From the NCBI GenBank assembly GCA_016745035.1, contig JADGDE010000001.1:720507-784506 (forward strand): DNA of 64,000 nucleotides. The letters run 5' to 3'. The position numbers and the translations under genes were made by a program. Within the stretch, counting starts at the first letter, position 1. The number at the start of each line of letters is the position of its first letter. The DNA is from Thiotrichales bacterium. GTDB lineage: Bacteria > Pseudomonadota > Gammaproteobacteria > Beggiatoales > Beggiatoaceae. This document shows, piece after piece, positions 1-64,000 of the stretch. The notes below the pieces were generated by a model, which saw only the letters and a program-made list of their open reading frames with translations, was not told the origin of the DNA and did no database searches.

Positions 1-2624
1 GATAATATCGTTTGGCTATCTTTAGTTGCTTGCTCAAAATCTTGTTGATTAGCATAAATCAGCCTTACACTTTGTCCTAATATGTCTTCACGTTTATAAG
101 CAAACACGTTAAGCATGTGATCATTGATCCAGACAAACCGTCGATGAATAACAAAGGCAATCATCACTGCAGCATTATTAAGGATAATATTGCGTTCACG
201 TAATGAATTTTCAGCACATTTCTTGGCAGCAAGAAGACTGCGTTCTGCCTGTTTACGCTCGCTAATATCACGTACGACATTGAGGCTGCATCCTTCTTTC
301 CCTAGATAAATCCGTGTGCTACTGATTTCAACTTCACATATGCGCCCATCTTTACGTTTTAAATAACTATCTATGGGGCTTGAAGTGTTATCTTTGCTGC
401 GGAAATGGTCTTTTTCAGCCTCTGGTAACACATCTGGTAAGCGCATAGATAATAATTCAGTTTGGCTGTAAGCACTGAGTTTTGCAAAAGCCGGATTAAC
501 CAATATATAGTCCCCATGTTTATTGCTTAAGCTCACACTTTCATGACTTTGTTCAATCAAACTGCTGAATAAAGCTTCCCGTTCTGCCAATGCTAATGTT
601 GTTGTTTTATTAGCGGTGATATTTTCATGGATAACCAATAAACGCCCAGTGTCTTCGTTATTTGGAAAAAGATAAACACGCCCAATAAACCAGTGTTTTT
701 CTGTCGGTGTATCGTAAGCATATTCCAATGAAAAAGTATCCTGCTGTCCACTCATGACCGCCCGTAACCCGGCGGCAAATAAGGGAGCTTCTTTGGCTGT
801 CGCACCTGTTGCCTTATCACAAATATCTAAATAATTAACACCAATACCGCAATTAGGGGCGGAAGGCGCATTGGTATCAGCAAAATGCTGCCAGGCTTGA
901 TTGACCATTAAAATAGTGCCGTTTTTATCTAAAACACACAAGTGCTCAGGAATGGCGTTAATGGCTGTATAAATAAAATCTTGACTGTCTTGTAATATGC
1001 TTCGGGAGTGAGCTAGTTTACGGTTCCAATATAAGATGAGAATAATCACCAGGATCAACATCGAACTGATATACCATAACAGCGAGTAATCCGTATAAGT
1101 AGGGGGTTTAAGGCTAAAATGCTTTTGTAAAAGGGTATTTTTTTCTTGTTCGGTAATGGAATCAAGCGCTTTTTGTAAAATGGGAACGAATTCTTCCCAA
1201 TCGCTGCGTACCCCTAAACTGATTTCAAAACGGTAAGGCAATTCCCCGGACACTTTGAGATTGGTGATGCCATGATGGCGGACAATATAACTCATGATAG
1301 CCATGTCACCAATATAAGCAAAAGCTTCTCCCTTTGAGACCGCTAACATGGCAGACAAGGTATCAGGATAGGCTTGTATTTGTAATTGTTGTGCGAGAGT
1401 GCCAACCAATTTATCACCGATATAATCGCCTTCGATAGCGACAATTTTGCCTTGTAAACCTTTTAAGCCATGAACAAAACTGACATTGTCGTCAGTGATA
1501 ATCATCATGGGGTGAGAAAGATAAGGCTGGGTAAAAGAGGTAAATTGTTGCCGTGCTGCGGTTGCTCTAATTGATGAAAAGAGATCTAACTCGCGTTTTT
1601 CCACCATTGCGACAATATCCGACCAAGGTTTTTGTGGTGATGTTTGAAAGCTCAGTCCCAAGCGCTGCTGTAATAACTGCATATAATCAGCTGCTATTCC
1701 CTGATAGCTACCCGCGTGGAACATCTCAAAAGGGGGTAAATGACGGTTAGAAGCCAGACGAATATTAGGATGTGCTTGCAGCCAAGCGCGTTCTTTAGCG
1801 CTTAAAAAAATGGGTAAAATAAAAGGGGTTGCTGACCAATTATCAAGGATTTGTTTATGCTCAGCTTCGGAAATAGAACGGATAGCTTTATCCAATATCG
1901 TCGCTAAAATAGGCGCATTGCGACGAACACCGATCCCAAAAGCCATTTCTTTACCGGTAACTTGTTGCGCCCAACCTAATTTGACTCCTGAAAGTAACAT
2001 TTGTTGGACTTTGTGTTGTAATACCGGTAAATCCTCAAAAACCCCATCAACAGTACCCTGGGTCAATGCTAACAAGCCCTCATCAGTGGTTTCAAATTCA
2101 ACTAGCTCTATATTTAGTTGCTGCTTGCGGACATATTCTGCTTGAAAGGTATTGCGCTTTACGCCCAAACGTTGCCCTTCTAAATCACTTAGCTGCGTAA
2201 AAGAGGGTGCTTGTTTAGAAATCATGACCGCAAAATAAGCTAATTTACGATAACCTTCAGTAAAAATTAACGATTTTTGGCGTTTTGGGGTACTGTGGAT
2301 ATTGAGAATGCCATCTATTTCATGGCGCATAGCCTTAGGAAAAACTTCCTTCCAAGGAGCTGCTTCCAATTTAAAGCGTCTATCTAATTTTTTTTCAATT
2401 AGATGAAGATAGTCCAAGGTGATACCGCGCATTTCGCCATCATTACCGCGATAGTTAAAGGGGGGATAGCGATCATCAACACCCAAAATTAATTTAGGGT
2501 TCGTATCAAGCCATGTTTTTTCAGTATGACTTAAAGCAATTTGTGGTGTGGCTTGTACTTTGACAAACATCAAAGCGAAAATGAAGCCAGCAATCTGCAT
2601 GGAAATTTTTTTTAATTGACTCAT
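1..2624 (-). CDS. BvgS-like sensor protein with two solute-binding domains and PAS domains (partial, runs off left edge)
   Basis: The minus frame is open from an ATG at 2624 to base 1 with no stop (874 codons read), so the C-terminal output domain lies outside the window. Residues 1 to about 25 form a signal peptide or anchor. Two tandem family-3 solute-binding-like domains follow (about 38-255, opening with the motif LILGVDDRYPPFNY, and about 266-490, with IRLASNRHLPPFEMF). A membrane helix is at about 513-535 (LLWYISSMLILVIILILYW). At least three PAS-like segments follow, one with the typical FVVxDISERKQAE-type exit (seen as NVVRDISERKQAE). Tandem periplasmic Venus-flytrap domains before PAS are the architecture of BvgS/EvgS hybrid kinases, but a GGDEF output cannot be excluded because the end is missing. 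The gene faces away from the other genes here, and its upstream region holds a fragment of the dispersed repeat. Confidence 0.85.
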   Translation of the reverse strand, partial: MSQLKKISMQIAGFIFALMFVKVQATPQIALSHTEKTWLDTNPKLILGVDDRYPPFNYRGNDGEMRGITLDYLHLIEKKLDRRFKLEAAPWKEVFPKAMRHEIDGILNIHSTPKRQKSLIFTEGYRKLAYFAVMISKQAPSFTQLSDLEGQRLGVKRNTFQAEYVRKQQLNIELVEFETTDEGLLALTQGTVDGVFEDLPVLQHKVQQMLLSGVKLGWAQQVTGKEMAFGIGVRRNAPILATILDKAIRSISEAEHKQILDNWSATPFILPIFLSAKERAWLQAHPNIRLASNRHLPPFEMFHAGSYQGIAADYMQLLQQRLGLSFQTSPQKPWSDIVAMVEKRELDLFSSIRATAARQQFTSFTQPYLSHPMMIITDDNVSFVHGLKGLQGKIVAIEGDYIGDKLVGTLAQQLQIQAYPDTLSAMLAVSKGEAFAYIGDMAIMSYIVRHHGITNLKVSGELPYRFEISLGVRSDWEEFVPILQKALDSITEQEKNTLLQKHFSLKPPTYTDYSLLWYISSMLILVIILILYWNRKLAHSRSILQDSQDFIYTAINAIPEHLCVLDKNGTILMVNQAWQHFADTNAPSAPNCGIGVNYLDICDKATGATAKEAPLFAAGLRAVMSGQQDTFSLEYAYDTPTEKHWFIGRVYLFPNNEDTGRLLVIHENITANKTTTLALAEREALFSSLIEQSHESVSLSNKHGDYILVNPAFAKLSAYSQTELLSMRLPDVLPEAEKDHFRSKDNTSSPIDSYLKRKDGRICEVEISSTRIYLGKEGCSLNVVRDISERKQAERSLLAAKKCAENSLRERNIILNNAAVMIAFVIHRRFVWINDHMLNVFAYKREDILGQSVRLIYANQQDFEQATKDSQTIL

Positions 2625-2698
2625 CACATAATGCCTAGAACTTAGTGTCTAAGCATAGGTAAAAGCTAAACCCCACTATGCAGACAAAAAATGGAATG

Positions 2699-2730
2699 AT
2701 GCGACAAAAACAGTATCAGTGCGTAACAGC
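2699..2730 (-). repeat. End fragment of the dispersed hairpin element
   Basis: The stretch reading GCGACAAAAACAGTATCAGTG and then CGTAACA matches the end of the full copy at 10758-10884 (GCGACAAAAACAAGCTTAGTG then CGTAACATCA). No other part of the element is recognisable beside it, so this looks like a decayed or partial copy. Confidence 0.5.
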
Positions 2731-2776
2731 AATGATTAAGAGCGCTGCTTTAGTGTTTTATATCCTAACTTAATTT

Positions 2777-2904
2777 CTGATGTTACGCACTAAGCCTGTT
2801 TTTATCTCAATATTGTGGTTTTCCATCTGCCTAGTGGTATTTAACCGTGCAGCAAAGGCTTTTTTTTGGCTCAGAGAGCCTTGAGAAGCCTTTGCGTCAC
2901 ATCA
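2777..2904 (+). repeat. Dispersed hairpin element, copy A (full length)
   Basis: The copy begins TGATGTTACGCACTAAGCCT and ends GCGTCACATCA, so the ends are inverted repeats. An internal hairpin GGCTC-AGA-GAGCC sits between AAGGCTT and AAGCCTT arms. The last three bases are, on the minus strand, the TGA stop codon of galE. The copy lies downstream of galE. Confidence 0.85.
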
Positions 2905-3894
2905 ATTTTTTTTGTTTCCATGACTTTGCTCCCATTGCCAAGCATGAGCAATTAAAGTCGATAAGTCAGCATATTCTGGTTGCCAACCCAATGCTGCTTT
3001 GGCAGCATCGGCACAAGCCACTAACCGTGCAGGATCGCCTGCGCGGCGTACGCCCGTTTCAACGGGGATATTAATCCCTGTAACCTCGCAGGCGACATCA
3101 ATGACTTCTTGCACCGAAAAGCCCGCACCATTGCCGAGATTATAAACTGCACTATCACCACCTGAGAGCAGTTGCTCCAGCCCTAATAAATGGGCTTGGC
3201 ATAGGTCGACAATGTGAATATAGTCACGAATACAAGTGCCATCCGGGGTGTCGTAATCACGTCCATAAACGCTGATGTGTGAACGCTTACCGCTGGCAGC
3301 TTGTAAAACCAAGGGGATCAAATGGGTTTCGGGGTCATGACGCTCACCTAATTGCCCCTCAGGGTCTGCGCCAGCAGCATTAAAATAGCGAAAGCACATG
3401 GATTTAAAATCATAAGCCGCTTGATAGTCTTCTAAAACTTGCTCAATCATCCATTTACTGCGCCCGTAGGGGTTAATGGGTAATTTCGGGTGTTTTTCAT
3501 CAATCGGACTGTATTGTGGCTCGCCAAAAATTGCCGCAGTGGAAGAGAAAATAAATTTATCCACCTGCGCCCTCTGCATGGCATCGAGTAAATTTAGGGT
3601 ATTGGTGACATTATTACGGTAATACATCGCAGGTTTAGCTACCGATTCGCCGACTTGGATATAAGAGGCAAAGTGCATCACCGCATCAATGCGGTAGTGC
3701 TTAAAAACTAAGTCTAAAGCCTGCGGGTCGGCAAGATCAGCTAAGACAAATTCACCGCCTAAAACCGCATCGCGAAAACCACCGACTAAATTATCCAACG
3801 TAATGACCTGATAACCTTGGGCTAACAGCATTTTGACCATGTGCGAGCCAATATATCCCGCACCGCCTGCGACTAAAATGGTGGTTTTACTCAT
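2902..3894 (-). CDS. galE: UDP-glucose 4-epimerase
   Basis: This 330-residue protein is an extended short-chain dehydrogenase that interconverts UDP-glucose and UDP-galactose in the cytoplasm, feeding exopolysaccharide and LPS sugar synthesis. The NAD-binding Rossmann motif GGAGYIGSHMV is at residues 10-20, the SSTAAIFGEP strand at 117-126, and the catalytic Tyr-x-x-x-Lys is Y143 and K147 (NPYGRSK). The GalE signature YFNAAGADPEGQLGE and the C-terminal RAGDPARLVAC stretch are also present. Length is normal for the family. The stop codon lies inside the adjoining repeat element, so the original C-terminus may have been altered by a few residues. The gene is separated from the methyltransferase by 12 bases and probably shares its transcript. 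Confidence 0.95.
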   Translation of the reverse strand: MSKTTILVAGGAGYIGSHMVKMLLAQGYQVITLDNLVGGFRDAVLGGEFVLADLADPQALDLVFKHYRIDAVMHFASYIQVGESVAKPAMYYRNNVTNTLNLLDAMQRAQVDKFIFSSTAAIFGEPQYSPIDEKHPKLPINPYGRSKWMIEQVLEDYQAAYDFKSMCFRYFNAAGADPEGQLGERHDPETHLIPLVLQAASGKRSHISVYGRDYDTPDGTCIRDYIHIVDLCQAHLLGLEQLLSGGDSAVYNLGNGAGFSVQEVIDVACEVTGINIPVETGVRRAGDPARLVACADAAKAALGWQPEYADLSTLIAHAWQWEQSHGNKKN

Positions 3895-3906
3895 GTGGTT
3901 TTTACT

Positions 3907-4866
3907 CTATAAATTGTGTTCTTTTTTCACTTGGGCAGCGAAGGTGTTTCGCTCCCAAAAATACCCGCCGACATAGCCTTGTATGTGGCTATCCTCTTCA
4001 GCTTTGGCAAGACGTTTTGCCGCTAAGCAGCAATAATAACGGTCAATTTCAATCCCAAAATAAGCCCTGCCGAGTTTTTTTGCCACCACAGCGCTCGTAC
4101 CACTGCCCAAAAAGGGATCAAACACCACATCGCCTGTATTGCTAGAAGCTAATATCAGTTTAGCCAGTAATTTTTCCGGTTTTTGTGTCGGATGCTCGGT
4201 GTTTTCAGGCATTGACCAAAAGGGAATAGAAATATCTGTCCACAGATTTGAAGGGTAAGTAACGCGAAATTTACCGCTTTTGTCTTCATGCCAGTCTTTG
4301 GGCTTGCCTTTGGCATCGGTGTAGGGACTATGTACCTTATGCTGCATTTTTACGGCATCAACATTAAAAACGTAATCACGCGATAGGGTGCAAAACCAAA
4401 TATCCTCAGCACAATTTTTCCAGTTGGTTTTTGCGCCGCGTCCTTTTTCCCGCTCCCATGTGATGCGGTTGCGGACGTAAAAATATTTTTCACACACGCG
4501 GTGAATCGCAGCTGAAGATTGCCAATCACCACAAATATAAATCGAGGCATGGGGCTTGAGTATCGGCACTAATTGCGACAGCCAGGAATCTAACCACTCT
4601 TCATAGCTCTCGAGTTTTTTCTTGGTAAATTGTCGCCCATTGAAGCGCTTAGTGAGGTTGTATGGCGGGTCAACGAATAACAAGTCCACGCTATTTTTAG
4701 GTAAATAGGGTAGCGCTTGATATAAATCCTGATTAATAATTTGCCCGCTGACTTTTGGCAAAGAAATAGGCGCATCCAAGGACAATAGCGATTGAGATAA
4801 GGCTATTTGCTCGGTGTCACTCACGACCGTCGTCCGGTTACGCGGGGCTTTGTTTTTGTCTGGCAT
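3907..4866 (-). CDS. Site-specific DNA methyltransferase, beta class (N6-adenine or N4-cytosine)
   Basis: The 319-residue protein carries the catalytic motif IV DPPYNL at residues 66-71 and the S-adenosylmethionine motif I DPFLGSGTSA at 250-259, preceded by HPTQKP at 225-230. The order IV, recognition region (about 140-210), then I defines the beta class (CcrM/RsrI/YhdJ-like). DPPY favours adenine methylation, but N4-cytosine enzymes can also carry it. No restriction endonuclease gene is beside it: the neighbours are galE and a small periplasmic protein, so it looks like a solitary methylase. The target sequence cannot be read from the protein. Confidence 0.9.
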   Translation of the reverse strand: MPDKNKAPRNRTTVVSDTEQIALSQSLLSLDAPISLPKVSGQIINQDLYQALPYLPKNSVDLLFVDPPYNLTKRFNGRQFTKKKLESYEEWLDSWLSQLVPILKPHASIYICGDWQSSAAIHRVCEKYFYVRNRITWEREKGRGAKTNWKNCAEDIWFCTLSRDYVFNVDAVKMQHKVHSPYTDAKGKPKDWHEDKSGKFRVTYPSNLWTDISIPFWSMPENTEHPTQKPEKLLAKLILASSNTGDVVFDPFLGSGTSAVVAKKLGRAYFGIEIDRYYCCLAAKRLAKAEEDSHIQGYVGGYFWERNTFAAQVKKEHNL

Positions 4867-4869
4867 CGT

Positions 4870-5202
4870 TTACTGACAACTTACGACGATATAATGAATA
4901 CGCACCACTTGCCCCCACATAAAAAAACTCTTACGTTCGGGGAATTTTTCAATTAATACCTGTAATGTTAAGCCTTCTTGTTGGTATAAATCGTTTAATG
5001 CCAAAGGTAAATAATGTTGTCCATCCACGCCACGCAGACCGTAAAAACCGCCTTCGGTCTCCACATAGACGACTTCGACCTTGAGCCATTGCCAATGCTC
5101 GGCTTGCTTGTCATAAGTTGGGAGAGAAGGACATTCTTCTGCCTTGATAGCAGAGAGTGAAAAACAAAGTGTGACAAAAATAAGACGTAATAAAATCGAC
5201 AT
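4870..5202 (-). CDS. Small secreted or periplasmic protein of unknown function
   Basis: The 110-residue product has a clear N-terminal signal peptide (hydrophobic residues 3-18, likely cleavage after SAIKA). The mature part contains two cysteines (one just after the cleavage site, one at the second-last position) that could form a disulfide. It is predicted to be a compact beta-rich domain. Only 3 bases separate it from the methyltransferase start, so they are likely cotranscribed, but no functional link is evident. I do not recognise the family. Confidence 0.7.
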   Translation of the reverse strand: MSILLRLIFVTLCFSLSAIKAEECPSLPTYDKQAEHWQWLKVEVVYVETEGGFYGLRGVDGQHYLPLALNDLYQQEGLTLQVLIEKFPERKSFFMWGQVVRIHYIVVSCQ

Positions 5203-5414
5203 GGCTAATGGTTTGCGGTGATATACGGGTTCTTGAGCTTAGCAGGTTTTAAAACCCCTTACCAGTGCTTAAGCAATGACAGAAAATGCGCTGTTGGCAA
5301 TAGGCTTATAAGTGAAATTTCAATGGTTTTTCTGAGATGTTTTTGCTATGCTCAAACGTTGATTTTTATAAAAATCTCCCTGCGATTCTGAATAATGCAC
5401 GCCCTTTAGTGACT

Positions 5415-6158
5415 ATGAAAAAAAAACAAGCCAAAGCCACACCGCTCGTTCGTGGTATCCAACATTTTTTAGCTGGCATTTTATTGATTTTACGCCCCGG
5501 TGTAAAACGCTGGGTGTTTATTCCTTTTTTGATTAATACGGTCTTATTTATTGCCTTGCTGAGCTACGCTTGGGGGCAGATCCCTTTATTACGAGAACAA
5601 TTCAGTGCTTGGTTGCCAGAATTTTTGGGCTTTTTGACCTTATTGTTATGGCCTTTATTTTTGCTCAGCGCTTGGCTATTTATTGTTTTTGGCTTTGCTT
5701 TGTTTGCCAATATCATTGCCGCGCCCTTTAATGGCCCTTTATCAGCGGCGGTAACCAAGCATTTAACCGGAACCGCACCAAACAGTCCTAGCAGTGGTTT
5801 TATTAGCGGTTTTTTCGGCGCGATTTTTGATGAAATCCGCAAATTGATTTACAGCCTCTCACGCCTATTGTTGGTGGCGATTTTATTTCTAATTCCCCTC
5901 GTTAATCTTATCGCCCCTTTTGTGATGATGTATTACAGCACTTGGCTACTGGCGCAACAATACATGGATTATCCGATGGGCAATGCCGGTTTAGGTTTTA
6001 AGGCACAACGGCAACAATTAAAAACCAAGCGCGGCATGATGCTCGGTTTTGGCGGTATGGCAGCCGCTTCGACCTTAGTGCCTTTTGTGAATGTTTTAGC
6101 TGTGCCCATCGGCGTGGCGGGGGCAACGGCTTTGTATTGTGAAGAATATGCCGATTAA
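5415..6158 (+). CDS. cysZ: CysZ-like sulfate transporter / EI24-domain membrane protein
   Basis: The product is a polytopic inner membrane protein of 247 residues when started at the ATG at 5415. An upstream ATG at 5337 would add 26 residues that do not fit the family N-terminus, so the later start is preferred. The order is family-typical: an amphipathic LVRGIQHFLAGILLILRPG segment, a long hydrophobic pair, a loop with NIIAAPFNGPLS, and further hydrophobic segments. CysZ family members bring sulfate into the cytoplasm for cysteine synthesis. The 3' end overlaps the next gene by 11 bases, suggesting translational coupling. The family call is confident, the transported ion less so. Confidence 0.85.
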   Translation: MKKKQAKATPLVRGIQHFLAGILLILRPGVKRWVFIPFLINTVLFIALLSYAWGQIPLLREQFSAWLPEFLGFLTLLLWPLFLLSAWLFIVFGFALFANIIAAPFNGPLSAAVTKHLTGTAPNSPSSGFISGFFGAIFDEIRKLIYSLSRLLLVAILFLIPLVNLIAPFVMMYYSTWLLAQQYMDYPMGNAGLGFKAQRQQLKTKRGMMLGFGGMAAASTLVPFVNVLAVPIGVAGATALYCEEYAD

Positions 6159-7158
6159 GCAACAAGGCGCAGTTTTAATTTTAGTGCTTTGGTTTATTAG
6201 TTTTGCCAGCTTGTTAATTATTACTATGGCAAGCGAGGTCAAATTTATTGCCAAAGCCGTCTCGCATCAAACCGAGCATCTACAACATCAAGCCGATATG
6301 CAAAAGGCTTTATATTTAGCACAATTGCAGTTGTTGTGGGAGCGTATGCCGCCTGAACCTAAATCGGCAAAAGATAAAAACAATAAGAAAAAAAAGCCAC
6401 TGCTGCAATTTAATGGGCAAGCGCTAAAACTCATTCACCCCGATGCGCCAAAGAATATCGAGGTGCGGATTTATGATCATGCTGGACGTTTAAATTTGCG
6501 CCAGTTTTTAGACCGTTTACGCATTGATGATTTACTCAAACGTCAATGGGGTGGTGATATTAAACCCTCGGAGTTTCAAGCCCTGCAACAAGCTTGGCAA
6601 GATTGGAAAGACAAGGATGACAACAAACGCGTCAATGGTGCAGAAAAAAACTATTATGCTAAGCAAGGCGACTATGGCTATCGTCCTCGAAATGACAATA
6701 ATATTGCCCTAGAGAGCTTGGATGAGGTGCGTTTAATTAAAGGCTTTGATAAAATTTTCAAAGACGTGCATCTGGATACCATTTTTACCCTACACGGCAA
6801 CCAGAACAAAATTAATATTAATCTCGCCTCTTCTACGGTTTTGCGTTTTATTCCCGGTTTATCAGCAAAAGCGGTTAATCAAATTTTAACTAAACGCACT
6901 GAAGAGCCATTTACCAGCCTGACCCCTTTGAAAGAGATGCTTAGTCCCAGTAATTACAGCAAAGCCAGTCCATGGCTTTATGTCAGCGATAAAGGTTCAC
7001 AAATTTATACCATTGCATTGATTCCGAAAATAGCGCAAAAAAGTCCTAAAAAAACTGCAACACAAGCCAGTCACGCCTACCAAGTCACTGTGCAACTGCG
7101 CGGAAATCATAGTTTGCCCAAGGTCTTGCGCGTCGATCCGTACCGGCGTTTGCCATGA
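6148..7158 (+). CDS. gspK: General secretion pathway minor pseudopilin GspK
   Basis: The 336-residue protein starts MPIKQQG followed by AVLILVLWFISFASLLI, a type IV prepilin-like leader and helix with no Glu at mature position 5, as is characteristic of GspK. A large periplasmic domain follows, including VRIYDHAGRLNLRQFLDR and a helix-hairpin-helix-like stretch (KININLASSTVLRFIPGLS). GspK caps the type II secretion pseudopilus tip. Two starts are possible: GTG at 6139, or ATG at 6148, which I prefer. No other gsp gene is visible: it lies between cysZ and mobA, overlapping both, so it is separated from the rest of any type II system. Confidence 0.88.
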   Translation: MPIKQQGAVLILVLWFISFASLLIITMASEVKFIAKAVSHQTEHLQHQADMQKALYLAQLQLLWERMPPEPKSAKDKNNKKKKPLLQFNGQALKLIHPDAPKNIEVRIYDHAGRLNLRQFLDRLRIDDLLKRQWGGDIKPSEFQALQQAWQDWKDKDDNKRVNGAEKNYYAKQGDYGYRPRNDNNIALESLDEVRLIKGFDKIFKDVHLDTIFTLHGNQNKININLASSTVLRFIPGLSAKAVNQILTKRTEEPFTSLTPLKEMLSPSNYSKASPWLYVSDKGSQIYTIALIPKIAQKSPKKTATQASHAYQVTVQLRGNHSLPKVLRVDPYRRLP

Positions 7159-7715
7159 AGGATCTCAGTTTAGCGGTTTTAGCTGGGGGAAAAGCCCGTC
7201 GTATGGGCGGGCAAGATAAGGGCTTAATGCCTTATCGAGACAAACCCTTGATTGAACATGTGCTTGATTCGGTTCCCGCAGAAATTAATCAACGATTAAT
7301 TATTGCAAATCGGCACACAAAGCAGTATGCTCGCTGGGGTCATCCTGTTTATAGCGATATAATCAGTGGTTATCTAGGACCTTTGGCAGGCATTTATACC
7401 GCTTTGTCCTATGCAGAAACACCTTATGTCTTGTGTTTACCTTGTGATACACCTTTGTTACCTTCACATTTAGCAGAGGGTTTATATCAAGCCATGCAAA
7501 CATCAAATAGACAAGTTTGTGTCGCATTTGATGGTGAACGTACCCATGCCAGTTGTGTGTTAGTGGCACAAAGTGCTAAAACCACCTTAGCTGAGCGTCT
7601 TGAACAAAGGCAATTACGTGTGCAAGCTTGGCTTGGGGAAATCAACGCATTAGCAGTGGATTTTTCTGCCTCTAAACAGGCCTTTGTGAATATAAATTAT
7701 TTATCTGAATTGTAA
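7155..7715 (+). CDS. mobA: Molybdenum cofactor guanylyltransferase
   Basis: The 186-residue enzyme transfers GMP from GTP to molybdopterin to form the guanine dinucleotide cofactor of DMSO-reductase-type enzymes. The nucleotide-binding signature LAGGKARRMGGQDKG is at residues 9-23, and the CLPCDTPLLP stretch carries the metal-binding Asp. Length is normal for MobA. The start codon overlaps the gspK stop (ATGA). A copy of the dispersed repeat begins 43 bases after the stop. Confidence 0.93.
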   Translation: MKDLSLAVLAGGKARRMGGQDKGLMPYRDKPLIEHVLDSVPAEINQRLIIANRHTKQYARWGHPVYSDIISGYLGPLAGIYTALSYAETPYVLCLPCDTPLLPSHLAEGLYQAMQTSNRQVCVAFDGERTHASCVLVAQSAKTTLAERLEQRQLRVQAWLGEINALAVDFSASKQAFVNINYLSEL

Positions 7716-7758
7716 GATAGCGAGAGGGCTTATAGGCCACTATCGAATCTAAATTAAC

Positions 7759-7874
7759 TGATGTTATGCTCTGAGCCTGTTATTGTGGTTTTCCACTTGC
7801 ATAGTGGTACAGTCGTGGAGCAACGGTGGTTTTTTTACCTTTTGGGGTAAAACAGAAGCCTTTGCCTAACATCA
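7759..7874 (+). repeat. Dispersed hairpin element, copy B
   Basis: The copy begins TGATGTTATGCTCTGAGCCT and ends GCCTAACATCA. Compared with copy A it lacks a few bases in the left arm. Its internal hairpin is TTTTACC-(6)-GGTAAAA, a sequence different from that of copy A but still self-complementary. It sits downstream of mobA. Confidence 0.8.
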
Positions 7875-7912
7875 ATAAATTAACTGCCCTTTTACTCTTG
7901 AGAACTTCTTGA

Positions 7913-10660
7913 ATGAATGAATTTGAGCATCTCAAAGCCTTATTACTACAAGATACTGAAATTCAGTTAGATAAGGTTAAACGGCGTATTGATGATCCTG
8001 AAAGCCGACATAAGGATATGGCGGCGGTTTTGCCTCATGCGTTAGAAAGCGCTGGGCGTGATAAACCAAAAGCTTTGCAAGCAGCCTTGCAAGAACCTGT
8101 CGGGGATTGCGTTGAAAACGCTTTCAACAAAACCCCTAAACGTTTTGCTAAACCTTTGTTACCGGTTATGAGTCAGGCCATTCGAAACCATTTTGCTGAT
8201 GTTTTTAAATCTCTACGGGGCTTTTTACATGAACAACAAACTGAAATTCAGCAACAACAACAAGAAATAGAACAATTACAAGCCCAGTTGCAGCAGTATC
8301 AGCAATTGCAACAAGCCTTACAAGGGCAAATCAAAACCCAGCAACAACAAGGGCAAAAACAACAAGCCTTTGTACAGCAAAAAACCAGTAAATATGCCCG
8401 CCACGCACAAAAACTAGAAAAACAACTGGCACAATTAGAACAGCAGACGCGGGATATGGAAACCCGTACCCATGAACTTGCCACCATTCTCCCCGATGCC
8501 CTCAGATTGGCTCAACAACAAGAATCTGAGGAAAGTCATCTCTTATCCGATGCCCTCAAAGCCCCGATTGAAAAAGCCTTACGTCAATCGATTGAAAATG
8601 ATACTCAAACCCTAGCCAATGCCCTCTTCCCTATCATGGGGCCTGCAATCCGCAAATCCATCGAAGAAAGTATTAAAGAATTACTGAAACAAATTAACGA
8701 AACGGTTGAACAAAGCATGTCCTTGGATGGGATGCGCTGGCGTTTGGAGGCTATGCGTAGTGGCAAACCTTATACTCAGGTCATGCTCCAACACACTTTA
8801 ATTTACCGGGTTGAACAAGTATTTTTGATTCATAAAGAATCGGGGCTTTTAATGCAGCACTTGTATCAAGGCACGAACCAAACCAATACCGATGCTGATG
8901 CGGTCTCGGCGATGTTAACCGCGATTCAAGACTTTATTCGTGATTCTTTTAGTAGTGAAGGTGATGAACTCAATACCGTGGAAATGGGCAAGTATACTGT
9001 TTGGTTGGAACGTGGACCTTATACCGTCTTAGCCTGTGTGATTCAAGGGGTCGCGCCCTATGAGTTTCGGATTCAATTGCGCGAGGTCCAAGAAACCTTG
9101 CATCAGCGCCATAGTCAACGTTTGCAACATTTCAGTGGCGATGATAGCGAGGTCGCGGTGACGCGCCCAGTGTTAGAGCCAATTTTACAAGAAAAATTAA
9201 AAACAGCACCGAAAAACCGCTTATTAAACTTTTTCAAAAAATCCATTTTTTGGCTATTGATTTTCATGCTTTTGTTCTGGTTAGGCAAATATCAATATGA
9301 TGAATGGCAACAACGTGAAGCGGGAGAAGCTTATATTCAAGCGCTGCAATCAGCCCCAGGTATTGCTGTGACCGAATACCATTGGGAAGACAATATTTTG
9401 CATATCAGTGGCTTGCGCGACCCTTTATCACAAACCCCAGAGGACATTGCCGCCGCACAAAATTTTGAGCATTCGATTCAAAGTTATTGGTCAAATTATC
9501 AAGATCATGCCCAAGACTTTAAGCGCCAACGCTTACAACAAAGTTTGCTAAGCTATCCCTGGCCTGCTGGCATTGCCGCAGAGTTAAAAGACCAAGTTTT
9601 ATATTTACGCGGTATGACCGAGCCTGAAACCCTTGCTCATTTGAAAAAAGAATTGAGTTTATTTGCTGGGATTACTCAAATCAACACCGATGCCTTACAA
9701 TTAGATGATGTCGCCCAACGTTTCCAAAGTTACGTGGAAAAATTGCAACAAACCCCTGGGGTAATGGTACTTAACAGTGGGCTGCGCAACGGACAATACT
9801 TTATCCACGGCGTGCGCGATCCCTTAGCAGAAGATCCCAATGCTTTAGCCGATATTTACCAAATTGAGGATATTCATAGCCAATGGCAACCTTATCAAGA
9901 TTTGACCGAGGCATTTGTCTTAAAACGCTTACAATTACAGCTTAATCCGCCAGATAGCGTCGAATTGAGTTTGTATAATGGCAGCTTAAACGTCTCGGGT
10001 CATGCGAATAAGCATTGGATAAAACGGCTTGAGAATTTCCGTCCTGTGGGGGTAGAAAATATCGAGCGTAGTCAATTACAAGATACCGATAATTTATTAT
10101 TGCAACAGGCTAGAGAACAATTGCAAGATTACCCCGGTATTCAACTCAAAGTTGACGATCAAACTTTGTATTTAAATGGGCACGTTAATCAGCATGAACA
10201 AGATAAACTCAATAACCAACTGCCAGCGCTGACAGGCTTTGTCAATGTAGAGCAACAGCTTGAAGATGAAGCGATATTACGTCAACGCCTCATTAAAGAA
10301 ATTGAACAAACCGGACATATTTATTTTTCTGGTGGTGCAATCATGCTGCCTGGACAAACCGATCTATTATTGGAATTGACGGAAAAATTGCGTTTATTAT
10401 TCTCACTCAATCGCTATTTAAAAACCCCCGTGAAATTAAATTTAACCGGACATACAGATCAAATTGGCGATGTCGGTAAAAATATCAAACTGAGTCATGA
10501 ACGCGCAAAAACCGTGCGTACTTGGTTATTAAAGCGTGGAATTACGAAAACTTCTATGCGTTTAACTTTACCGGATTATTTGCGTAAAGATAAAAAGACC
10601 CGGCGTGATACGCAAATTCGTTTACAACAAAGACGAGTCGATTTTAGTATTAAAGATTAA
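7913..10660 (+). CDS. Large OmpA-family membrane protein with coiled coil and BON-like repeats
   Basis: The 915-residue product has no signal peptide. An N-terminal helical unit (about 30-105) resembles a second one (about 185-270): both contain a LP.AL..A element, an AL..P...A/V element and a F/L-P-V/I-M-x-x-A-I-R motif, so they look like an internal duplication. Between them is a Gln-rich coiled coil (about 105-180). A conserved segment GMRWRLEAMRSGKPY with VEQVFLIHKESGLL follows, then a single membrane helix at about 440-460. Next come BON-like repeats of the LYLRGMT/LYLNGHV type. The C-terminal OmpA/MotB peptidoglycan-binding domain contains LTGHTDQIGDVGKN (about 844-857) and SHERAKTVRTWLLKRG. 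This suggests an inner-membrane protein whose C-terminus holds the cell wall. The role is unknown. Confidence 0.85.
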   Translation: MNEFEHLKALLLQDTEIQLDKVKRRIDDPESRHKDMAAVLPHALESAGRDKPKALQAALQEPVGDCVENAFNKTPKRFAKPLLPVMSQAIRNHFADVFKSLRGFLHEQQTEIQQQQQEIEQLQAQLQQYQQLQQALQGQIKTQQQQGQKQQAFVQQKTSKYARHAQKLEKQLAQLEQQTRDMETRTHELATILPDALRLAQQQESEESHLLSDALKAPIEKALRQSIENDTQTLANALFPIMGPAIRKSIEESIKELLKQINETVEQSMSLDGMRWRLEAMRSGKPYTQVMLQHTLIYRVEQVFLIHKESGLLMQHLYQGTNQTNTDADAVSAMLTAIQDFIRDSFSSEGDELNTVEMGKYTVWLERGPYTVLACVIQGVAPYEFRIQLREVQETLHQRHSQRLQHFSGDDSEVAVTRPVLEPILQEKLKTAPKNRLLNFFKKSIFWLLIFMLLFWLGKYQYDEWQQREAGEAYIQALQSAPGIAVTEYHWEDNILHISGLRDPLSQTPEDIAAAQNFEHSIQSYWSNYQDHAQDFKRQRLQQSLLSYPWPAGIAAELKDQVLYLRGMTEPETLAHLKKELSLFAGITQINTDALQLDDVAQRFQSYVEKLQQTPGVMVLNSGLRNGQYFIHGVRDPLAEDPNALADIYQIEDIHSQWQPYQDLTEAFVLKRLQLQLNPPDSVELSLYNGSLNVSGHANKHWIKRLENFRPVGVENIERSQLQDTDNLLLQQAREQLQDYPGIQLKVDDQTLYLNGHVNQHEQDKLNNQLPALTGFVNVEQQLEDEAILRQRLIKEIEQTGHIYFSGGAIMLPGQTDLLLELTEKLRLLFSLNRYLKTPVKLNLTGHTDQIGDVGKNIKLSHERAKTVRTWLLKRGITKTSMRLTLPDYLRKDKKTRRDTQIRLQQRRVDFSIKD

Positions 10661-10757
10661 ATGTTGGCTTAGCAGCCTATCAACTTGAGATAAAATCCTT
10701 GACAGTTGTGCCATCTGCCCACATTTCTTGCTATCATAAGCCCCCATTGTTCTGCCA

Positions 10758-10884
10758 GATGTTACGCAGAGGCTTCTTTTGGGCTTTATGAGCCAAAAAA
10801 CCACCATTGCTGCACGGCTTAATATCACTAGGCAGGTGGAAAATCGTTATGTTGCGACAAAAACAAGCTTAGTGCGTAACATCA
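10758..10884 (-). repeat. Dispersed hairpin element, copy C (reverse orientation)
   Basis: The copy begins GATGTTACGCAGAGGCTTC and ends AGCTTAGTGCGTAACATCA, i.e. it is inverted relative to copy A. The internal hairpin TTTTGGGCT/AGCCAAAA has one bulged base. It lies between the OmpA-family gene and the protease gene. Confidence 0.85.
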
Positions 10885-10940
10885 GTTACTGTTTATTGTG
10901 ACCTTAAACCCCGTTCACAATGCAACCGGAGATATAATTC

Positions 10941-12290
10941 ATGTCATCACGCCATTCGCTCAGTTTACTGTTAGGCGTATCTTTAGGTTTTTTGATTGCC
11001 GTTACTCATGGTGTGTTAGCTGATAAGACCGAGAACAGCAACACCATTCCGATTGACGAATTACGCACCTTTAGCGAAGTCTTTAGTCAAATTAAACAAG
11101 ACTATGTTGAAGATGTCGATGACAAAACCTTAATTGAGTACGCCATCAAAGGTATGCTCAGCGGTCTTGACCCCCATTCGGCTTATCTACCCCCTGATGA
11201 TTATAAAGAACTGCAAGTTGGCACTCGCGGTGAATTTGGCGGGCTTGGGATTGAAGTCAATATGGAAGATGGTTTTGTCAAAGTGGTCTCACCTATTGAC
11301 GACACCCCAGCGCAACGCGCGGGCATGTTAGCAGGTGATTTGATTGTACGTTTAGATAAAACCCCGGTCAAAGGTATGACCCTCAATGATGCAGTTAAAA
11401 TCATGCGCGGCAAACCCGGCGAACCAATTTTGCTTACTGTTGTTCGTGAAGGTGAAGACAAACCGCTAAAAATTAAAATTGTCCGCGATATTATTCGGGT
11501 CAAAAGTATCAAACATCGCATGTTAGAAAAAGGCTATGCTTATATCCGCATTAGTCAATTCCAAAGCCGTACCACGGAAGATTTACGCAAAGCGATTCAT
11601 AAACTCAAAGCCGAAAACAAAGAAGCCCTCAAAGGCTTGGTATTGGATTTACGCAATAATCCCGGTGGCGTATTAACCGCTGCTGTCGGTGTTTCTGATA
11701 CCTTTATTAAAGAAGGCTTAATCGTTTATACCGAAGGCCGTGTGGCTGATGCCAGACTCAAATACAGTGCTAAACCGCATGATATGCTGACAGGTGCGCC
11801 AATTGTGGTCTTAGTCAACGCCGGTTCGGCCTCCGCTTCCGAAATTGTTGCAGGGGCACTGCAAGACCATAAACGTGCCGTGATTATGGGTGAAAAAACC
11901 TTTGGTAAAGGCTCGGTACAAACCATTCAAGCGGTGAATAATGATGCGGCGGTTAAACTCACCACCGCACGCTACTTTACTCCCAAAGGACGCTCTATCC
12001 AAGCCGAGGGCATTGTGCCAGATATTATTTTAGATCGGATTAAAATTGCCTCAATTGAAAAAGTCAATAAGGACGATTTAATCACCGAAGCTAATCTCAA
12101 AGGGCATTTAGCCAATCCTGAAGATGAGCCAAGTAAAGCTGATAAAGCCGGAAAAGCGGGAGATGAGAGTGACGAGGAAATGATGAAAGCAAAAGACAAA
12201 GCTAAAGATGATAAAGAAAACTTTGATTATGCACTCAATGAAGCCTTGAACCTGCTCAAAGGCATTAGCATCATTGGCGTGAAACATTAA
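10941..12290 (+). CDS. ctpA: Carboxy-terminal processing protease (S41 family)
   Basis: The 449-residue protein has an N-terminal signal peptide or anchor (about 6-27), a helical region, a PDZ domain (about 95-180; GGLGIEVN to GDLIVRLD) and the S41 serine protease domain. The catalytic motifs are VNAGSASASEIVAGAL (nucleophile Ser) and GEKTFGKGSVQ (general-base Lys). It is a periplasmic protease that trims C-termini of envelope proteins or processes peptidoglycan hydrolases. The C-terminal tail from about 400 is Lys/Asp/Glu-rich with low complexity (repeated KAK/DKA). The gene is followed 70 bases later by ftsY. The exact subfamily (CtpA against Prc) is inferred from length. Confidence 0.92.
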   Translation: MSSRHSLSLLLGVSLGFLIAVTHGVLADKTENSNTIPIDELRTFSEVFSQIKQDYVEDVDDKTLIEYAIKGMLSGLDPHSAYLPPDDYKELQVGTRGEFGGLGIEVNMEDGFVKVVSPIDDTPAQRAGMLAGDLIVRLDKTPVKGMTLNDAVKIMRGKPGEPILLTVVREGEDKPLKIKIVRDIIRVKSIKHRMLEKGYAYIRISQFQSRTTEDLRKAIHKLKAENKEALKGLVLDLRNNPGGVLTAAVGVSDTFIKEGLIVYTEGRVADARLKYSAKPHDMLTGAPIVVLVNAGSASASEIVAGALQDHKRAVIMGEKTFGKGSVQTIQAVNNDAAVKLTTARYFTPKGRSIQAEGIVPDIILDRIKIASIEKVNKDDLITEANLKGHLANPEDEPSKADKAGKAGDESDEEMMKAKDKAKDDKENFDYALNEALNLLKGISIIGVKH

Positions 12291-12306
12291 GCGAAGCGCT
12301 CATGCA

Positions 12307-12324
12307 CTGGGGCTTTAGCCCCAG
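12307..12324. terminator. Perfect short hairpin between ctpA and ftsY
   Basis: CTGGGGCTTTAGCCCCAG is a perfect palindrome located 17 bases after the protease stop. There is no T-run after it, so intrinsic termination is uncertain. It could instead be a processing or transcript-stabilising hairpin. Confidence 0.4.
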
Positions 12325-12360
12325 CGACTTTGATTTGGTATAAAAGGATAAATAATACCC

Positions 12361-13482
12361 GTGTGGAATAAAGACAAAACGGATCCCAACACCCCAGAGA
12401 CATCAGAGTCAGAGAAGGAAGAAGCCAAAACGGGCTTTATGTCCCGCCTCAAAAAAACCCTGAATACTGAAATTCGTCTAACACCGCGAAAAGAAATTAC
12501 CGATGCGGATATTCAAGACACAAGCACAACAGAAGATACCCCCAAAGTTGGTTTTTTCACCCGCCTAAAACGTGGTTTAAATCGTACGCGGCAAACCTTT
12601 ACCAATGGTTTACGCCACTTACGCATTGGCTCGCAAGGCTTGAATGCTGAGAGCTTAGAAGACGTCGAAACTTTGCTATTAAGTGCCGATGTCGGTATCG
12701 AAGCCACCCTGTTGCTGACAGAAAAATTGCAAGAACGGGCGAAAAAAACCGGTATCAATGACAGTGAAACCCTGATTGATGCCTTGCAAGAAGACATGGA
12801 AGACTTGCTCGCCCCCGTGGCTCAACCATTACAAATACCAGAAAAATCCGACAAACCCTTTGTGATTTTAATGATAGGGATGAACGGTGCGGGCAAAACC
12901 ACTACCATTGGCAAACTCGCTAAACGTTTTCAAGCCGAAGGGCGCAGTGTCATGCTTGCCGCTGGTGATACTTTCCGCGCAGCAGCCGTCGAGCAGCTCA
13001 AAGCCTGGGGCGAGCACAACGATGTGCCTGTGATTGCGCAACAAACTGGGGCTGACAGTGCCTCAGTAATTTTTGATGCCTTATCCGCCGCGACTGCGCG
13101 CGGCATTGATGTCTTGATTGCCGATACCGCAGGGCGCTTACACACCCAAGACAACCTCATGGCAGAGTTGGAAAAAGTGAAACGGGTAATGGCAAAACAA
13201 GACCCCGATGCTCCACATGAAACCATGTTGATACTCGATGCCAGTATCGGACAAAACGCCCTTAATCAAGCCAAACAATTCCATCAAAATATTGGTTTAA
13301 ACGGCATCAGTGTCACTAAGCTCGATGGTACAGCCAAAGGCGGAATTTTATTTGCTGTCGCTAAAGAAACAGGCTTACCGATTCGCTTTATTGGGGTGGG
13401 TGAAGGCGTGGATGATTTACGTGTCTTTGAACACAATGCTTTTGTTCATGCCCTGTTAGACCGAGATGATGAGGCCGCATGA
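12361..13482 (+). CDS. ftsY: Signal recognition particle receptor FtsY
   Basis: The 373-residue SRP-type GTPase docks ribosome-SRP complexes at the inner membrane. It begins at GTG with an AAAGGATA stretch upstream. Residues 1-80 form the charged A domain, which contains a short duplicated motif (GFMSRLKKTLN and GFFTRLKRGLN). The N domain follows. The G domain shows GMNGAGKTTTIGKL at about 174-187, the family DTFRAAAVEQL, DTAGRLHTQ and TKLDGTAKGG. The duplicated amphipathic motif could be a double lipid-binding site. The stop overlaps the ratA start (ATGA). Confidence 0.96.
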   Translation: MWNKDKTDPNTPETSESEKEEAKTGFMSRLKKTLNTEIRLTPRKEITDADIQDTSTTEDTPKVGFFTRLKRGLNRTRQTFTNGLRHLRIGSQGLNAESLEDVETLLLSADVGIEATLLLTEKLQERAKKTGINDSETLIDALQEDMEDLLAPVAQPLQIPEKSDKPFVILMIGMNGAGKTTTIGKLAKRFQAEGRSVMLAAGDTFRAAAVEQLKAWGEHNDVPVIAQQTGADSASVIFDALSAATARGIDVLIADTAGRLHTQDNLMAELEKVKRVMAKQDPDAPHETMLILDASIGQNALNQAKQFHQNIGLNGISVTKLDGTAKGGILFAVAKETGLPIRFIGVGEGVDDLRVFEHNAFVHALLDRDDEAA

Positions 13483-13913
13483 CCCGCATAGATAAAAGCG
13501 CCTTAGTTCACTATAGCCCCAGCCAAATGTTTGCGCTGGTGGCAGATGTCGAGCGCTACCCTGAATTTTTGCCTTGGTGTGCTGAAACACAGATTATTTC
13601 CCAAACCGAAACCCATCTTGAAGCCAGCTTAACCCTTGCCGTTGCCGGGATTCGTCACAGTTTTACCACCCGTAATGCCATTGATAAACCTCACAGCATG
13701 GGGCTGCAATTGGTCGAAGGACCTTTTAGCGAGTTGCAAGGACAATGGACATTTAAAGCGCTAGGCGATAGCGCTTGCAAAATCGCCTTAGAAATCCAGT
13801 TTGAATTCTCTAATCCCTTATTACGCCACACCTTAGGGCCTTTATTTAGTGAAATTAATAAACGTTTAATCGATGCCTTTATCCAACGTGCGGAGGTGAT
13901 CTATGGCAAATGA
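13479..13913 (+). CDS. ratA: RatA/Coq10-type START-domain protein
   Basis: The 144-residue protein is a polyketide-cyclase/START-fold member: it opens SALVHYSPSQMFALVADVERYPEFLPWC, the signature of the RatA/YfjG and Coq10 group. Members bind ubiquinone or other lipids, and E. coli RatA has been described as a ribosome-association inhibitor. Function in this organism is undetermined. It overlaps ftsY by 4 bases and rnfH by 11 bases. The ratA-rnfH pairing is conserved across gammaproteobacteria. Confidence 0.9.
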   Translation: MTRIDKSALVHYSPSQMFALVADVERYPEFLPWCAETQIISQTETHLEASLTLAVAGIRHSFTTRNAIDKPHSMGLQLVEGPFSELQGQWTFKALGDSACKIALEIQFEFSNPLLRHTLGPLFSEINKRLIDAFIQRAEVIYGK

Positions 13914-14232
13914 ACCGATTCATATTGAAGTGACTTATGCAATTTTTGCTGAGCAAGCCCTATTGAATTTGGAGGTAGCGGCTGATTGCAGCATAGAACA
14001 AGCCATTAAACAATCGGGTATTTTGGCACGCTTCCCAGATATTGATCTGAGTAAAAATAAAGTTGGGATTTTTGGCAAAATTACCCCGCTTGCCAATCAA
14101 CTCAGAGACAAAGATCGGGTTGAAATTTATCGCCCTTTAATTGCCGACCCGAAAGAAGTCCGTCGCAAACGCGCTGCTGAGGGCAAACGGATGCGTAAAG
14201 GCGGTGGGGATGTTGATGATAAAAAAGCTTAA
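13903..14232 (+). CDS. rnfH: RnfH family ubiquitin-like protein (RatB)
   Basis: The 109-residue product matches the RnfH/UPF0125 pattern: IHIEVTYAIFAEQALLNLEV, a central ILARFPDIDLSKNKVGIFGK segment, and VEIYRPLIADPKEVRRKRA near the end. The fold is beta-grasp, like ThiS/MoaD. The tail is basic with GGG. Its 3' end overlaps the convergent dapC stop by 4 bases, leaving no room for a separate terminator between them. Confidence 0.92.
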   Translation: MANEPIHIEVTYAIFAEQALLNLEVAADCSIEQAIKQSGILARFPDIDLSKNKVGIFGKITPLANQLRDKDRVEIYRPLIADPKEVRRKRAAEGKRMRKGGGDVDDKKA

Positions 14233-15419
14233 GCTCGATAGTCAAGCGCTGCTAAACGACTGAGCGCATCACGGCAAGCATCAACAGGTGCAACCAGCGC
14301 GATACGCACGCGGTTTTTACCAGGGTTACCTGTAGCAGTGTCGCGGGACAAATAACTGCCGGGTAAAACGGTGATGTTTTCTTGTTCAAATAATTGGGCA
14401 GCAAAGGCTTGCTCATCAATCGGGGTTTTTAGCCACAAATAAAAACTCGCAGGTGGAATGTCAACCGGAAACACGGGGCTTAGAGTTTCCTTGGCTAATT
14501 GATATTTCTGCCGATATTGGTCACGATTGTCTTTGACATGCGCCTCATCACCCCAAGCTGCTGCGGCAGCCACTTGTGTTGGCAGTGCCATCGCACAACC
14601 GTGATAAGTGCGGTAATGCAAAAAAGCTTTTAATAGATCGGCATCGCCTGCGACTAAGCCTGCACGCAAACCGGGGACATTCGATCGCTTGGAGAGGCTA
14701 TTAAACACCACGCAGTGCTTGAAATCGTCATTACCCATATTGGCAGCCGCTTGCAACAAACCCACAGGCGGATTGGCTTCATCTTGATAAATCTCGGAAT
14801 AACATTCGTCTGAGGCGATAATAAAATCGTATTGCTCAGCTTTATTAATCAGCGTTTGCAAGACTTTTTCAGGAATTACTGCCCCGGTGGGATTGCCCGG
14901 TGTGCATACATATAACAATTGGCAGTCTTGCCATTGCTCACTACTGACAGCATCAAAGTCGGGAATAAAACCTTTTTCAGCCTCGAGATTTAAAAACACA
15001 GGTTCAGCGCCTGCAAGTAAAGCCGCGCCTTCGTAGATTTGATAAAACGGATTAGGCATCAACACTTGCGGGCGTTTTGCCGTGCAATCAATCATCGCTT
15101 GTGCAAAGGCAAATAAAGCCTCGCGAGTGCCATTGACGGGTAAAACTTCCGTCGCCGGATTCAAGCTTTTGAGTTGATAACGCTGGATAAGCCACGTTGC
15201 CATGCACTCGCGTAGGGCATCTGTGCCACGAGTAGCAGGATACGCCGCTAAGCCATCCATCGCCTCAATTAGAGCTTGCGCAATGAATGCTGGGGTTGGA
15301 TGCTTAGGTTCACCAATGGATAAAAACACGGGGGCTTTATCGACAGGCTTAAGCCCTGCTTTAAGCTGGTTTAAGCGCTCAAAGGGATAAGCTTGTAGGC
15401 GCTCTAAATCAGGGTTCAT
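14229..15419 (-). CDS. dapC: Succinyldiaminopimelate aminotransferase
   Basis: The 396-residue PLP-dependent class I/II aminotransferase makes N-succinyl-LL-diaminopimelate precursors in the lysine and peptidoglycan pathway. It opens MNPDLERLQAYPFERLNQL, typical of DapC, and contains SIGEPKHPTP, CTPGNPTGAVIP and the PLP-lysine region FNSLSKRSNVPGLRAG. Length is normal. It is convergent with rnfH (4-base overlap) and 12 bases downstream of the NYN-domain gene. The dapF gene in the same window belongs to the same pathway. Confidence 0.93.
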   Translation of the reverse strand: MNPDLERLQAYPFERLNQLKAGLKPVDKAPVFLSIGEPKHPTPAFIAQALIEAMDGLAAYPATRGTDALRECMATWLIQRYQLKSLNPATEVLPVNGTREALFAFAQAMIDCTAKRPQVLMPNPFYQIYEGAALLAGAEPVFLNLEAEKGFIPDFDAVSSEQWQDCQLLYVCTPGNPTGAVIPEKVLQTLINKAEQYDFIIASDECYSEIYQDEANPPVGLLQAAANMGNDDFKHCVVFNSLSKRSNVPGLRAGLVAGDADLLKAFLHYRTYHGCAMALPTQVAAAAAWGDEAHVKDNRDQYRQKYQLAKETLSPVFPVDIPPASFYLWLKTPIDEQAFAAQLFEQENITVLPGSYLSRDTATGNPGKNRVRIALVAPVDACRDALSRLAALDYRA

Positions 15420-15431
15420 AGCGATTGTGGT

Positions 15432-16319
15432 TTATTCGTTGCCAGGATTGGAGTTTGAGCTGGAACTGCTGGAACTGCTATTGCTATTATTTTTAGCCCC
15501 TAAGAGACGAATATAATTGGCAATCGGATCTTTATCGTTATTTGGCTCTTCAAGGGCAAATTCAAAAATCAAATCGCGGCTAGGCAAATAAGCGGGGTTA
15601 AAATCACGGGGTAAGTTAGAGCCGTGGAAGAAAACGGAACTATAAGGCGAATCGGCATTGCGCGAGTCGGTAATCCATAAGCCTGGGGCGATGGTATCCA
15701 TATAGCGCATAAAGCCAAAGCCTTTTTCATCGTCATAATGGTAGCAATAACCGCGAACAATTGAGCCAACCTTACCCCAGCTATTGAGGCTTTCTTTACG
15801 TGCTGGGAGTAAATTCGGGATTAAGTAGCCGGAAATAAACATATCGGCTTCACGTTTGAGATCGTTGGAGACATTATCAAAGGCGATGACTTCAACACGG
15901 CAACCAAAGTTTTGTAATGCACGCACGACTTGTACAAAGTCGCCATCGCCTGTGACTAAAACGACCCGATCTAAAGAACGAGATTGTAATAAGACATCCA
16001 CAGCCATTTCAAGGTCGGCATTGGCTTTACCATAGCGGTTGCCTTTTTCGTCTTCGTACCAACGGACATTTTTCTGGATGACTTTAAATCCATATTCACG
16101 CAAAACAGAAAAATAGCCATTAATCCCTTTGCGATAACCTAAATCATCACGTGAACGCTCAGGGTCAAAACTGACATAGGCATTCAGGCGCAGCGCTTCA
16201 GATGAATCACGACAAGTGAATTCACGCAAAACATCGTAATGCATCCCATAACCGCCATTGCGATTGATATTAGCTACATCGACATAAACGCCTATTTTAG
16301 CATTTGACTTAAAGGTCAC
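15432..16319 (-). CDS. NYN-domain (LabA/DUF88) protein with cold-shock-like C-terminal domain
   Basis: The 295-residue protein starts at GTG with an AAGGGG ribosome site 6 bases upstream. Residues 8-170 are a NYN/PIN-like nuclease domain: acidic positions D14 (VDVANINR), D102 (NADLEMAVD) and D125/D127 (VTGDGDFVQVV) are all present, so metal-dependent RNase activity is plausible. Residues about 185-262 resemble a cold-shock/S1-like fold: a YHYDDEKGFGFMRY strand and a VFFHGSNL strand match the RNP-like KGFGFI and VFFH motifs of Csp proteins. A Ser/Asn tail ends the protein. A nuclease joined to a nucleic-acid-binding domain is inferred. It is 12 bases upstream of dapC. Confidence 0.85.
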   Translation of the reverse strand: MTFKSNAKIGVYVDVANINRNGGYGMHYDVLREFTCRDSSEALRLNAYVSFDPERSRDDLGYRKGINGYFSVLREYGFKVIQKNVRWYEDEKGNRYGKANADLEMAVDVLLQSRSLDRVVLVTGDGDFVQVVRALQNFGCRVEVIAFDNVSNDLKREADMFISGYLIPNLLPARKESLNSWGKVGSIVRGYCYHYDDEKGFGFMRYMDTIAPGLWITDSRNADSPYSSVFFHGSNLPRDFNPAYLPSRDLIFEFALEEPNNDKDPIANYIRLLGAKNNSNSSSSSSSSNSNPGNE

Positions 16320-16424
16320 ATTGATCCCCTTGAAGATTCTTTAATATAACTTTGACCGCGCTAAGATAGCAAACGCTCTAAGATAACAGAATATGAGTTA
16401 TTTTGGTAGATTCTAATCAAAATC

Positions 16425-16542
16425 TGATGTTCTGCACTAGGCCTGTTTTTATCACAATGTTGTGGTTTTCCACCTGCCTAGTGGTATTTAGCCATGCAGC
16501 AATGGCAGTTTTTTGGCTTAGAGAGCCAAAAGCGTAACATCA
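16425..16542 (+). repeat. Dispersed hairpin element, copy D
   Basis: The copy begins TGATGTTCTGCACTAGGCCT and ends GCGTAACATCA. The internal hairpin is TTTTGGCT-TAGAG-AGCCAAAA (8 bp). Its last three bases supply the TGA stop of the minus-strand outer membrane protein gene. Confidence 0.85.
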
Positions 16543-17142
16543 GTCAAAATGATAGAGTAAAGCAGCTGAATAAAAATCGTAACCTTGATCAGATAAATCG
16601 CTGAAGTGTTCCCACTCAGCTCTGAGAGCAAAACGTGAGAATAAATGCCAATTCAAACCCACGCCCATAACCATATCTGTGCCATTGTCATCAGCAACTA
16701 CACTGGATAATTGCCCCAGTCCTGAGACCAATGTGTTGGCATCGCGATCCCAACGGTATAAGCCTAAACGCCCGGTTAAACTAAAATCCTCTGTTAAAGG
16801 TAACAGAGCGATACCAGAGAGTGATAAGCCACTGACACTATTACGGACATTTAAGTCCACAGCTTTGCTGTTAGCCTCTGTTTGCCCCAAATCGGTATAG
16901 GCAAATTCAGCCGCAAGATAACGCCCTAAGCGATAACCCGCCATCAATTTCCAGCCACTGTCTTTTTCGTCTAATTGCACTTCGGTGCGGGTTTCGTCAA
17001 ATAAACGTCGGGGGTCAATATTCAGATCGGTATTGACCCAACCCATTGCGCCGCCTAGATAAAAGCCATGCATGTCTTCTGCGGCATAACTTAAGCTGCT
17101 GACCAACATACCGACAGTCAATAAGGCTAATAGTCTTTTCAT
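16540..17142 (-). CDS. Small outer-membrane beta-barrel protein
   Basis: The 200-residue protein has a signal peptide (LLALLTVGMLVSSLSYA, cleavage before AEDM) and alternating strands typical of an 8-stranded OmpA/OmpW-like barrel: GFYLGGAMGWV, GWKLMAGYRLGRYLAAEFAY, FSLTGRLGLYRWD, MVMGVGLNWHLF, FALRAEWEHF. It ends in an aromatic-rich strand, YSAALLYHFD, but the terminal residue is Asp, not the usual Phe. The stop codon is inside repeat copy D, so an original C-terminal residue may have been lost. A GAGGGATA ribosome site precedes the ATG. The role is probably structural or porin-like. Confidence 0.85.
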   Translation of the reverse strand: MKRLLALLTVGMLVSSLSYAAEDMHGFYLGGAMGWVNTDLNIDPRRLFDETRTEVQLDEKDSGWKLMAGYRLGRYLAAEFAYTDLGQTEANSKAVDLNVRNSVSGLSLSGIALLPLTEDFSLTGRLGLYRWDRDANTLVSGLGQLSSVVADDNGTDMVMGVGLNWHLFSRFALRAEWEHFSDLSDQGYDFYSAALLYHFD

Positions 17143-17351
17143 AAGAAATATCCCTCGATGAATTAGGACTCAAAGCCCTTCGGTGTTTAATGCTGGGTTC
17201 AACAGTTATTTAAAAATAACAACTATTTGTCTACAGTATGATAGAAACCCGGATTAAAACCAAATTTTTTTTTGCTTTCAATGAGTATTATTTGTTCGAG
17301 GACAAACGACGAATAATATAAGAAGAGTCAAAAGCACAGAACCGTTGTGCG
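17143..17351. other. AT-rich spacer with imperfect inverted repeat (prs 3' side and barrel gene promoter side)
   Basis: This stretch holds no gene. At 17286-17318 an imperfect inverted repeat (TATTATT...AATAATA with inner TTTGT...ACAAA) lies downstream of the minus-strand prs and could end its transcript. On the minus strand TTGGTT-17-CATACT upstream of the barrel gene could be a weak promoter. Both are suggestions only. Confidence 0.3.
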
Positions 17352-18344
17352 TTAGTCCATAAATAAAGCGCTAACTGATTCGGAGGTATTGATGCGCAGC
17401 ATGGTTTCTGCAAGCATTTCTGCAATACTAAGCTGTCGAATACGATCACTAGCGATTGCTGATGGACTTAAAGGAATGGTATTGGTCACCACTAACTCAT
17501 CTAATTCTGAATTTTCAATATTTTCCACAGCTTTACCCGATAAAACCGGATGGGTGCAATAGGCAAAAACTTGTTCAGCACCATGTTCTTTGAGTGCGGT
17601 TGCGGCATTACATAAAGTGCCAGCGGTATCGACTAAATCGTCGATTAATACACAACTACGCCCTTTGACATCACCAATGATGTGCATCACTTTGGCCACA
17701 TTGGGACTGGGGCGGCGTTTATCAATAATGGCCAAATCAACTTCAAGGCGTTTAGCTAAAGCACGCGCACGCACCACACCGCCAACATCTGGCGAGACGA
17801 CGATTAAATTATCTAATTTGCGATGCCAAATATCCCCAAGCAGCACGGGCACAGCATAAATATTGTCCACGGGAATATCAAAATAACCTTGGATTTGATC
17901 GGCGTGTAAATCCATAGTCAAAACCCGATCAACACCACCACTGGTGAGCATATTGGCAATGACTTTGGCTGTAATTGCGACACGGGCAGAACGGGGGCGA
18001 CGGTCTTGGCGAGAATAGCCAAAATAAGGTAATACGGCAGTAACTCGTTGAGCTGAAGCGCGGCGCAGGGCATCGACCATCACCAATAATTCCATCAAAT
18101 GATCATTGGTAGGGGCGGATGTGGGTTGGATGATAAAAACATCTTTACCTCGAACATTTTCGAGGATTTCGACCATGATCTCACCATCACTAAAACTACC
18201 GACTTGGGCATGACCAATTTTTAGATTGAGATATTCAACCACGGCATGGGCTAATTTAGGATTGGCAGTACCAGTGAAAACCAGCATTTTATCAGTAACG
18301 TGGCGACTATTTGCTGAGGAAAGCTTACCGTGTTCCTTATTCAT
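17352..18344 (-). CDS. prs: Ribose-phosphate pyrophosphokinase
   Basis: The enzyme makes PRPP from ribose 5-phosphate and ATP for nucleotide, histidine and tryptophan synthesis. Motifs present are [34 protein letters not shown] and the PRPP loop [17 protein letters not shown]. The first ATG gives 330 residues; a TTG 9 bases earlier is possible. Either gives an N-terminal extension of about 20 residues over the usual form, so the start may be further in (before LVFTGTANP). The tRNA-Gln gene ends 37 bases upstream, and the ispE-tRNA-prs order is conserved in gammaproteobacteria. Confidence 0.95.
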
Positions 18345-18380
18345 AGCGGACAAAATACTCGGTGAGACAGGGTAAAAGGA

Positions 18381-18455
18381 TGGCTGGGGTAGCAGGATTC
18401 GAACCTGCGCATGGCGAGATCAAAACCCGCTGCCTTACCGCTTGGCTATACCCCA
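18381..18455 (-). tRNA. tRNA-Gln (anticodon TTG)
   Basis: On the minus strand the 75-base gene begins TGGGGTATAGCCAAGCGG and ends TACCCCAGCCA with an encoded CCA. The acceptor stem TGGGGTA/TACCCCA, D arm GCC...GGC, anticodon stem GCGGG/CTCGC with loop TTTTGAT (anticodon TTG), and T arm GCAGG-TTCGAAT-CCTGC all form. The 5' end overlaps the 3' coding end of ispE. Confidence 0.97.
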
Positions 18456-19319
18456 ATAATCGAATTTATTAACAGGTGATTGATTCATTGCTGAAACCAC
18501 CCAAGACTGCCATTTGTTTGACATGTCTTTTTGTGCGGCTAATGCTGAAGTTTTCGACTCAAATTTAGCAAAAACACAAGCACCTGTACCAGTCAGTTTT
18601 GCGCTTGCATATTGGTTCAAATAAACAAGTGCTGCTTTCACAGGTGGATAGTGTTTACACACTGTTTCTTTACAATCGTTAGTTGCAACGTCTGCAAGAA
18701 AGGCGCTCATTGTGATGATTTTTGTCCCGCGTGTCAATCCCTGATCTTGAAAAATTTTCGCTGTACTGACTTCACAATCAGGTTTTATGACCAAAAAATA
18801 GGGTTCTGGCAAGTCAATAGGGGTCAATTTATCCCCAATACCCTCTGCCCAAGCCGATTTTCCCCCAATAAAAACAGGCACATCCGCACCCAACTGGATT
18901 CCCAGCGACTTTAATTCATGTATAGAAACATTTAATGACCAAAATTGGTTTAAGGCGAGCAAAACAGTGGCGGCATCCGAGCTACCACCGCCTAATCCCC
19001 CACCTGCGGGGATTTTTTTGTGGACAATGATGTCCACACCTTGTTGTGTCTGTGTGTATTTTTGCAATAAAACTGCAGCCCGATAGCCCAAATCTTGTTC
19101 GGCTTTCCAATTGGCTTTATCACATTGCCACGTAATTTTGCTATCAGAACGAGGGAAAAAATCCAGCGTGTCATAAAGCGAGATAAATTGAAACACAGTT
19201 TGCAATAGATGATAACCATCGGCGCGGCGACCATTGATATGCAAAAATAAATTCAGTTTGGCAGGGGCGGGAACGCCATACCAAGGAGCTTGTATCGCAC
19301 TAGGCACAATCGGCTTCAT
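18435..19319 (-). CDS. ispE: 4-diphosphocytidyl-2-C-methyl-D-erythritol kinase
   Basis: This GHMP kinase phosphorylates CDP-methylerythritol in the MEP isoprenoid pathway. The ATP loop PAGGGLGGGSSDAATVLLALN and the opening PAPAKLNLFLHINGRRADGYH identify it. The start is unclear: ATG at 19319 has no well-spaced ribosome site, TTG at 19340 overlaps cca by 14 bases, and a GTG at 19307 is also possible. The last seven codons (YWGIAKR) and the TAA stop lie inside the tRNA-Gln gene, so one transcript must serve as both message end and tRNA precursor. MEP-pathway isoprenoids would feed the squalene synthase at 28-29 kb. Confidence 0.93.
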   Translation of the reverse strand: MKPIVPSAIQAPWYGVPAPAKLNLFLHINGRRADGYHLLQTVFQFISLYDTLDFFPRSDSKITWQCDKANWKAEQDLGYRAAVLLQKYTQTQQGVDIIVHKKIPAGGGLGGGSSDAATVLLALNQFWSLNVSIHELKSLGIQLGADVPVFIGGKSAWAEGIGDKLTPIDLPEPYFLVIKPDCEVSTAKIFQDQGLTRGTKIITMSAFLADVATNDCKETVCKHYPPVKAALVYLNQYASAKLTGTGACVFAKFESKTSALAAQKDMSNKWQSWVVSAMNQSPVNKFDYWGIAKR

Positions 19320-19326
19320 CCCTTTG

Positions 19327-20448
19327 TTAAATGCTGTCAAGTTGCGCTAAAGACTCGAGTTGAGCTTGCCTTAAGGCATCCGCTATGGCTTTGCCTTTTA
19401 AGCCTTGCTTGACAAAATCTTGCGCTTGAATTTGTTGAATCGCTTGGCAAGCACGGCGCAAATGTTCGGCTTGTGCGCTGGTGTCAGGGAAACTTGCCTC
19501 GGCAACAGTTAAAAAATCAAAAAAGCGCTCACTGCGGCGCAAAACATCGCTTTGGCGTAATAAGTCTAGCAGCGCCTCTGGCGTGGCGCTCAAGGCATTT
19601 TGATAGGCGCGCTGGTGTTGTATTAGCAATTTTGCCAAAGCCATGTAGTTTTTCGGAAAACGCAGGCGTTTATTCAAAGCCTGTAAGTCTTCCACACTCA
19701 AATCAACCACCAAGGCACAAAAACGGTACAAAGGTTTATCGAGTTGTTTGGCTGTGCGCTCAAGCGCGCCCCACTCTGGCTTTTGCTTGCCATGACCGCT
19801 GTTGCCATCAGCATAGTGCAGCAATGGTGGTAACACCACGGCTAAAGCGCCGCAGGCATGTAAGACATCAAAAAAGCGCGCTGGATTGCGTCCGTGTAAA
19901 GTTTTATGCAATTCCTGCCAAACCCGCTCGGGGACAAGGGCATCGACCTCGCCATTGTTGACCATTTTTTTCATCAAAGCATGGGTGCTGTGGGCGACGT
20001 GAAAGCCAAAATGGGCAAAGCGGGCGGCAAAGCGGGCAAGGCGTAAAATCCGCACCGGATCTTCAGCAAAGGCGGGGGAGACGTGGCGCAATAAGCCTTG
20101 GGCTATGTCATCTTGTCCGCCATAAGGGTCGATAATCTCGCCCGTATCCGTTTCGGCAATGGCATTGATGGTTAAATCACGCCGAGCTAGATCTTGCTCT
20201 AAACTCACCGCCTCAGCTCTAAAACTAAAGCCATGATAGCCTGCGCCAATTTTGCGTTCGGTACGGGCGAGGGCATATTCTTCGTGGCTTTCTGGGTGTA
20301 AAAATACCGGAAAGTCTTTGCCGACTTGTTGATAACCCAAATCGAGCATTTCTTGGACCGAACTACCAACGACGACCCAATCGCGTTCATGCACAGGTTC
20401 ACCGAGTAACTGATCGCGAACCGCGCCACCGACGAGATAAACGTCCAT
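19327..20448 (-). CDS. cca: CCA-adding tRNA nucleotidyltransferase
   Basis: The 373-residue enzyme adds or repairs the CCA end of tRNA. It opens VYLVGGAVRDQLLGEPVHERDWVVVG with the class II nucleotidyltransferase GGAVRD motif and the catalytic acidic residues following. Further motifs are RTERKIGAGYHGF, RRDLTINAIA (arginine/aspartate motif), PVRILRLARFAARF and the NTP-recognition region near residue 150. It is shorter than E. coli Cca (412 residues) and lacks the C-terminal HD phosphohydrolase part. Its start overlaps the stop of the upstream gene (TAATG). Confidence 0.93.
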   Translation of the reverse strand: MDVYLVGGAVRDQLLGEPVHERDWVVVGSSVQEMLDLGYQQVGKDFPVFLHPESHEEYALARTERKIGAGYHGFSFRAEAVSLEQDLARRDLTINAIAETDTGEIIDPYGGQDDIAQGLLRHVSPAFAEDPVRILRLARFAARFAHFGFHVAHSTHALMKKMVNNGEVDALVPERVWQELHKTLHGRNPARFFDVLHACGALAVVLPPLLHYADGNSGHGKQKPEWGALERTAKQLDKPLYRFCALVVDLSVEDLQALNKRLRFPKNYMALAKLLIQHQRAYQNALSATPEALLDLLRQSDVLRRSERFFDFLTVAEASFPDTSAQAEHLRRACQAIQQIQAQDFVKQGLKGKAIADALRQAQLESLAQLDSI

Positions 20449-21575
20449 TAGACCACATGCCCATCAACGTGTGCTTGGCTGGCAATCGCGCCAGCATATA
20501 GACACCAGCCCCATTCATACGGCCAAGTGACGCGATTGACTTTGAGTTTCACATTCAAGTTTTGGTTTAAGGTCGATAAACCCGAGACTGAGGCCGCTTT
20601 GCGGCGCAAGTCCCCCAAACGGCTTTGGTCATATTCTATATCGCGCCAAAAGGTTGCTGCTGATTCATCCCAAATATCGACGTTGAGTTCATTGTTTTTG
20701 AGCCAGTCACGCCCGTGTTGCAGCGCTGATTCATAATTAAGACCGCTGGCACGCATTAAAGCCATCAGACTCATCGGAGCCATGCCGTGCTGATGAACTG
20801 CATAGACCGGATAGGGCTGCGCTACCTTGCCTGTGGCAGCATCATAATGCCACCACCATTGTCCCAAATCACCTTGGAGAACAATGATTTTATCGGCGCA
20901 TTGTTGGGCAATATTCACCCCTTCGAGATTTAAGCCGACTAATTTAGCGAAAGATAAGGCTTGAATGGCATAGATTTGGTCGGCAAATGTCCCCACGCGG
21001 CGGCGCATGCGGAATTTGAGTGGCGCATCGTCGGCAGTGTGATAAAACAAATGGCTGTCTTTATCAAAGCGGTTTAATAAGATCGCCAACAAATCAGCGG
21101 CTAATGATTTCAACTCAGTGTCTTGCTGGTGTTGGAATAAATGCGCTAAACCGCTCAGCAACCAAGCAACTTCCGAGGTTTTGATTTCACGACACAAACG
21201 CACAACGGCGGCGCTATCGAGTTGTAACTCGACTAAAGTCTGGTTAAGGTTTTGGCGCTGATAAACGGCATTAAGCCAAAATAATAAGCCTAAATTTTGT
21301 AAATAGCTTTTATCGACAAATAAGGCGTGTAAGGCGCTAAAAATTTGTTCTTCATCTAGCCCTAAACTCTCAAGGCTGATGTCCGCCCGATGTAAAGCTA
21401 GCAATACCATCACCGTGCTGCTGGCATCTTCGGTGTCAGTGGTGGCTTGCCATTGTTCGTCCTCAGCCAAGAGCAAATCAAATAAGTGTCGCTGAGGATT
21501 AAAGGATTGACGGATTCGATCTAAACAGAGATTTTTTACCTCGGGATAAAACACATCGGCTTGGCTATTCATCAT
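20448..21575 (-). CDS. Alpha/alpha-toroid-like protein of unknown function
   Basis: The 375-residue product (a GTG 6 bases upstream is a possible alternative start) is helical throughout, with motifs recalling prenyltransferase/terpene cyclase-type alpha/alpha toroids: DTEDASSTVMVLLALH near residue 50, repeated helix pairs, and QGDLGQWWWHYDAATG around 240, similar to a QW motif. The acidic DxDD of squalene-hopene cyclases is not visible. It has no signal peptide. It sits between cca and a family 2 glycosyltransferase with only 10 bases between them, so a sugar or polymer-related role is possible. Not recognised as a named family. Confidence 0.7.
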   Translation of the reverse strand: MMNSQADVFYPEVKNLCLDRIRQSFNPQRHLFDLLLAEDEQWQATTDTEDASSTVMVLLALHRADISLESLGLDEEQIFSALHALFVDKSYLQNLGLLFWLNAVYQRQNLNQTLVELQLDSAAVVRLCREIKTSEVAWLLSGLAHLFQHQQDTELKSLAADLLAILLNRFDKDSHLFYHTADDAPLKFRMRRRVGTFADQIYAIQALSFAKLVGLNLEGVNIAQQCADKIIVLQGDLGQWWWHYDAATGKVAQPYPVYAVHQHGMAPMSLMALMRASGLNYESALQHGRDWLKNNELNVDIWDESAATFWRDIEYDQSRLGDLRRKAASVSGLSTLNQNLNVKLKVNRVTWPYEWGWCLYAGAIASQAHVDGHVV

Positions 21576-21585
21576 ATTCACCGCT

Positions 21586-22467
21586 TTAGCTGGGAGAACC
21601 TTTGAAAAAGTTTTTCAAACGTTGTTTTTGCTCTTGTTGCAAATAGGCGCAAACAGGGGCTGGTATGGCAATATTGACCTTGCTCAACCATGCAGAACAA
21701 TAGCCAGCAAACAGCCAGATACTGCTGAGCAGCCACGGAAACTCCCGTAAACGAAAGGCACAGCGGGCGAGTTCAAACAAGGGGTGATTGCCATTGATAT
21801 AATCCATCCGCCCTTCCCAATAACGACTCGAGAGGGCATTGCCTTTTTGGCTGTAGGTGGGGCGCAGGTGTTCGACCGGGACATCGACAAAGGTTTGCAC
21901 CCGAAAACCGTGCATACGCGCCATCACCTCCGCCATCGCATCTTCGCCATTTTTCAGCGGTAAATAGCCGCCAATGGTTTCAAAACAACGGCGACGAAAT
22001 AATTGCACCGGCCCGCTAACGCTCCAATCAGGGCTGAGCACTTGCGCGCCCCATGCGCCTTTGGCATCGTATTCATACAGCAAGCCGCCAGCAATGCCGA
22101 GTTGTTCATCAGCAAGAAACTGTTGTTGCATGGTTTGGTAATAATCGGGCTGGAAACGAATATCCGCATCTAAAATTCCCAAATAGTCATAGTCCAATTG
22201 GCGGGAGGCAAGTTGCTGGAGGGCAAACTCAATGGCTTTGACCTTGGCAGAATAATCATGCCCTTTGGCATTACGTTCTTTGCGTATCAGCTCGATAAAG
22301 TCATGCTGCGCGGCATAGCTTTGCACCAGTTCGTCGGTACCATCATCCGAGCCATCGCTGATAATCAACCATAACTGCGGACGCTGAGTTTGCGTGATCA
22401 CCGATTTTAAGGTGTTTTCTATATAATCCACCTCGTTATAAGCTGCGGTAATCAAAACGTAGTTCAT
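21586..22467 (-). CDS. Family 2 glycosyltransferase
   Basis: The 293-residue GT-A fold enzyme starts MNYVLITAAYNEVDYIENTLKS and shows LIISDGSDDGTDELVQ, GILDADIRFQPDYY (DxD-like metal motif) and a GEDAMAEVMARMHG acceptor-side motif. The C-terminal part has a hydrophobic helix (FPWLLSSIWLFAGYCSAWL). It would move a sugar from a nucleotide sugar to an unknown acceptor, probably envelope or exopolysaccharide. It lies 10 bases before the toroid-like gene and 4 bases after the DUF484 gene, so the dapF-DUF484-GT2-toroid-cca-ispE run is likely one transcript. Confidence 0.88.
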   Translation of the reverse strand: MNYVLITAAYNEVDYIENTLKSVITQTQRPQLWLIISDGSDDGTDELVQSYAAQHDFIELIRKERNAKGHDYSAKVKAIEFALQQLASRQLDYDYLGILDADIRFQPDYYQTMQQQFLADEQLGIAGGLLYEYDAKGAWGAQVLSPDWSVSGPVQLFRRRCFETIGGYLPLKNGEDAMAEVMARMHGFRVQTFVDVPVEHLRPTYSQKGNALSSRYWEGRMDYINGNHPLFELARCAFRLREFPWLLSSIWLFAGYCSAWLSKVNIAIPAPVCAYLQQEQKQRLKNFFKGSPS

Positions 22468-22471
22468 GATT

Positions 22472-23155
22472 TTAACTATGTTGGTGCCAACGCTGTAATA
22501 ATTGGCTGATCATATCGCCCATATAGGTCAATAAATCGGTGCTCATTTTGCTGTCAAAACGGTAATCATCGACGCTGCCGAGAGCGAGCAAGCCATAAGG
22601 ACTAGGACGACCTAAAGGAATCAATACCGCCGAGCCAATATCGTGTTCGGGCATCAAATATTGGTGTTGGTTGGCAGATAAACGCCCACAGACCGGATGG
22701 GATTTTTTTAACACCATTTCAAATAAACTAAACACTTGCGCGTCGTATTCGACATATTCAGGGCGCTGAATCCGGCTGGCCTCGGGGAGGTCAAACAAGC
22801 GCAATACCACCGCGTCGGTATCAAACTCTTCTTCGAGCTTGTCATAAAGGGTATCAAAAAACGCGGGAAGGCTTTCAGCAGAGAGCAAGGCGAGCAAAAA
22901 GGTTTGAATTTGCACATTGAGGTTTTCATTGCGCTGGGCGGCTTCAATCAATACCTTGAGTTTTTGTTGTGCATGTACTTTTTCTTGGCGTAGTTTTGCC
23001 ACTTGGCGCTCAACCAAGGAAATACTTTCGCCCTCAGTGTGCGGAATCTCTAAATGCGGCAATAAATCTTCGCGCCCACGAAAAAATTGTGGATTTTGTT
23101 GTAAATAAGCCGCCACTTGCTCAGCATTTACCGAACCTAATGCCTTAGGACTCAT
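22472..23155 (-). CDS. DUF484 family GAF-like protein
   Basis: The 227-residue protein has the family opening AEQVAAYLQQNPQFFRGREDLLPHLEIPH and the SLVERQVAKLRQEK helix, then a GAF-like fold ending in LGSVDDYRFDSKMSTDLLTYMGDMI. DUF484 genes are almost always next to dapF in gammaproteobacteria, and sometimes xerC. Here the overlap with dapF is 4 bases (ATGA). Function is unknown; a ligand-sensing or recombination-linked role is only suggested by genomic position. Confidence 0.9.
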   Translation of the reverse strand: MSPKALGSVNAEQVAAYLQQNPQFFRGREDLLPHLEIPHTEGESISLVERQVAKLRQEKVHAQQKLKVLIEAAQRNENLNVQIQTFLLALLSAESLPAFFDTLYDKLEEEFDTDAVVLRLFDLPEASRIQRPEYVEYDAQVFSLFEMVLKKSHPVCGRLSANQHQYLMPEHDIGSAVLIPLGRPSPYGLLALGSVDDYRFDSKMSTDLLTYMGDMISQLLQRWHQHS

Positions 23156-23994
23156 AAAGTCAGCACTCCTTCAAAAACAGAAACGGCAGGGCCTGTCATG
23201 GTCACAGCCTGTCCTATACCTTGCCAATGAATATCCAAGTCGCCACCCGCCAAACTCACCGTTACGCCCGCTTGGGTATCGACTAAGCCAAGGCGCATGG
23301 CACAAACAGCCGCAGCACAAGCCCCAGTGCCGCAGGCTTGGGTTTCAGCACTGCCGCGCTCATAGACTCGTAGGCGAATATGTTGTGTATCTAAGACCTG
23401 CATAAAACCAATATTGCAGCGCTCAGGAAAACGTGGATGTGATTCCAGCACCCTGCCCCAATGGCTCACAGGCGCTGTTTCAATATCTACTACTTGTATC
23501 ACCGCATGGGGATTGCCCATCGAAGCGATGCTTATATGGACTTCTTCGCCATCTATATCTAAAGCATAAGTTAATTGCTCGCTATCAGCAATAAAAGGCA
23601 GGCTTTGGGGCTGAAACTGTGGCTCGCCCATATCAACGCTGACCATGCCATCCGCTTCTAGGCGTGGGTAAATAATCCCTGAGAGGGTTTCGACTACCAA
23701 GGTGGTTTTCTGGCTCAAGCCTTTATCAGCAACAAAACGGGCAAAACAGCGCGCGCCATTGCCGCATTGTTGTACCTCGGAGCCATCGGCGTTAAAAATA
23801 CGATAAGTAAAATCTGCTTCGGGGCGTTTAGCCGCTTCAACCAGCAAAATTTGGTCGCAACCGATGCCCGTATGCCTGTTGGCCATGGCTTGTAATTGGG
23901 CGGGGCTAAATGCTGGCAAGCGCTGATTGATGCCATCAAAGACAATAAAATCATTGCCCAGCCCATGCATTTTGGTAAAAGAAAGCTCTGTCAT
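23152..23994 (-). CDS. dapF: Diaminopimelate epimerase
   Basis: The 280-residue enzyme converts LL- to meso-diaminopimelate for lysine and peptidoglycan. Both catalytic cysteines are visible: C77 in QQCGNGARCFARF, and the second near residue 220 in QACGTGACAAAV. The opening FTKMHGLGNDFIVFD is typical. It is the probable first gene of a minus-strand operon, with a copy of the dispersed repeat lying upstream between it and ppiC. Confidence 0.96.
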   Translation of the reverse strand: MTELSFTKMHGLGNDFIVFDGINQRLPAFSPAQLQAMANRHTGIGCDQILLVEAAKRPEADFTYRIFNADGSEVQQCGNGARCFARFVADKGLSQKTTLVVETLSGIIYPRLEADGMVSVDMGEPQFQPQSLPFIADSEQLTYALDIDGEEVHISIASMGNPHAVIQVVDIETAPVSHWGRVLESHPRFPERCNIGFMQVLDTQHIRLRVYERGSAETQACGTGACAAAVCAMRLGLVDTQAGVTVSLAGGDLDIHWQGIGQAVTMTGPAVSVFEGVLTL

Positions 23995-24130
23995 GAAATG
24001 AAATTAGGAAGCATTGAGTAAGCGAGGCATCATAACGACTTTAGTTTTATTTGCCAATCTTTTCGCAAAACTCGGTCTATTAATCAGCAGGGATAAAATA
24101 TTTTATCCCTACTTGGTTTTAATTATTAAC

Positions 24131-24260
24131 TGATGTTACGCAAAGGCTTCTTTTTCTGCCTTAAGGGCAGAAAAAACCGCCATTGCTGCACGGCTAAACT
24201 TCACTAGGCAGGTGGAAAATCACACTATTGTGATAAAAACCAACTTAGTGCGTCACATCA
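24131..24260 (-). repeat. Dispersed hairpin element, copy E (reverse orientation)
   Basis: The copy begins TGATGTTACGCAAAGGCTTC and ends GTGCGTCACATCA. Its internal hairpin is TTTTTCTGCC-TTAAG-GGCAGAAAAA (10 bp). It is flanked by AAC and GTT, which extend the palindrome. It lies immediately downstream of ppiC. Confidence 0.85.
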
Positions 24261-24264
24261 GTTA

Positions 24265-24543
24265 TTAACCGCGCTCGGTAATTTCAACAATATGATAACC
24301 AAACTGGGTTTTCACAGGGCCGTGTGGCTCGCCCACGGCTTCATTAAACACCACTTGATCAAATTCGCGCACCATTTCACCGAGTCCAAACTCGCCCAAA
24401 TCACCGCCTTGGCGACCTGAAGGGCATTGTGAATGCTGCTGGGCTAACGCGGCAAAGTCCGCTCCATTTTTGATTTGCTCAATCAAATCCAAACAATCAG
24501 CTTCACTGCTGACTAAAATATGACGTGCTTTTGCTCTTGGCAT
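24265..24543 (-). CDS. ppiC: Parvulin peptidyl-prolyl isomerase
   Basis: The 92-residue single-domain parvulin is close in length to E. coli PpiC and contains [39 protein letters not shown] and FGYHIVEI. It isomerises X-Pro bonds in the cytoplasm. The ATG at 24543 is chosen because AAGGA lies 9 bases upstream; a TTG at 24561 and an ATG at 24549 are also in frame. The gene is monocistronic. Confidence 0.93.
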
Positions 24544-24760
24544 AATCATTTTCCTTATCAAAAAGGGGCGCTATTATAACGGATATAATGCTGTGTGTAA
24601 TTTTCAATCATGAGGCTGCATAAGGTTGTACCGCTATACGCTAATCGAAGCCAGAAAGTATCGAGGGTGTGCTGAATATGAGGGATTCGTTGATAGTATA
24701 TGGCGCTATACTTATACATTTTATGAGTTACGAATTATCAAACCAGTTTACGAGACAAAT

Positions 24761-25099
24761 ATGATAATAAAAATATTGAAATACATATTAATTTTATTTT
24801 TATATTTATGTTTTGCACTCCTGTACAAATATTTTTTATGGAAACCGTTTAGTTGGTATCAAGTTTATGATATGAAAACACATGGTGAGTTTATGCAATG
24901 GTACAAAAAAAATAAACAGAATAATTGGGATTTATCTGATCTGACATATATGAAGGGACATTATATGCTTAGCTTAAAAACAGGGGAATATAGTTGCGTT
25001 GGTTTTTTACGTATCCATTTTAGTTCTAACATTGTTAATTCTAATGTTGTTCTAAAAGAAAATAGTAAAATTATTAAAGTAAAATCACACCATTGTTAA
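24761..25099 (+). CDS. Small membrane-anchored protein of unknown function (AT-rich)
   Basis: The 112-residue reading frame begins at an ATG with no strong ribosome site. An N-terminal hydrophobic helix (ILKYILILFLYLCFALLYKYF) is followed by a soluble domain with GEFMQWYKKNKQNNWDLSDL, a GHYMLSLKTGEY strand and two cysteines. The frame remains open upstream to 24626, but those codons look less protein-like. Base composition is more AT-rich than its neighbours, which suggests acquisition. No recognised family. Confidence 0.5.
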   Translation: MIIKILKYILILFLYLCFALLYKYFLWKPFSWYQVYDMKTHGEFMQWYKKNKQNNWDLSDLTYMKGHYMLSLKTGEYSCVGFLRIHFSSNIVNSNVVLKENSKIIKVKSHHC

Positions 25100-25235
25100 T
25101 CCGTAGTTATCGTCTTTCAAGTCAAGAAAAATTTAACCAAAAAACTGGATAATATCACTTAAGTTTAGGGGCTTCGACTGGTGGATGATGTACACTTATC
25201 CGCCCCCTACACACTATACAATGCAGCTTATGAGC

Positions 25236-27953
25236 TTAGGCGAGCAAGGTTTTGATTTGCTCATTTTCATCAACCAAACTGGCATATTTTTGATTATCGG
25301 CATAATACAAGCTGGCGCGGAGCAAATCATGGCGAATATCAAATAAATGATCACGATAATTATCCGCACTCAAAGGTAATTTATGCCCAAAAAGATGAAT
25401 GTAAACTTGCTCTAAGCGCCGCATATCTTGAGGTAAATTATCAAAATAATAAATCACATCGGGGCTGAGTTCTTTTTCATTTAGATTGGATAATACTTCT
25501 AAGGCATTGCCTTGGTTTGCCCTGCTCTCAGATTGTAAACCACGACTTAAACGTTGGAAAAATTCACGGTTTTCACGGCTTAAGTAAGTCACAGCAACCA
25601 AGGCGCGCTGCAAATGCTCATGGGCAATTTCGTGCAAAATTTTCAAAATTAAACTACGGGTAGTGTGTTTAGGCTCGTATTGTTCATACAATAAGGATAG
25701 CCCTTCAATATAAATATAATGCCGTAGCATTTGTCGTGATTTTTTCAAAAATAATTGCTGCTGTTCTGGCTCAAACAAGGGATAAATCAAGCTGAGGATC
25801 TCGAAACTTTGCTCAACGCTGATATGTTCATCAAATAAAATTTTAAGCAAGCTGGGTTTAGCCCCGACAATATGTTGTTGTAATAATTCCTTGCTTTCCT
25901 CAACCAAAGCCCGATCACTGCGCCCTAGCAATTGAATCAGCGGTTTCCAATCATCCACAGGGCTGCATTGTTTTAAGGCGCTCAATGCTGCAAGCTGCAT
26001 GTCTTTATTGGGGCTTTGCAGCGCAAGAATAAAACTGGGTTTGTAATTCTCTAGCTGTCCTTGTGACAATTGGATGTGCGCCTTAAAAGCAGCAAGGCGA
26101 ATATTGTCCCGCGTGTCTTGTAAAAACCGTTCTAAAACATTGTGATAGATATTTTGTTTTAACGCGCCCAATGCAGTTAGGTATTGTGCCAAGCCAGGTA
26201 AACTAGGATGGTGAATGCGCATCAGTAAACGTTTTTCTAATTCTGATTTGTACCAGTAATGAGGGTGATGGTGCAAAAATAGACAACTAGCAATAAATAC
26301 CTCAGGGCTGGGGTGCTGTAAGAAATGCTCGATTTCTATCATGGTATTTTTATTTGGATAAGGGGCTTTATCCAAGGCTTTAATCAATTGCGATAGAATT
26401 TGCGGGTGGCGTTCATATTCAAGCGCCAGTGCAATTTGTTGTTTGATTTCCTCTGAATCAGGTAAACCTGTCAAAGTGCGAATACAATAGCGCTTCACCG
26501 CTAAATTGTCCGCATGATTATTGCGCTGTAATAAGCGTCCCATCGGTTTAATAAAGTCACTGGCTTTAAGTAGACGAATCATTTCTAAGGCGGCAACCAC
26601 TTCTTTGGGCTTTTTACTTTCGAGTTTGGTTTCTACCATGCTCAGCAGGGCTTTTTCTTTCGCCACTTGGTTTTTACCAGCAAACAAGCGCTGATGTAAT
26701 AAACCAAACACGCCTTGGTTATAGGCAAGCCACTGCGGTAGCGCAACTAAAATACTCAAAGCTGAGAGTATCAAGGTTGCCAGCGCCAAATACAGTTCTA
26801 ATTGCGCGTGAGATAAATTATCACGCATAAAAATCAGGCTGACACTGGCGATAATGGTGGCAACAGGGAAGGCAATGCCATTGAGAAAAGCTTTGCTCGC
26901 TCCCCACATATTCGGTGGAATGGCATTGAATAATAAATTATTCGCCGGGGTGCGCAGCGCGCCGCGCATTTCTTGGTTCACAAAATGAGTAATCACCCCA
27001 GCGGTAAAACCAAAACGGAACAACAAACCTAAGGCGGCGATGGTCATCAAAATCGGGTGAATTAAATTACTCGCTCCCACACCTAATATAGGTAATAAAC
27101 GCGAAGTAACCACGATTTGAATCAGCAGCCAGGCTAAATTGCCAAATAACTCATAAACAGCAAAAAAACTGGCGCGGTCGGTGGCATCGGGATATTCCGC
27201 CGGATAAATAATCGCCTGATATTGATATTCCATGAATTTACTGGCAATCACAAATAAAATCATGCCGAGGGTCATGTAGCTCATCAAGCGCGAATGTAAG
27301 ATATAGCTAGAGGCGCTTTTTAATTCTTGCATCGCACTGCGCCCTTGGCTAAAACGGTTGTGAGCGCTGCGCACGGGGGTGAGGTGATGATTGATTTTTT
27401 TTAGTAAAATCAGCGCGAGCACATAGGCTAAGGCGGTTAGTGATAGCAGCCAACCAGGATCGGGAATCAGTTGCAATAAACCCAATAGGCTCGCGCCGCC
27501 TAAAGCGCCACCAATAGGTAATCCTGTGTTGATCAAGCTGGTGACGCGTTTGAGCTGTACGCTAGTAAAATAGGCGGCCACCACTGTGGCAAGGTGAATG
27601 GTAATGAGAATATAACTTAAGAAAAAACCGACGAAAAACAGCCCATAAACCCATTTCAAATCCAAATCAAATAAATGCCAAGTAATGACAATAAACACGC
27701 TGGAAATACTGAATAAAAAGGTTAGCAATTGCAGCTCGGGGAGGCGTTTGCTGTAATGGGCATAGGCAAAAAAAGCAAACATCGCCAAGGTGTCGATGAT
27801 CATAAACACATGCGGCAACACATGCCCGCCTAAGTGCTCAATCAGCAAAGTCATGCCGACACTGCGTGAAATACTGGCTCCAAACGAAAACAGCAGCATG
27901 ACGCTAAAAAAATAGCCGACTGCTAAGCGTTCATTGGGTTTGATAGGAAACAA
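25236..27953 (-). CDS. TLC/MFS-type nucleotide transporter-like protein with C-terminal HEAT repeats
   Basis: About 905 residues: the first 430 form 11-12 membrane helices with the ADP/ATP-translocase (TLC)/MFS-like pattern (SVMLLFSFGASISRSVG, INTGLPIGGALGGASLLGL, RGALRTPANNLLFNAIPPN). The rest is a soluble alpha-helical solenoid of HEAT-like repeats (VAALEMIRLLKAS, QLAALSALKQCSPVDDWKPLI). The start is a TTG either at 27962 or, better spaced from AAAAGG, at 27953. Family members in obligate intracellular bacteria exchange nucleotides, but free-living relatives with a HEAT tail have no settled substrate. The squalene synthase gene ends 17 bases or more upstream, so they probably form an operon. 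Confidence 0.8.
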   Translation of the reverse strand: MFPIKPNERLAVGYFFSVMLLFSFGASISRSVGMTLLIEHLGGHVLPHVFMIIDTLAMFAFFAYAHYSKRLPELQLLTFLFSISSVFIVITWHLFDLDLKWVYGLFFVGFFLSYILITIHLATVVAAYFTSVQLKRVTSLINTGLPIGGALGGASLLGLLQLIPDPGWLLSLTALAYVLALILLKKINHHLTPVRSAHNRFSQGRSAMQELKSASSYILHSRLMSYMTLGMILFVIASKFMEYQYQAIIYPAEYPDATDRASFFAVYELFGNLAWLLIQIVVTSRLLPILGVGASNLIHPILMTIAALGLLFRFGFTAGVITHFVNQEMRGALRTPANNLLFNAIPPNMWGASKAFLNGIAFPVATIIASVSLIFMRDNLSHAQLELYLALATLILSALSILVALPQWLAYNQGVFGLLHQRLFAGKNQVAKEKALLSMVETKLESKKPKEVVAALEMIRLLKASDFIKPMGRLLQRNNHADNLAVKRYCIRTLTGLPDSEEIKQQIALALEYERHPQILSQLIKALDKAPYPNKNTMIEIEHFLQHPSPEVFIASCLFLHHHPHYWYKSELEKRLLMRIHHPSLPGLAQYLTALGALKQNIYHNVLERFLQDTRDNIRLAAFKAHIQLSQGQLENYKPSFILALQSPNKDMQLAALSALKQCSPVDDWKPLIQLLGRSDRALVEESKELLQQHIVGAKPSLLKILFDEHISVEQSFEILSLIYPLFEPEQQQLFLKKSRQMLRHYIYIEGLSLLYEQYEPKHTTRSLILKILHEIAHEHLQRALVAVTYLSRENREFFQRLSRGLQSESRANQGNALEVLSNLNEKELSPDVIYYFDNLPQDMRRLEQVYIHLFGHKLPLSADNYRDHLFDIRHDLLRASLYYADNQKYASLVDENEQIKTLLA

Positions 27954-27979
27954 TGATCCCAAGCCTTTTGTTGACGGTT

Positions 27980-29071
27980 TTAAGGTAACGACGTGGATGT
28001 CGTTGCGTCTATACTTATCTTACGCAAAGGTGCTGTCCAATGCTGGTATAACTGTTCGATACGTTTATCATTGCCAATCCAAAAATAGCTTAGCAGTACG
28101 ACCAAACGCACTTGATGGCGCGATATTTTTACCTGTTCGGGGCGATAAAACCCCTTTTGTTTGGCAATATTACGCAAGGTTAATACCGCCATTGCAATCG
28201 CCCATAAACAAAAACGCCGAATGCCCCGCTCTTTTCGAGGGATTAACAAACTATACGCCAGCGCTTGATCTAATTGGGCAACCGTTAAGCTAACTAAACT
28301 CAAAATTCCCCGACGAAAAGCCGGATGGGCTTCGCCTGCCTTGCAAGTTGCTGTCCCTAATGTCTCTAAATCAAAACCCGCTTGTGAAAAAACATCGGCA
28401 GGCAGCCAGCAAATGCCCCGTTCTCTATCATCCCAAATGTCTTTGAGAATATTGGTCATTTGCAGCCCTTGTCCAAACGCCACCGCTCTAGCGCTTAAAC
28501 CCGCCTTTTGCGCCTGAATCTCAGCACTGTGGTCGCAAAATAACTCGCATAGCATCTCGCCGACCACGCCAGCGACATAATAGCAATATTGCCCTAAGTC
28601 CTCGCTTGTTGCTAAGCCTTGAAAACCGCGCAGCTCTTGTTGGCGCTGAAATTCTGCCATGCCCTCGGACATAATCTGCACACAACGAATCAGGGCTTGT
28701 TGCTGCACAGCGCTAAGGCTGTTGGTAATACATAAGACTTTTTCCGTTTCTGCTAATAAATCTAATTCCGCCTCAGAGGTTTCATCCGCAAGCGCAGGTA
28801 CTATGGCTGCTGTAAACGCTTTAATCGCTTGTTGCTGGTTCAAAACAGCTAAAAACTGTTGATTAAAATCAGTTTTGGCTTCGGGGCTAAGGGCAATGTC
28901 ATCTTCGATGGTGTCAGCAATTCGGCACAATAAATAGGCATTGCCGACGCTGATTTGTAAAGCTTGGGGGAGTTGCGGAATCGTCAGCGCAAAACTACGG
29001 GAAACGCGATGTAAACTCTGCTGCTGATAGGCTAGGGCAATGGTTTGTGCGGATGTCAATGAGGTTTGCAA
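27980..29071 (-). CDS. Squalene/phytoene synthase family enzyme (squalene synthase-like)
   Basis: The 363-residue head-to-head prenyltransferase has SRSFALTIPQLP near residue 25, the first aspartate-rich motif in LCRIADTIEDD (about 48-58), YCYYVAGVVGEMLCELF and the second aspartate motif NILKDIWDDRERGICWLP. This pattern is closer to eukaryote-type squalene synthases than to CrtB, so squalene (from two farnesyl diphosphates) is the likely product, leading to hopanoids or sterols. No hopene cyclase is in the window. No ATG is available: the start is TTG at 29071, since an in-frame stop lies 21 bases upstream. It is upstream of, and probably cotranscribed with, the transporter-like gene. Confidence 0.88.
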   Translation of the reverse strand: MQTSLTSAQTIALAYQQQSLHRVSRSFALTIPQLPQALQISVGNAYLLCRIADTIEDDIALSPEAKTDFNQQFLAVLNQQQAIKAFTAAIVPALADETSEAELDLLAETEKVLCITNSLSAVQQQALIRCVQIMSEGMAEFQRQQELRGFQGLATSEDLGQYCYYVAGVVGEMLCELFCDHSAEIQAQKAGLSARAVAFGQGLQMTNILKDIWDDRERGICWLPADVFSQAGFDLETLGTATCKAGEAHPAFRRGILSLVSLTVAQLDQALAYSLLIPRKERGIRRFCLWAIAMAVLTLRNIAKQKGFYRPEQVKISRHQVRLVVLLSYFWIGNDKRIEQLYQHWTAPLRKISIDATTSTSLP

Positions 29072-29220
29072 AACAGGGTTAGCACTCTAGTAGGCATAAA
29101 TAAGGCGTAGATGTACAGATAATTGCACACCTTGAATTGTCTCAACGGCTTGGACACGGTTATTTTAACTGATAAGACGCACCTGAGCAGCTCTAAAAGT
29201 GGGCTATATCGGCTGCAAAG

Positions 29221-29619
29221 CTATCTATTTTCATCGAGTATGGCAGGTTTTATATCTAATAGTGGGGTTTTGTGCAAACAATCCAGCCCACGGACAAAAA
29301 TACGTCGCCCGCGAATTTTCTCAATTTTTATAATCGCCGCGCCAATAGGATTCGGTCGATGCGGACTTCTTAAAGCGAAAGTGCCTGAAAGCTCTCTGGT
29401 TTTGCGCGAAGGTTGTTGATATTTTTTTCTATCGACTTGCTCAAACCAATACATAATTAATATTTTTTGGTTTTTTTTCAGCCCCAATAAGCCTTGTTTA
29501 AATTTTTTCTTCAATACCAGTTGGCAAAGTTGCTGGTTTTGTCGAATATTTCTCGGGCATTCGGCAATGGTTTTATAAGGGGTTTTGATATGTCCTATGG
29601 CTTTGAGTGTTGCGGTCAT
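29221..29619 (-). CDS. trmO: tRNA m6t6A37 methyltransferase TrmO
   Basis: The 132-residue protein is the core TrmO/UPF0066 (YaeB, TsaA) domain. It contains AIGHIKTPYKT at the start, the SAM-binding GTFALRSPHRPNPIG motif in the middle and LDIKPAI near the end. It methylates N6-threonylcarbamoyladenosine at position 37 of tRNA-Thr. It lacks the C-terminal extension of E. coli TrmO. The ATG at 29619 follows the gmhA stop by 2 bases; a TTG at 29631 is less likely. Confidence 0.9.
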   Translation of the reverse strand: MTATLKAIGHIKTPYKTIAECPRNIRQNQQLCQLVLKKKFKQGLLGLKKNQKILIMYWFEQVDRKKYQQPSRKTRELSGTFALRSPHRPNPIGAAIIKIEKIRGRRIFVRGLDCLHKTPLLDIKPAILDENR

Positions 29620-29621
29620 GT

Positions 29622-30185
29622 TCAGTCCCAAGCATCTTCAACTAATTGACAGAGAATATGCCCAACTAAAATATGCATTTCTTGAATCCGTGGGGTATTG
29701 TCCGAGGGCACACACAAACATTGCTCCGCCATCTGTTTGAGTTGACCGCCCTTAGCCCCTGTCAAGCCAACCGTATATAAACCTTGCTGCTGAGCCAGTG
29801 TTATCGCGGTCAAGACGTTTTCGCTATTGCCGCTGGTAGAAATCCCGATAAGCATATCGCCCGCTTGTCCATAGGCCTCAACTTGGCGCGCAAACAATTT
29901 GGCATAGCCATAATCATTGGCAATCGCGGTAAGACTGGCATCATTCACATTCAGGGCAATCGCAGGCAGAGCGCGGCGCTGTTTTAAAAAGCGCCCAACC
30001 AACTCAGCGGCAATATGTTGGGCATCAGCCGCTGAACCGCCATTGCCACAAATCAATAGTTTGCCACCTTGCTGATAAGTGTTAATTAAACGCTGGGCGA
30101 GTTGTTCTATCTCAGGGCTAAGCGCGGCTAAGGCTTCGATAGTGCTAAGGTGTTCGCTGATACTCGCGGCAATGACTGAGTGCAT
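29622..30185 (-). CDS. gmhA: Phosphoheptose isomerase
   Basis: This 187-residue SIS-domain enzyme converts sedoheptulose 7-phosphate to D-glycero-D-manno-heptose 7-phosphate for LPS inner core. Motifs are LICGNGGSAADAQHIAAELVGRF, GISTSGNSENVLTAI and MHILVGHILCQLVE. The alternative DiaA (replication initiation regulator) shares the fold, and the distinction from sequence alone is not absolute. It is 3 bases after the CnoX-like gene and 2 bases before trmO. Confidence 0.88.
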   Translation of the reverse strand: MHSVIAASISEHLSTIEALAALSPEIEQLAQRLINTYQQGGKLLICGNGGSAADAQHIAAELVGRFLKQRRALPAIALNVNDASLTAIANDYGYAKLFARQVEAYGQAGDMLIGISTSGNSENVLTAITLAQQQGLYTVGLTGAKGGQLKQMAEQCLCVPSDNTPRIQEMHILVGHILCQLVEDAWD

Positions 30186-30188
30186 GAT

Positions 30189-31043
30189 TTAATTTAATAA
30201 GGTTTGTAATTGGTTGCGATATGTTGCCACTAAAGGATTGTCGCCAAGCAAACGAAATAGCTGCTGTAACAAAGCTTTTTCGGCATCGGTGGGGGTTTTG
30301 TCTAACAAGAGGGCAAACGCCGCTTCGAGCTGGTCGGTCATGACATAGTGGGCGACTAATTCTTGTTTGGCTATCAATAAGTCAGGCTCGGTTTGCGCCC
30401 GCGTAATTAAACCTGCTTCATCTAATTCAATCGCCTGTACGAGTTTGAAAAAGTATAAACGCGCTTGCATTTGTAGAATTTCAGGATCTTGATTAACTGG
30501 CGAGGGCAGGGCGTTTAGGAGCTTGTCGGCTTCCTCAATACGCTGCTCGTGCATTAAGAGTTTCGCCAGCGCCAAGGGTAAACGCGGGTTATCTGGGTCA
30601 TCAATAATGGCCTCGGCAATTTTGCCATAAGCCGCTTCTTGCTGGTTTTGACTATATAAGGCTAAGGCTTCTGCCAGCGTTTGGTCAGAAACCCGACTAA
30701 TATGGGCTTCAATCAGTTGTTTTAGTGCCGCTTCGTCTTGAAAACCGTGCAAACTCGCCTGAACTTGTCCACGTCGGAATAATTTTAAAGTCGGCACGCT
30801 GCTGATGCCATATTCCTTGGTGCAAATGACTTCGGTTTCGGTATCGACATTAATCAGCAAAAATTTGCCCTGATAATTGTGTACTAACTGATCCAACAGC
30901 GGATATTGGCGCAAACAAGGTCCAGCCTTTTTTGACCAAAAATTCACCAACACCGGGCCTTTTTCAGAATTATCTAGCACCAAGGCCTTAAAGCTTTCAT
31001 CGGTTGCGGCGTGAATAAAAGCCGATTCAATGTTTTCAATCAT
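30189..31043 (-). CDS. cnoX: CnoX-like thioredoxin-fold/TPR co-chaperone
   Basis: The 284-residue protein combines an N-terminal thioredoxin domain (residues 1-110) with a C-terminal TPR-like helical region. The thioredoxin active site reads WSKKAGPC: the first cysteine of CxxC is replaced by Ala, so it cannot do normal dithiol exchange, as with several CnoX/YbbN proteins. Chaperedoxins of this type protect substrates and deliver them to GroEL/DnaK. The ATG at 31043 has GGGAGG 8 bases upstream, inside the pyrB 3' end, and overlaps pyrB by 8 bases. Confidence 0.85.
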
Positions 31044-31998
31044 GCTCACCGCCTCCCATGACCATTGCCATCACTGCCATGCGCACAGCAATACCGTTGC
31101 TGACTTGGCGCAAAATCACCGAGCGCGGCCCATCAACAATACTGGATTCGATTTCAACGCCGCGATTAATTGGGCCCGGGTGCATCACAATAGCATCGGG
31201 ATGGGTTAGCTCCAACATCGATTCGGTTAATCCATATTGGTTAAAATATTCGCGTTCGCTAGGCAATAAAGCGCTGCTCATGCGCTCGCGTTGTAAGCGT
31301 AACATCACCACCACATCAACATCTTTAATACCTTGGCGTAAATCGGTATAAGGCACAGCACCCAAAGCTTCCATCCCCATCGGCATCAAGGTTTGTGGGG
31401 CAACGGCGCGGATTTCACTCACGCCTAAGGTACTTAAAGCATGGCATAAAGAGCGCGCCACCCGTGAGTGTAAAATATCGCCAACAATTGCCACCCGTAA
31501 TGGGGTAAAATCGCCCTTTTGCTGTTGGATGGTCAAAACATCTAACATCGCTTGGGTGGGGTGTTCGTGACAACCATCGCCCGCATTAACGATATGCACA
31601 TGCGGTGAGACGTGTTCGGCCATAAAATACGCCGCACCGCTGTCGGCATGACGTACCACAAACATATCGCAAAACATCGCCTCTAAGTTTTGCAGCATAT
31701 CGGTGAGCGATTCGCCCTTGCTGGTCGAGGATGCGTTGATATTAAAATTGATCACGTCAGCCGAGAGTTTTTTTGCCGCTAACTCAAAGGTGGTACGGGT
31801 ACGGGTGCTGGGTTCAAAAAACAGGTTTAATACAGTTTTGCCACGCAACAGCGGCACTTTACGGATGGTTTTCTTTTTGGCTTTAATAAAAGACGAGGCG
31901 GTTTTGAGAATTTGTTTTAATAAAGGGCGCGGTAACCCCTCAATCTGAAGGAAATGTCGCAGCTGTCCATGTTGATCAAATTGAATATTATTGCGCAT
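31036..31998 (-). CDS. pyrB: Aspartate carbamoyltransferase catalytic subunit
   Basis: The 320-residue enzyme condenses carbamoyl phosphate and aspartate in pyrimidine synthesis. The carbamoyl phosphate motif [12 protein letters not shown] is at residues 61-72, with [15 protein letters not shown] and [11 protein letters not shown] also present. No pyrC-like or regulatory pyrI gene lies alongside. A divergent rsmB begins 109 bases away, so the space between holds both promoters. PyrD for the same pathway is elsewhere in the window. Confidence 0.97.
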
Positions 31999-32107
31999 AA
32001 GCTCACATCAAAGGTTATCGGCTCGCCCTGTGGTATCAAAGCCGTTATTCATCACTTTTAAACGGGCAGGCTAAGGCTATCATGTCCGCCCCATTGGAAC
32101 AATCACT

Positions 32108-33409
32108 ATGTCTCATATGACTCGCCATTTGACGCTGGAGGTCTTGCTTGCCGTCTTAGAACAAGGGCAATCTTTGGATAAAGCCTTAGCGATGTACTTG
32201 CCCAAACTTGAAGATGTGCGCGAACAACGCTTATTACAAGCCCTGAGTTATGGCGTATTGCGGCGCTTACCTTTTCTCAAAGCTCTCTTAAAACCCTTGC
32301 TGAAAAAACCCTTAAAAGCCAAAGATCAAGACATGTACTATTTGCTGTGCCTTGGGGTCTATCAACATTTAGAAACCCGCATTCCTGCACACGCAGCAAC
32401 AGCAACCACAGTTGAAGTGGCGCGCTTACGCAAAAAAGCTTGGGCGACGGGGCTGATTAATGCGATTTTGCGTAATTTTGTCCGCCAAAAAGACAGCCTG
32501 CTTGCCGAGGCAGAAAAACAAGACTCGGCGCGTTTTGCCCACCCGCCGTGGTGGCTAAAACAAACTCAAAAAGACTGGGCAGAACATTGGCAACAACTGC
32601 TCGATGGCAATAATGAACATCCGCCTTTAAGCCTGCGGGTCAATGCCCTGCAAACCGACCGCGACAGCTACTTAGCCGCACTCGAGCAAGCCGAAATTGC
32701 TGCCAAGGCAAGCGCCTACAGCCCCGATGGCATTGTCCTAGACAAACCGGTGGACGTGCTGCGTTTACCCGATTTTGCTCAAGGCGCAGTCGCGGTACAA
32801 GACAGCTCGACCCAATTTGCTGCCCAATTACTCAAACCGCAAGTAGGCGAACGGGTGCTGGATGCCTGCGCTGCGCCGGGAGGGAAAACCGCGCATTTAC
32901 TTGCCCAAGCAAAGATAGACTTGTTAGCCCTCGATATTAGTGAGCAGCGTCTTGCCCAAGTCGAGGAAAACTGCCAGCGTTTACAATGTGAGTGCCAAAC
33001 CCAAGTTGGCGATGCCAGCACCGATACATGGTGGGATGGTAAACCGTTTGATGCCATCTTAGCTGACGTGCCTTGCTCGGCTAGCGGTGTGGTACGCCGT
33101 CATCCTGACATCAAATACCGCCGCCGGATTAACGACATTGCCCAGTTTGCCGAGCAACAAGGGCAAATCCTCGAAAACCTCTGGCAAATGCTTAAACCTG
33201 GCGGGCGCTTGCTCTATAGCACTTGCTCGATTTTTGCCGCCGAAAACCAACAACAAATCCAGCAGTTTTTAGCCAAGCAAGCCGATGCCGAATTAGTATC
33301 CTTAGATGTCAATTGGGGCATAGATACCGATTTTGGGCGGCAAATTTTACCGGGTGAGAGTTTAGAGCTTGATGGTTTTTTCTACAGCTTATTGCACAAA
33401 CAAGGATGA
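32108..33409 (+). CDS. rsmB: 16S rRNA m5C967 methyltransferase
   Basis: The 433-residue protein has an N-terminal NusB-like RNA-binding domain (1-140) and a C-terminal RsmB/NOP2 methyltransferase domain. SAM motif [14 protein letters not shown] is at about 253-266, with [18 protein letters not shown] (catalytic region) and [11 protein letters not shown] (Cys at about 370). It methylates C967 of 16S rRNA in helix 31. The mnmE gene starts 7 bases after the stop, so translation may be coupled. Confidence 0.95.
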
Positions 33410-33416
33410 GCAGCCC

Positions 33417-34751
33417 ATGCTAACAGACAAGGACAGCATCGCCGCGCTAGCAACCCCTAGCGGACGTGGCGGCATTGGTGTGGTGCGGGTCTCAGGCGAG
33501 CGCGCCCGCCTTGTTGCAGAACAAATCCTAGGCACAATCCCCGCGCCCCGTCGCGCTTTTTATACCGACTTCAAAGCCGCCGATGGCACAATTCTCGACC
33601 AAGGCATTGCCCTTTATTTCCCCGCCCCTGCCTCGTTTACGGGCGAAGATGTCTTAGAACTGCAAGGACACGGCGGCACGGTGGTGATGCAATTATTACT
33701 ACAAGCCGTGCTTGCCTGCGATGTCCGTGCCGCCCGCCCCGGTGAATTTTCCGAACGCGCATTTTTAAACGATAAAATTGATTTAGTCCAAGCCGAAGCA
33801 ATTGCTGACTTAATCGACAGCAGCACCGAACAAGCCGCCCGTTCAGCCCTGCGCTCCTTACAAGGCGATTTTTCCCAAGCCATTAGCGACTTAGTCGAAA
33901 AACTCACCCATTTACGCTGCTATATCGAAGCCGGAATTGATTTTCCTGATGAGGAAATCGACTTGCTTGCCGACGGGCAAGTATTAAAACAATTAGGACA
34001 ATTGTTAGACCTGCACGGACAAATTCAAGCCAAGGCCGAGCAAGGGCACTTATTGCGCGAAGGAATGCACTTGGTGCTAATTGGCGCGCCAAACACAGGT
34101 AAATCGAGTTTGCTCAACCGTCTCTCAGGGCGTGAAACCGCGATTGTCACCCCGATTGCAGGCACAACCCGCGACATTATCCGCGACAGCATCCAAATTG
34201 ACGGCTTACCGATTCACATCACCGATACCGCTGGGCTGCGCGATACCGACGACCCCGTCGAACAAGAAGGCATTCGCCGGGCTTTATCCGCTGTCCAAGA
34301 AGCCGACAGTGTTTTGCTATTGTGTGACGACCGCGATAGCGAAGACCCCAAGCCACCTGCGGACTTACCCGCCCACTGTCCGGTGTTAATTCTGCGCAAT
34401 AAATGCGATTTAAGCGGGCAGCCCGTGGGTTTTGATGCCGAGAAAAAACACCTACGTTTGTCGATTAAACAAGGCTTAGGTATCGATTTATTGGCCGATT
34501 GGCTCAAGCAACAAATGGGTTATCAGCAACAAAGCGAAGGCAGTTTTATGGCGCGCGAACGGCATTTGCAAGCGCTGACACAAAGCCTTGAGCATTTAGA
34601 AAATGCACAGTTACAAGCCGAGGCATATCAAGGCGAGCTTTGCGCCGAGGAGTTACGTTTAGCGCAGCAAGTGCTGGGGGAAATCACCGGGACTGTGAGT
34701 GCTGATGATTTATTAGGGCAGATATTTTCTAGTTTTTGTATTGGGAAATAG
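33417..34751 (+). CDS. mnmE: tRNA U34 modification GTPase MnmE
   Basis: The ATG at 33417 with AAGGATGAG upstream gives 444 residues; a longer frame from 33369 overlaps rsmB and is not preferred. MnmE with MnmG adds a carboxymethylaminomethyl group at tRNA wobble uridine. Seen are [21 protein letters not shown] (THF-binding start), [12 protein letters not shown], the Walker loop [12 protein letters not shown] at residues 223-234, [11 protein letters not shown] and the C-terminal CIGK motif with catalytic cysteine. The protein is full length. Confidence 0.97.
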
Positions 34752-34765
34752 GCATACAACTAAGC

Positions 34766-34794
34766 ATAGAGCCGTCGCACTGCTACGGCTCTAT
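34766..34794. terminator. Perfect 10-bp inverted repeat downstream of mnmE
   Basis: ATAGAGCCGT pairs with ACGGCTCTAT around a 9-base loop. It lies between mnmE (plus) and a minus-strand gene ending at 34847, so it could end both transcripts. No clear T-run follows. Part of it is also the left copy of a 21-bp direct repeat. Confidence 0.5.
34771..34791 (+). repeat. Left copy of direct repeat flanking an accessory island
   Basis: The 21 bases begin GCCGTC and end with GCACTGCTACGGCTC. A second copy at 36461-36481 matches 19 of 21 (GCCTTA then the same 15 bases), in the same direction. The repeat lies inside the hairpin after mnmE. Confidence 0.6.
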
Positions 34795-34846
34795 CTAGTT
34801 AATAACTCTAAATTTTTAGGCTTCGATGTGGGAAATAAGTAATATT

Positions 34847-35788
34847 TTAAGATAATCCTTGAGCTTCTTTATAGAGCTTACGACAAGTATCACATCCATG
34901 TGCATTTATATTCTGTGCTAAATTCTTTAACAATGCTCTCGGTTGTTTTTGCGTCCATTCATCAGCACAACAAGATAGAAATTCAACAAGGCAATTTTGT
35001 CCAATAGCAGCCTGGATTATTGGATAGCCTGTCGAGTCACATTCCATTGTCACTATACCATCACTTAGTTTGACAAGTTCATAGGCTTCTTTCTCATCTC
35101 CTCTTTTACTTGTTTTTCGGATTCCACAAAGTAAATCATTATCATAACCAAGTAAAGGTCCTATAAAATGTGTAACATTTATATTGAGGCATCCACTAAG
35201 AGTTTTATGTGTGCCCTCCCATTTTTTAACTGTATTAACTAAATGCTCACTCATCTTGTTTTGATCTTCTGGACGGATTGCATAAAATGCAATATTAACA
35301 TCACAGAATATTGTATTATTCTGTAATTGTTTATTCATGGCATCCTTAATGATCTTCATAATCCTCCCCATTCCTGAGCCAGATTTTACTTCATCAATCA
35401 TCAATACATTAACAACCTGTTTTCCTTTTGCTATTGCTTTATTTTGTAATTCGGCTACATAACGTGGAAGTTCATATGCTGGGTGGCGACCATGATTCAT
35501 TCCACCAAAAATTGTTCCTTGCAAAGCCATCGAACTTGTTTTATTTAAGTAGCTAAAAGCAAAATAACCACCACGTAAAAAAAAGCAATTTGAGTCAAAC
35601 TTAATAGTTGCATCGTCATTCTCAAATTTTTCTCTTACTCGTTTAAGTAGACAGCAGTATTGAAAAAACGTATGCAATGAACCTTCAGCTTTAATAAATT
35701 CGCCTTTTTCAGTATTTGACCATAAATCATGTAGATTATCTGTGCGCCAATCCGCTGATGGGAGTCGGTTGATAGGCTTTGATGGCAT
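34847..35788 (-). CDS. Phosphoribosyltransferase-like protein of unknown function
   Basis: The 313-residue protein has a motif VLMIDEVKSGSGMGR at residues 128-142 that resembles the PRPP-binding loop of type I phosphoribosyltransferases (hhhhDDxxxTG pattern, here with DE and SGSG). A basic and Gly-rich stretch, GTIFGGMNHGRHPAYELPRYV, precedes it. Cysteine pairs occur at the end (SCCADEW and CDTCRKL), perhaps a metal site. It is more AT-rich than its neighbours and stands alone. The PRTase fold is an inference from one motif; substrate and role are unknown. Confidence 0.6.
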   Translation of the reverse strand: MPSKPINRLPSADWRTDNLHDLWSNTEKGEFIKAEGSLHTFFQYCCLLKRVREKFENDDATIKFDSNCFFLRGGYFAFSYLNKTSSMALQGTIFGGMNHGRHPAYELPRYVAELQNKAIAKGKQVVNVLMIDEVKSGSGMGRIMKIIKDAMNKQLQNNTIFCDVNIAFYAIRPEDQNKMSEHLVNTVKKWEGTHKTLSGCLNINVTHFIGPLLGYDNDLLCGIRKTSKRGDEKEAYELVKLSDGIVTMECDSTGYPIIQAAIGQNCLVEFLSCCADEWTQKQPRALLKNLAQNINAHGCDTCRKLYKEAQGLS

Positions 35789-36016
35789 TATCTGTATTAT
35801 CCTTATATTAAACGTAAATAACTAGTCTAAGATAGCGTGAGATGACACGGTTTTTATTCGCACTACAGAAACCAAACCGAACACCCAAGTAAATATAAGA
35901 CTAATTTAGTTGGTTATTCACATGGATGCTGATATGGATACCCCGCCCCGCGCCAGCATCGCAATGTGCCATAATCGGAGTGCGGAGCAAGTCATCTAAT
36001 AGACGAGATATCCATC

Positions 36017-36082
36017 ATGAGCAAGTATTATTTAACTGAGTATCTGGTTTCTACAGCATTAGCCGCGCCTGAGCGGGACTAA
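36017..36082 (+). CDS. Possible 21-residue peptide
   Basis: An ATG-started frame encodes MSKYYLTEYLVSTALAAPER plus a final D, then TAA. There is a weak GACGAG upstream and a GC-rich inverted repeat at its end. The stop overlaps the end of the opposite reading frame. Composition is protein-like (Leu/Ala/Tyr with a charged tail) but the short length makes this uncertain; chance is a real alternative. Confidence 0.25.
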   Translation: MSKYYLTEYLVSTALAAPERD

Positions 36083-36306
36083 AACCCCGCCTCCATTAAA
36101 CGGTTTGAGCTGGAAAATGTATTGCCAGCCAAATGCTCTTTTGCGCGGGTGTTGTCCATTTTATCCGGTGCTTGAGTCATCCAATCAGTATCGTGACCTT
36201 TGGAGATGATGCGCTCGATTTTTATATCCCCTTGGGCAAATAACGTTTCAAGCACTTCGGTGCGTAGGTCTTGTGGTAAATTTTTGAATAAATTGTGGCT
36301 AAACAT
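36079..36306 (-). pseudogene. Truncated cupin-family gene fragment
   Basis: The 75-residue frame reads NLFKNLPQDLRTEVLETLFA then GDIKIERIISKGHDT, which matches the N-terminal part of small single-domain cupins (NLFANLP...ETLL...VRIERIVSxGHxS). The expected cupin strands after this, including the metal-binding histidines, are absent. The remaining residues (MDNTRAKEHLAGNTF and onward) look unrelated, so the gene appears broken or recombined. An ATG at 36306 is used; a longer frame from 36354 is less likely. Confidence 0.45.
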
Positions 36307-36460
36307 GGTGATTTTATTCTCTGGTTTGTTTTTTAGACACTGTATATATATCAATTGACTGTATTATTAATGATGTAATTAAAGGAAATATCCATATAGT
36401 CATTGAACTATTAATCCTTAAATTAAGTGGTTGTATAAATATAATAACAATGCACTAATC

Positions 36461-36481
36461 GCCTTAGCACTGCTACGGCTC
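36461..36481 (+). repeat. Right copy of direct repeat flanking an accessory island
   Basis: This copy contains GCACTGCTACGGCTC and overlaps the stop codon of the HEAT-like gene. It is in direct orientation to 34771-34791, enclosing about 1.7 kb with the PRTase-like gene and the cupin fragment. Confidence 0.6.
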
Positions 36482-37261
36482 ATCCCCTTCATAAAAATTA
36501 ATTTTAGCCGCTGATCGCACATTCTTATCTGGATCATTAAATAAGGCAGGCAGTTGACCCATCAATGCTTCAATGGATTCATCACCAATAACATCACAAG
36601 CATATTCTCGTTTTCTTGGATTGGCACTGTGTAAACAATTCATCAGTCGCCCAATACGTTTATTCTCTTCGGCATAGCATAAATACATTTCTGCTGCCGC
36701 TGCAAAACGCTGGTTATCATGATGGGTAAACGCCTCAACTTCATCACGATTAAGAATAAAATATCTCAATTGAATACAGTGCCATAACATATCGTTTTTT
36801 AGCGCAAAACTCTCTTCAGCAAACGCATCAAGAAAAATAGCTTTAGTTTCAACATTGATGTCCTCGACATCGACAAAAAAACGTAAAGCCGCACGACGTT
36901 GGCGCATGGAATCCGCATAGACATACTGCCGTAAAAATTGTTTACCATCGCTAAAACATTGGCTTAAACGGTAAGCAATTTCATCAAAAAACAGCTCATA
37001 TTCTAGTGCTTCTATGCTTTCGGGTGGTTTTTGCCACCCCAACCACCATTGTTTTAATTGCACTTTTGAGGCTTCATCAACCTCGGTATAAATGCCCATA
37101 GTCATTATTCCTACTGATAAGCTGCCTAAAATCTCAACCTGAGTTTGAAAGGGTACGGGGATTTTGATGCTCAAGCTTGTTTTTTTCCAGCATTCCAAGG
37201 CAAAGACACCAAAAACTTTCAACTCTAAATGATAATCATTATCGTTTGTGCTATAATCCAT
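36473..37261 (-). CDS. HEAT-like helical protein of unknown function
   Basis: The frame is open for 262 residues. The C-terminal 60 residues fit HEAT-repeat style helices (DVIGDESIEALMGQLPALFNDPDKNVRSAAKINF). The start is uncertain. The ATG at 37261 has no ribosome site, and the Fur box and -10 of feoA would lie within its first 12 codons. An ATG at 37099 has AGGA 9 bases upstream and would give 208 residues with the promoter region free. The N-terminal extension still reads like protein, so both options are kept open. Divergent from the iron-uptake operon. Confidence 0.65.
   Translation of the reverse strand: MDYSTNDNDYHLELKVFGVFALECWKKTSLSIKIPVPFQTQVEILGSLSVGIMTMGIYTEVDEASKVQLKQWWLGWQKPPESIEALEYELFFDEIAYRLSQCFSDGKQFLRQYVYADSMRQRRAALRFFVDVEDINVETKAIFLDAFAEESFALKNDMLWHCIQLRYFILNRDEVEAFTHHDNQRFAAAAEMYLCYAEENKRIGRLMNCLHSANPRKREYACDVIGDESIEALMGQLPALFNDPDKNVRSAAKINFYEGDEP
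37225..37257 (+). promoter_or_regulatory. Fur box and extended -10 promoter of the feo operon
   Basis: GATAATCATTATC at 37231-37243 extends left to a 19-base site matching 16 of 19 positions of the Fur consensus. An extended -10 (TGCTATAAT) lies at 37249-37257, and feoA starts 28 bases further on. Fur-Fe2+ bound here would cover the -35 region and repress the operon when iron is sufficient. Confidence 0.85.
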
Positions 37262-37285
37262 TCAAAATAAACCACGAGATATGAC

Positions 37286-37519
37286 ATGTACTTAACTGAT
37301 TTACGGGTAGGTGAACAAGGTCGGATTATTGCTTTATCAAAAGGCGAAAAATCCTATCGCCAAAGATTACTAGCTATGGGATTAACCCCTGGCACGGCTT
37401 TTAGCATTACCCGCTATGCCCCTTTAGGTGATCCTATTGAAATTTTTGTCCGTGGTTTTTCTTTAAGTTTGCGCAAAAATGAAGCACGGGCTTTATTGGT
37501 TGAGAAATTTGGTTTATGA
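37286..37519 (+). CDS. feoA: Ferrous iron transport protein A
   Basis: The 77-residue SH3-like protein matches FeoA: LTDLRVGEQGRIIALSKG, RQRLLAMGLTPGTAFSITRYAPLGDPI and LSLRKNEARALLV. It is a cytoplasmic partner of FeoB. It is the first gene after the Fur box. The feoB start overlaps its stop by 4 bases (ATGA). Confidence 0.96.
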   Translation: MYLTDLRVGEQGRIIALSKGEKSYRQRLLAMGLTPGTAFSITRYAPLGDPIEIFVRGFSLSLRKNEARALLVEKFGL

Positions 37520-39846
37520 AACAATTTTGTATCGGGATGGTGGGCAATCCTAATTGTGGGAAAACCACCCTATTTAATGCCTTAACCGGATCTAAACAGC
37601 ACGTAGGAAACTGGCCTGGGGTCACGGTTGATAGAAAAACAGGGGAATACACTTATCAAAATTGCCAAGTTGAAGTGGTCGATCTCCCCGGTATTTATTC
37701 TTTAGATGTCACCCCGAATACCACCTCTTTGGATGAACAAATTGCTCAAAATTATATTTTATCTGATGAAGCTGATTTAATTATCAATATTGTTGATGCC
37801 TCTAATTTAGAGCGCAACTTATATTTAAGCACCCAATTATTGGATATGGATGTGCCTGTATTGATGGTATTCAATATGATGGATATCATTGAAGAAAATG
37901 GCGATAAAATTGATATAGCGGGTTTGTCTGAGCGCTTTGGTATTGATATTTTGACGATTGCTGCGGCAAAAGTACAAGGGATTGATACCTTAAAGCAAGC
38001 CATTAACCAAGCCAGTATCGATAAGCACACGACCTCAACAAATATCACTTATCCCCATGCCTTACAGCAAGCTCTGACACGCTTACAGCCACAAATTAAA
38101 CAGCAATTATCCGATGTGCAGTTAAACCATAGTCGTTGGTTTAGCCTCAAATTATTAGAAGGGGATGATTTTTTTATTCACCAATTTTCTCCTGAATTAA
38201 TCGCACAAGCCGAGCAAGACCGCCAACACCTTGAGCAGCAGTTAGGTGAAGAAATTGATATTTTAGTGGCTGATAGCCGTTATAACTTCATTACGGATGT
38301 GGTGCAACAAACGGTTGTTAAAGCCAAGCAGCAACAGTTGCTGTTATCTCAGCGCATTGATCGTATTGTGCTAAATCGCCTATTAGGTATCCCTATTTTC
38401 TTATTCATCATGTATTTGATGTTTATGTTTACCATTAATATTGGCAGTGCTTTTATTGATTTTTTTGATTTATTAAGTGCAACTTTATTGATCGATGGCT
38501 TAGGCTATATGTTATCAGGATGGGGGGTGCCAGATTGGTTAAGTGTTTTATTTGCCAAAGGTATTGGGGGCGGGGTTCAGGTGGTCATGACCTTTATTCC
38601 TATTATTGGTTTTTTATATTTGTTCTTATCCTTTTTGGAAGACTCCGGTTATATGGCGCGAGCCGCCTTTGTGATGGATCGCTTTATGCGCTTTATTGGT
38701 TTGCCGGGCAAATCTTTTGTCCCTTTAATCGTTGGGTTTGGTTGTAATGTGCCTGCCTTAATGGCATCCCGTACCTTAGAAAACCAGCGTGATCGTTATT
38801 TAACCAGCTTGATGACTCCCTTTATTTCTTGTGGCGCACGTTTACCCGTTTATGCTTTATTTGCAGCGGCTTTTTTCCCCAGCAATGGGCAAAACTTGGT
38901 CTTTTTGCTTTATCTTATCGGCATCATCATTGCGATTTTAACTGGCTTGTTAATGAAATATACTTTACTCAAAGGCGAAGCGGGTTATTTTGTCATGGAA
39001 CTGCCGCCTTATCATTTGCCTACGGTGAAAGGGGTGTTTTTGCATACATGGGAACGACTCAAAGGATTTATTATTCGTGCGGGTAAGGTTATTGTACCAA
39101 TGGTCTTAATTATCAGTTTTTTAAATGCTTGGGGAACCGATGGCAGTTTTAATAATGATAATACCGATAAATCTATTTTAAGTGAGATTGGGCGGGGTTT
39201 AACCCCTGTTTTTGCACCGATGGGCATTGAAGAGGATAATTGGCCGGCAACGGTGGGGATTTTTACCGGTGTATTGGCAAAAGAAGTGGTTGTCGGTACA
39301 TTGGATGCGGTATATAGCCAACTAGATCAACCTATCCATGTGGATGAAGAGCCTTTTGATTTGTGGAAAGGTGTTGCAGCAGCCTTTGCGAGTATTCCAG
39401 CAAACTTACAGCAATTAGGTCAGCAAGCACTCGATCCCCTAGGTTTGGATGTAGGGGAGATACAAGATCAACAAGCGTTTGCCGATGAACAAGCCGTTAG
39501 TACCAGCACTTTTGGGGCGATGGTGAACCGTTTTGATGGTCAAGCAGGGGCTTTTGCTTATTTGTTATTTATTTTGCTCTATACTCCCTGCATTGCGGCA
39601 ATTGCAACCTTGTACAGAGAAACGGGGGTACGTTGGGCTTTATTCGTTGTTGCGTGGTCAACAACGGTCGCTTATGGCAGCGCCACTTTATGTTATCAAT
39701 GGTTGACGTTTAGCCAGCATCCCCAGCAAACACTTAATTGGACATGGTTTTTTATCGGTTTATTAAGTTTTACTATTTTCTTACTATACTGGCGTGGTAC
39801 ACGGATGACTAAGCATCATTTACAACAAAGCGCGATGACTTCATAA
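37516..39846 (+). CDS. feoB: Ferrous iron transporter FeoB
   Basis: The 776-residue protein has the N-terminal G domain with GNPNCGKTTLFNALTG at residues 10-25, VDLPGIYSL and a FeoB helical GDI region, then two gate-type membrane regions from about residue 290. The PFISCGARLPVYALF motif with conserved Cys and the later TPCIAAIATLYRE motif are the family pore signatures. It imports Fe2+ across the inner membrane using GTP. An orthodox length makes it complete. Confidence 0.98.
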   Translation: MKQFCIGMVGNPNCGKTTLFNALTGSKQHVGNWPGVTVDRKTGEYTYQNCQVEVVDLPGIYSLDVTPNTTSLDEQIAQNYILSDEADLIINIVDASNLERNLYLSTQLLDMDVPVLMVFNMMDIIEENGDKIDIAGLSERFGIDILTIAAAKVQGIDTLKQAINQASIDKHTTSTNITYPHALQQALTRLQPQIKQQLSDVQLNHSRWFSLKLLEGDDFFIHQFSPELIAQAEQDRQHLEQQLGEEIDILVADSRYNFITDVVQQTVVKAKQQQLLLSQRIDRIVLNRLLGIPIFLFIMYLMFMFTINIGSAFIDFFDLLSATLLIDGLGYMLSGWGVPDWLSVLFAKGIGGGVQVVMTFIPIIGFLYLFLSFLEDSGYMARAAFVMDRFMRFIGLPGKSFVPLIVGFGCNVPALMASRTLENQRDRYLTSLMTPFISCGARLPVYALFAAAFFPSNGQNLVFLLYLIGIIIAILTGLLMKYTLLKGEAGYFVMELPPYHLPTVKGVFLHTWERLKGFIIRAGKVIVPMVLIISFLNAWGTDGSFNNDNTDKSILSEIGRGLTPVFAPMGIEEDNWPATVGIFTGVLAKEVVVGTLDAVYSQLDQPIHVDEEPFDLWKGVAAAFASIPANLQQLGQQALDPLGLDVGEIQDQQAFADEQAVSTSTFGAMVNRFDGQAGAFAYLLFILLYTPCIAAIATLYRETGVRWALFVVAWSTTVAYGSATLCYQWLTFSQHPQQTLNWTWFFIGLLSFTIFLLYWRGTRMTKHHLQQSAMTS

Positions 39847-39897
39847 CACATATGTATTCTTTAACATCAACACCCCCGTGTTATAGGAGGCGATAAG

Positions 39898-41790
39898 ATG
39901 AATGACAATGCTTATTTATTTGTCGAATCTTCCCTTATTGGTCAAGTCTTTAAACGCTTAAGTCTTTGGCTCATCCTCATCGTGCTATCAGCATTAGGTT
40001 TTGCATATACACAAATTGCCGCACAGGTTCGAGAACAAAGTATTCAACACTGGCAGCAAGAACTGTCTTGGTATGCACGCAATCAAGAAGCTGAATTTAA
40101 AGGGCTTAATTCAGAACTGTATAAACTACAGTTATTTTGGCAACACAATCAATTCCCATTAGCACAAACTTGCCAAGGTCTAAGGGACTATTTTAGTTCA
40201 CAAAAACAGCCGGATAATCACCTATATATTATTCTCCCAGAATCACAACGGGCCATCAGTTGGTCGGGGCGAAGCTGTCAAGAACTGGTGTTTAAACATT
40301 GGCCAGCTTCATTAACCAAGCAGCAAGTCCAATGGCAAAGTCGAGCCGATGGCAGTAGCGTGGGGTTTTTACCTCTTTATCAAGAGGATAAATTACAGGT
40401 TATTTTAGCGATTGCGGCAAAAACACAAATTTTAGATAGCCCTTATGCGGAACAAATACACTGGCATGTGTTTGATCGTGAAGCCACGCAATTACAAGGT
40501 AAAGCCCTTCATATCTCCACAGAGAACTTATCCTCTCATTCAAGCACAGAGGTGATTTGGGATGAGGAACAACAAAAATATTTAGGCATTATTAATCTCC
40601 CCACGGCCAATTGGTGGTATGTGCTAAGCCTTGCTCCAGCGGCTTTAGGCGACAATGTCTGGGCCATTGCCCAATATTGGCTTATATTTGCGGTCTTGTT
40701 GGTTGTTGCGGTCTTTTTACTGCTTTACTGGGTATTATCTTGCCAAGTGTTACACCCCTTGCATGACATGATTTTGGCTACCAGACAACTTGGCCCTAAA
40801 AACTTTGATGTACGTTTGGGGCTAAAACGCCAAGATGAATTTGGAGTGCTAGCCAAATCCTTTGACAAAATGGTGCGGCGTTTGGATGCCCATGAGCAAG
40901 AAGTACAAGCGTATGCCAGACAGCTAGAACAAGATGCGATTGAACTGGCTGAGGCAAAAAAACAAGCTGAGGAAGCGAACATCGCCAAAAGCCGTTTTAT
41001 TGCCAATATGAGTCACGAATTACGCACGCCCTTAAATGCCATTATTGGTTACAGCGAAATGCTTAAAGAAGAGGCAGAAACAGAAGCGCAAGATCTCGAA
41101 TTACATGCGGATTTAGCCAAAATATCCCATTCTGGCAAACATTTATTGGGGCTGATTAATGATATTTTAGATTTATCTAAAATAGAAGCTGGAAAAATGC
41201 AACTTCACTATGGCAATTGTGATTTGCAGCAGTTACTCATAGACATAGGGCATATGTTAAAACCTCAAATTGATCTAAATAACAACCAATTTGATTTACA
41301 GCTGCCCGAACAAATACACGCCATTGAAACCGATATTGTCAAATTCAAGCAAGTGCTCATCAATCTTTTGAGTAATGCGGCAAAATTTACCCAAGAAGGC
41401 CGGATTGGCTTAAAACTGAATTATTTGGATATTACCCAACAATGGTTATTGATTGAAATCAGCGATACAGGCATTGGTATCTCAGCTGAAGATCAGAGCA
41501 AGGTATTTGAAAAATTCATCCAAGCCGATAACTCCTCAACCCGAAAACACCAAGGCACTGGGTTAGGATTAAATATCAGTAAACGTTTTATTGAAATGCT
41601 GGGTGGGGAAATTAGCTTGCGAAGTGAACCTAACGTGGGCAGTACCTTTAGCATTCAACTGCCAGCACGCCGAGGGATTAAGAAATTAATTCCCCAGAGT
41701 ATTGATAAAACAGTGGCACACCACACCCCAGAACAAATAGAACCAGTATTCCCCCATTCAGGACTCATTCATGAACTTAAGCCAGCTTAA
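39898..41790 (+). CDS. Membrane sensor histidine kinase inside the feo operon
   Basis: The 630-residue protein has membrane helices at about 21-43 and 256-280 with a periplasmic sensing region of about 210 residues between them. A HAMP domain follows, then a coiled coil. The phosphoacceptor His is at about residue 373 ([20 protein letters not shown]). The ATPase domain shows [23 protein letters not shown] and [16 protein letters not shown]. No receiver domain and no response regulator are nearby. A strong ribosome site AGGAGG lies 8 bases before ATG, and a small hairpin AACAC/GTGTT precedes it. The 3' end overlaps feoC by 20 bases, tying it to the operon. Confidence 0.95.
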
Positions 41791-41983
41791 AGCCTATTTA
41801 AGTCAACACAAACGCGCCAGTTTGCCCGATTTAGCTAATCATTTTCAAAGTGATCCTGAAACGGTTAAAGCGATGCTACAACACTGGCAACATAAGGGAA
41901 AGGTTCAGCATATTCATGTTAAAAGTTGTCAGAAAGGCTGTTGTAGTGGTGGAAAAAATATCGATGTGTATGAGTGGATTTAA
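41771..41983 (+). CDS. feoC: FeoC-like transcriptional regulator
   Basis: The 70-residue winged-helix protein matches Feo[24 protein letters not shown], the second helix [19 protein letters not shown] and a Cys cluster (C53, C57, C58) that could bind iron or an iron-sulfur cluster. It may protect or regulate FeoB. The gene overlaps the histidine kinase end, so it is read in the same transcript. Confidence 0.88.
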
Positions 41984-42037
41984 ACGCTAAAAATGTGACC
42001 GTTTTAATTAACTGATAGCTGTTAGGAATTCATAAAT

Positions 42038-42655
42038 ATGCTTTACTATTTAAGCTTTGGGATGATTCTGGGGTTAGCGGCAGGTTTTGCACCAGGTCCT
42101 TTGCTAACCTTGGTTATAAGCGAAACCCTAAGACATGGGTTTTCTGCGGGAGTTAAAGTGGCTTTAGCCCCCATTATTACAGATGCCCCCATCGTTATTG
42201 TGACCTTGCTGGTTGCAACACAGCTATCTGATATAGACCCTGTACTTGGCATTATCTCGTTGATTGGTTCGGGTTATATTTTATACATGGCTTATGAAAG
42301 CGCCCAACCCCAAGGTCAACATAGCACTCAAATAGACGTAAAACCCAAATCGCTTACCAAAGGCATCTTAGCCAATGCCCTAAGCCCACACCCCTATTTA
42401 TTTTGGTTAAGTGTCGGCGCACCCACCGTTGCCAAATCAGTGAGCGTCAGTGCGCTTGCGCCAGTACTTTTTATTGTGGGTTTTTACCTTTTTCTGATTG
42501 GCTCTAAGGTGTTATTAGCAGCTTTAGTAGGCAAATCCAGAACCTTCTTAAAAGGCACGGCTTACCTATATATCATGAAGTTACTGGCGTTAATACTCGG
42601 TATATTTGCAATCCTACTTTTTATAGATGGACTCAAGTTTTTAGGAATGTATTAA
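42038..42655 (+). CDS. LysE/RhtB family amino acid exporter
   Basis: The 205-residue integral membrane protein starts MLYYLSFGMILGLAAGFAPGPLLTLVISETLRHGF, the LysE family opening with its PGP motif. It has about six membrane helices including GIISLIGSGYILYMAYES and a later pair. It probably exports an amino acid or derivative; the substrate is unknown. The region between it and feoC is 54 bases, with AGGA before the ATG, so it could be read through from feo or separately. Confidence 0.9.
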   Translation: MLYYLSFGMILGLAAGFAPGPLLTLVISETLRHGFSAGVKVALAPIITDAPIVIVTLLVATQLSDIDPVLGIISLIGSGYILYMAYESAQPQGQHSTQIDVKPKSLTKGILANALSPHPYLFWLSVGAPTVAKSVSVSALAPVLFIVGFYLFLIGSKVLLAALVGKSRTFLKGTAYLYIMKLLALILGIFAILLFIDGLKFLGMY

Positions 42656-42744
42656 GCCTTAACGACAAAACATTCTAAAATAGGTTCCTGTGTGGATCTA
42701 AAACTAGAGCGAGACGACAGCCCCGCTCAGGCATTGATATTAGC

Positions 42745-44553
42745 TTAAAAACGGTAATCTAAACCCAAATGCCAATTTCTGCCGGGCATGGGATAAAAAT
42801 CCGTGGTTTCATAAGCTTTATCTAAGGCATTATTGAGTTTCAAGCTCAAACGCAGTTGTTTTGTCCACTGGTAACCTGCTTTCAAGTTGACTATGCCATA
42901 GCTTGAGAGCAACTTACTGTTGCTGGCATCAACATAGCGGTTGCCTTGGGCTTTAACTTGTCCTGATAAACGCCATTGTTGCCACTGATAGGCGAGTGTG
43001 CTGCTTAATGTCCAATTAGCGCGCAGAGGCAAACGGGTATCACTATCACGATCATCCGCTTGTTGCCAGCTGAGGCTGTTATCCCATTGCCATTGTCCAA
43101 AACGCTGCTGACTTTCAAATTCTATCCCAGTGATTTTTGCACGCTTGATATTCTGGGCTAAAAAGCTTTGGCTGCTGGCATCGTAAAAACCACTGATCAA
43201 CTCATCGACTTGATTATGAAATAAGGATAATGCCCATTGCCCATTGGCTTGTTGCCCACGTAGACCGATTTCAATGCCCTCAAGTTCTTCAGGCTTTAAG
43301 TTCGGATTGCCATAATTGGGATAATAGAGATTATTAAAACTGGGGGCTTTAAAGGCTGTGCCATAGCTGATAAAGCCTTGCAGTGTCGGACTAAACAAAT
43401 AATTGAGACCGATGTGCTGGGTATGATGGCTACCAAATTGTTGATTATCATCAAAGCGTAACGCCGCTTGCATTTGCCATTGTTCACCCATGTAGCCATA
43501 TTGCCCATAAATGCCGTGGTTATCACGCGAGGTTTGGGTAAAATCGGTATTACTGTCGATTTCATCTTTTTGGTAATCATAGCCAAGATTAAAACTATGC
43601 TCTTCGCTGGGCTGCCATAAGGTTTGCCAGTGCAATTGCCGACTTTGGGTATTAAAAATACTGTGCCCCATGTCATGACCGCTATCATCGGTTTCGTCAT
43701 CACTTTGGGATAATTTAATTTGGGTTTGCCAATCTTCGTTAATTTGCCAAAGGGCATCCAAGCTCACACTTTGTTGGACAAAATCGCCTTGGTTTTGAAA
43801 CGAGGAGTCATATTCACTTTCGCCTTGAACCCGCAGCCATTGCGCGCCAACACTCAAGTCTTGATTGACTTTATGTTTAATACGGGCGTTAAAATGCTGC
43901 TTGCGATAAGCATCTTTATCCGGCTCGATGGTAAAACAGCCGCCTGACAAACTGCCCTCGCAATTGTTATAGCCCTCGGACTCTAAAAAGCCAATACCTA
44001 AAGCATATTCGGTTTGTTGGTTGCCCGCCTGTAAGCTGGCATTTAGCTCGCTGGTGTTATAAGACCCCAGCCCCAGTTGTAATTGCCCGCCGGATTTACC
44101 TGAGCGGGTAAAAATTTGAATCACACCACCCATGGCATCTGCGCCATATAAGCCAGAGCGCGGTCCGCGCACCACTTCGATGCGCTCGATTTGTGCAAGG
44201 CTTAAATGACTGAGTTCGGTACGCCCAAGCGAGACTGAGCCTAAACGTACGCCATCGACCAAAATTAACACATGATCGCTGTTACCACCGCGCATGAATA
44301 AGCTAGAAACTTTGCCTTGTCCGCCATTTTGCGTCCATTGTAAGCCCGGCAATTGCCCTAAAAGTTCAGGTAAACTTTGCGCGTGACTGGCTTCAATCTC
44401 TGATCTATCAAGCACGCTGATAGCGGCTGGCGTTTGAATCGGATGGCTATTAATACGACTGGCGGTGATGATTTGTTCATCCAGTTGATCACCGGCAAAA
44501 ACGGCAATACTAGACAAGGAAAGACTGAGCCACAAATAACGTGGTTGCAACAT
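42745..44553 (-). CDS. btuB: TonB-dependent vitamin B12 receptor
   Basis: The 602-residue outer membrane barrel has a signal peptide, the TonB-box-like region near residue 25 (DEQIITASR), a plug domain with VLILVDGVRLGSVSLG and EVVRGPRSGLYGADAMGGVIQIF, then a 22-strand barrel ending in a Phe (LGLDYRF). The cobalamin riboswitch directly upstream supports B12 as ligand. It is monocistronic, convergent with the LysE-type gene, and full length. Confidence 0.95.
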   Translation of the reverse strand: MLQPRYLWLSLSLSSIAVFAGDQLDEQIITASRINSHPIQTPAAISVLDRSEIEASHAQSLPELLGQLPGLQWTQNGGQGKVSSLFMRGGNSDHVLILVDGVRLGSVSLGRTELSHLSLAQIERIEVVRGPRSGLYGADAMGGVIQIFTRSGKSGGQLQLGLGSYNTSELNASLQAGNQQTEYALGIGFLESEGYNNCEGSLSGGCFTIEPDKDAYRKQHFNARIKHKVNQDLSVGAQWLRVQGESEYDSSFQNQGDFVQQSVSLDALWQINEDWQTQIKLSQSDDETDDSGHDMGHSIFNTQSRQLHWQTLWQPSEEHSFNLGYDYQKDEIDSNTDFTQTSRDNHGIYGQYGYMGEQWQMQAALRFDDNQQFGSHHTQHIGLNYLFSPTLQGFISYGTAFKAPSFNNLYYPNYGNPNLKPEELEGIEIGLRGQQANGQWALSLFHNQVDELISGFYDASSQSFLAQNIKRAKITGIEFESQQRFGQWQWDNSLSWQQADDRDSDTRLPLRANWTLSSTLAYQWQQWRLSGQVKAQGNRYVDASNSKLLSSYGIVNLKAGYQWTKQLRLSLKLNNALDKAYETTDFYPMPGRNWHLGLDYRF

Positions 44554-44591
44554 AGCTAATTACCCTTCGTAATTTACTGTGAAAAGAGAAG

Positions 44592-44705
44592 CAAAGTTTA
44601 AGTATCGGGCTAAATGCAGAGCATCATACCGTTGCGAGGGCAGCGTTGGACTCACACCAACTTCCTAAAACCGTGCTTAGAAGGGCGCGAAGTATAGAAG
44701 GTTTA
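44592..44705 (-). promoter_or_regulatory. Cobalamin riboswitch upstream of btuB
   Basis: Minus strand: AGGAAGTTGGTGTGAGTCCA then ACGCTGCCCTCGCAACGGTA, the conserved core of the cobalamin riboswitch (GGAA..GGTG..AxTCC..CTG.CC.CGCAACGG). It is followed by AGCCCGATACTTAAA, which fits the terminal B12 box region. It sits about 40 bases before the btuB ATG and would turn off expression when adenosylcobalamin is plentiful. Confidence 0.92.
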
Positions 44706-44830
44706 AGTTAAAACTACAAACTCAAGGCATTACTTCACTTCTGTGACGTGCTTGTGGGGCATCAGTCTATTTTCTTTTACTGTTAGAGCCATTACTATAT
44801 GATAGCTATCAAAATATCAGCATGTTTAAT

Positions 44831-44895
44831 TGATGTTACACAAAGGCTAAATATCATTAGACCGTGTGACAAAAACTGACTTAGTGCGTAACATC
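44831..44895 (-). repeat. Dispersed hairpin element, copy F (internally deleted)
   Basis: Both ends are recognisable (TGATGTTACACAAAGGCTAAA at the left and TTAGTGCGTAACATC at the right), but the middle hairpin is missing, leaving 65 bases. Reverse orientation. It lies upstream of the phosphatase gene. Confidence 0.7.
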
Positions 44896-44989
44896 GAATA
44901 TTTAATTTGGGGTCGATATAGTCGCAATGCGCTTTTTGGTTTGAAACGCTTGCATCGAACTGGGGTTATTTAATAAGGGAAAGGTATAT

Positions 44990-46723
44990 ATGACAATGAA
45001 AAAACAAATAGTTCATGATAAACGCTATTGGATAACGGGACTAACCCTTATCAGTGGCTTAATTTTAAGTGCTTGTAGTCCTCAGTCGGTCGTTAAAAGC
45101 TCCCCTAAAAAATTAGAAACTGAGCAAAAAAAAGAAAATTTTAACCAAACTTCGCGTCCTAAGCTGGTGCTGGTTATCTCCATTGATCAAATGCGTGCTG
45201 ATTATCTTGCCCGTTTTGACAAACATCTCAGTGAAGATGGTTTCAAGCGGCTGTTACGCGAAGGCGCAAGTTGGACAGGGCGTATCGGACATTATGCTAC
45301 CTATACAGGACCCGGACATGCCCTAATGCTCTCTGGCAGTTATCCTTATATCAATGGTATTTCCACTAACCGCTGGTGGAATTATGCTAAAGAGCGTTCA
45401 GAGGCAATGGTTTTTGATCCAAATCATCAAATTATTGGGCAAAAAACCAAAACCAAACATGATGTCTCCCCAGCCAATTTCCGCGGTTCTACCGTCGGCG
45501 ATGAATTGCATTTAGCCACCGGGGGCAAATCCAAAACCGTTGGCATTGGTATTAAAGGGCGCGGGGCTATTTTAATGGGCGGTCCTTTGGCTCAAGCCTA
45601 TTGGATGAATACTAAAAATGGTGAAATGACCACCTCGACTTATTATGCTGATGAATTGCCTCAGTGGCTGCAAGACTTTAATCAAAAAAAGATTCCTGAG
45701 CGTTATTTTGGCAAAACATGGGATTACCTTTATGAGCCAGAAGCCTATGCTTCGGTGGTTGCCGATGATGCCATTGCAGAACTCGGACCTTGGGGCATTG
45801 GTACGACCTTTATTCACATGGTTAATGGTGGGCTCAAAACGATAGGTCCTGATTATTATCAAGCCTTTATCCGCTCACCTTATGCCCATGATCATCAATT
45901 CGCTTTGGCTAAAGCGGCTATTGAAGGGGAACAATTGGGGAAACGTGGGGTTACGGATATACTCACTATGTCGATTTCGGCAACCGATTTAGTCGGGCAT
46001 TATTTAGGTCCTTTCAGTCATGAAATGGTTGATTTGATTTATCGTTTTGATGACCAATTAGGCGGGTTTCTCGACTGGTTAGATGCTGAATTTGGCAAAG
46101 ACCAAGTCATGGTGGTCGTCACCTCTGATCATGGCGCAACCCCAGTGCCAGAGCAATTAGCTGCCAAAGGCATTCACAGTGGGCGGATTAAAAAGAAAAC
46201 CATTGAAACTGCGATTGATAGTGCATTAGATGCAGAATTTGGTGCAGGTGATTGGGTCGCAAGACTTGAAGATCCACATATTTTCCTTAACCGTGATTTA
46301 ATCAAAGAAAAAACCTTGGATATTGAACAGGTGCGAAAAGTTGCTGGGGAAGCCTTATTCACCATCGAAGGCTTTGGTGGCTATTTTACTCGTGAGCAAC
46401 TACTCACAGGTCAAGTCCCCGATACCATGATCGGACGCTCGATGCTCAAAACCTATTATGCCCCGCGTGGTGGCGATGTAGTGGCATGGGTGTTACCTTT
46501 GTATTTCTGGGGCAAATATGGCGAGAAACACGGCGGTTCTACCCACGGAACCATTTATCATTATGACTCCGAAGTCCCTGTGTTCATGATGGGCAAACAC
46601 ATCGCCCAAGGACGTTATGGCAGTCGCGATCAGGCCGATTTAGCTGCAACCTTAAGTCACTTATTGGGCATTCCAAAACCCGCTGGTTGTGAAGGCGACA
46701 TTGTCCCTATCATTGCTGATTAA
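44990..46723 (+). CDS. PafA-like alkaline phosphatase family lipoprotein
   Basis: The 577-residue protein has an N-terminal lipoprotein signal (hydrophobic stretch, lipobox LSAC at about residues 26-29), so it is anchored to an envelope membrane. The alkaline phosphatase superfamily domain starts LVLVISIDQMRADYLARF and the nucleophile motif is TYTGPGHALMLSGSYP, with a Thr in the place of Ser (PafA-type). TSDHGATPVPEQLA and a further His/Asp-rich region (HSGRIKK) provide zinc ligands. It hydrolyses phosphate monoesters or diesters. The repeat copy G starts 1 base after its stop. It could work with the TonB and phytase-esterase-like genes downstream, but this is inference. Confidence 0.88.
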   Translation: MTMKKQIVHDKRYWITGLTLISGLILSACSPQSVVKSSPKKLETEQKKENFNQTSRPKLVLVISIDQMRADYLARFDKHLSEDGFKRLLREGASWTGRIGHYATYTGPGHALMLSGSYPYINGISTNRWWNYAKERSEAMVFDPNHQIIGQKTKTKHDVSPANFRGSTVGDELHLATGGKSKTVGIGIKGRGAILMGGPLAQAYWMNTKNGEMTTSTYYADELPQWLQDFNQKKIPERYFGKTWDYLYEPEAYASVVADDAIAELGPWGIGTTFIHMVNGGLKTIGPDYYQAFIRSPYAHDHQFALAKAAIEGEQLGKRGVTDILTMSISATDLVGHYLGPFSHEMVDLIYRFDDQLGGFLDWLDAEFGKDQVMVVVTSDHGATPVPEQLAAKGIHSGRIKKKTIETAIDSALDAEFGAGDWVARLEDPHIFLNRDLIKEKTLDIEQVRKVAGEALFTIEGFGGYFTREQLLTGQVPDTMIGRSMLKTYYAPRGGDVVAWVLPLYFWGKYGEKHGGSTHGTIYHYDSEVPVFMMGKHIAQGRYGSRDQADLAATLSHLLGIPKPAGCEGDIVPIIAD

Positions 46724-46724
46724 C

Positions 46725-46854
46725 TGATGTTACGCACTAAGCCTGTTTTTGCCACAATAAGGTGCTTTTCCACCTGCCTAGTGAAGCTTAGCTGTGCAAC
46801 AATGGTGGTTTTTTCTGCCCTTAAGGCAGAAAAAGAAGCCTTTGCGTAACATCA
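46725..46854 (+). repeat. Dispersed hairpin element, copy G (full length)
   Basis: The copy begins TGATGTTACGCACTAAGCCT and ends TTTGCGTAACATCA. The internal hairpin is TTTTTCTGCC-CTTAA-GGCAGAAAAA (10 bp). It starts 1 base after the phosphatase stop codon. Confidence 0.88.
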
Positions 46855-46868
46855 GTGATTAAAACTTT

Positions 46869-46897
46869 AACTGGGAATGGGGGTCTCATTCCCAGTT
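46869..46897. terminator. Bidirectional terminator-like hairpin
   Basis: AACTGGGAATG pairs perfectly with CATTCCCAGTT around a 7-base loop. It is placed between the phosphatase (plus) and a TonB receptor (minus, ending at 46950). A T-rich tract follows on the minus strand (TTAAAGTTTTAAT), so the minus gene is the better-supported client. Confidence 0.6.
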
Positions 46898-46949
46898 AAT
46901 ATTCTTCACAACGGGGGCACGAGGCTTACCCGCCTTATGATAGGGCTAG

Positions 46950-49016
46950 TTAGAACTTATAACGCGCCTCAGCATAAACACTACGCCCGGCTAGTGGCAA
47001 GTCATTGGGTACTGATGCACCGGTATAATCACGCCCGTCGACATCGAAAATATTACGCACAGACACCGCAAGTTCCCAATCTTTCAGACCGAAATAACGC
47101 AAAGTTGAATCGGTATTCCAATAGCTATCTAATGCCTCTCTAGTATCATTAGAGCGGCGGTTACGTTCGCCCAACCAATTGGTTTGAACATTTAAGTTCC
47201 AATGCGGGTGAAAACGCCAATCTGCCCGTACATACGCTTGCTGATCGGGTAAACCCACAGCTTTGAACGGGCTATCATCGGGGTTGCGACGGGTATAATT
47301 GGCAGCAAACCTAAGCTTTTTATTGGCTTGCCAACGGGTTTCTAATTCGACCCCGTTAATGATGTGCTCACCTGAGTTTTTATATAAACGTTTTGGTAAA
47401 CCTGCCACCGTTTGGGCACTGATAAAATCACTTTGTTTTAAGCGATATAGATTCATACCTAAGTGTAGATTTTTGGTGGCTTGATAAGCAAAGGATAATT
47501 CCCAAGTTTGTGAGCGCTCGGGTTCAAGTTCAGGATTAGGCAAAGTAAACGAGGTTTCTGCAAATAGCTCCTGAAAGCCCGGTGCACGGAATGCCTGACC
47601 ATAGATTAGCTTTGTGGTTAGTTTTTTGCTGGTTTGCCAAACCAGTGCAAGACGAGGGTTGAGCGTACCGCCAAAATCAGAATAATAATCGTAACGTAAA
47701 CCTGACGTTAATTCCCAATCTTTGGACATATGCCAAACATCTTGTAAAAATGCATAATAAATCTGACGGGTTTTTTCTGGAGCAAAGGCATAAGCTGAGT
47801 TAGAAATATCAACCACCCCCCCTCCTGCTGGCAAAGGATTGCCGCTGGCATCAGTACCACTATTAACCATATGACGGACATGATACAAATCATGCCAGCT
47901 ATAGCCGCCACCGAGGCTAATTTCATGATCATCAAAACCATGATAAAGCAAGCTCAACTGACCACTGAGGCGTTGTTCGGCAGATTCCATTTGATTGAGA
48001 ACACCATTTGGATAAACCCCGGTGCTGTCAGTATAACCTGCGGGCCATTCTTGAAAACCTTCTCCAGAGGAATAACTCACACGCCGATAACGCAGCTCGC
48101 CATCTAACCCCCAATCATCACGAAAGTTTGCATTTTTATAAAATAGCCCCAACTCAAGGCTGCTGTCTTTACCCTCGGTCACAGGGTCTAAAGCTCCCGC
48201 CCCTGTCATGCCAGTTTCGAGATTATCATGACGGGCATAATCAGCTTGTAAACGCCATTTATCTCGTGCCAATGAAAAACGCAAATCGATATTTTGCCAA
48301 CCAAACCCAGCTTGATTGGGGGCAAGTGATGCATTCGTACCCGAACGTGTATCAGCACGGCTTTGTGCATCAGACTCAATCAAAGGGTCGTGCCCATCGG
48401 TACGAGAGAGTTCAGCGGTCAGGGCAACATCAAAACCTTGCCACTTATCGCCGTATTCCATCCATGCGCTTTGCGTGTTAAAACTACCACTGCGCAATCC
48501 CCCCTCTGATTTTTTGATTTTTCCAGCCGTTTTGGTGATGACGTTAATCACCCCAGCAGAAGCATCCGTGCCATAAAGTGCAGAACCAGGGCCTCGAATA
48601 ATTTCGACCCGCTCAATCATGTTTGCAGACAAGCCTTTCCAAAAAATCCCCAAGCGCCACATCAAATCACTGACGGGGGAACCATTTATCATCACCAAAG
48701 TTTGTTTACTATTGCTACCACGAAAACTAATCAGGGGTCTAAAACCAAAATGACTATGGCGCACATAGATCCCTGGTACACCTTGAAGTACATCGACCAG
48801 ATTAACCGCTCCTGTGGCTTTGATATCTTTAGCGGTAATCAAAGTCACAGCTGCTGAAGCTTGTGACAAAGTTTGTGTGGTTTTGGTGGAAATAGATATT
48901 TTTTGCAGCATCAATTCCTGCAAACTTAAGTTAAAGAGCCGAGCGATGTTACGTTCTGCAGCACAAATATTAGTGCTAAAACCAAGTGCTAATAAATAAG
49001 CGATAGGATATTTCAT
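46950..49016 (-). CDS. TonB-dependent outer membrane receptor
   Basis: The 688-residue protein has a signal peptide (YLLALGFSTNICA), a plug domain with ISISTKTTQTLSQASAAVTLI, VDVLQGVPGIYVRHS, QTLVMINGSPVSDLMW and IERVEIIRGPGSALYGTDAS, then a barrel ending in F. The ligand is unknown: no riboswitch or Fur box is apparent upstream. A strong ribosome site, AAAGGAGG, precedes the ATG. It lies divergent from pheT across a 564-base spacer. Confidence 0.93.
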   Translation of the reverse strand: MKYPIAYLLALGFSTNICAAERNIARLFNLSLQELMLQKISISTKTTQTLSQASAAVTLITAKDIKATGAVNLVDVLQGVPGIYVRHSHFGFRPLISFRGSNSKQTLVMINGSPVSDLMWRLGIFWKGLSANMIERVEIIRGPGSALYGTDASAGVINVITKTAGKIKKSEGGLRSGSFNTQSAWMEYGDKWQGFDVALTAELSRTDGHDPLIESDAQSRADTRSGTNASLAPNQAGFGWQNIDLRFSLARDKWRLQADYARHDNLETGMTGAGALDPVTEGKDSSLELGLFYKNANFRDDWGLDGELRYRRVSYSSGEGFQEWPAGYTDSTGVYPNGVLNQMESAEQRLSGQLSLLYHGFDDHEISLGGGYSWHDLYHVRHMVNSGTDASGNPLPAGGGVVDISNSAYAFAPEKTRQIYYAFLQDVWHMSKDWELTSGLRYDYYSDFGGTLNPRLALVWQTSKKLTTKLIYGQAFRAPGFQELFAETSFTLPNPELEPERSQTWELSFAYQATKNLHLGMNLYRLKQSDFISAQTVAGLPKRLYKNSGEHIINGVELETRWQANKKLRFAANYTRRNPDDSPFKAVGLPDQQAYVRADWRFHPHWNLNVQTNWLGERNRRSNDTREALDSYWNTDSTLRYFGLKDWELAVSVRNIFDVDGRDYTGASVPNDLPLAGRSVYAEARYKF

Positions 49017-49213
49017 CTATCCTCCTTTTTTATTGTTATGAGTTGCTTGTGTGTATACCGTTATGTGAGCGTTGAGTGTAGCATTATTTTTCAGGTTTTT
49101 TACAGTAAAAAATGAAAGCCATATTTAATGATAAATAGGAGGGGTATTTTTGTTTTATTTTATCTATTTGATATTACTAATATTTATAGAGTATCAAAAT
49201 TTAAATTAATTAT

Positions 49214-49300
49214 TGATGTTACACAAAAGATTTTTTATTAGCTTTTTCAAACTAAAAAACCGCCAGATCTGCATAGCTAAACTTCACTAGGCGGGTAAAA
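49214..49300 (-). repeat. Dispersed hairpin element, copy H (truncated)
   Basis: This copy keeps the left end (TGATGTTACACAAAAG), a mutated internal palindrome (TTAG...CTAA flanked by T and A runs) and the CTTCACTAGGCGGGTAAAA section. Its right end is lost. Reverse orientation; it sits 20 bases from copy I. Confidence 0.65.
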
Positions 49301-49319
49301 AACTTGAGTAATGATTTAT

Positions 49320-49401
49320 TGATGTGACGCGCTAAACCAGTTTTTGTCACAATGTAATGGTTTTCCACCTGCCTAGTGAAGCTTAGCCTTTGCGTAACAT
49401 C
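49320..49401 (+). repeat. Dispersed hairpin element, copy I (internally shortened)
   Basis: The copy begins TGATGTGACGCGCTAAACCA and ends CTTTGCGTAACATC; the internal hairpin has been deleted. Forward orientation, opposite to copy H beside it. Confidence 0.7.
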
Positions 49402-49520
49402 CGTTATTTATACTAATCCCAGACAAAAATGATACTCAATAAGTCCTTAGTATTTGCCGTGCCAATCCTGCTATAATGCGTCGCAATCTTAAACATATTA
49501 ATACGGCTGTGTCAGACAAG

Positions 49521-49548
49521 TGCGGGGTCATGCCCGCATCTTTGTTTT
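49521..49548 (+). terminator. Hairpin plus T-tract in the pheT leader (possible attenuator)
   Basis: TGCGGG-GTCATG-CCCGCA is followed by TCTTTGTTTT, a good intrinsic terminator, 33 bases before the pheT start codon. It lies after the putative -10, so it could attenuate pheT transcription, or end read-through from upstream. Confidence 0.6.
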
Positions 49549-49580
49549 AAACCCAGTGCTTCGATGGAACCAAATTACCA

Positions 49581-51950
49581 ATGAAACTCAGTGAAAATTG
49601 GATACGTGAGTGGGCTAACCCAGATTTGAGCCTGCAAGCTTTGTGTGATGAATTAACCATGGCAGGTCTTGAAGTCGATGGTACAGAGGCGGTTGCCGCT
49701 AGCCTTAGCGGTGTCTTAGTCGGTGAAGTCCAAAGCGTCAAACCGCACCCGAATGCGGATAAATTGCGGGTTTGTGAAGTCAATGTCGGCGAAGATGCGC
49801 CTTTGAATATCGTTTGCGGTGCGGCCAATGTCGCCGAGGGAATGCGTGTGCCGACCGCTTGTGTGGGTGCAAGTTTGCCGGGCTTTAAGATTAAAAAAGC
49901 CAAATTACGTGGTGAACCGTCGTTTGGCATGTTGTGTTCAGCCCAAGAGTTAGGCATTGCTGAATCGGCTGAGGGTTTATTACCGCTGCCCGCAGATGCG
50001 CCCATCGGCAGTGATATTAATCAATATTTACAGTTAGACGATAACAGCATTGATATTGATTTGACCCCCAATCGTGGCGATTGCTTGAGTATTTTAGGCG
50101 TGGCGCGGGAATTACATGCCCTCACCGGTTGTGAATTAAATCCGGTTAATGTTGAACCAGTACGGATTCAGTTTGCTGATAAACCCAGCGTTGAAGTCAG
50201 TGCCGCTGCCGCCTGTCCTCGTTATTTAGGGCGTTTTATTCGTGGCATTAATCCCAAGGCACAAACGCCGTTATGGATGCAAGAAAAATTACGCCGCAGT
50301 GGGCTGCGTTCTATCAGCCCCGTGGTTGATGTCACCAATTATGTTTTATTGGAATTAGGGCAACCCATGCACGCGTTTGATGCGGCTAAAGTTGAGGGCG
50401 GTATTCAAGTACGCATGGCTCAACGTGGCGAAAAACTGACTTTATTAGATGAGCAGCAAATTGAACTAGACGAAAACACCTTGGTGATTGCTGATAGTCA
50501 AAAAGCTTTAGCGCTAGCTGGAGTCATGGGCGGTTTGGATAGTTCAGTTACAGACGATACCACCGATATTTTGCTCGAAAGTGCCTTTTTTGCGCCGATT
50601 ACTTTGGCAGGCTGTGCGCGCAGTTATGGCTTGCACACTGATTCTTCACACCGTTTTGAGCGCGGTGTTGACCCGTATTTACAGCGCCAAGCGATTGAAC
50701 GTGCTAGCGCTTTGTTAGCTGAGATTGTTGGCGGTGAAGTCGGTGAAATCAGCGAAGTCTGTCACGAAGCTGAATTACCACAAAACCAAACCGTGACTTT
50801 GCGGGCTGATTATGTCAATCGCGTTTTAGGCACGGCAATTCCTAGCCAAGATATTGTTGATGGTTTAACGGGCTTGGGACTGGGTTTGAAAGAAGTGGTC
50901 ACAGGGACTTGGGAAGTCAGTATTCCTAGCTTCCGCTTTGATATTAGCCATGAAGCCGATTTAATCGAAGAAGTGGCGCGTTTGTACGGCTATCATCGTC
51001 TCGATGGCGATGCCGCACCCACCCGTATGCAAGTCGACCCGCTGCCGACCGATGCCCTCAGCGCCTTACAAGCGGTCTTAGTTCAAAACGGTTATCAAGA
51101 AGCCATTACTTATAGTTTTGTTGACCCCGCGTGGCAAGATGTTTTAGAGCCGGAACTGGGGCAAATTAAACTCGCCAATCCTTTAAGCACCGACTTATCG
51201 GTGATGCGTACCCGCTTATGGCCAGGATTATTACAAGCTTTGCATTACAACCGTAAGCGCCAACAAGCCGATTTACGTTTGTTTGAATCAGGTTTGTGTT
51301 TTATTGCAGACGAGCAAGGGCTGTGGCAACAACAGCAAATGCTCGGCGGGGTCTGTTGTGGGCGCAATGTCCCCGAGCAATGGGCAGCTAAAGCCCAAAG
51401 CTTGGACTTTTTTGATGTCAAAGGCGATGTTGAAGCCTTGCTAGCTTGCGCTCATGTCAAAGCCGAATTTCGCCCCGAGCAGCATCCCGCCTTGCACCCC
51501 GGGCAAACAGCGGGCATTTATCAAGGCGATAAGCGCATTGGTTTAATCGCCGCCTTACATCCAGCGGTGTTGAAAAAACTCGCCTTGCCCGACCCGACTT
51601 TTGTTTATGAATTAGATTTAGCTAGTTTATCAAATACTTACCTTGCTAGTTTTAGCCCCTTATCGAAGTTCCCTGCGATTCGTCGCGATATTGCCTTAGT
51701 CGTTGATGAGGCACAGGCAGTGGGCGAGATGCTCAGTTTTGTTGAAAAAACTGCGGGCGAATTACTCACGGACTTACAGTTATTTGACATCTATCGGGGT
51801 GAAGGTATTGATTCTGGTAAAAAAAGTTTGGCTTTGGGCTTGACCTTTCGGGCAATTTCCCGCAATCTTACCGAAACTGAAATTGAATCGTTGATGTCAG
51901 GCTTATTGACTGATCTCAAAACCGAATTTAAAGCCGAGCTAAGAACATAA
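49581..51950 (+). CDS. pheT: Phenylalanyl-tRNA synthetase beta subunit
   Basis: The 789-residue protein has the N-terminal tRNA-binding EMAP-like domain ([15 protein letters not shown]), the editing region, B5 and the C-terminal FDX-ACB domain ([18 protein letters not shown]). It pairs with PheS to form the alpha2-beta2 synthetase. The usual upstream pheS is absent: the neighbour is a TonB receptor on the other strand. The order pheT-ihfA-merR-like downstream is the normal gammaproteobacterial arrangement. Confidence 0.98.
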
Positions 51951-51964
51951 CAGGGAGTAATGAG

Positions 51965-52264
51965 ATGGCACTAACCAAGGCGGCAATGGCAGAAAAACTG
52001 TTCACCGAACTCGGTCTGAACAAACGCGAAGCCAAGGAAATGGTTGATCGTTTTTTTGAAGAAATTCGCAATGCCTTAGAAAACAATGAGCAAGTTAAAT
52101 TATCAGGTTTTGGTAATTTTGATTTGCGCGAAAAAAGTGAACGTCCAGGACGTAACCCAAAAACCGGGGAAGAAATCCCAATTTCTGCCCGCCGTGTGGT
52201 CACCTTCCGTCCTGGTCAAAAACTCAGAGCGCGGGTAAGTAATTATGCTGGAAATAACGAATAA
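51965..52264 (+). CDS. ihfA: Integration host factor alpha subunit
   Basis: The 99-residue HU/IHF-fold protein starts [20 protein letters not shown] and contains [25 protein letters not shown], the DNA-bending arm (with Pro). It binds DNA as heterodimer with IhfB and bends it sharply. It is 14 bases after pheT, with an AGGGAG ribosome site, and overlaps the next gene by 20 bases. Confidence 0.97.
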
Positions 52265-52607
52265 TGATGAATTGCCAGTCATCCCTGGCAAGCGTTATTT
52301 TACCATCGGAGAGGTAAGCGAATTATGTGCGGTCAAACCGCACGTCTTGCGCTATTGGGAACAGGAGTTTCCTCAACTCAAGCCCCTCAAGCGACGCGGT
52401 AATCGGCGCTATTATCAGCGCCGTGATGTGCAGTTAATTCGCACTATTCGCAGTTTATTGTATGACAATGGTTTTACCATCGGCGGTGCAAGACAGCAGC
52501 TTAGCGAGCCTGCCAAAGTCGATACGCCTAAACCCAAACATGATAAGGCGACTTTGCGCCAGTTACGTGAAGAACTAGAAGCCTTATTGGTGATTTTAGA
52601 GCATTAA
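52245..52607 (+). CDS. MerR family transcriptional regulator
   Basis: The 120-residue protein has a MerR winged helix: [25 protein letters not shown] and [37 protein letters not shown]. It is short (no effector domain beyond a helix) and belongs to the group always found after ihfA in gammaproteobacteria. Its role is not established. It overlaps ihfA by 20 bases. Confidence 0.92.
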
Positions 52608-52613
52608 GCCCGT

Positions 52614-53141
52614 TTGTCTGTCCGTTTTCATTTAAGCCCATCAGCGCGTTTAGCCCAAATTCATCGCTGGGGGCATGGACTTTTGGCACTGCTGTCCTTC
52701 GCAGTATTGCCCCTGTTATTTGCCCTCGTCATTTGCTTATTGCTATTATTCAGTTATCGCTATAGCCGTTTACAAGCGCATCTAGCTCCTAAGCTATTAC
52801 GTATTGAACCCGCGAATTATTTAGTTTATCAAGCCAAGTATTGCTATATCGCCCAAAATAGCTATTTGCGCCCGAATTTATGTGTTTTGCATATTTTTTG
52901 GGAAGCAGAACTTGAACAAGCGCCTTGGTTTTGGTTTCGAAGTAAAAATCCACCTAGCACTCAAGTTCGTGACTTGGCTTGGCACTACAGCGATAGTTTT
53001 TGGCAACTCAAAGGCTATTTGTACCCTTGGTTAGCCTATCGGCATTATTATTTAGTCTTGCTGCCAGATATGTTTGTCAGTGAAGCAGAATATCAGCGCC
53101 TATATGGTTTTTTGCGGGTACAACTTCATCCGGGGCATTAA
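52614..53141 (+). CDS. Small membrane protein of unknown function
   Basis: The 175-residue product has one or two N-terminal hydrophobic segments (GLLALLSFAVLPLLFALVICLLLLFSY), followed by a cytoplasmic beta-rich domain containing many Tyr and Trp residues. The pattern of hydrophobic hairpin plus small domain is reminiscent of YgfX/CptA-type proteins, but the match is weak. The start is TTG at 52614, since no ATG is available nearby. It lies between the MerR-like gene and a TonB receptor that begins 1 base after its stop. Confidence 0.6.
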   Translation: MSVRFHLSPSARLAQIHRWGHGLLALLSFAVLPLLFALVICLLLLFSYRYSRLQAHLAPKLLRIEPANYLVYQAKYCYIAQNSYLRPNLCVLHIFWEAELEQAPWFWFRSKNPPSTQVRDLAWHYSDSFWQLKGYLYPWLAYRHYYLVLLPDMFVSEAEYQRLYGFLRVQLHPGH

Positions 53142-53142
53142 G

Positions 53143-55359
53143 ATGAAAACATTCAGTTCTCTGTTTTTATTATTTTTTGTTAACCAAGCTTTGTTCGCAG
53201 AAAGTGGCGGTTTTTGCTATGAACATGAAATCGAAGATCTGATCGATAGCCCACTGAATAATTTATTCAAAATCCGGGTAAAAACCGCCTCGCAATATCC
53301 CGAATATTTGGGATCTACGCCTGCAAATATCTTAGTTATTGATCAAGCGCAAATTCAAACGCGCCGCTATCACAATTTATTGGATTTATTGCAAGATCAG
53401 CCCAGTGTTGATGTGCATAAATATAATGATCCCACCCGTCTACACAGTGTTAATTTTCGCGGTTTATATAACAGCCGAGGTTATTTGATTTTACAAGATG
53501 GGGTACGGATTACCATGCCCGACGGTGATAATCTTGCCATCACAGATAACTTCCCCTTGTATTACCTCGAGCGTGTGGAAATTTTGTATGGTCCTGCCGC
53601 CGCGATTTATGGTGCAGATGCTTTTACTGGCGTGATCAATCTCATTAGCAAAATCGGCGATAAAACCACTTTTAAGCTGGCTGCTGGGCAAGGAGGGGCA
53701 CAACAATACCGTTATGCCTTTGGACATGGTGCGCTTAAAAATGGTTGGAAAATGTCGATGGGAGCGTATAGTCAACGTGAGGATTTATCCGCACAGCGCC
53801 TGGCTGAATATCCCGACTATTTTACGATGGTCGATGCTCAAGATTTTGCCGCTAATACCGTCATCCCGGCAGATGATCGCAGCGCCTTTAGCTTGCATCA
53901 AAGTGCGCATCACGCTTTTGCTCGTCTTGATTATGAAAAAGATTTTAGCCTGAGTTTTTTTCACAGTGATTTAACTCATGGCAGTAGTGCTGGCGATGAA
54001 CTCAATAGCACTTTATATGACCGGGATACCTTGTGGCGTAACTACAATGACAGCCTATCTATGCGTTATAGCGCTCGCCTTAGTCCCAAGCTCAATACCG
54101 AAACCAGTGTGCAATATTTGCGGCATGAATTAGAAAGTGATTCCCAGTTCAAAAATATTTTTACCAATTTTACCAGTGGCTACAAATATGCCAAAGGTGA
54201 GCAATGGAATCTATCCCAGCGCTTTGATTATTGCCTCAATCAAAAACAGCGTTTAGTCGGCGGGCTGAGTTATGAAGCCACCGATGCCTTGCCGCGTACC
54301 ACCGATTTATCCACACCATATCAAACCGACAAAGCGCCCGAAGCGCAAGGCTTTGTCTATGAAAACACCGATATTCCCATTCAAATCTCACAAATGCGTT
54401 ACCGCAATATCGGCGCGTATTTACAATTGCATTCGACGTGGAATAAAACCTTTTCCTCCGTTATCGGTTTACGCTTTGATAAAAATTCTCGCTATGAAGG
54501 CAGCTTTAACCCCCGCTTGGGCCTGATTTATAAACCCAATCAACGGACCTTGATTAAATTGCTCTATGGCGAGGCATTCCGCGCGCCTTCTGCCAATGAA
54601 ATGTTGCGCCAGTTTGGCAGTTTTAGTGGTGAGCGTAATGCCCAAGGTCAGTATGTCAGCAACTTTTTTGCTACCCCTAATTATGATTTACGCCCCGAGA
54701 CCTTGCGAAGTTTAGAATTGAACCTGCATTATGTCTTTAATAAAAAATTCAATACGCAATGGAGTCTTTATTACAATGAAGTCGAGGATTTAATTAATAC
54801 CACTAACACCGATGAGCCAGTGCAGTTTATTCCTGGTGCTGAAATTTTGCGCGGCAGTATTAAAGCCAATTTAGACACCGCGAAAATTTATGGGCTGGAT
54901 TGGCAATTGAATTACCGCAGCCGTTTGGCTAAACGCTGGCATATGCGGTTATGGAGCAATTACAGCTATATCAATGGCGGCATTGATAGCAATAATTCTG
55001 GCATATTGGCAGATTTGCCTTATATTAGCCCGCATAAACTCAAATTAGGGGCGAGCTTCAGCTATAAAAAACGCTTTTTTATCACCCCGAAACTCTACCT
55101 TATCAGCGCTGCTAACAGCCCTAAACTCGCTGAAAATAGTGATAGTGAGCGCCTACAAGTGCCCGGTTATGCCTTGTTTAACCTGCATTTGGGAGCAAAA
55201 AATATTTTTAATAATAAAGGTTTGAATGCTTATATGGATATAGAAAACCTAAGCAATATACGTTATTACCATGCCGGTGGTGGTACATCCAGCACCAGTT
55301 TGACGCAAGTGCCGCAAAGTGGACGACGGTTTATGTTGAATTTAGAGTGGCAGTTTTAA
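53143..55359 (+). CDS. TonB-dependent outer membrane receptor (paired with phytase-esterase-like protein)
   Basis: The ATG at 53143 gives 738 residues with a signal peptide (FSSLFLLFFVNQALFA), whereas an upstream start at 53074 would be inside the previous gene. The plug domain shows IRVKTASQYPEYLGSTPANI, RGYLILQDGVRITMPDG and VEILYGPAAAIYGADAFTG. The barrel ends MLNLEWQF with the terminal Phe. The following gene starts 3 bases after its stop, so the two are cotranscribed and probably deal with the same molecule. No Fur box or riboswitch is apparent. Confidence 0.93.
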   Translation: MKTFSSLFLLFFVNQALFAESGGFCYEHEIEDLIDSPLNNLFKIRVKTASQYPEYLGSTPANILVIDQAQIQTRRYHNLLDLLQDQPSVDVHKYNDPTRLHSVNFRGLYNSRGYLILQDGVRITMPDGDNLAITDNFPLYYLERVEILYGPAAAIYGADAFTGVINLISKIGDKTTFKLAAGQGGAQQYRYAFGHGALKNGWKMSMGAYSQREDLSAQRLAEYPDYFTMVDAQDFAANTVIPADDRSAFSLHQSAHHAFARLDYEKDFSLSFFHSDLTHGSSAGDELNSTLYDRDTLWRNYNDSLSMRYSARLSPKLNTETSVQYLRHELESDSQFKNIFTNFTSGYKYAKGEQWNLSQRFDYCLNQKQRLVGGLSYEATDALPRTTDLSTPYQTDKAPEAQGFVYENTDIPIQISQMRYRNIGAYLQLHSTWNKTFSSVIGLRFDKNSRYEGSFNPRLGLIYKPNQRTLIKLLYGEAFRAPSANEMLRQFGSFSGERNAQGQYVSNFFATPNYDLRPETLRSLELNLHYVFNKKFNTQWSLYYNEVEDLINTTNTDEPVQFIPGAEILRGSIKANLDTAKIYGLDWQLNYRSRLAKRWHMRLWSNYSYINGGIDSNNSGILADLPYISPHKLKLGASFSYKKRFFITPKLYLISAANSPKLAENSDSERLQVPGYALFNLHLGAKNIFNNKGLNAYMDIENLSNIRYYHAGGGTSSTSLTQVPQSGRRFMLNLEWQF

Positions 55360-55362
55360 TTT

Positions 55363-56319
55363 ATGTGGTTATTTTTGTTTGTAGCCTTATTAGCGCAAGA
55401 GAGTTTTGCCATTGGTGGCGACAGTGGCGCACACACGCTCTCAGAACAATATGATAATGGCGATACCTATATGGGCATTCGTTTGCGCGGAGCGGTGCAA
55501 ATTCCGGTCAAACGGGTCGATGGTTTTCGCTTGGTGGAATTATCAGGGCTAGCATGGGATGAGAGCGCAGGGCTTTTGTATAGCGTCAGTGACCAAGGGG
55601 TGTTATTCCATCTCAAGCCAACATGGATCGAAGGCAATTTGAGCAAAATTGAGGTGCTACGGGCTTATCCATTATTGGATGCCAAAGACAAACCGCTTGC
55701 CTCGCGCGATAAAGATGCCGAAGGGCTGAGTTTATATCCGTATCAAGGCAAGCAGTACCTCGCTGTTTCTTTTGAGCGCCAGCCACGGATTGCGCTCTAT
55801 AGTCCCACAGGGGTGTACCAAAAAGCCTTACCCCTTGCGCCTATTTTGCAACAGCGTAAAAATTATCGCAGTCGTAATAAGATGTTAGAAGCCTTGCTCT
55901 GGCATCCTCAGCATGGCTTTGTCAGCGGGGCAGAACGCCCTTTGCGCGGGCAAAATCGGCATCAATTGTTTAATGACAAAGGGCATTATTGGAATTTTCC
56001 CCCTTATGCGGCAAAAAACAGTGCGGTGGTGGGATTGGAAGGCATCAGCGGTTCAGCGGACTTATTGGTATTAGAGCGGGCTTATGTTGCACCGTGGAAA
56101 CCTTTGATTATCAGTTTACGCCGAGTTCAGCACTGTTTCCCTAGTCAACAACAAAGCTGTGCTGTGAGCACCATAGCGGTGTTTGATAGCAGCAAAAATT
56201 GGCGTTTAGATAATTTTGAGGGTTTAAGCTTGCATCAAGGGCGGCATTATTTTATGGTCAGCGATGATAACAACAGTTTGTTGCAGCAAACGCTGTTGGT
56301 CTATTTTGAGTTGCTTTAA
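55363..56319 (+). CDS. Secreted phytase-esterase-like protein
   Basis: The 318-residue protein has a signal peptide (LFLFVALLAQESFA). It matches the esterase-like activity of phytase family: VDGFRLVELSGLAWDESAGLLYSVSDQG, KDAEGLSLYPYQGKQYLAVSFER, GLEGISGSADLLVLERAY and FEGLSLHQGRHYFMVSDDN are spaced as in a beta-propeller. It may bind or cleave an organophosphate in the periplasm. It follows a TonB receptor with a 3-base gap, which suggests substrate delivery. Confidence 0.85.
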   Translation: MWLFLFVALLAQESFAIGGDSGAHTLSEQYDNGDTYMGIRLRGAVQIPVKRVDGFRLVELSGLAWDESAGLLYSVSDQGVLFHLKPTWIEGNLSKIEVLRAYPLLDAKDKPLASRDKDAEGLSLYPYQGKQYLAVSFERQPRIALYSPTGVYQKALPLAPILQQRKNYRSRNKMLEALLWHPQHGFVSGAERPLRGQNRHQLFNDKGHYWNFPPYAAKNSAVVGLEGISGSADLLVLERAYVAPWKPLIISLRRVQHCFPSQQQSCAVSTIAVFDSSKNWRLDNFEGLSLHQGRHYFMVSDDNNSLLQQTLLVYFELL

Positions 56320-56364
56320 ATGTTAAGGCGATAAGCATCCAACTTTTTACAGGGATTTAACCGC

Positions 56365-57381
56365 ATGTCACTCTCTTATCCTCAGTGGATTCGCCCGCTT
56401 TTATTTCGCTTATCTCCAGAAGCGGCTCACCATGCGGTGCTCTCCTCATTACAACTCGCTGGCGCTGTGCGCAGCCCCACGCCGCCCACAATTGCGCCAA
56501 CAAAATGTATGGGCTTAAGTTTTCCTAACCCAGTTGGTTTAGCCGCAGGCTTAGATAAAAACGGTGAGTGTATTAATGGTTTGGGCACGTTGGGATTTGG
56601 TTCTGTCGAAATTGGCACAGTCACCCCACGTCCCCAACCGGGGAACCCCAAACCACGTTTGTTTCGATTGCCTGCGCAGCAAGCTTTAATTAATCGCATG
56701 GGCTTCAATAATAAGGGCGTGGATTATTTATGCGAACAAGTCAAAGAACGCCGTTATGGCGGCGTGTTGGGAATCAATATCGGCAAGAACTTTGATACCC
56801 CGGTGGAAAACGCCTTGGATGATTATTTGATTGGCTTAGAAAAAGTCTATTCCCTCGCCGATTACATCACCGTCAATATCTCTTCACCGAATACGCCCAA
56901 TTTACGCGACTTGCAAGAAACCGATGCCCTCAAGCAACTGTTAGAGGGCTTAAAAGAGAAACAGCAAGCACTGACCCAAGAAAAACAACGTTATGTGCCT
57001 TTGGCGCTGAAAATTGCCCCCGATTTAAGTCACACCGCCTTGGAGCAATTGATTGATAATTTACTTGAGTTTGAAATCGATGCCGTCATCGCCACCAATA
57101 CTACCTTGGATAAAACTGCCGTGGCACATTTGCCTCACGGACAAGAACAAGGCGGCTTAAGTGGCGCGCCTGTGTATGAGAAATCAACTGAAATGCTGCG
57201 CCATATTCGCGCCAGAGCTGGCGATAAACTCGATATTATTGGTGTCGGTGGTATCACTAAAGCTGAACAAGTCAGAGAAAAACTCAATGCCGGTGCCGAC
57301 TTGGTACAAATTTATACCGGACTGGTCTATCAAGGCCCTGAGTTGATTAAGCAAAGCTTGGCACAACTAAAAACCAGCTAG
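56365..57381 (+). CDS. pyrD: Dihydroorotate dehydrogenase (quinone), class 2
   Basis: The 338-residue flavoprotein oxidises dihydroorotate with ubiquinone at the inner membrane. An N-terminal amphipathic region ([19 protein letters not shown]) marks class 2. The FMN motif is [19 protein letters not shown], the catalytic loop is [15 protein letters not shown] (Ser base), and [26 protein letters not shown] completes it. It is full length. Confidence 0.97.
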
Positions 57382-57382
57382 T

Positions 57383-57460
57383 TGCTGTGACGGCTAAGTC
57401 TCACTAGGCAGTTGGAAAAGCCCAATATTGTGATAAAAACGGGCTTAGTGCATCACATTA
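57383..57460 (-). repeat. Dispersed hairpin element, copy J (left arm lost)
   Basis: This copy keeps GACGGCTAAGTCTCACTAGGC, then the internal TTGTGATAAAAACGGGCTTAG and the right end TGCATCACATTA. The hairpin arm and left terminus are missing. Reverse orientation; it begins 2 bases after the pyrD stop codon. Confidence 0.65.
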
Positions 57461-57487
57461 AAATCTGAATCAAAGGAGGAAGTTCAG

Positions 57488-58042
57488 GTGATTAAATATG
57501 GTTTATACGCAATCTGTTTATCCCTATGCAGCAATGGGGTTTATGCCGCCGAAGAGGACTGGCGTGATACGGGGATTCGCTTGGTGAGCAGCTTACAAGC
57601 GTTTTTAAAAGATGATATATCACGCCCACAATTTGAAAAAGACATCAGCCAAATTAAACAAGGACTGGATGCCACCGGCATTGCCCAAGTACAAACCCAA
57701 CTAGAAAGCCTCAAACAAAACATTGTCCTTGATGGCGCGGTGTCTCAACCACTGGATTTAGCCAGTAGCCAAGCCCCAGTTGAAGTCAATCCCGGCTTTA
57801 GTTGTTATGATGCGGGGATTCCAAGCGAATATGCCATTTGTGCTAACCCACAACTGAGCGTCTATGATTTGGAAATGAGTTTTTTGTATTATAAAAACTT
57901 AAGTAAAATTGATAATCCCAGTCGCTTAAAACAATTACAGCTAGCGCAGCGGACTTGGCGCGGTAACCGCAATCGCTGTGGTGATAATATGAGCTGCTTA
58001 ATTGAAAGTTATCAGCAACGCATTGGACAATTGAAAAAATAG
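57488..58042 (+). CDS. Secreted LprI-like (DUF1311) protein
   Basis: The 184-residue product begins at GTG after AAAGGAGGAAG. It has a signal peptide (GLYAICLSLCSNGVYA) and a coiled-coil-like region (about 30-90). The C-terminal part matches the LprI/DUF1311 lysozyme-inhibitor-like pattern: CYDAGIPSEYAICANPQLSV, FLYYKNLS, QLAQRTWRGNRNRCGD and CLIESYQQRI, with four conserved Cys. It is likely periplasmic; inhibition of lysozyme is one possibility. Confidence 0.8.
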   Translation: MIKYGLYAICLSLCSNGVYAAEEDWRDTGIRLVSSLQAFLKDDISRPQFEKDISQIKQGLDATGIAQVQTQLESLKQNIVLDGAVSQPLDLASSQAPVEVNPGFSCYDAGIPSEYAICANPQLSVYDLEMSFLYYKNLSKIDNPSRLKQLQLAQRTWRGNRNRCGDNMSCLIESYQQRIGQLKK

Positions 58043-58189
58043 CTCCCCTCTATCCAACCGTTTAAGCCTTAAGTTGTGACTTTTATCGGTTTAAGCTTAC
58101 AACTTTGGGTTTAATGCTAGAATAACTAAGCCTAATGAGCGTTGTTGCCCTAACACAGCGCTAACATAGATTTTGATCGGAATATGGTG

Positions 58190-61100
58190 ATGATTGTGCG
58201 TTTTTTTACCCTCTTAGGCTGCCTGTGTAGCAGTACGTGGTTGTGGGCAGCGACCCTTAATGTCCCCAGCAATGATTACCCCAGTATTCAAGCGGCAATA
58301 GATGCCAGCACCGCCGGGGATGAAGTTGTTGTCTCTCCAGGTACGTATCACGAAAATCTACATTTTAATGGTTTGGCGATTCAAGTACGCAGCAATGGCT
58401 CAGCTCTAAATACCACGATTGATGGTGGCTCTCGAGGCCCTGTTGTGGTGTTTAATCAAAATGAGACCGCCAATACCGTGCTTTCCGGTTTTAACTTACA
58501 ACATGGACGTAGCAGCAGTGCCGCAGGTGGTGTGCAAATCATCAATGCTTCACCAACTTTACACGATAATATTATTCAACATAATGTCGGTGGTGGTTTT
58601 GGTGCAGGTGTTTCGATAAGCAACGGTGCGCCTGTCATTAGAAATAACCAAATTCGTTTTAACCAAGACCATGAAGAGGCAAGCCGCGAGTTTGGTGGTG
58701 CAGGGATTGCCATCAGTGGTAAAAATTGTGCGGGTAGTCAAATTTGTACCGCAGAAATTCGTAATAATAGCATTAGCAATAATACGCTCAATCAAGCGGC
58801 TCAAGGCGGAGGCTTGTATGTAAGTGATGCTGGCAATACTCGGATTTATAATAATTTTATTGATGGCAATGCCGCCGAACAAGCTGGAGCTATCGCACTT
58901 GTTAATAGCCCTTCGGTACAGATATTACAAAATATCATCAGCCACAATTTCAGTCGCACAGGCAGGGGCGATGCGATTTATATCAGCGCTAACAGCAGTG
59001 CAAACCAAGGCAACTTATTACTCAATAATACGATTGTCAGTAATATCCAACAAATTGATGGCTTAACCCACAGTTTGGTTTATATCACCGCTAACAGTGG
59101 CACGCAATTACTCAACAATGCCATCATCGCTCATGAAAATAACCAAAGTGTTTATTGTCTTAGCACCACCAATGCCTCAAATTTATATTTTGCTAACAAT
59201 AATGTTTTTAGCAGCGCCAGTTTGACCTATGGCGGTAGCTGCGGCAATCAAACTGGCATTAATCAAAATATCAGCACCCGTCCACGTTTTGATAAAGCTT
59301 TAGCGGATGCCAATGGCTTTAGCGTGACAGCTAAATCAGAGATGCTCGATGCGGGAGATAACACGGTCGCCAGTGTTTTAACCGAAGACTTTTTTGGCAA
59401 TCCACGTTTTGTCGATCACAATGCGCTGGGTATTGCCAACATTGATATAGGGGCTATTGAGCGTAATGCTGAACCTATATCCACAGAGCCAGAAGCAGAT
59501 CCGGTATATATGATTGATACCATTGCCGGTGATCCTGCTGTTAGAGCCCAAACGGGCAATGGTGGACCTGCGAGTCAAGCGACTATTTCCGAGCCACATC
59601 GCGTGACGGTGGATGCTGTTGGTAATCTGTTTATTAGTTTTAGCGGAAATGATCACCAAGTGCGTAAAATTGATCCGACAGGGATTATTACGCGCGTAAC
59701 CGGTGATATAACAGGTGGTTTTAGTGGTGATAATGGCCCTGCGATTGATGCTAAATTATTTAATCCTGAGAGCATGGACCTTGATAGTCAAGGGAATTTA
59801 TACATTGTGGATTCGAGCAATGATCGCATACGGAAAATAGACAGCAATGGCATGATTACTTCTTTAGAAGGCTCGTCTCCATTATTATCGGGGCTTTTTA
59901 TTTCAGCTGACGATCGGATTTATGTCACTGACTCTGTCGACCATAAAATTAAAGAATGGTTACCATCAACGGCAGCATTTAAATCCATCCCCAGCGATAT
60001 TACCTTTGCTATGAGTTCTCTTGTGCAAGATAGCCAAGGTATTTTTTACACAACAAATACCGTATCTCATACCATCACAAAACTCACCCCCTCTAGCACG
60101 GGATATTTGAAAAAATCGATTTATGCGGGCAGTAAAAATATCAATGGATATAGCGGTGATGGGGGCCTTGCAACCGCCGCTTTATTGAATAGACCATCAG
60201 CTATCACTATCGATGCTGACGATAACTTATATTTCACTTCAATCAATCAGGTCGTACGAAAAATTAACCGTGAAGGCATTATTACTACCATTGCTGGCAA
60301 TGGTGTGTCTACATCTGCCAATAAAAATATTGGTGATAATGTGCCAGCACTAGAAGCAAGTTTTGATTGGCTCAGGGGCATAGATATCGATGATGATGGT
60401 ATTATTTATCTCTCGGATACAGGCAATAGTATAATCCGCCGTTTAACCCCCACAGGCGTGGTTTCAACCCGAAGTTATATCAGTCTCAGCGGTCTGCCCG
60501 AGAATGGCGCATTCGAAGCGAATACCAATTATGACATCATACTTACCTGGAAAAATGGTGATGACCCCGTTATCGATAGTGCGCTAAAAATCTATTTTTT
60601 CCCCGAAGGGCAAGCATTTAATCTCAATACCAATAGTCTAGGCATAGCCAATTTTACGTTACGAAGCACGAAACAAGGCAATGCCCGCTTAAGTATCAAT
60701 GCCGTTGATAACAGTCAAAATTTACAATACCAATTCAATGTTGGATCGGGCCCTGCTATTTTGCTCATGGATAAGCAAGGCGATGGCAAAGGGCGCGTAT
60801 TAGGTGATGCCGGTTTATCTGGTTTGGCTTTGGATTGTGGCGATAATTGTAGCGAATCCTATCCCCAAAACACCAAGGTAAGCCTTAATGCAGAGCCAAA
60901 CTTTGGCTCACGTTTTCTCGGCTGGACAGGTGATTGTAGTAGTATTTACAGCAATATTACACTCGATGCGGTTGAGGTGAAGCGCTGTAGCGCCCATTTT
61001 GGTGCGCTAAGCACGCCGATCAATACAGTTGCCGGCAATCAACAAAACGGCGATGGCGGCGAGCGTGGTATTGCGCTCAAATTCTCCTTAGGCTTTTTAG

Positions 61101-64000
61101 CTGGCTTGGCTATTGATGCTCAAGATCGAATTTATATCGCTGATGCAGGGAATCATCGTATTCGGCGTTTAGAAACCAATGGTGAGATTACCAGCATTGC
61201 CGGGACGGGTGTGGCAGGCTTTAGTGGTGATGGCGGGCAAGCCAATGCCGCTGAGCTTAACTTCCCCAATGCTGTTGCCGTTGATGCGTTGGGCAATGTT
61301 TTAATTGCTGATACCAGTAATCACCGACTTAGAGTCATTGATCCCAATGGCGTGATTCAGACCCTTGCTGGTACAGGGGAGGCAGGATTTTCCGGTGAAG
61401 GCACGCTAGCAAACCAAGCACAGTTTAACCGTCCCACTGGTTTAAGCATTACCCCAGATGGCAGCATTTTAGTGGCTGATTTTGGCAACCATCGTATTCG
61501 TCGCATTGATAGCAACTTTGCGATTACGACTGTTGCGGGCACAGGAACCGCTGGTAGTCGTGGCGATGGCGGACTTGCCAGCGCGGCCGAATTGAAAAAT
61601 CCAACCCATGCTATCGAAGATGATAGCGGCATGATTTACATTGCTGATTATAATAATCATAAGGTTCGTGTGGTGCTAAACAATGGCATTATGGCAACTT
61701 TAGCCGGTACAGGCAGCAATGGCTTTGCGGGTGACGGTGGTCTTTCTGAGCTTGCCGAGTTGAATTACCCGGTGAGTTTAGGCTTAGACGACCGAGGCTA
61801 TTTACTGGTGGTTGATTCACTCAATCACAGAATACGACAAATTGACAACAGTCGTATCATTACCACCGTAGCTGGCATTGGTCTCAGTGGCTTTAGCGGC
61901 GATACTGGCGCGGCGGCATTAGCACGTATCAGTTCTCCTTGGGGATTGGTGTTAGATAGCAAGCGCGATGTCTATATTGCTGATAGTGGCAACTATAGCG
62001 TGCGTAAAATCGGTGCCGGTTCAGGGATTGAACAAGCGGAATATGTCGAAGATGTCCCAACCACACCCACAACACCGGATCCCAATGTTCCGCCTGTCAC
62101 CGACCCGGGGACAACACCTGACCCCGGTACACCGACTGATCCTGGCACACCAACAGACCCAGACAATCCTACCGTCCCGGTCACACCGCCCGATAGCGCC
62201 CAAACTGTACGTTTACAAATAGAAAAAGTTGGCAATGGTGAGGGCGTGGTTAGCGCCGCAGGCGGGCTGAATTGTGGTGGTGCTTGCAGTGTTGATTATC
62301 CCCAAAACACCGCTATTAGCCTGCGTGCAGAACCGGGCAATAACACCTTGTTTAGTGGTTGGAGTGGCGCTTGTTCGGGAACAGATAGCAGCATTGACCT
62401 AATTCTAAATGCCGATACCAACTGTACTGCCATTTTTAATCTCAAACCTGAGGGGGATTTAATTGTCACTATTGCAGGTGTGGGCAGTAGAGGCGATGGG
62501 GGAGATGGTGGTTTAGCGGCTCAGGCACAATTCTCCGATAGCATTGACAGCCTTGCCATTGATAGCCAAGGGCGTTTATACATTGCTGACACGGGTAATC
62601 ATAAAATTCGTAGGCTTAGTACCGATGGGATGTTAGAAAGCTTTGCTGGTACAGGTGTGGCAGGATATGCGGGTGATGGTGGACAAGCGAATGTGGCGCA
62701 ACTCTCCGTCACGGATATGGTTTTTTATCAACAGGATCTATACATTGCTGATGCCCTACATCATGTGATTCGCAAAATTGATAACACTGGGGTGATCAGT
62801 ACCATCGCAGGCACCGGTGTCGCTGGTTTCGATGGTGATGGTAACTCTGCTTTCGATGCGCAATTACAACAGCCCAGCGGCATTGCCTTTGATACCCAAG
62901 GGCTGCTTTATATTGCTGATAGTGGCAACCACCGCATTCGTTATATTGATGCCCAAGGGCTGATTCATACCGTGATTGGCACGGGCGACGCTAGCTTTAA
63001 CTCAGCCGATACGATCCCTTTGAGTACGCGCCTGAACGCACCGACAGACATGCTTTTTGACCCGCAAGGGCGTTTGTGGTTTGCTGACAGTGAAAATGCC
63101 CTTGTCAGACGCTTAAATACCGATAACACCATCAGTAATATCGCAGGCAATGGTGTTGCTGGTTATTTGGGCGACGGTTTGTTAGCAAACACAGCGGCTT
63201 TAAGCTTCCCGGCAGATTTAGCTCTCGATAGCCAAGGACGCTTATATATTGCGGACCGCGATAATCATGTGATTCGTCTGGTCGATAATCAAGGCTTGAT
63301 TCATACTGTCGCGGGTAACTCTCAAGCCGGTTTTAGTGGCGATGGACAAGCCGCTTTATTAGCGCAACTCAACGAGCCTAATGGGCTAGTTCTTGATGTC
63401 GCAGATAACCTTTATATCGGCGATAGCCTCAACAGCCGTGTGCGCTTACTTGCCAGTGGGGATAAGCAAGTATTAACGCTTAATCTCGGCGGTAATAAAT
63501 TGGGTAAAGTCATCTCTGATGATTTACAAATTCAATGCGGCAAACAATGCCAAGCGGCCTATACAATGAATAACGTCGTGCTATTAACCGCTGTGCCCGA
63601 TGCGGGGCAACGTTTTGTTGGTTGGCGTGGAGACTGTAGCGGCACGTTGCCTGAAATTGATGTGAGTCTGAGTGAGGACAATGTTTGTACGGCTTTATTC
63701 GAATCCTTACTTCCCCTTGCAGCACAAGGTATAGTCAACACTGTCGCTGGCACAGGCAGTAGCGGTTTTTCAGGTGACAGCGGTGCAGCTAAAGATGCGC
63801 AACTGCGTTTTCCCGCTCAAATTGTCTTGGATAATAATGAGTTGTTATATATGGCTGATAGCCTCAATAACCGCATTCGTAGGATTGATGGGCAAGCGGT
63901 AATCAACAGCATAGCAGGTACAGGGCAATTTGGTTTTTCTGGTGATGGTAATCTTGCCCACAATGCCGAATTGCGCAACCCTTATGGTATAGCCAAGGAT
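58190..64000 (+). CDS. Giant secreted beta-helix / NHL-repeat protein (partial, runs off right edge)
   Basis: The frame is open for 1937 codons to the last base without a stop. The ATG at 58190 is preferred over one at 58184 because GGAAT lies 8 bases upstream. Residues 1 to about 21 are a signal peptide. About 25-420 form a right-handed parallel beta-helix, with Asn-rich rungs such as NNQI, NNTI and NNVF. From about 440 comes a long series of NHL-type units with consensus AGTGxAGFSGDGGxAxxAxL...ADxxNHRIRxID, roughly 18 in all. Three Cys-bearing beta domains are interspersed (near 880, 1360 and 1785; LDCGDNC, LNCGGACS, IQCGKQC, each followed by GW.G.C). A Thr/Pro/Asp linker lies near 1290-1340. 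It is likely an exported adhesin or surface-bound sensor-type propeller protein. Confidence 0.9.
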   Translation, partial: MIVRFFTLLGCLCSSTWLWAATLNVPSNDYPSIQAAIDASTAGDEVVVSPGTYHENLHFNGLAIQVRSNGSALNTTIDGGSRGPVVVFNQNETANTVLSGFNLQHGRSSSAAGGVQIINASPTLHDNIIQHNVGGGFGAGVSISNGAPVIRNNQIRFNQDHEEASREFGGAGIAISGKNCAGSQICTAEIRNNSISNNTLNQAAQGGGLYVSDAGNTRIYNNFIDGNAAEQAGAIALVNSPSVQILQNIISHNFSRTGRGDAIYISANSSANQGNLLLNNTIVSNIQQIDGLTHSLVYITANSGTQLLNNAIIAHENNQSVYCLSTTNASNLYFANNNVFSSASLTYGGSCGNQTGINQNISTRPRFDKALADANGFSVTAKSEMLDAGDNTVASVLTEDFFGNPRFVDHNALGIANIDIGAIERNAEPISTEPEADPVYMIDTIAGDPAVRAQTGNGGPASQATISEPHRVTVDAVGNLFISFSGNDHQVRKIDPTGIITRVTGDITGGFSGDNGPAIDAKLFNPESMDLDSQGNLYIVDSSNDRIRKIDSNGMITSLEGSSPLLSGLFISADDRIYVTDSVDHKIKEWLPSTAAFKSIPSDITFAMSSLVQDSQGIFYTTNTVSHTITKLTPSSTGYLKKSIYAGSKNINGYSGDGGLATAALLNRPSAITIDADDNLYFTSINQVVRKINREGIITTIAGNGVSTSANKNIGDNVPALEASFDWLRGIDIDDDGIIYLSDTGNSIIRRLTPTGVVSTRSYISLSGLPENGAFEANTNYDIILTWKNGDDPVIDSALKIYFFPEGQAFNLNTNSLGIANFTLRSTKQGNARLSINAVDNSQNLQYQFNVGSGPAILLMDKQGDGKGRVLGDAGLSGLALDCGDNCSESYPQNTKVSLNAEPNFGSRFLGWTGDCSSIYSNITLDAVEVKRCSAHFGALSTPINTVAGNQQNGDGGERGIALKFSLGFLAGLAIDAQDRIYIADAGNHRIRRLETNGEITSIAGTGVAGFSGDGGQANAAELNFPNAVAVDALGNVLIADTSNHRLRVIDPNGVIQTLAGTGEAGFSGEGTLANQAQFNRPTGLSITPDGSILVADFGNHRIRRIDSNFAITTVAGTGTAGSRGDGGLASAAELKNPTHAIEDDSGMIYIADYNNHKVRVVLNNGIMATLAGTGSNGFAGDGGLSELAELNYPVSLGLDDRGYLLVVDSLNHRIRQIDNSRIITTVAGIGLSGFSGDTGAAALARISSPWGLVLDSKRDVYIADSGNYSVRKIGAGSGIEQAEYVEDVPTTPTTPDPNVPPVTDPGTTPDPGTPTDPGTPTDPDNPTVPVTPPDSAQTVRLQIEKVGNGEGVVSAAGGLNCGGACSVDYPQNTAISLRAEPGNNTLFSGWSGACSGTDSSIDLILNADTNCTAIFNLKPEGDLIVTIAGVGSRGDGGDGGLAAQAQFSDSIDSLAIDSQGRLYIADTGNHKIRRLSTDGMLESFAGTGVAGYAGDGGQANVAQLSVTDMVFYQQDLYIADALHHVIRKIDNTGVISTIAGTGVAGFDGDGNSAFDAQLQQPSGIAFDTQGLLYIADSGNHRIRYIDAQGLIHTVIGTGDASFNSADTIPLSTRLNAPTDMLFDPQGRLWFADSENALVRRLNTDNTISNIAGNGVAGYLGDGLLANTAALSFPADLALDSQGRLYIADRDNHVIRLVDNQGLIHTVAGNSQAGFSGDGQAALLAQLNEPNGLVLDVADNLYIGDSLNSRVRLLASGDKQVLTLNLGGNKLGKVISDDLQIQCGKQCQAAYTMNNVVLLTAVPDAGQRFVGWRGDCSGTLPEIDVSLSEDNVCTALFESLLPLAAQGIVNTVAGTGSSGFSGDSGAAKDAQLRFPAQIVLDNNELLYMADSLNNRIRRIDGQAVINSIAGTGQFGFSGDGNLAHNAELRNPYGIAKD

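Follow-up and report, generated by a model that had tools for sequence, protein, structure and literature searches.

A sensor histidine kinase gene inside a feo operon of a Beggiatoa-like bacterium belongs to a recurrent family of sensors with differing outputs

The gammaproteobacterial iron uptake operon has been defined as feoA, feoB and feoC under Fur (PMC10353542). In the window, the 64,000-nucleotide stretch of DNA analysed here, a signalling gene is instead inserted between feoB and feoC. Our main reading, to which we give a probability of about 0.62, is that the gene encodes a Fur-controlled dCache receptor kinase that is made at low iron, reads a periplasmic cue and signals to unlinked targets. 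Using the sensor half as query, followed by an eight-sequence alignment (A1), we were able to identify full-length orthologues of the sensor in 7 of the 43 genomes of the family (8 copies, 7 genera). A limited literature search found no paper on a receptor or kinase gene inside a feo operon. The window genome belongs to a Beggiatoa-like group whose named relatives found here include Candidatus Albibeggiatoa and Thiotrichaceae bacterium BB3. Family genomes are labelled G0xx and loci L0xx or L1xx, and the two copies in G001 are called G001a and G001b.

A kinase gene within the feo operon

The features of the operon are collected in Table 1. Their coordinates and domain matches agree with the order Fur box, feoA, feoB, kinase, feoC given by the sequence-only reading, and the strong ribosome site of the kinase, its overlap with feoC and its periplasmic domain of about 210 residues were likewise correctly read. 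The kinase has 630 residues, and its HAMP, HisKA and HATPase_c domains all score above curated cut-offs. A domain search found no receiver in it, so it does not qualify as a hybrid histidine kinase, and no response regulator gene adjoins it, as the sequence-only reading had also stated.

Table 1. Features of the feo operon and kinase gene in the window.
Feature	Position	Strand	Basis or detail
Fur box	37225..37249	+	two overlapping 19-mers, 6 bp offset; 16/19; simulation
Sigma-70-like promoter, predicted	37229..37257	+	extended -10, 10/12; overlaps Fur box
feoA	37286..37519	+	Pfam FeoA, 72.9 bits
feoB	37516..39846	+	Pfam FeoB_N, Gate, FeoB_C, FeoB_Cyto
Kinase ribosome-binding site	39885..39890	+	AGGAGG; sequence
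Sensor histidine kinase	39898..41790	+	TM-periplasmic domain-TM-HAMP-HisKA-HATPase_c, no receiver; Pfam-type domain matches
Periplasmic dCache-like sensor domain	40027..40647	+	about residues 44-250, cysteines 92 and 127; structure model
HAMP	40747..40887	+	residues 284-330
HisKA	40984..41193	+	residues 363-432
HATPase_c	41332..41670	+	residues 479-591
feoC	41771..41983	+	20-bp overlap with kinase; Pfam FeoC, 75 bits
LysE-type exporter	42038..42655	+	54 bp 3′ of feoC; domain match

The sequence CTAAATGATAATCATTATC at 37225-37243 is a Fur box with 16 of 19 matches to the consensus. A chance match was ruled out by simulation, in which none of 60 Markov-simulated windows held a site scoring 16 or more. 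The box overlaps the predicted feoA promoter, the best promoter-like site of the region on the + strand (10/12, TATAAT, extended -10), as in a Fur-regulated feo operon, and we infer that Fur represses the operon. The + strand shows no promoter-like or terminator-like site in the feoB-kinase gap, and feoA, feoB, the kinase gene and feoC are therefore likely to lie on one transcript. The earlier claim that the kinase is co-expressed with iron uptake thus gains support, at the level of sequence, from the absence of a terminator between feoB and the kinase and from the Fur-like boxes that head orthologous units. The LysE-type exporter could be transcribed together with the feo operon, since no + strand terminator was found ahead of it. 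Three TonB-dependent receptor-like genes also lie near the operon (42745-44553, 46950-49016 and 53074-55359).

A dCache-like periplasmic sensor

Structures were modelled for the window sensor (pLDDT 72.7) and for the divergent sensor of G035 (pLDDT 74.3). Both models are of moderate confidence, and both have a long stalk helix and two strand-rich, PAS-like subdomains. Foldseek searches with both models returned mostly dCache domains and dCache-bearing chemoreceptors, with best E values of ~1e-10 to 1e-8 and a probability of 1.00; Pfam dCache_1 was matched below threshold only, in 2 of the 8 members (best E 0.076). The sensor domain thus models as a dCache fold between two transmembrane helices. 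This fold is typical of small organic ligands, and the matched structures were mostly solved with such ligands. The window protein shares with dCache kinases and receptors (PDB 3lic, 3lib, 7k5n, 4xmq) the predicted long helix and two PAS-like subdomains, flanked by transmembrane segments and followed by HAMP; however, its sensor has low identity to theirs (~7-14%) and lies under a Fur-like site.

Distribution and gene context of the sensor family

No sensor orthologue was found outside the family among 369 genomes sampled from the class, and the majority of feoB-bearing genomes within the family have none. In the window genome itself we found ~100 matches to the kinase, nearly all limited to the catalytic half. 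The family-wide search showed that the arrangement is not confined to one genome: the order feoB-sensor-feoC recurs in another genus (G004), and the sensor is feo-adjacent in two more (G021 and G003). Because the arrangement recurs, the finding is stronger than it was on the sequence-only reading.

The gene contexts differ in detail. The operon of G004, feoA-feoA-feoB-sensor-feoC, holds the sensor in a slot identical to that of the window, fused to a SpoIIE/PP2C phosphatase, while G005, of the same genus, has feoB, 48 bp and then a feoC match with the sensor absent. The G021 locus (L006) has a hybrid kinase gene that shares 8 bp with feoC, after which come feoA-feoA-feoB, and in G003 a hybrid kinase diverges from feoA-feoA-feoB. 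In G016 the hybrid kinase gene lies among genes for HMA_2 proteins, a P1B ATPase and a DUF2202-like protein; the last gene of this cluster is feoA, at the contig end, which has 11 nt in common with a contig starting feoA-feoB, so linkage of the sensor cluster to feoB is likely. G001 holds two copies, a hybrid kinase (G001a) and a phosphatase (G001b), separated by 17 kb; genes for HMA_2, P1B ATPase and FeoA lie nearby, and feoB is at another site. At L042 7700-14501, the G035 kinase is found 3′ of a NiFe-hydrogenase-like operon, named as such from its sequences rather than from a profile search, and not of feo; a Fur-like box lies between the two. Altogether, 4 of the 8 copies have feoB only a few kb away; these come from 4 genera and show three differing arrangements. 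Taking feoB with 6 kb on each side as ~0.3% of a genome, we estimated by hand the chance of this as ~1e-8, a figure that ignores shared descent, yet the three arrangements differ. We consider the association of the sensor with iron genes real, judging from these gene positions.

Fur-like sites accompany most copies. A two-box Fur score of at least 26/38 was observed upstream of 6 of the 8 sensor unit heads (window 29, G021 29, G001b 30, G004 27, G003 26, G035 26), compared with 12 of 256 ORF upstream regions, a set in which sensor heads are counted where they were among the ORFs scanned. Scores were weak at the G001a HMA2 head (25) and at the G016 sensor (21; 27 at the G016 HMA2 head). The G001b and G035 sensors keep their Fur-like boxes though no feoB is nearby, and these sites therefore count as separate evidence that Fur controls the sensor itself. 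The best reading of the family is a lineage-specific, iron-regulated sensor of Beggiatoa-type gammaproteobacteria.

Several further features were observed at these loci. HMA_2 and P1B-ATPase genes accompany the sensor in G001, G003, G004 and G016. The conserved HMA_2 (PF19991) cluster, which adjoins or diverges from feo (L041 2071-7380, L039 900-5033, L040 1476-9699, L109 2375-6385, L110 8393-12365), also encodes a low-complexity protein and a P1B ATPase whose N-terminal region is HMA_2-like, and in some cases a DUF2202 ferritin-like protein as well. It is possibly a metal or ferrosome-like island. HMA_2 had no match in the window genome, and a ferrosome link, with the cluster as a merely conceivable fez counterpart, was set aside. 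A NikR-like regulator is encoded ~2 kb downstream of the G004 feoC (L039 12142-12558), and a second feo operon in G003 has its FeoB spread over two overlapping frames (L114 7399-9704), possibly by a frameshift or a true split. In Candidatus Albibeggiatoa, a 19/19 Fur box (L007 9422-9440) precedes the gene for a 257-aa protein that has long repetitive helical stretches and one likely transmembrane segment.

Exchange of output domains

By their kinase cores, the six kinase-type orthologues fall into a single clade (99/99) that leaves out the three most similar kinases from the window genome; sensor and kinase have therefore travelled together. A C-terminal receiver is present in 4 of these 6 proteins and absent from the window and G035 kinases, which do not group, so the receiver was probably lost twice. 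The earlier statement that the kinase has no receiver thus holds for the window protein, but as a secondary loss in a family where most kinases carry one and two further sensors use a phosphatase instead. A search of the window genome with an orthologue's receiver gave no obvious detached partner; the best match (41% identical) was discarded, as it lies inside a 981-aa open frame.

The remaining 2 of the 8 sensors (G004 and G001b) have a phosphatase output. Since these two do not group, and G001b is sister to the hybrid kinase G001a (94/94), the output has probably been exchanged more than once. In output architecture G004 and G001b resemble SiaA-type sensor-HAMP-PP2C phosphatases, with an NCBIfam SiaA match below cut-off; they differ in carrying the feo-type sensor, as does the window protein in its kinase output.

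Proposed mechanism and alternative explanations

In the mechanism that we propose, low cytoplasmic iron would take Fur off the promoter at 37225-37257, and feoA, feoB, the kinase and feoC would then be made together. The dCache domain would respond to a periplasmic cue, either a small molecule or a redox change, and signal through HAMP to the histidine kinase, from which phosphate would pass to a response regulator or phosphotransfer protein encoded elsewhere, or, in the hybrid orthologues, first to the attached receiver. The sequence itself shows the operon structure, the Fur-like sites and the domain architecture, whereas the sensing event and the Fur derepression are inferred. A wider reading, possible and offered tentatively, is that one dCache module, expressed by Fur control from or beside feo, is joined to outputs that can be exchanged (kinase, hybrid kinase or PP2C phosphatase); cells short of iron would then detect an iron-related signal outside the cell, such as an iron chelate, a siderophore or the redox state, and relay it to different cellular programmes.

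Two alternatives concern what the periplasmic domain senses. The sequence-only reading had proposed that the sensor may report iron or an iron-linked redox state, and a domain that binds Fe2+ or Fe3+ directly to tune iron responses, as in BqsS, PmrB or VgrS, would fit the feo location, the Fur-like control and the several iron-sensing kinases that are known (PMC12666569, PMC5231390). A periplasmic Exx(x)E motif is present in those kinases (PMC12666569), however, whereas the window protein has no ExxE and just 2 of the 8 orthologues do, at differing positions. No acidic, His or Cys column is invariant in the periplasmic portion of the alignment, and the top structural matches are dCache domains, many with organic ligands. 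Direct iron sensing is thus unsupported and, in our view, quite unlikely: compared with known sensors, the domain resembles dCache proteins and not the iron-sensing kinases. Alternatively, the domain could be a thiol/disulfide sensor whose two cysteines switch state and report the redox setting of the Fe2+/Fe3+ balance. Exactly two periplasmic cysteines are present in all 8 copies, with a spacing of 18-48; their positions are not strictly alignable across copies, however, which makes an ordinary structural disulfide as likely, and we consider a thiol switch unlikely.

Two others concern why the gene is there. That the kinase is a chance insertion or hitch-hiker, functionally unrelated to iron, might be suggested by the abundance of kinase-like matches in the window genome and by the feoB-feoC pair without a sensor in the sister species of the G004 genus, but this is highly improbable given the recurrence near feoB in four genera and three arrangements and the Fur-like boxes kept by copies without a nearby feoB. 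We also think it very unlikely that the window kinase is a degenerating hybrid which has lost its receiver and output and is kept only through translational coupling of feoC. Four orthologues do have a C-terminal receiver, and the window protein stops where one would start and runs into feoC. However, its HAMP, HisKA and ATPase domains are intact, its ribosome site is strong, and the G035 kinase also lacks a receiver without grouping with it, indicating that the short form persists in two lineages.

Relation to known systems and biological meaning

The Fur-controlled dCache receptor kinase of our main reading can be set beside two known systems. BqsS/CarS of Pseudomonas aeruginosa is an Fe2+-sensing kinase with a periplasmic RExxE iron motif (PMC12666569). 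The window protein resembles it in being a membrane-bound histidine kinase that has two transmembrane helices, a periplasmic sensor and a connection to iron physiology; it differs in having a ~210-residue dCache-like domain without a conserved ExxE, in lacking an adjacent regulator and in lying inside feo. RegB/RegA, which regulates feo in Methylomonas from an unlinked locus (PMC13274454), likewise links a two-component system to feo expression; the window kinase differs in being itself a member of the operon.

Because the sensor is conserved while its output domains are swapped, the family is a tractable one in which to study such exchange, and the empty site of G005, set against the occupied one of G004, provides a natural control. 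If the reading of a recurrent Fur-linked sensor with exchangeable outputs is true, it would mean that these sulfur bacteria tie iron shortage to a second signal from outside the cell.
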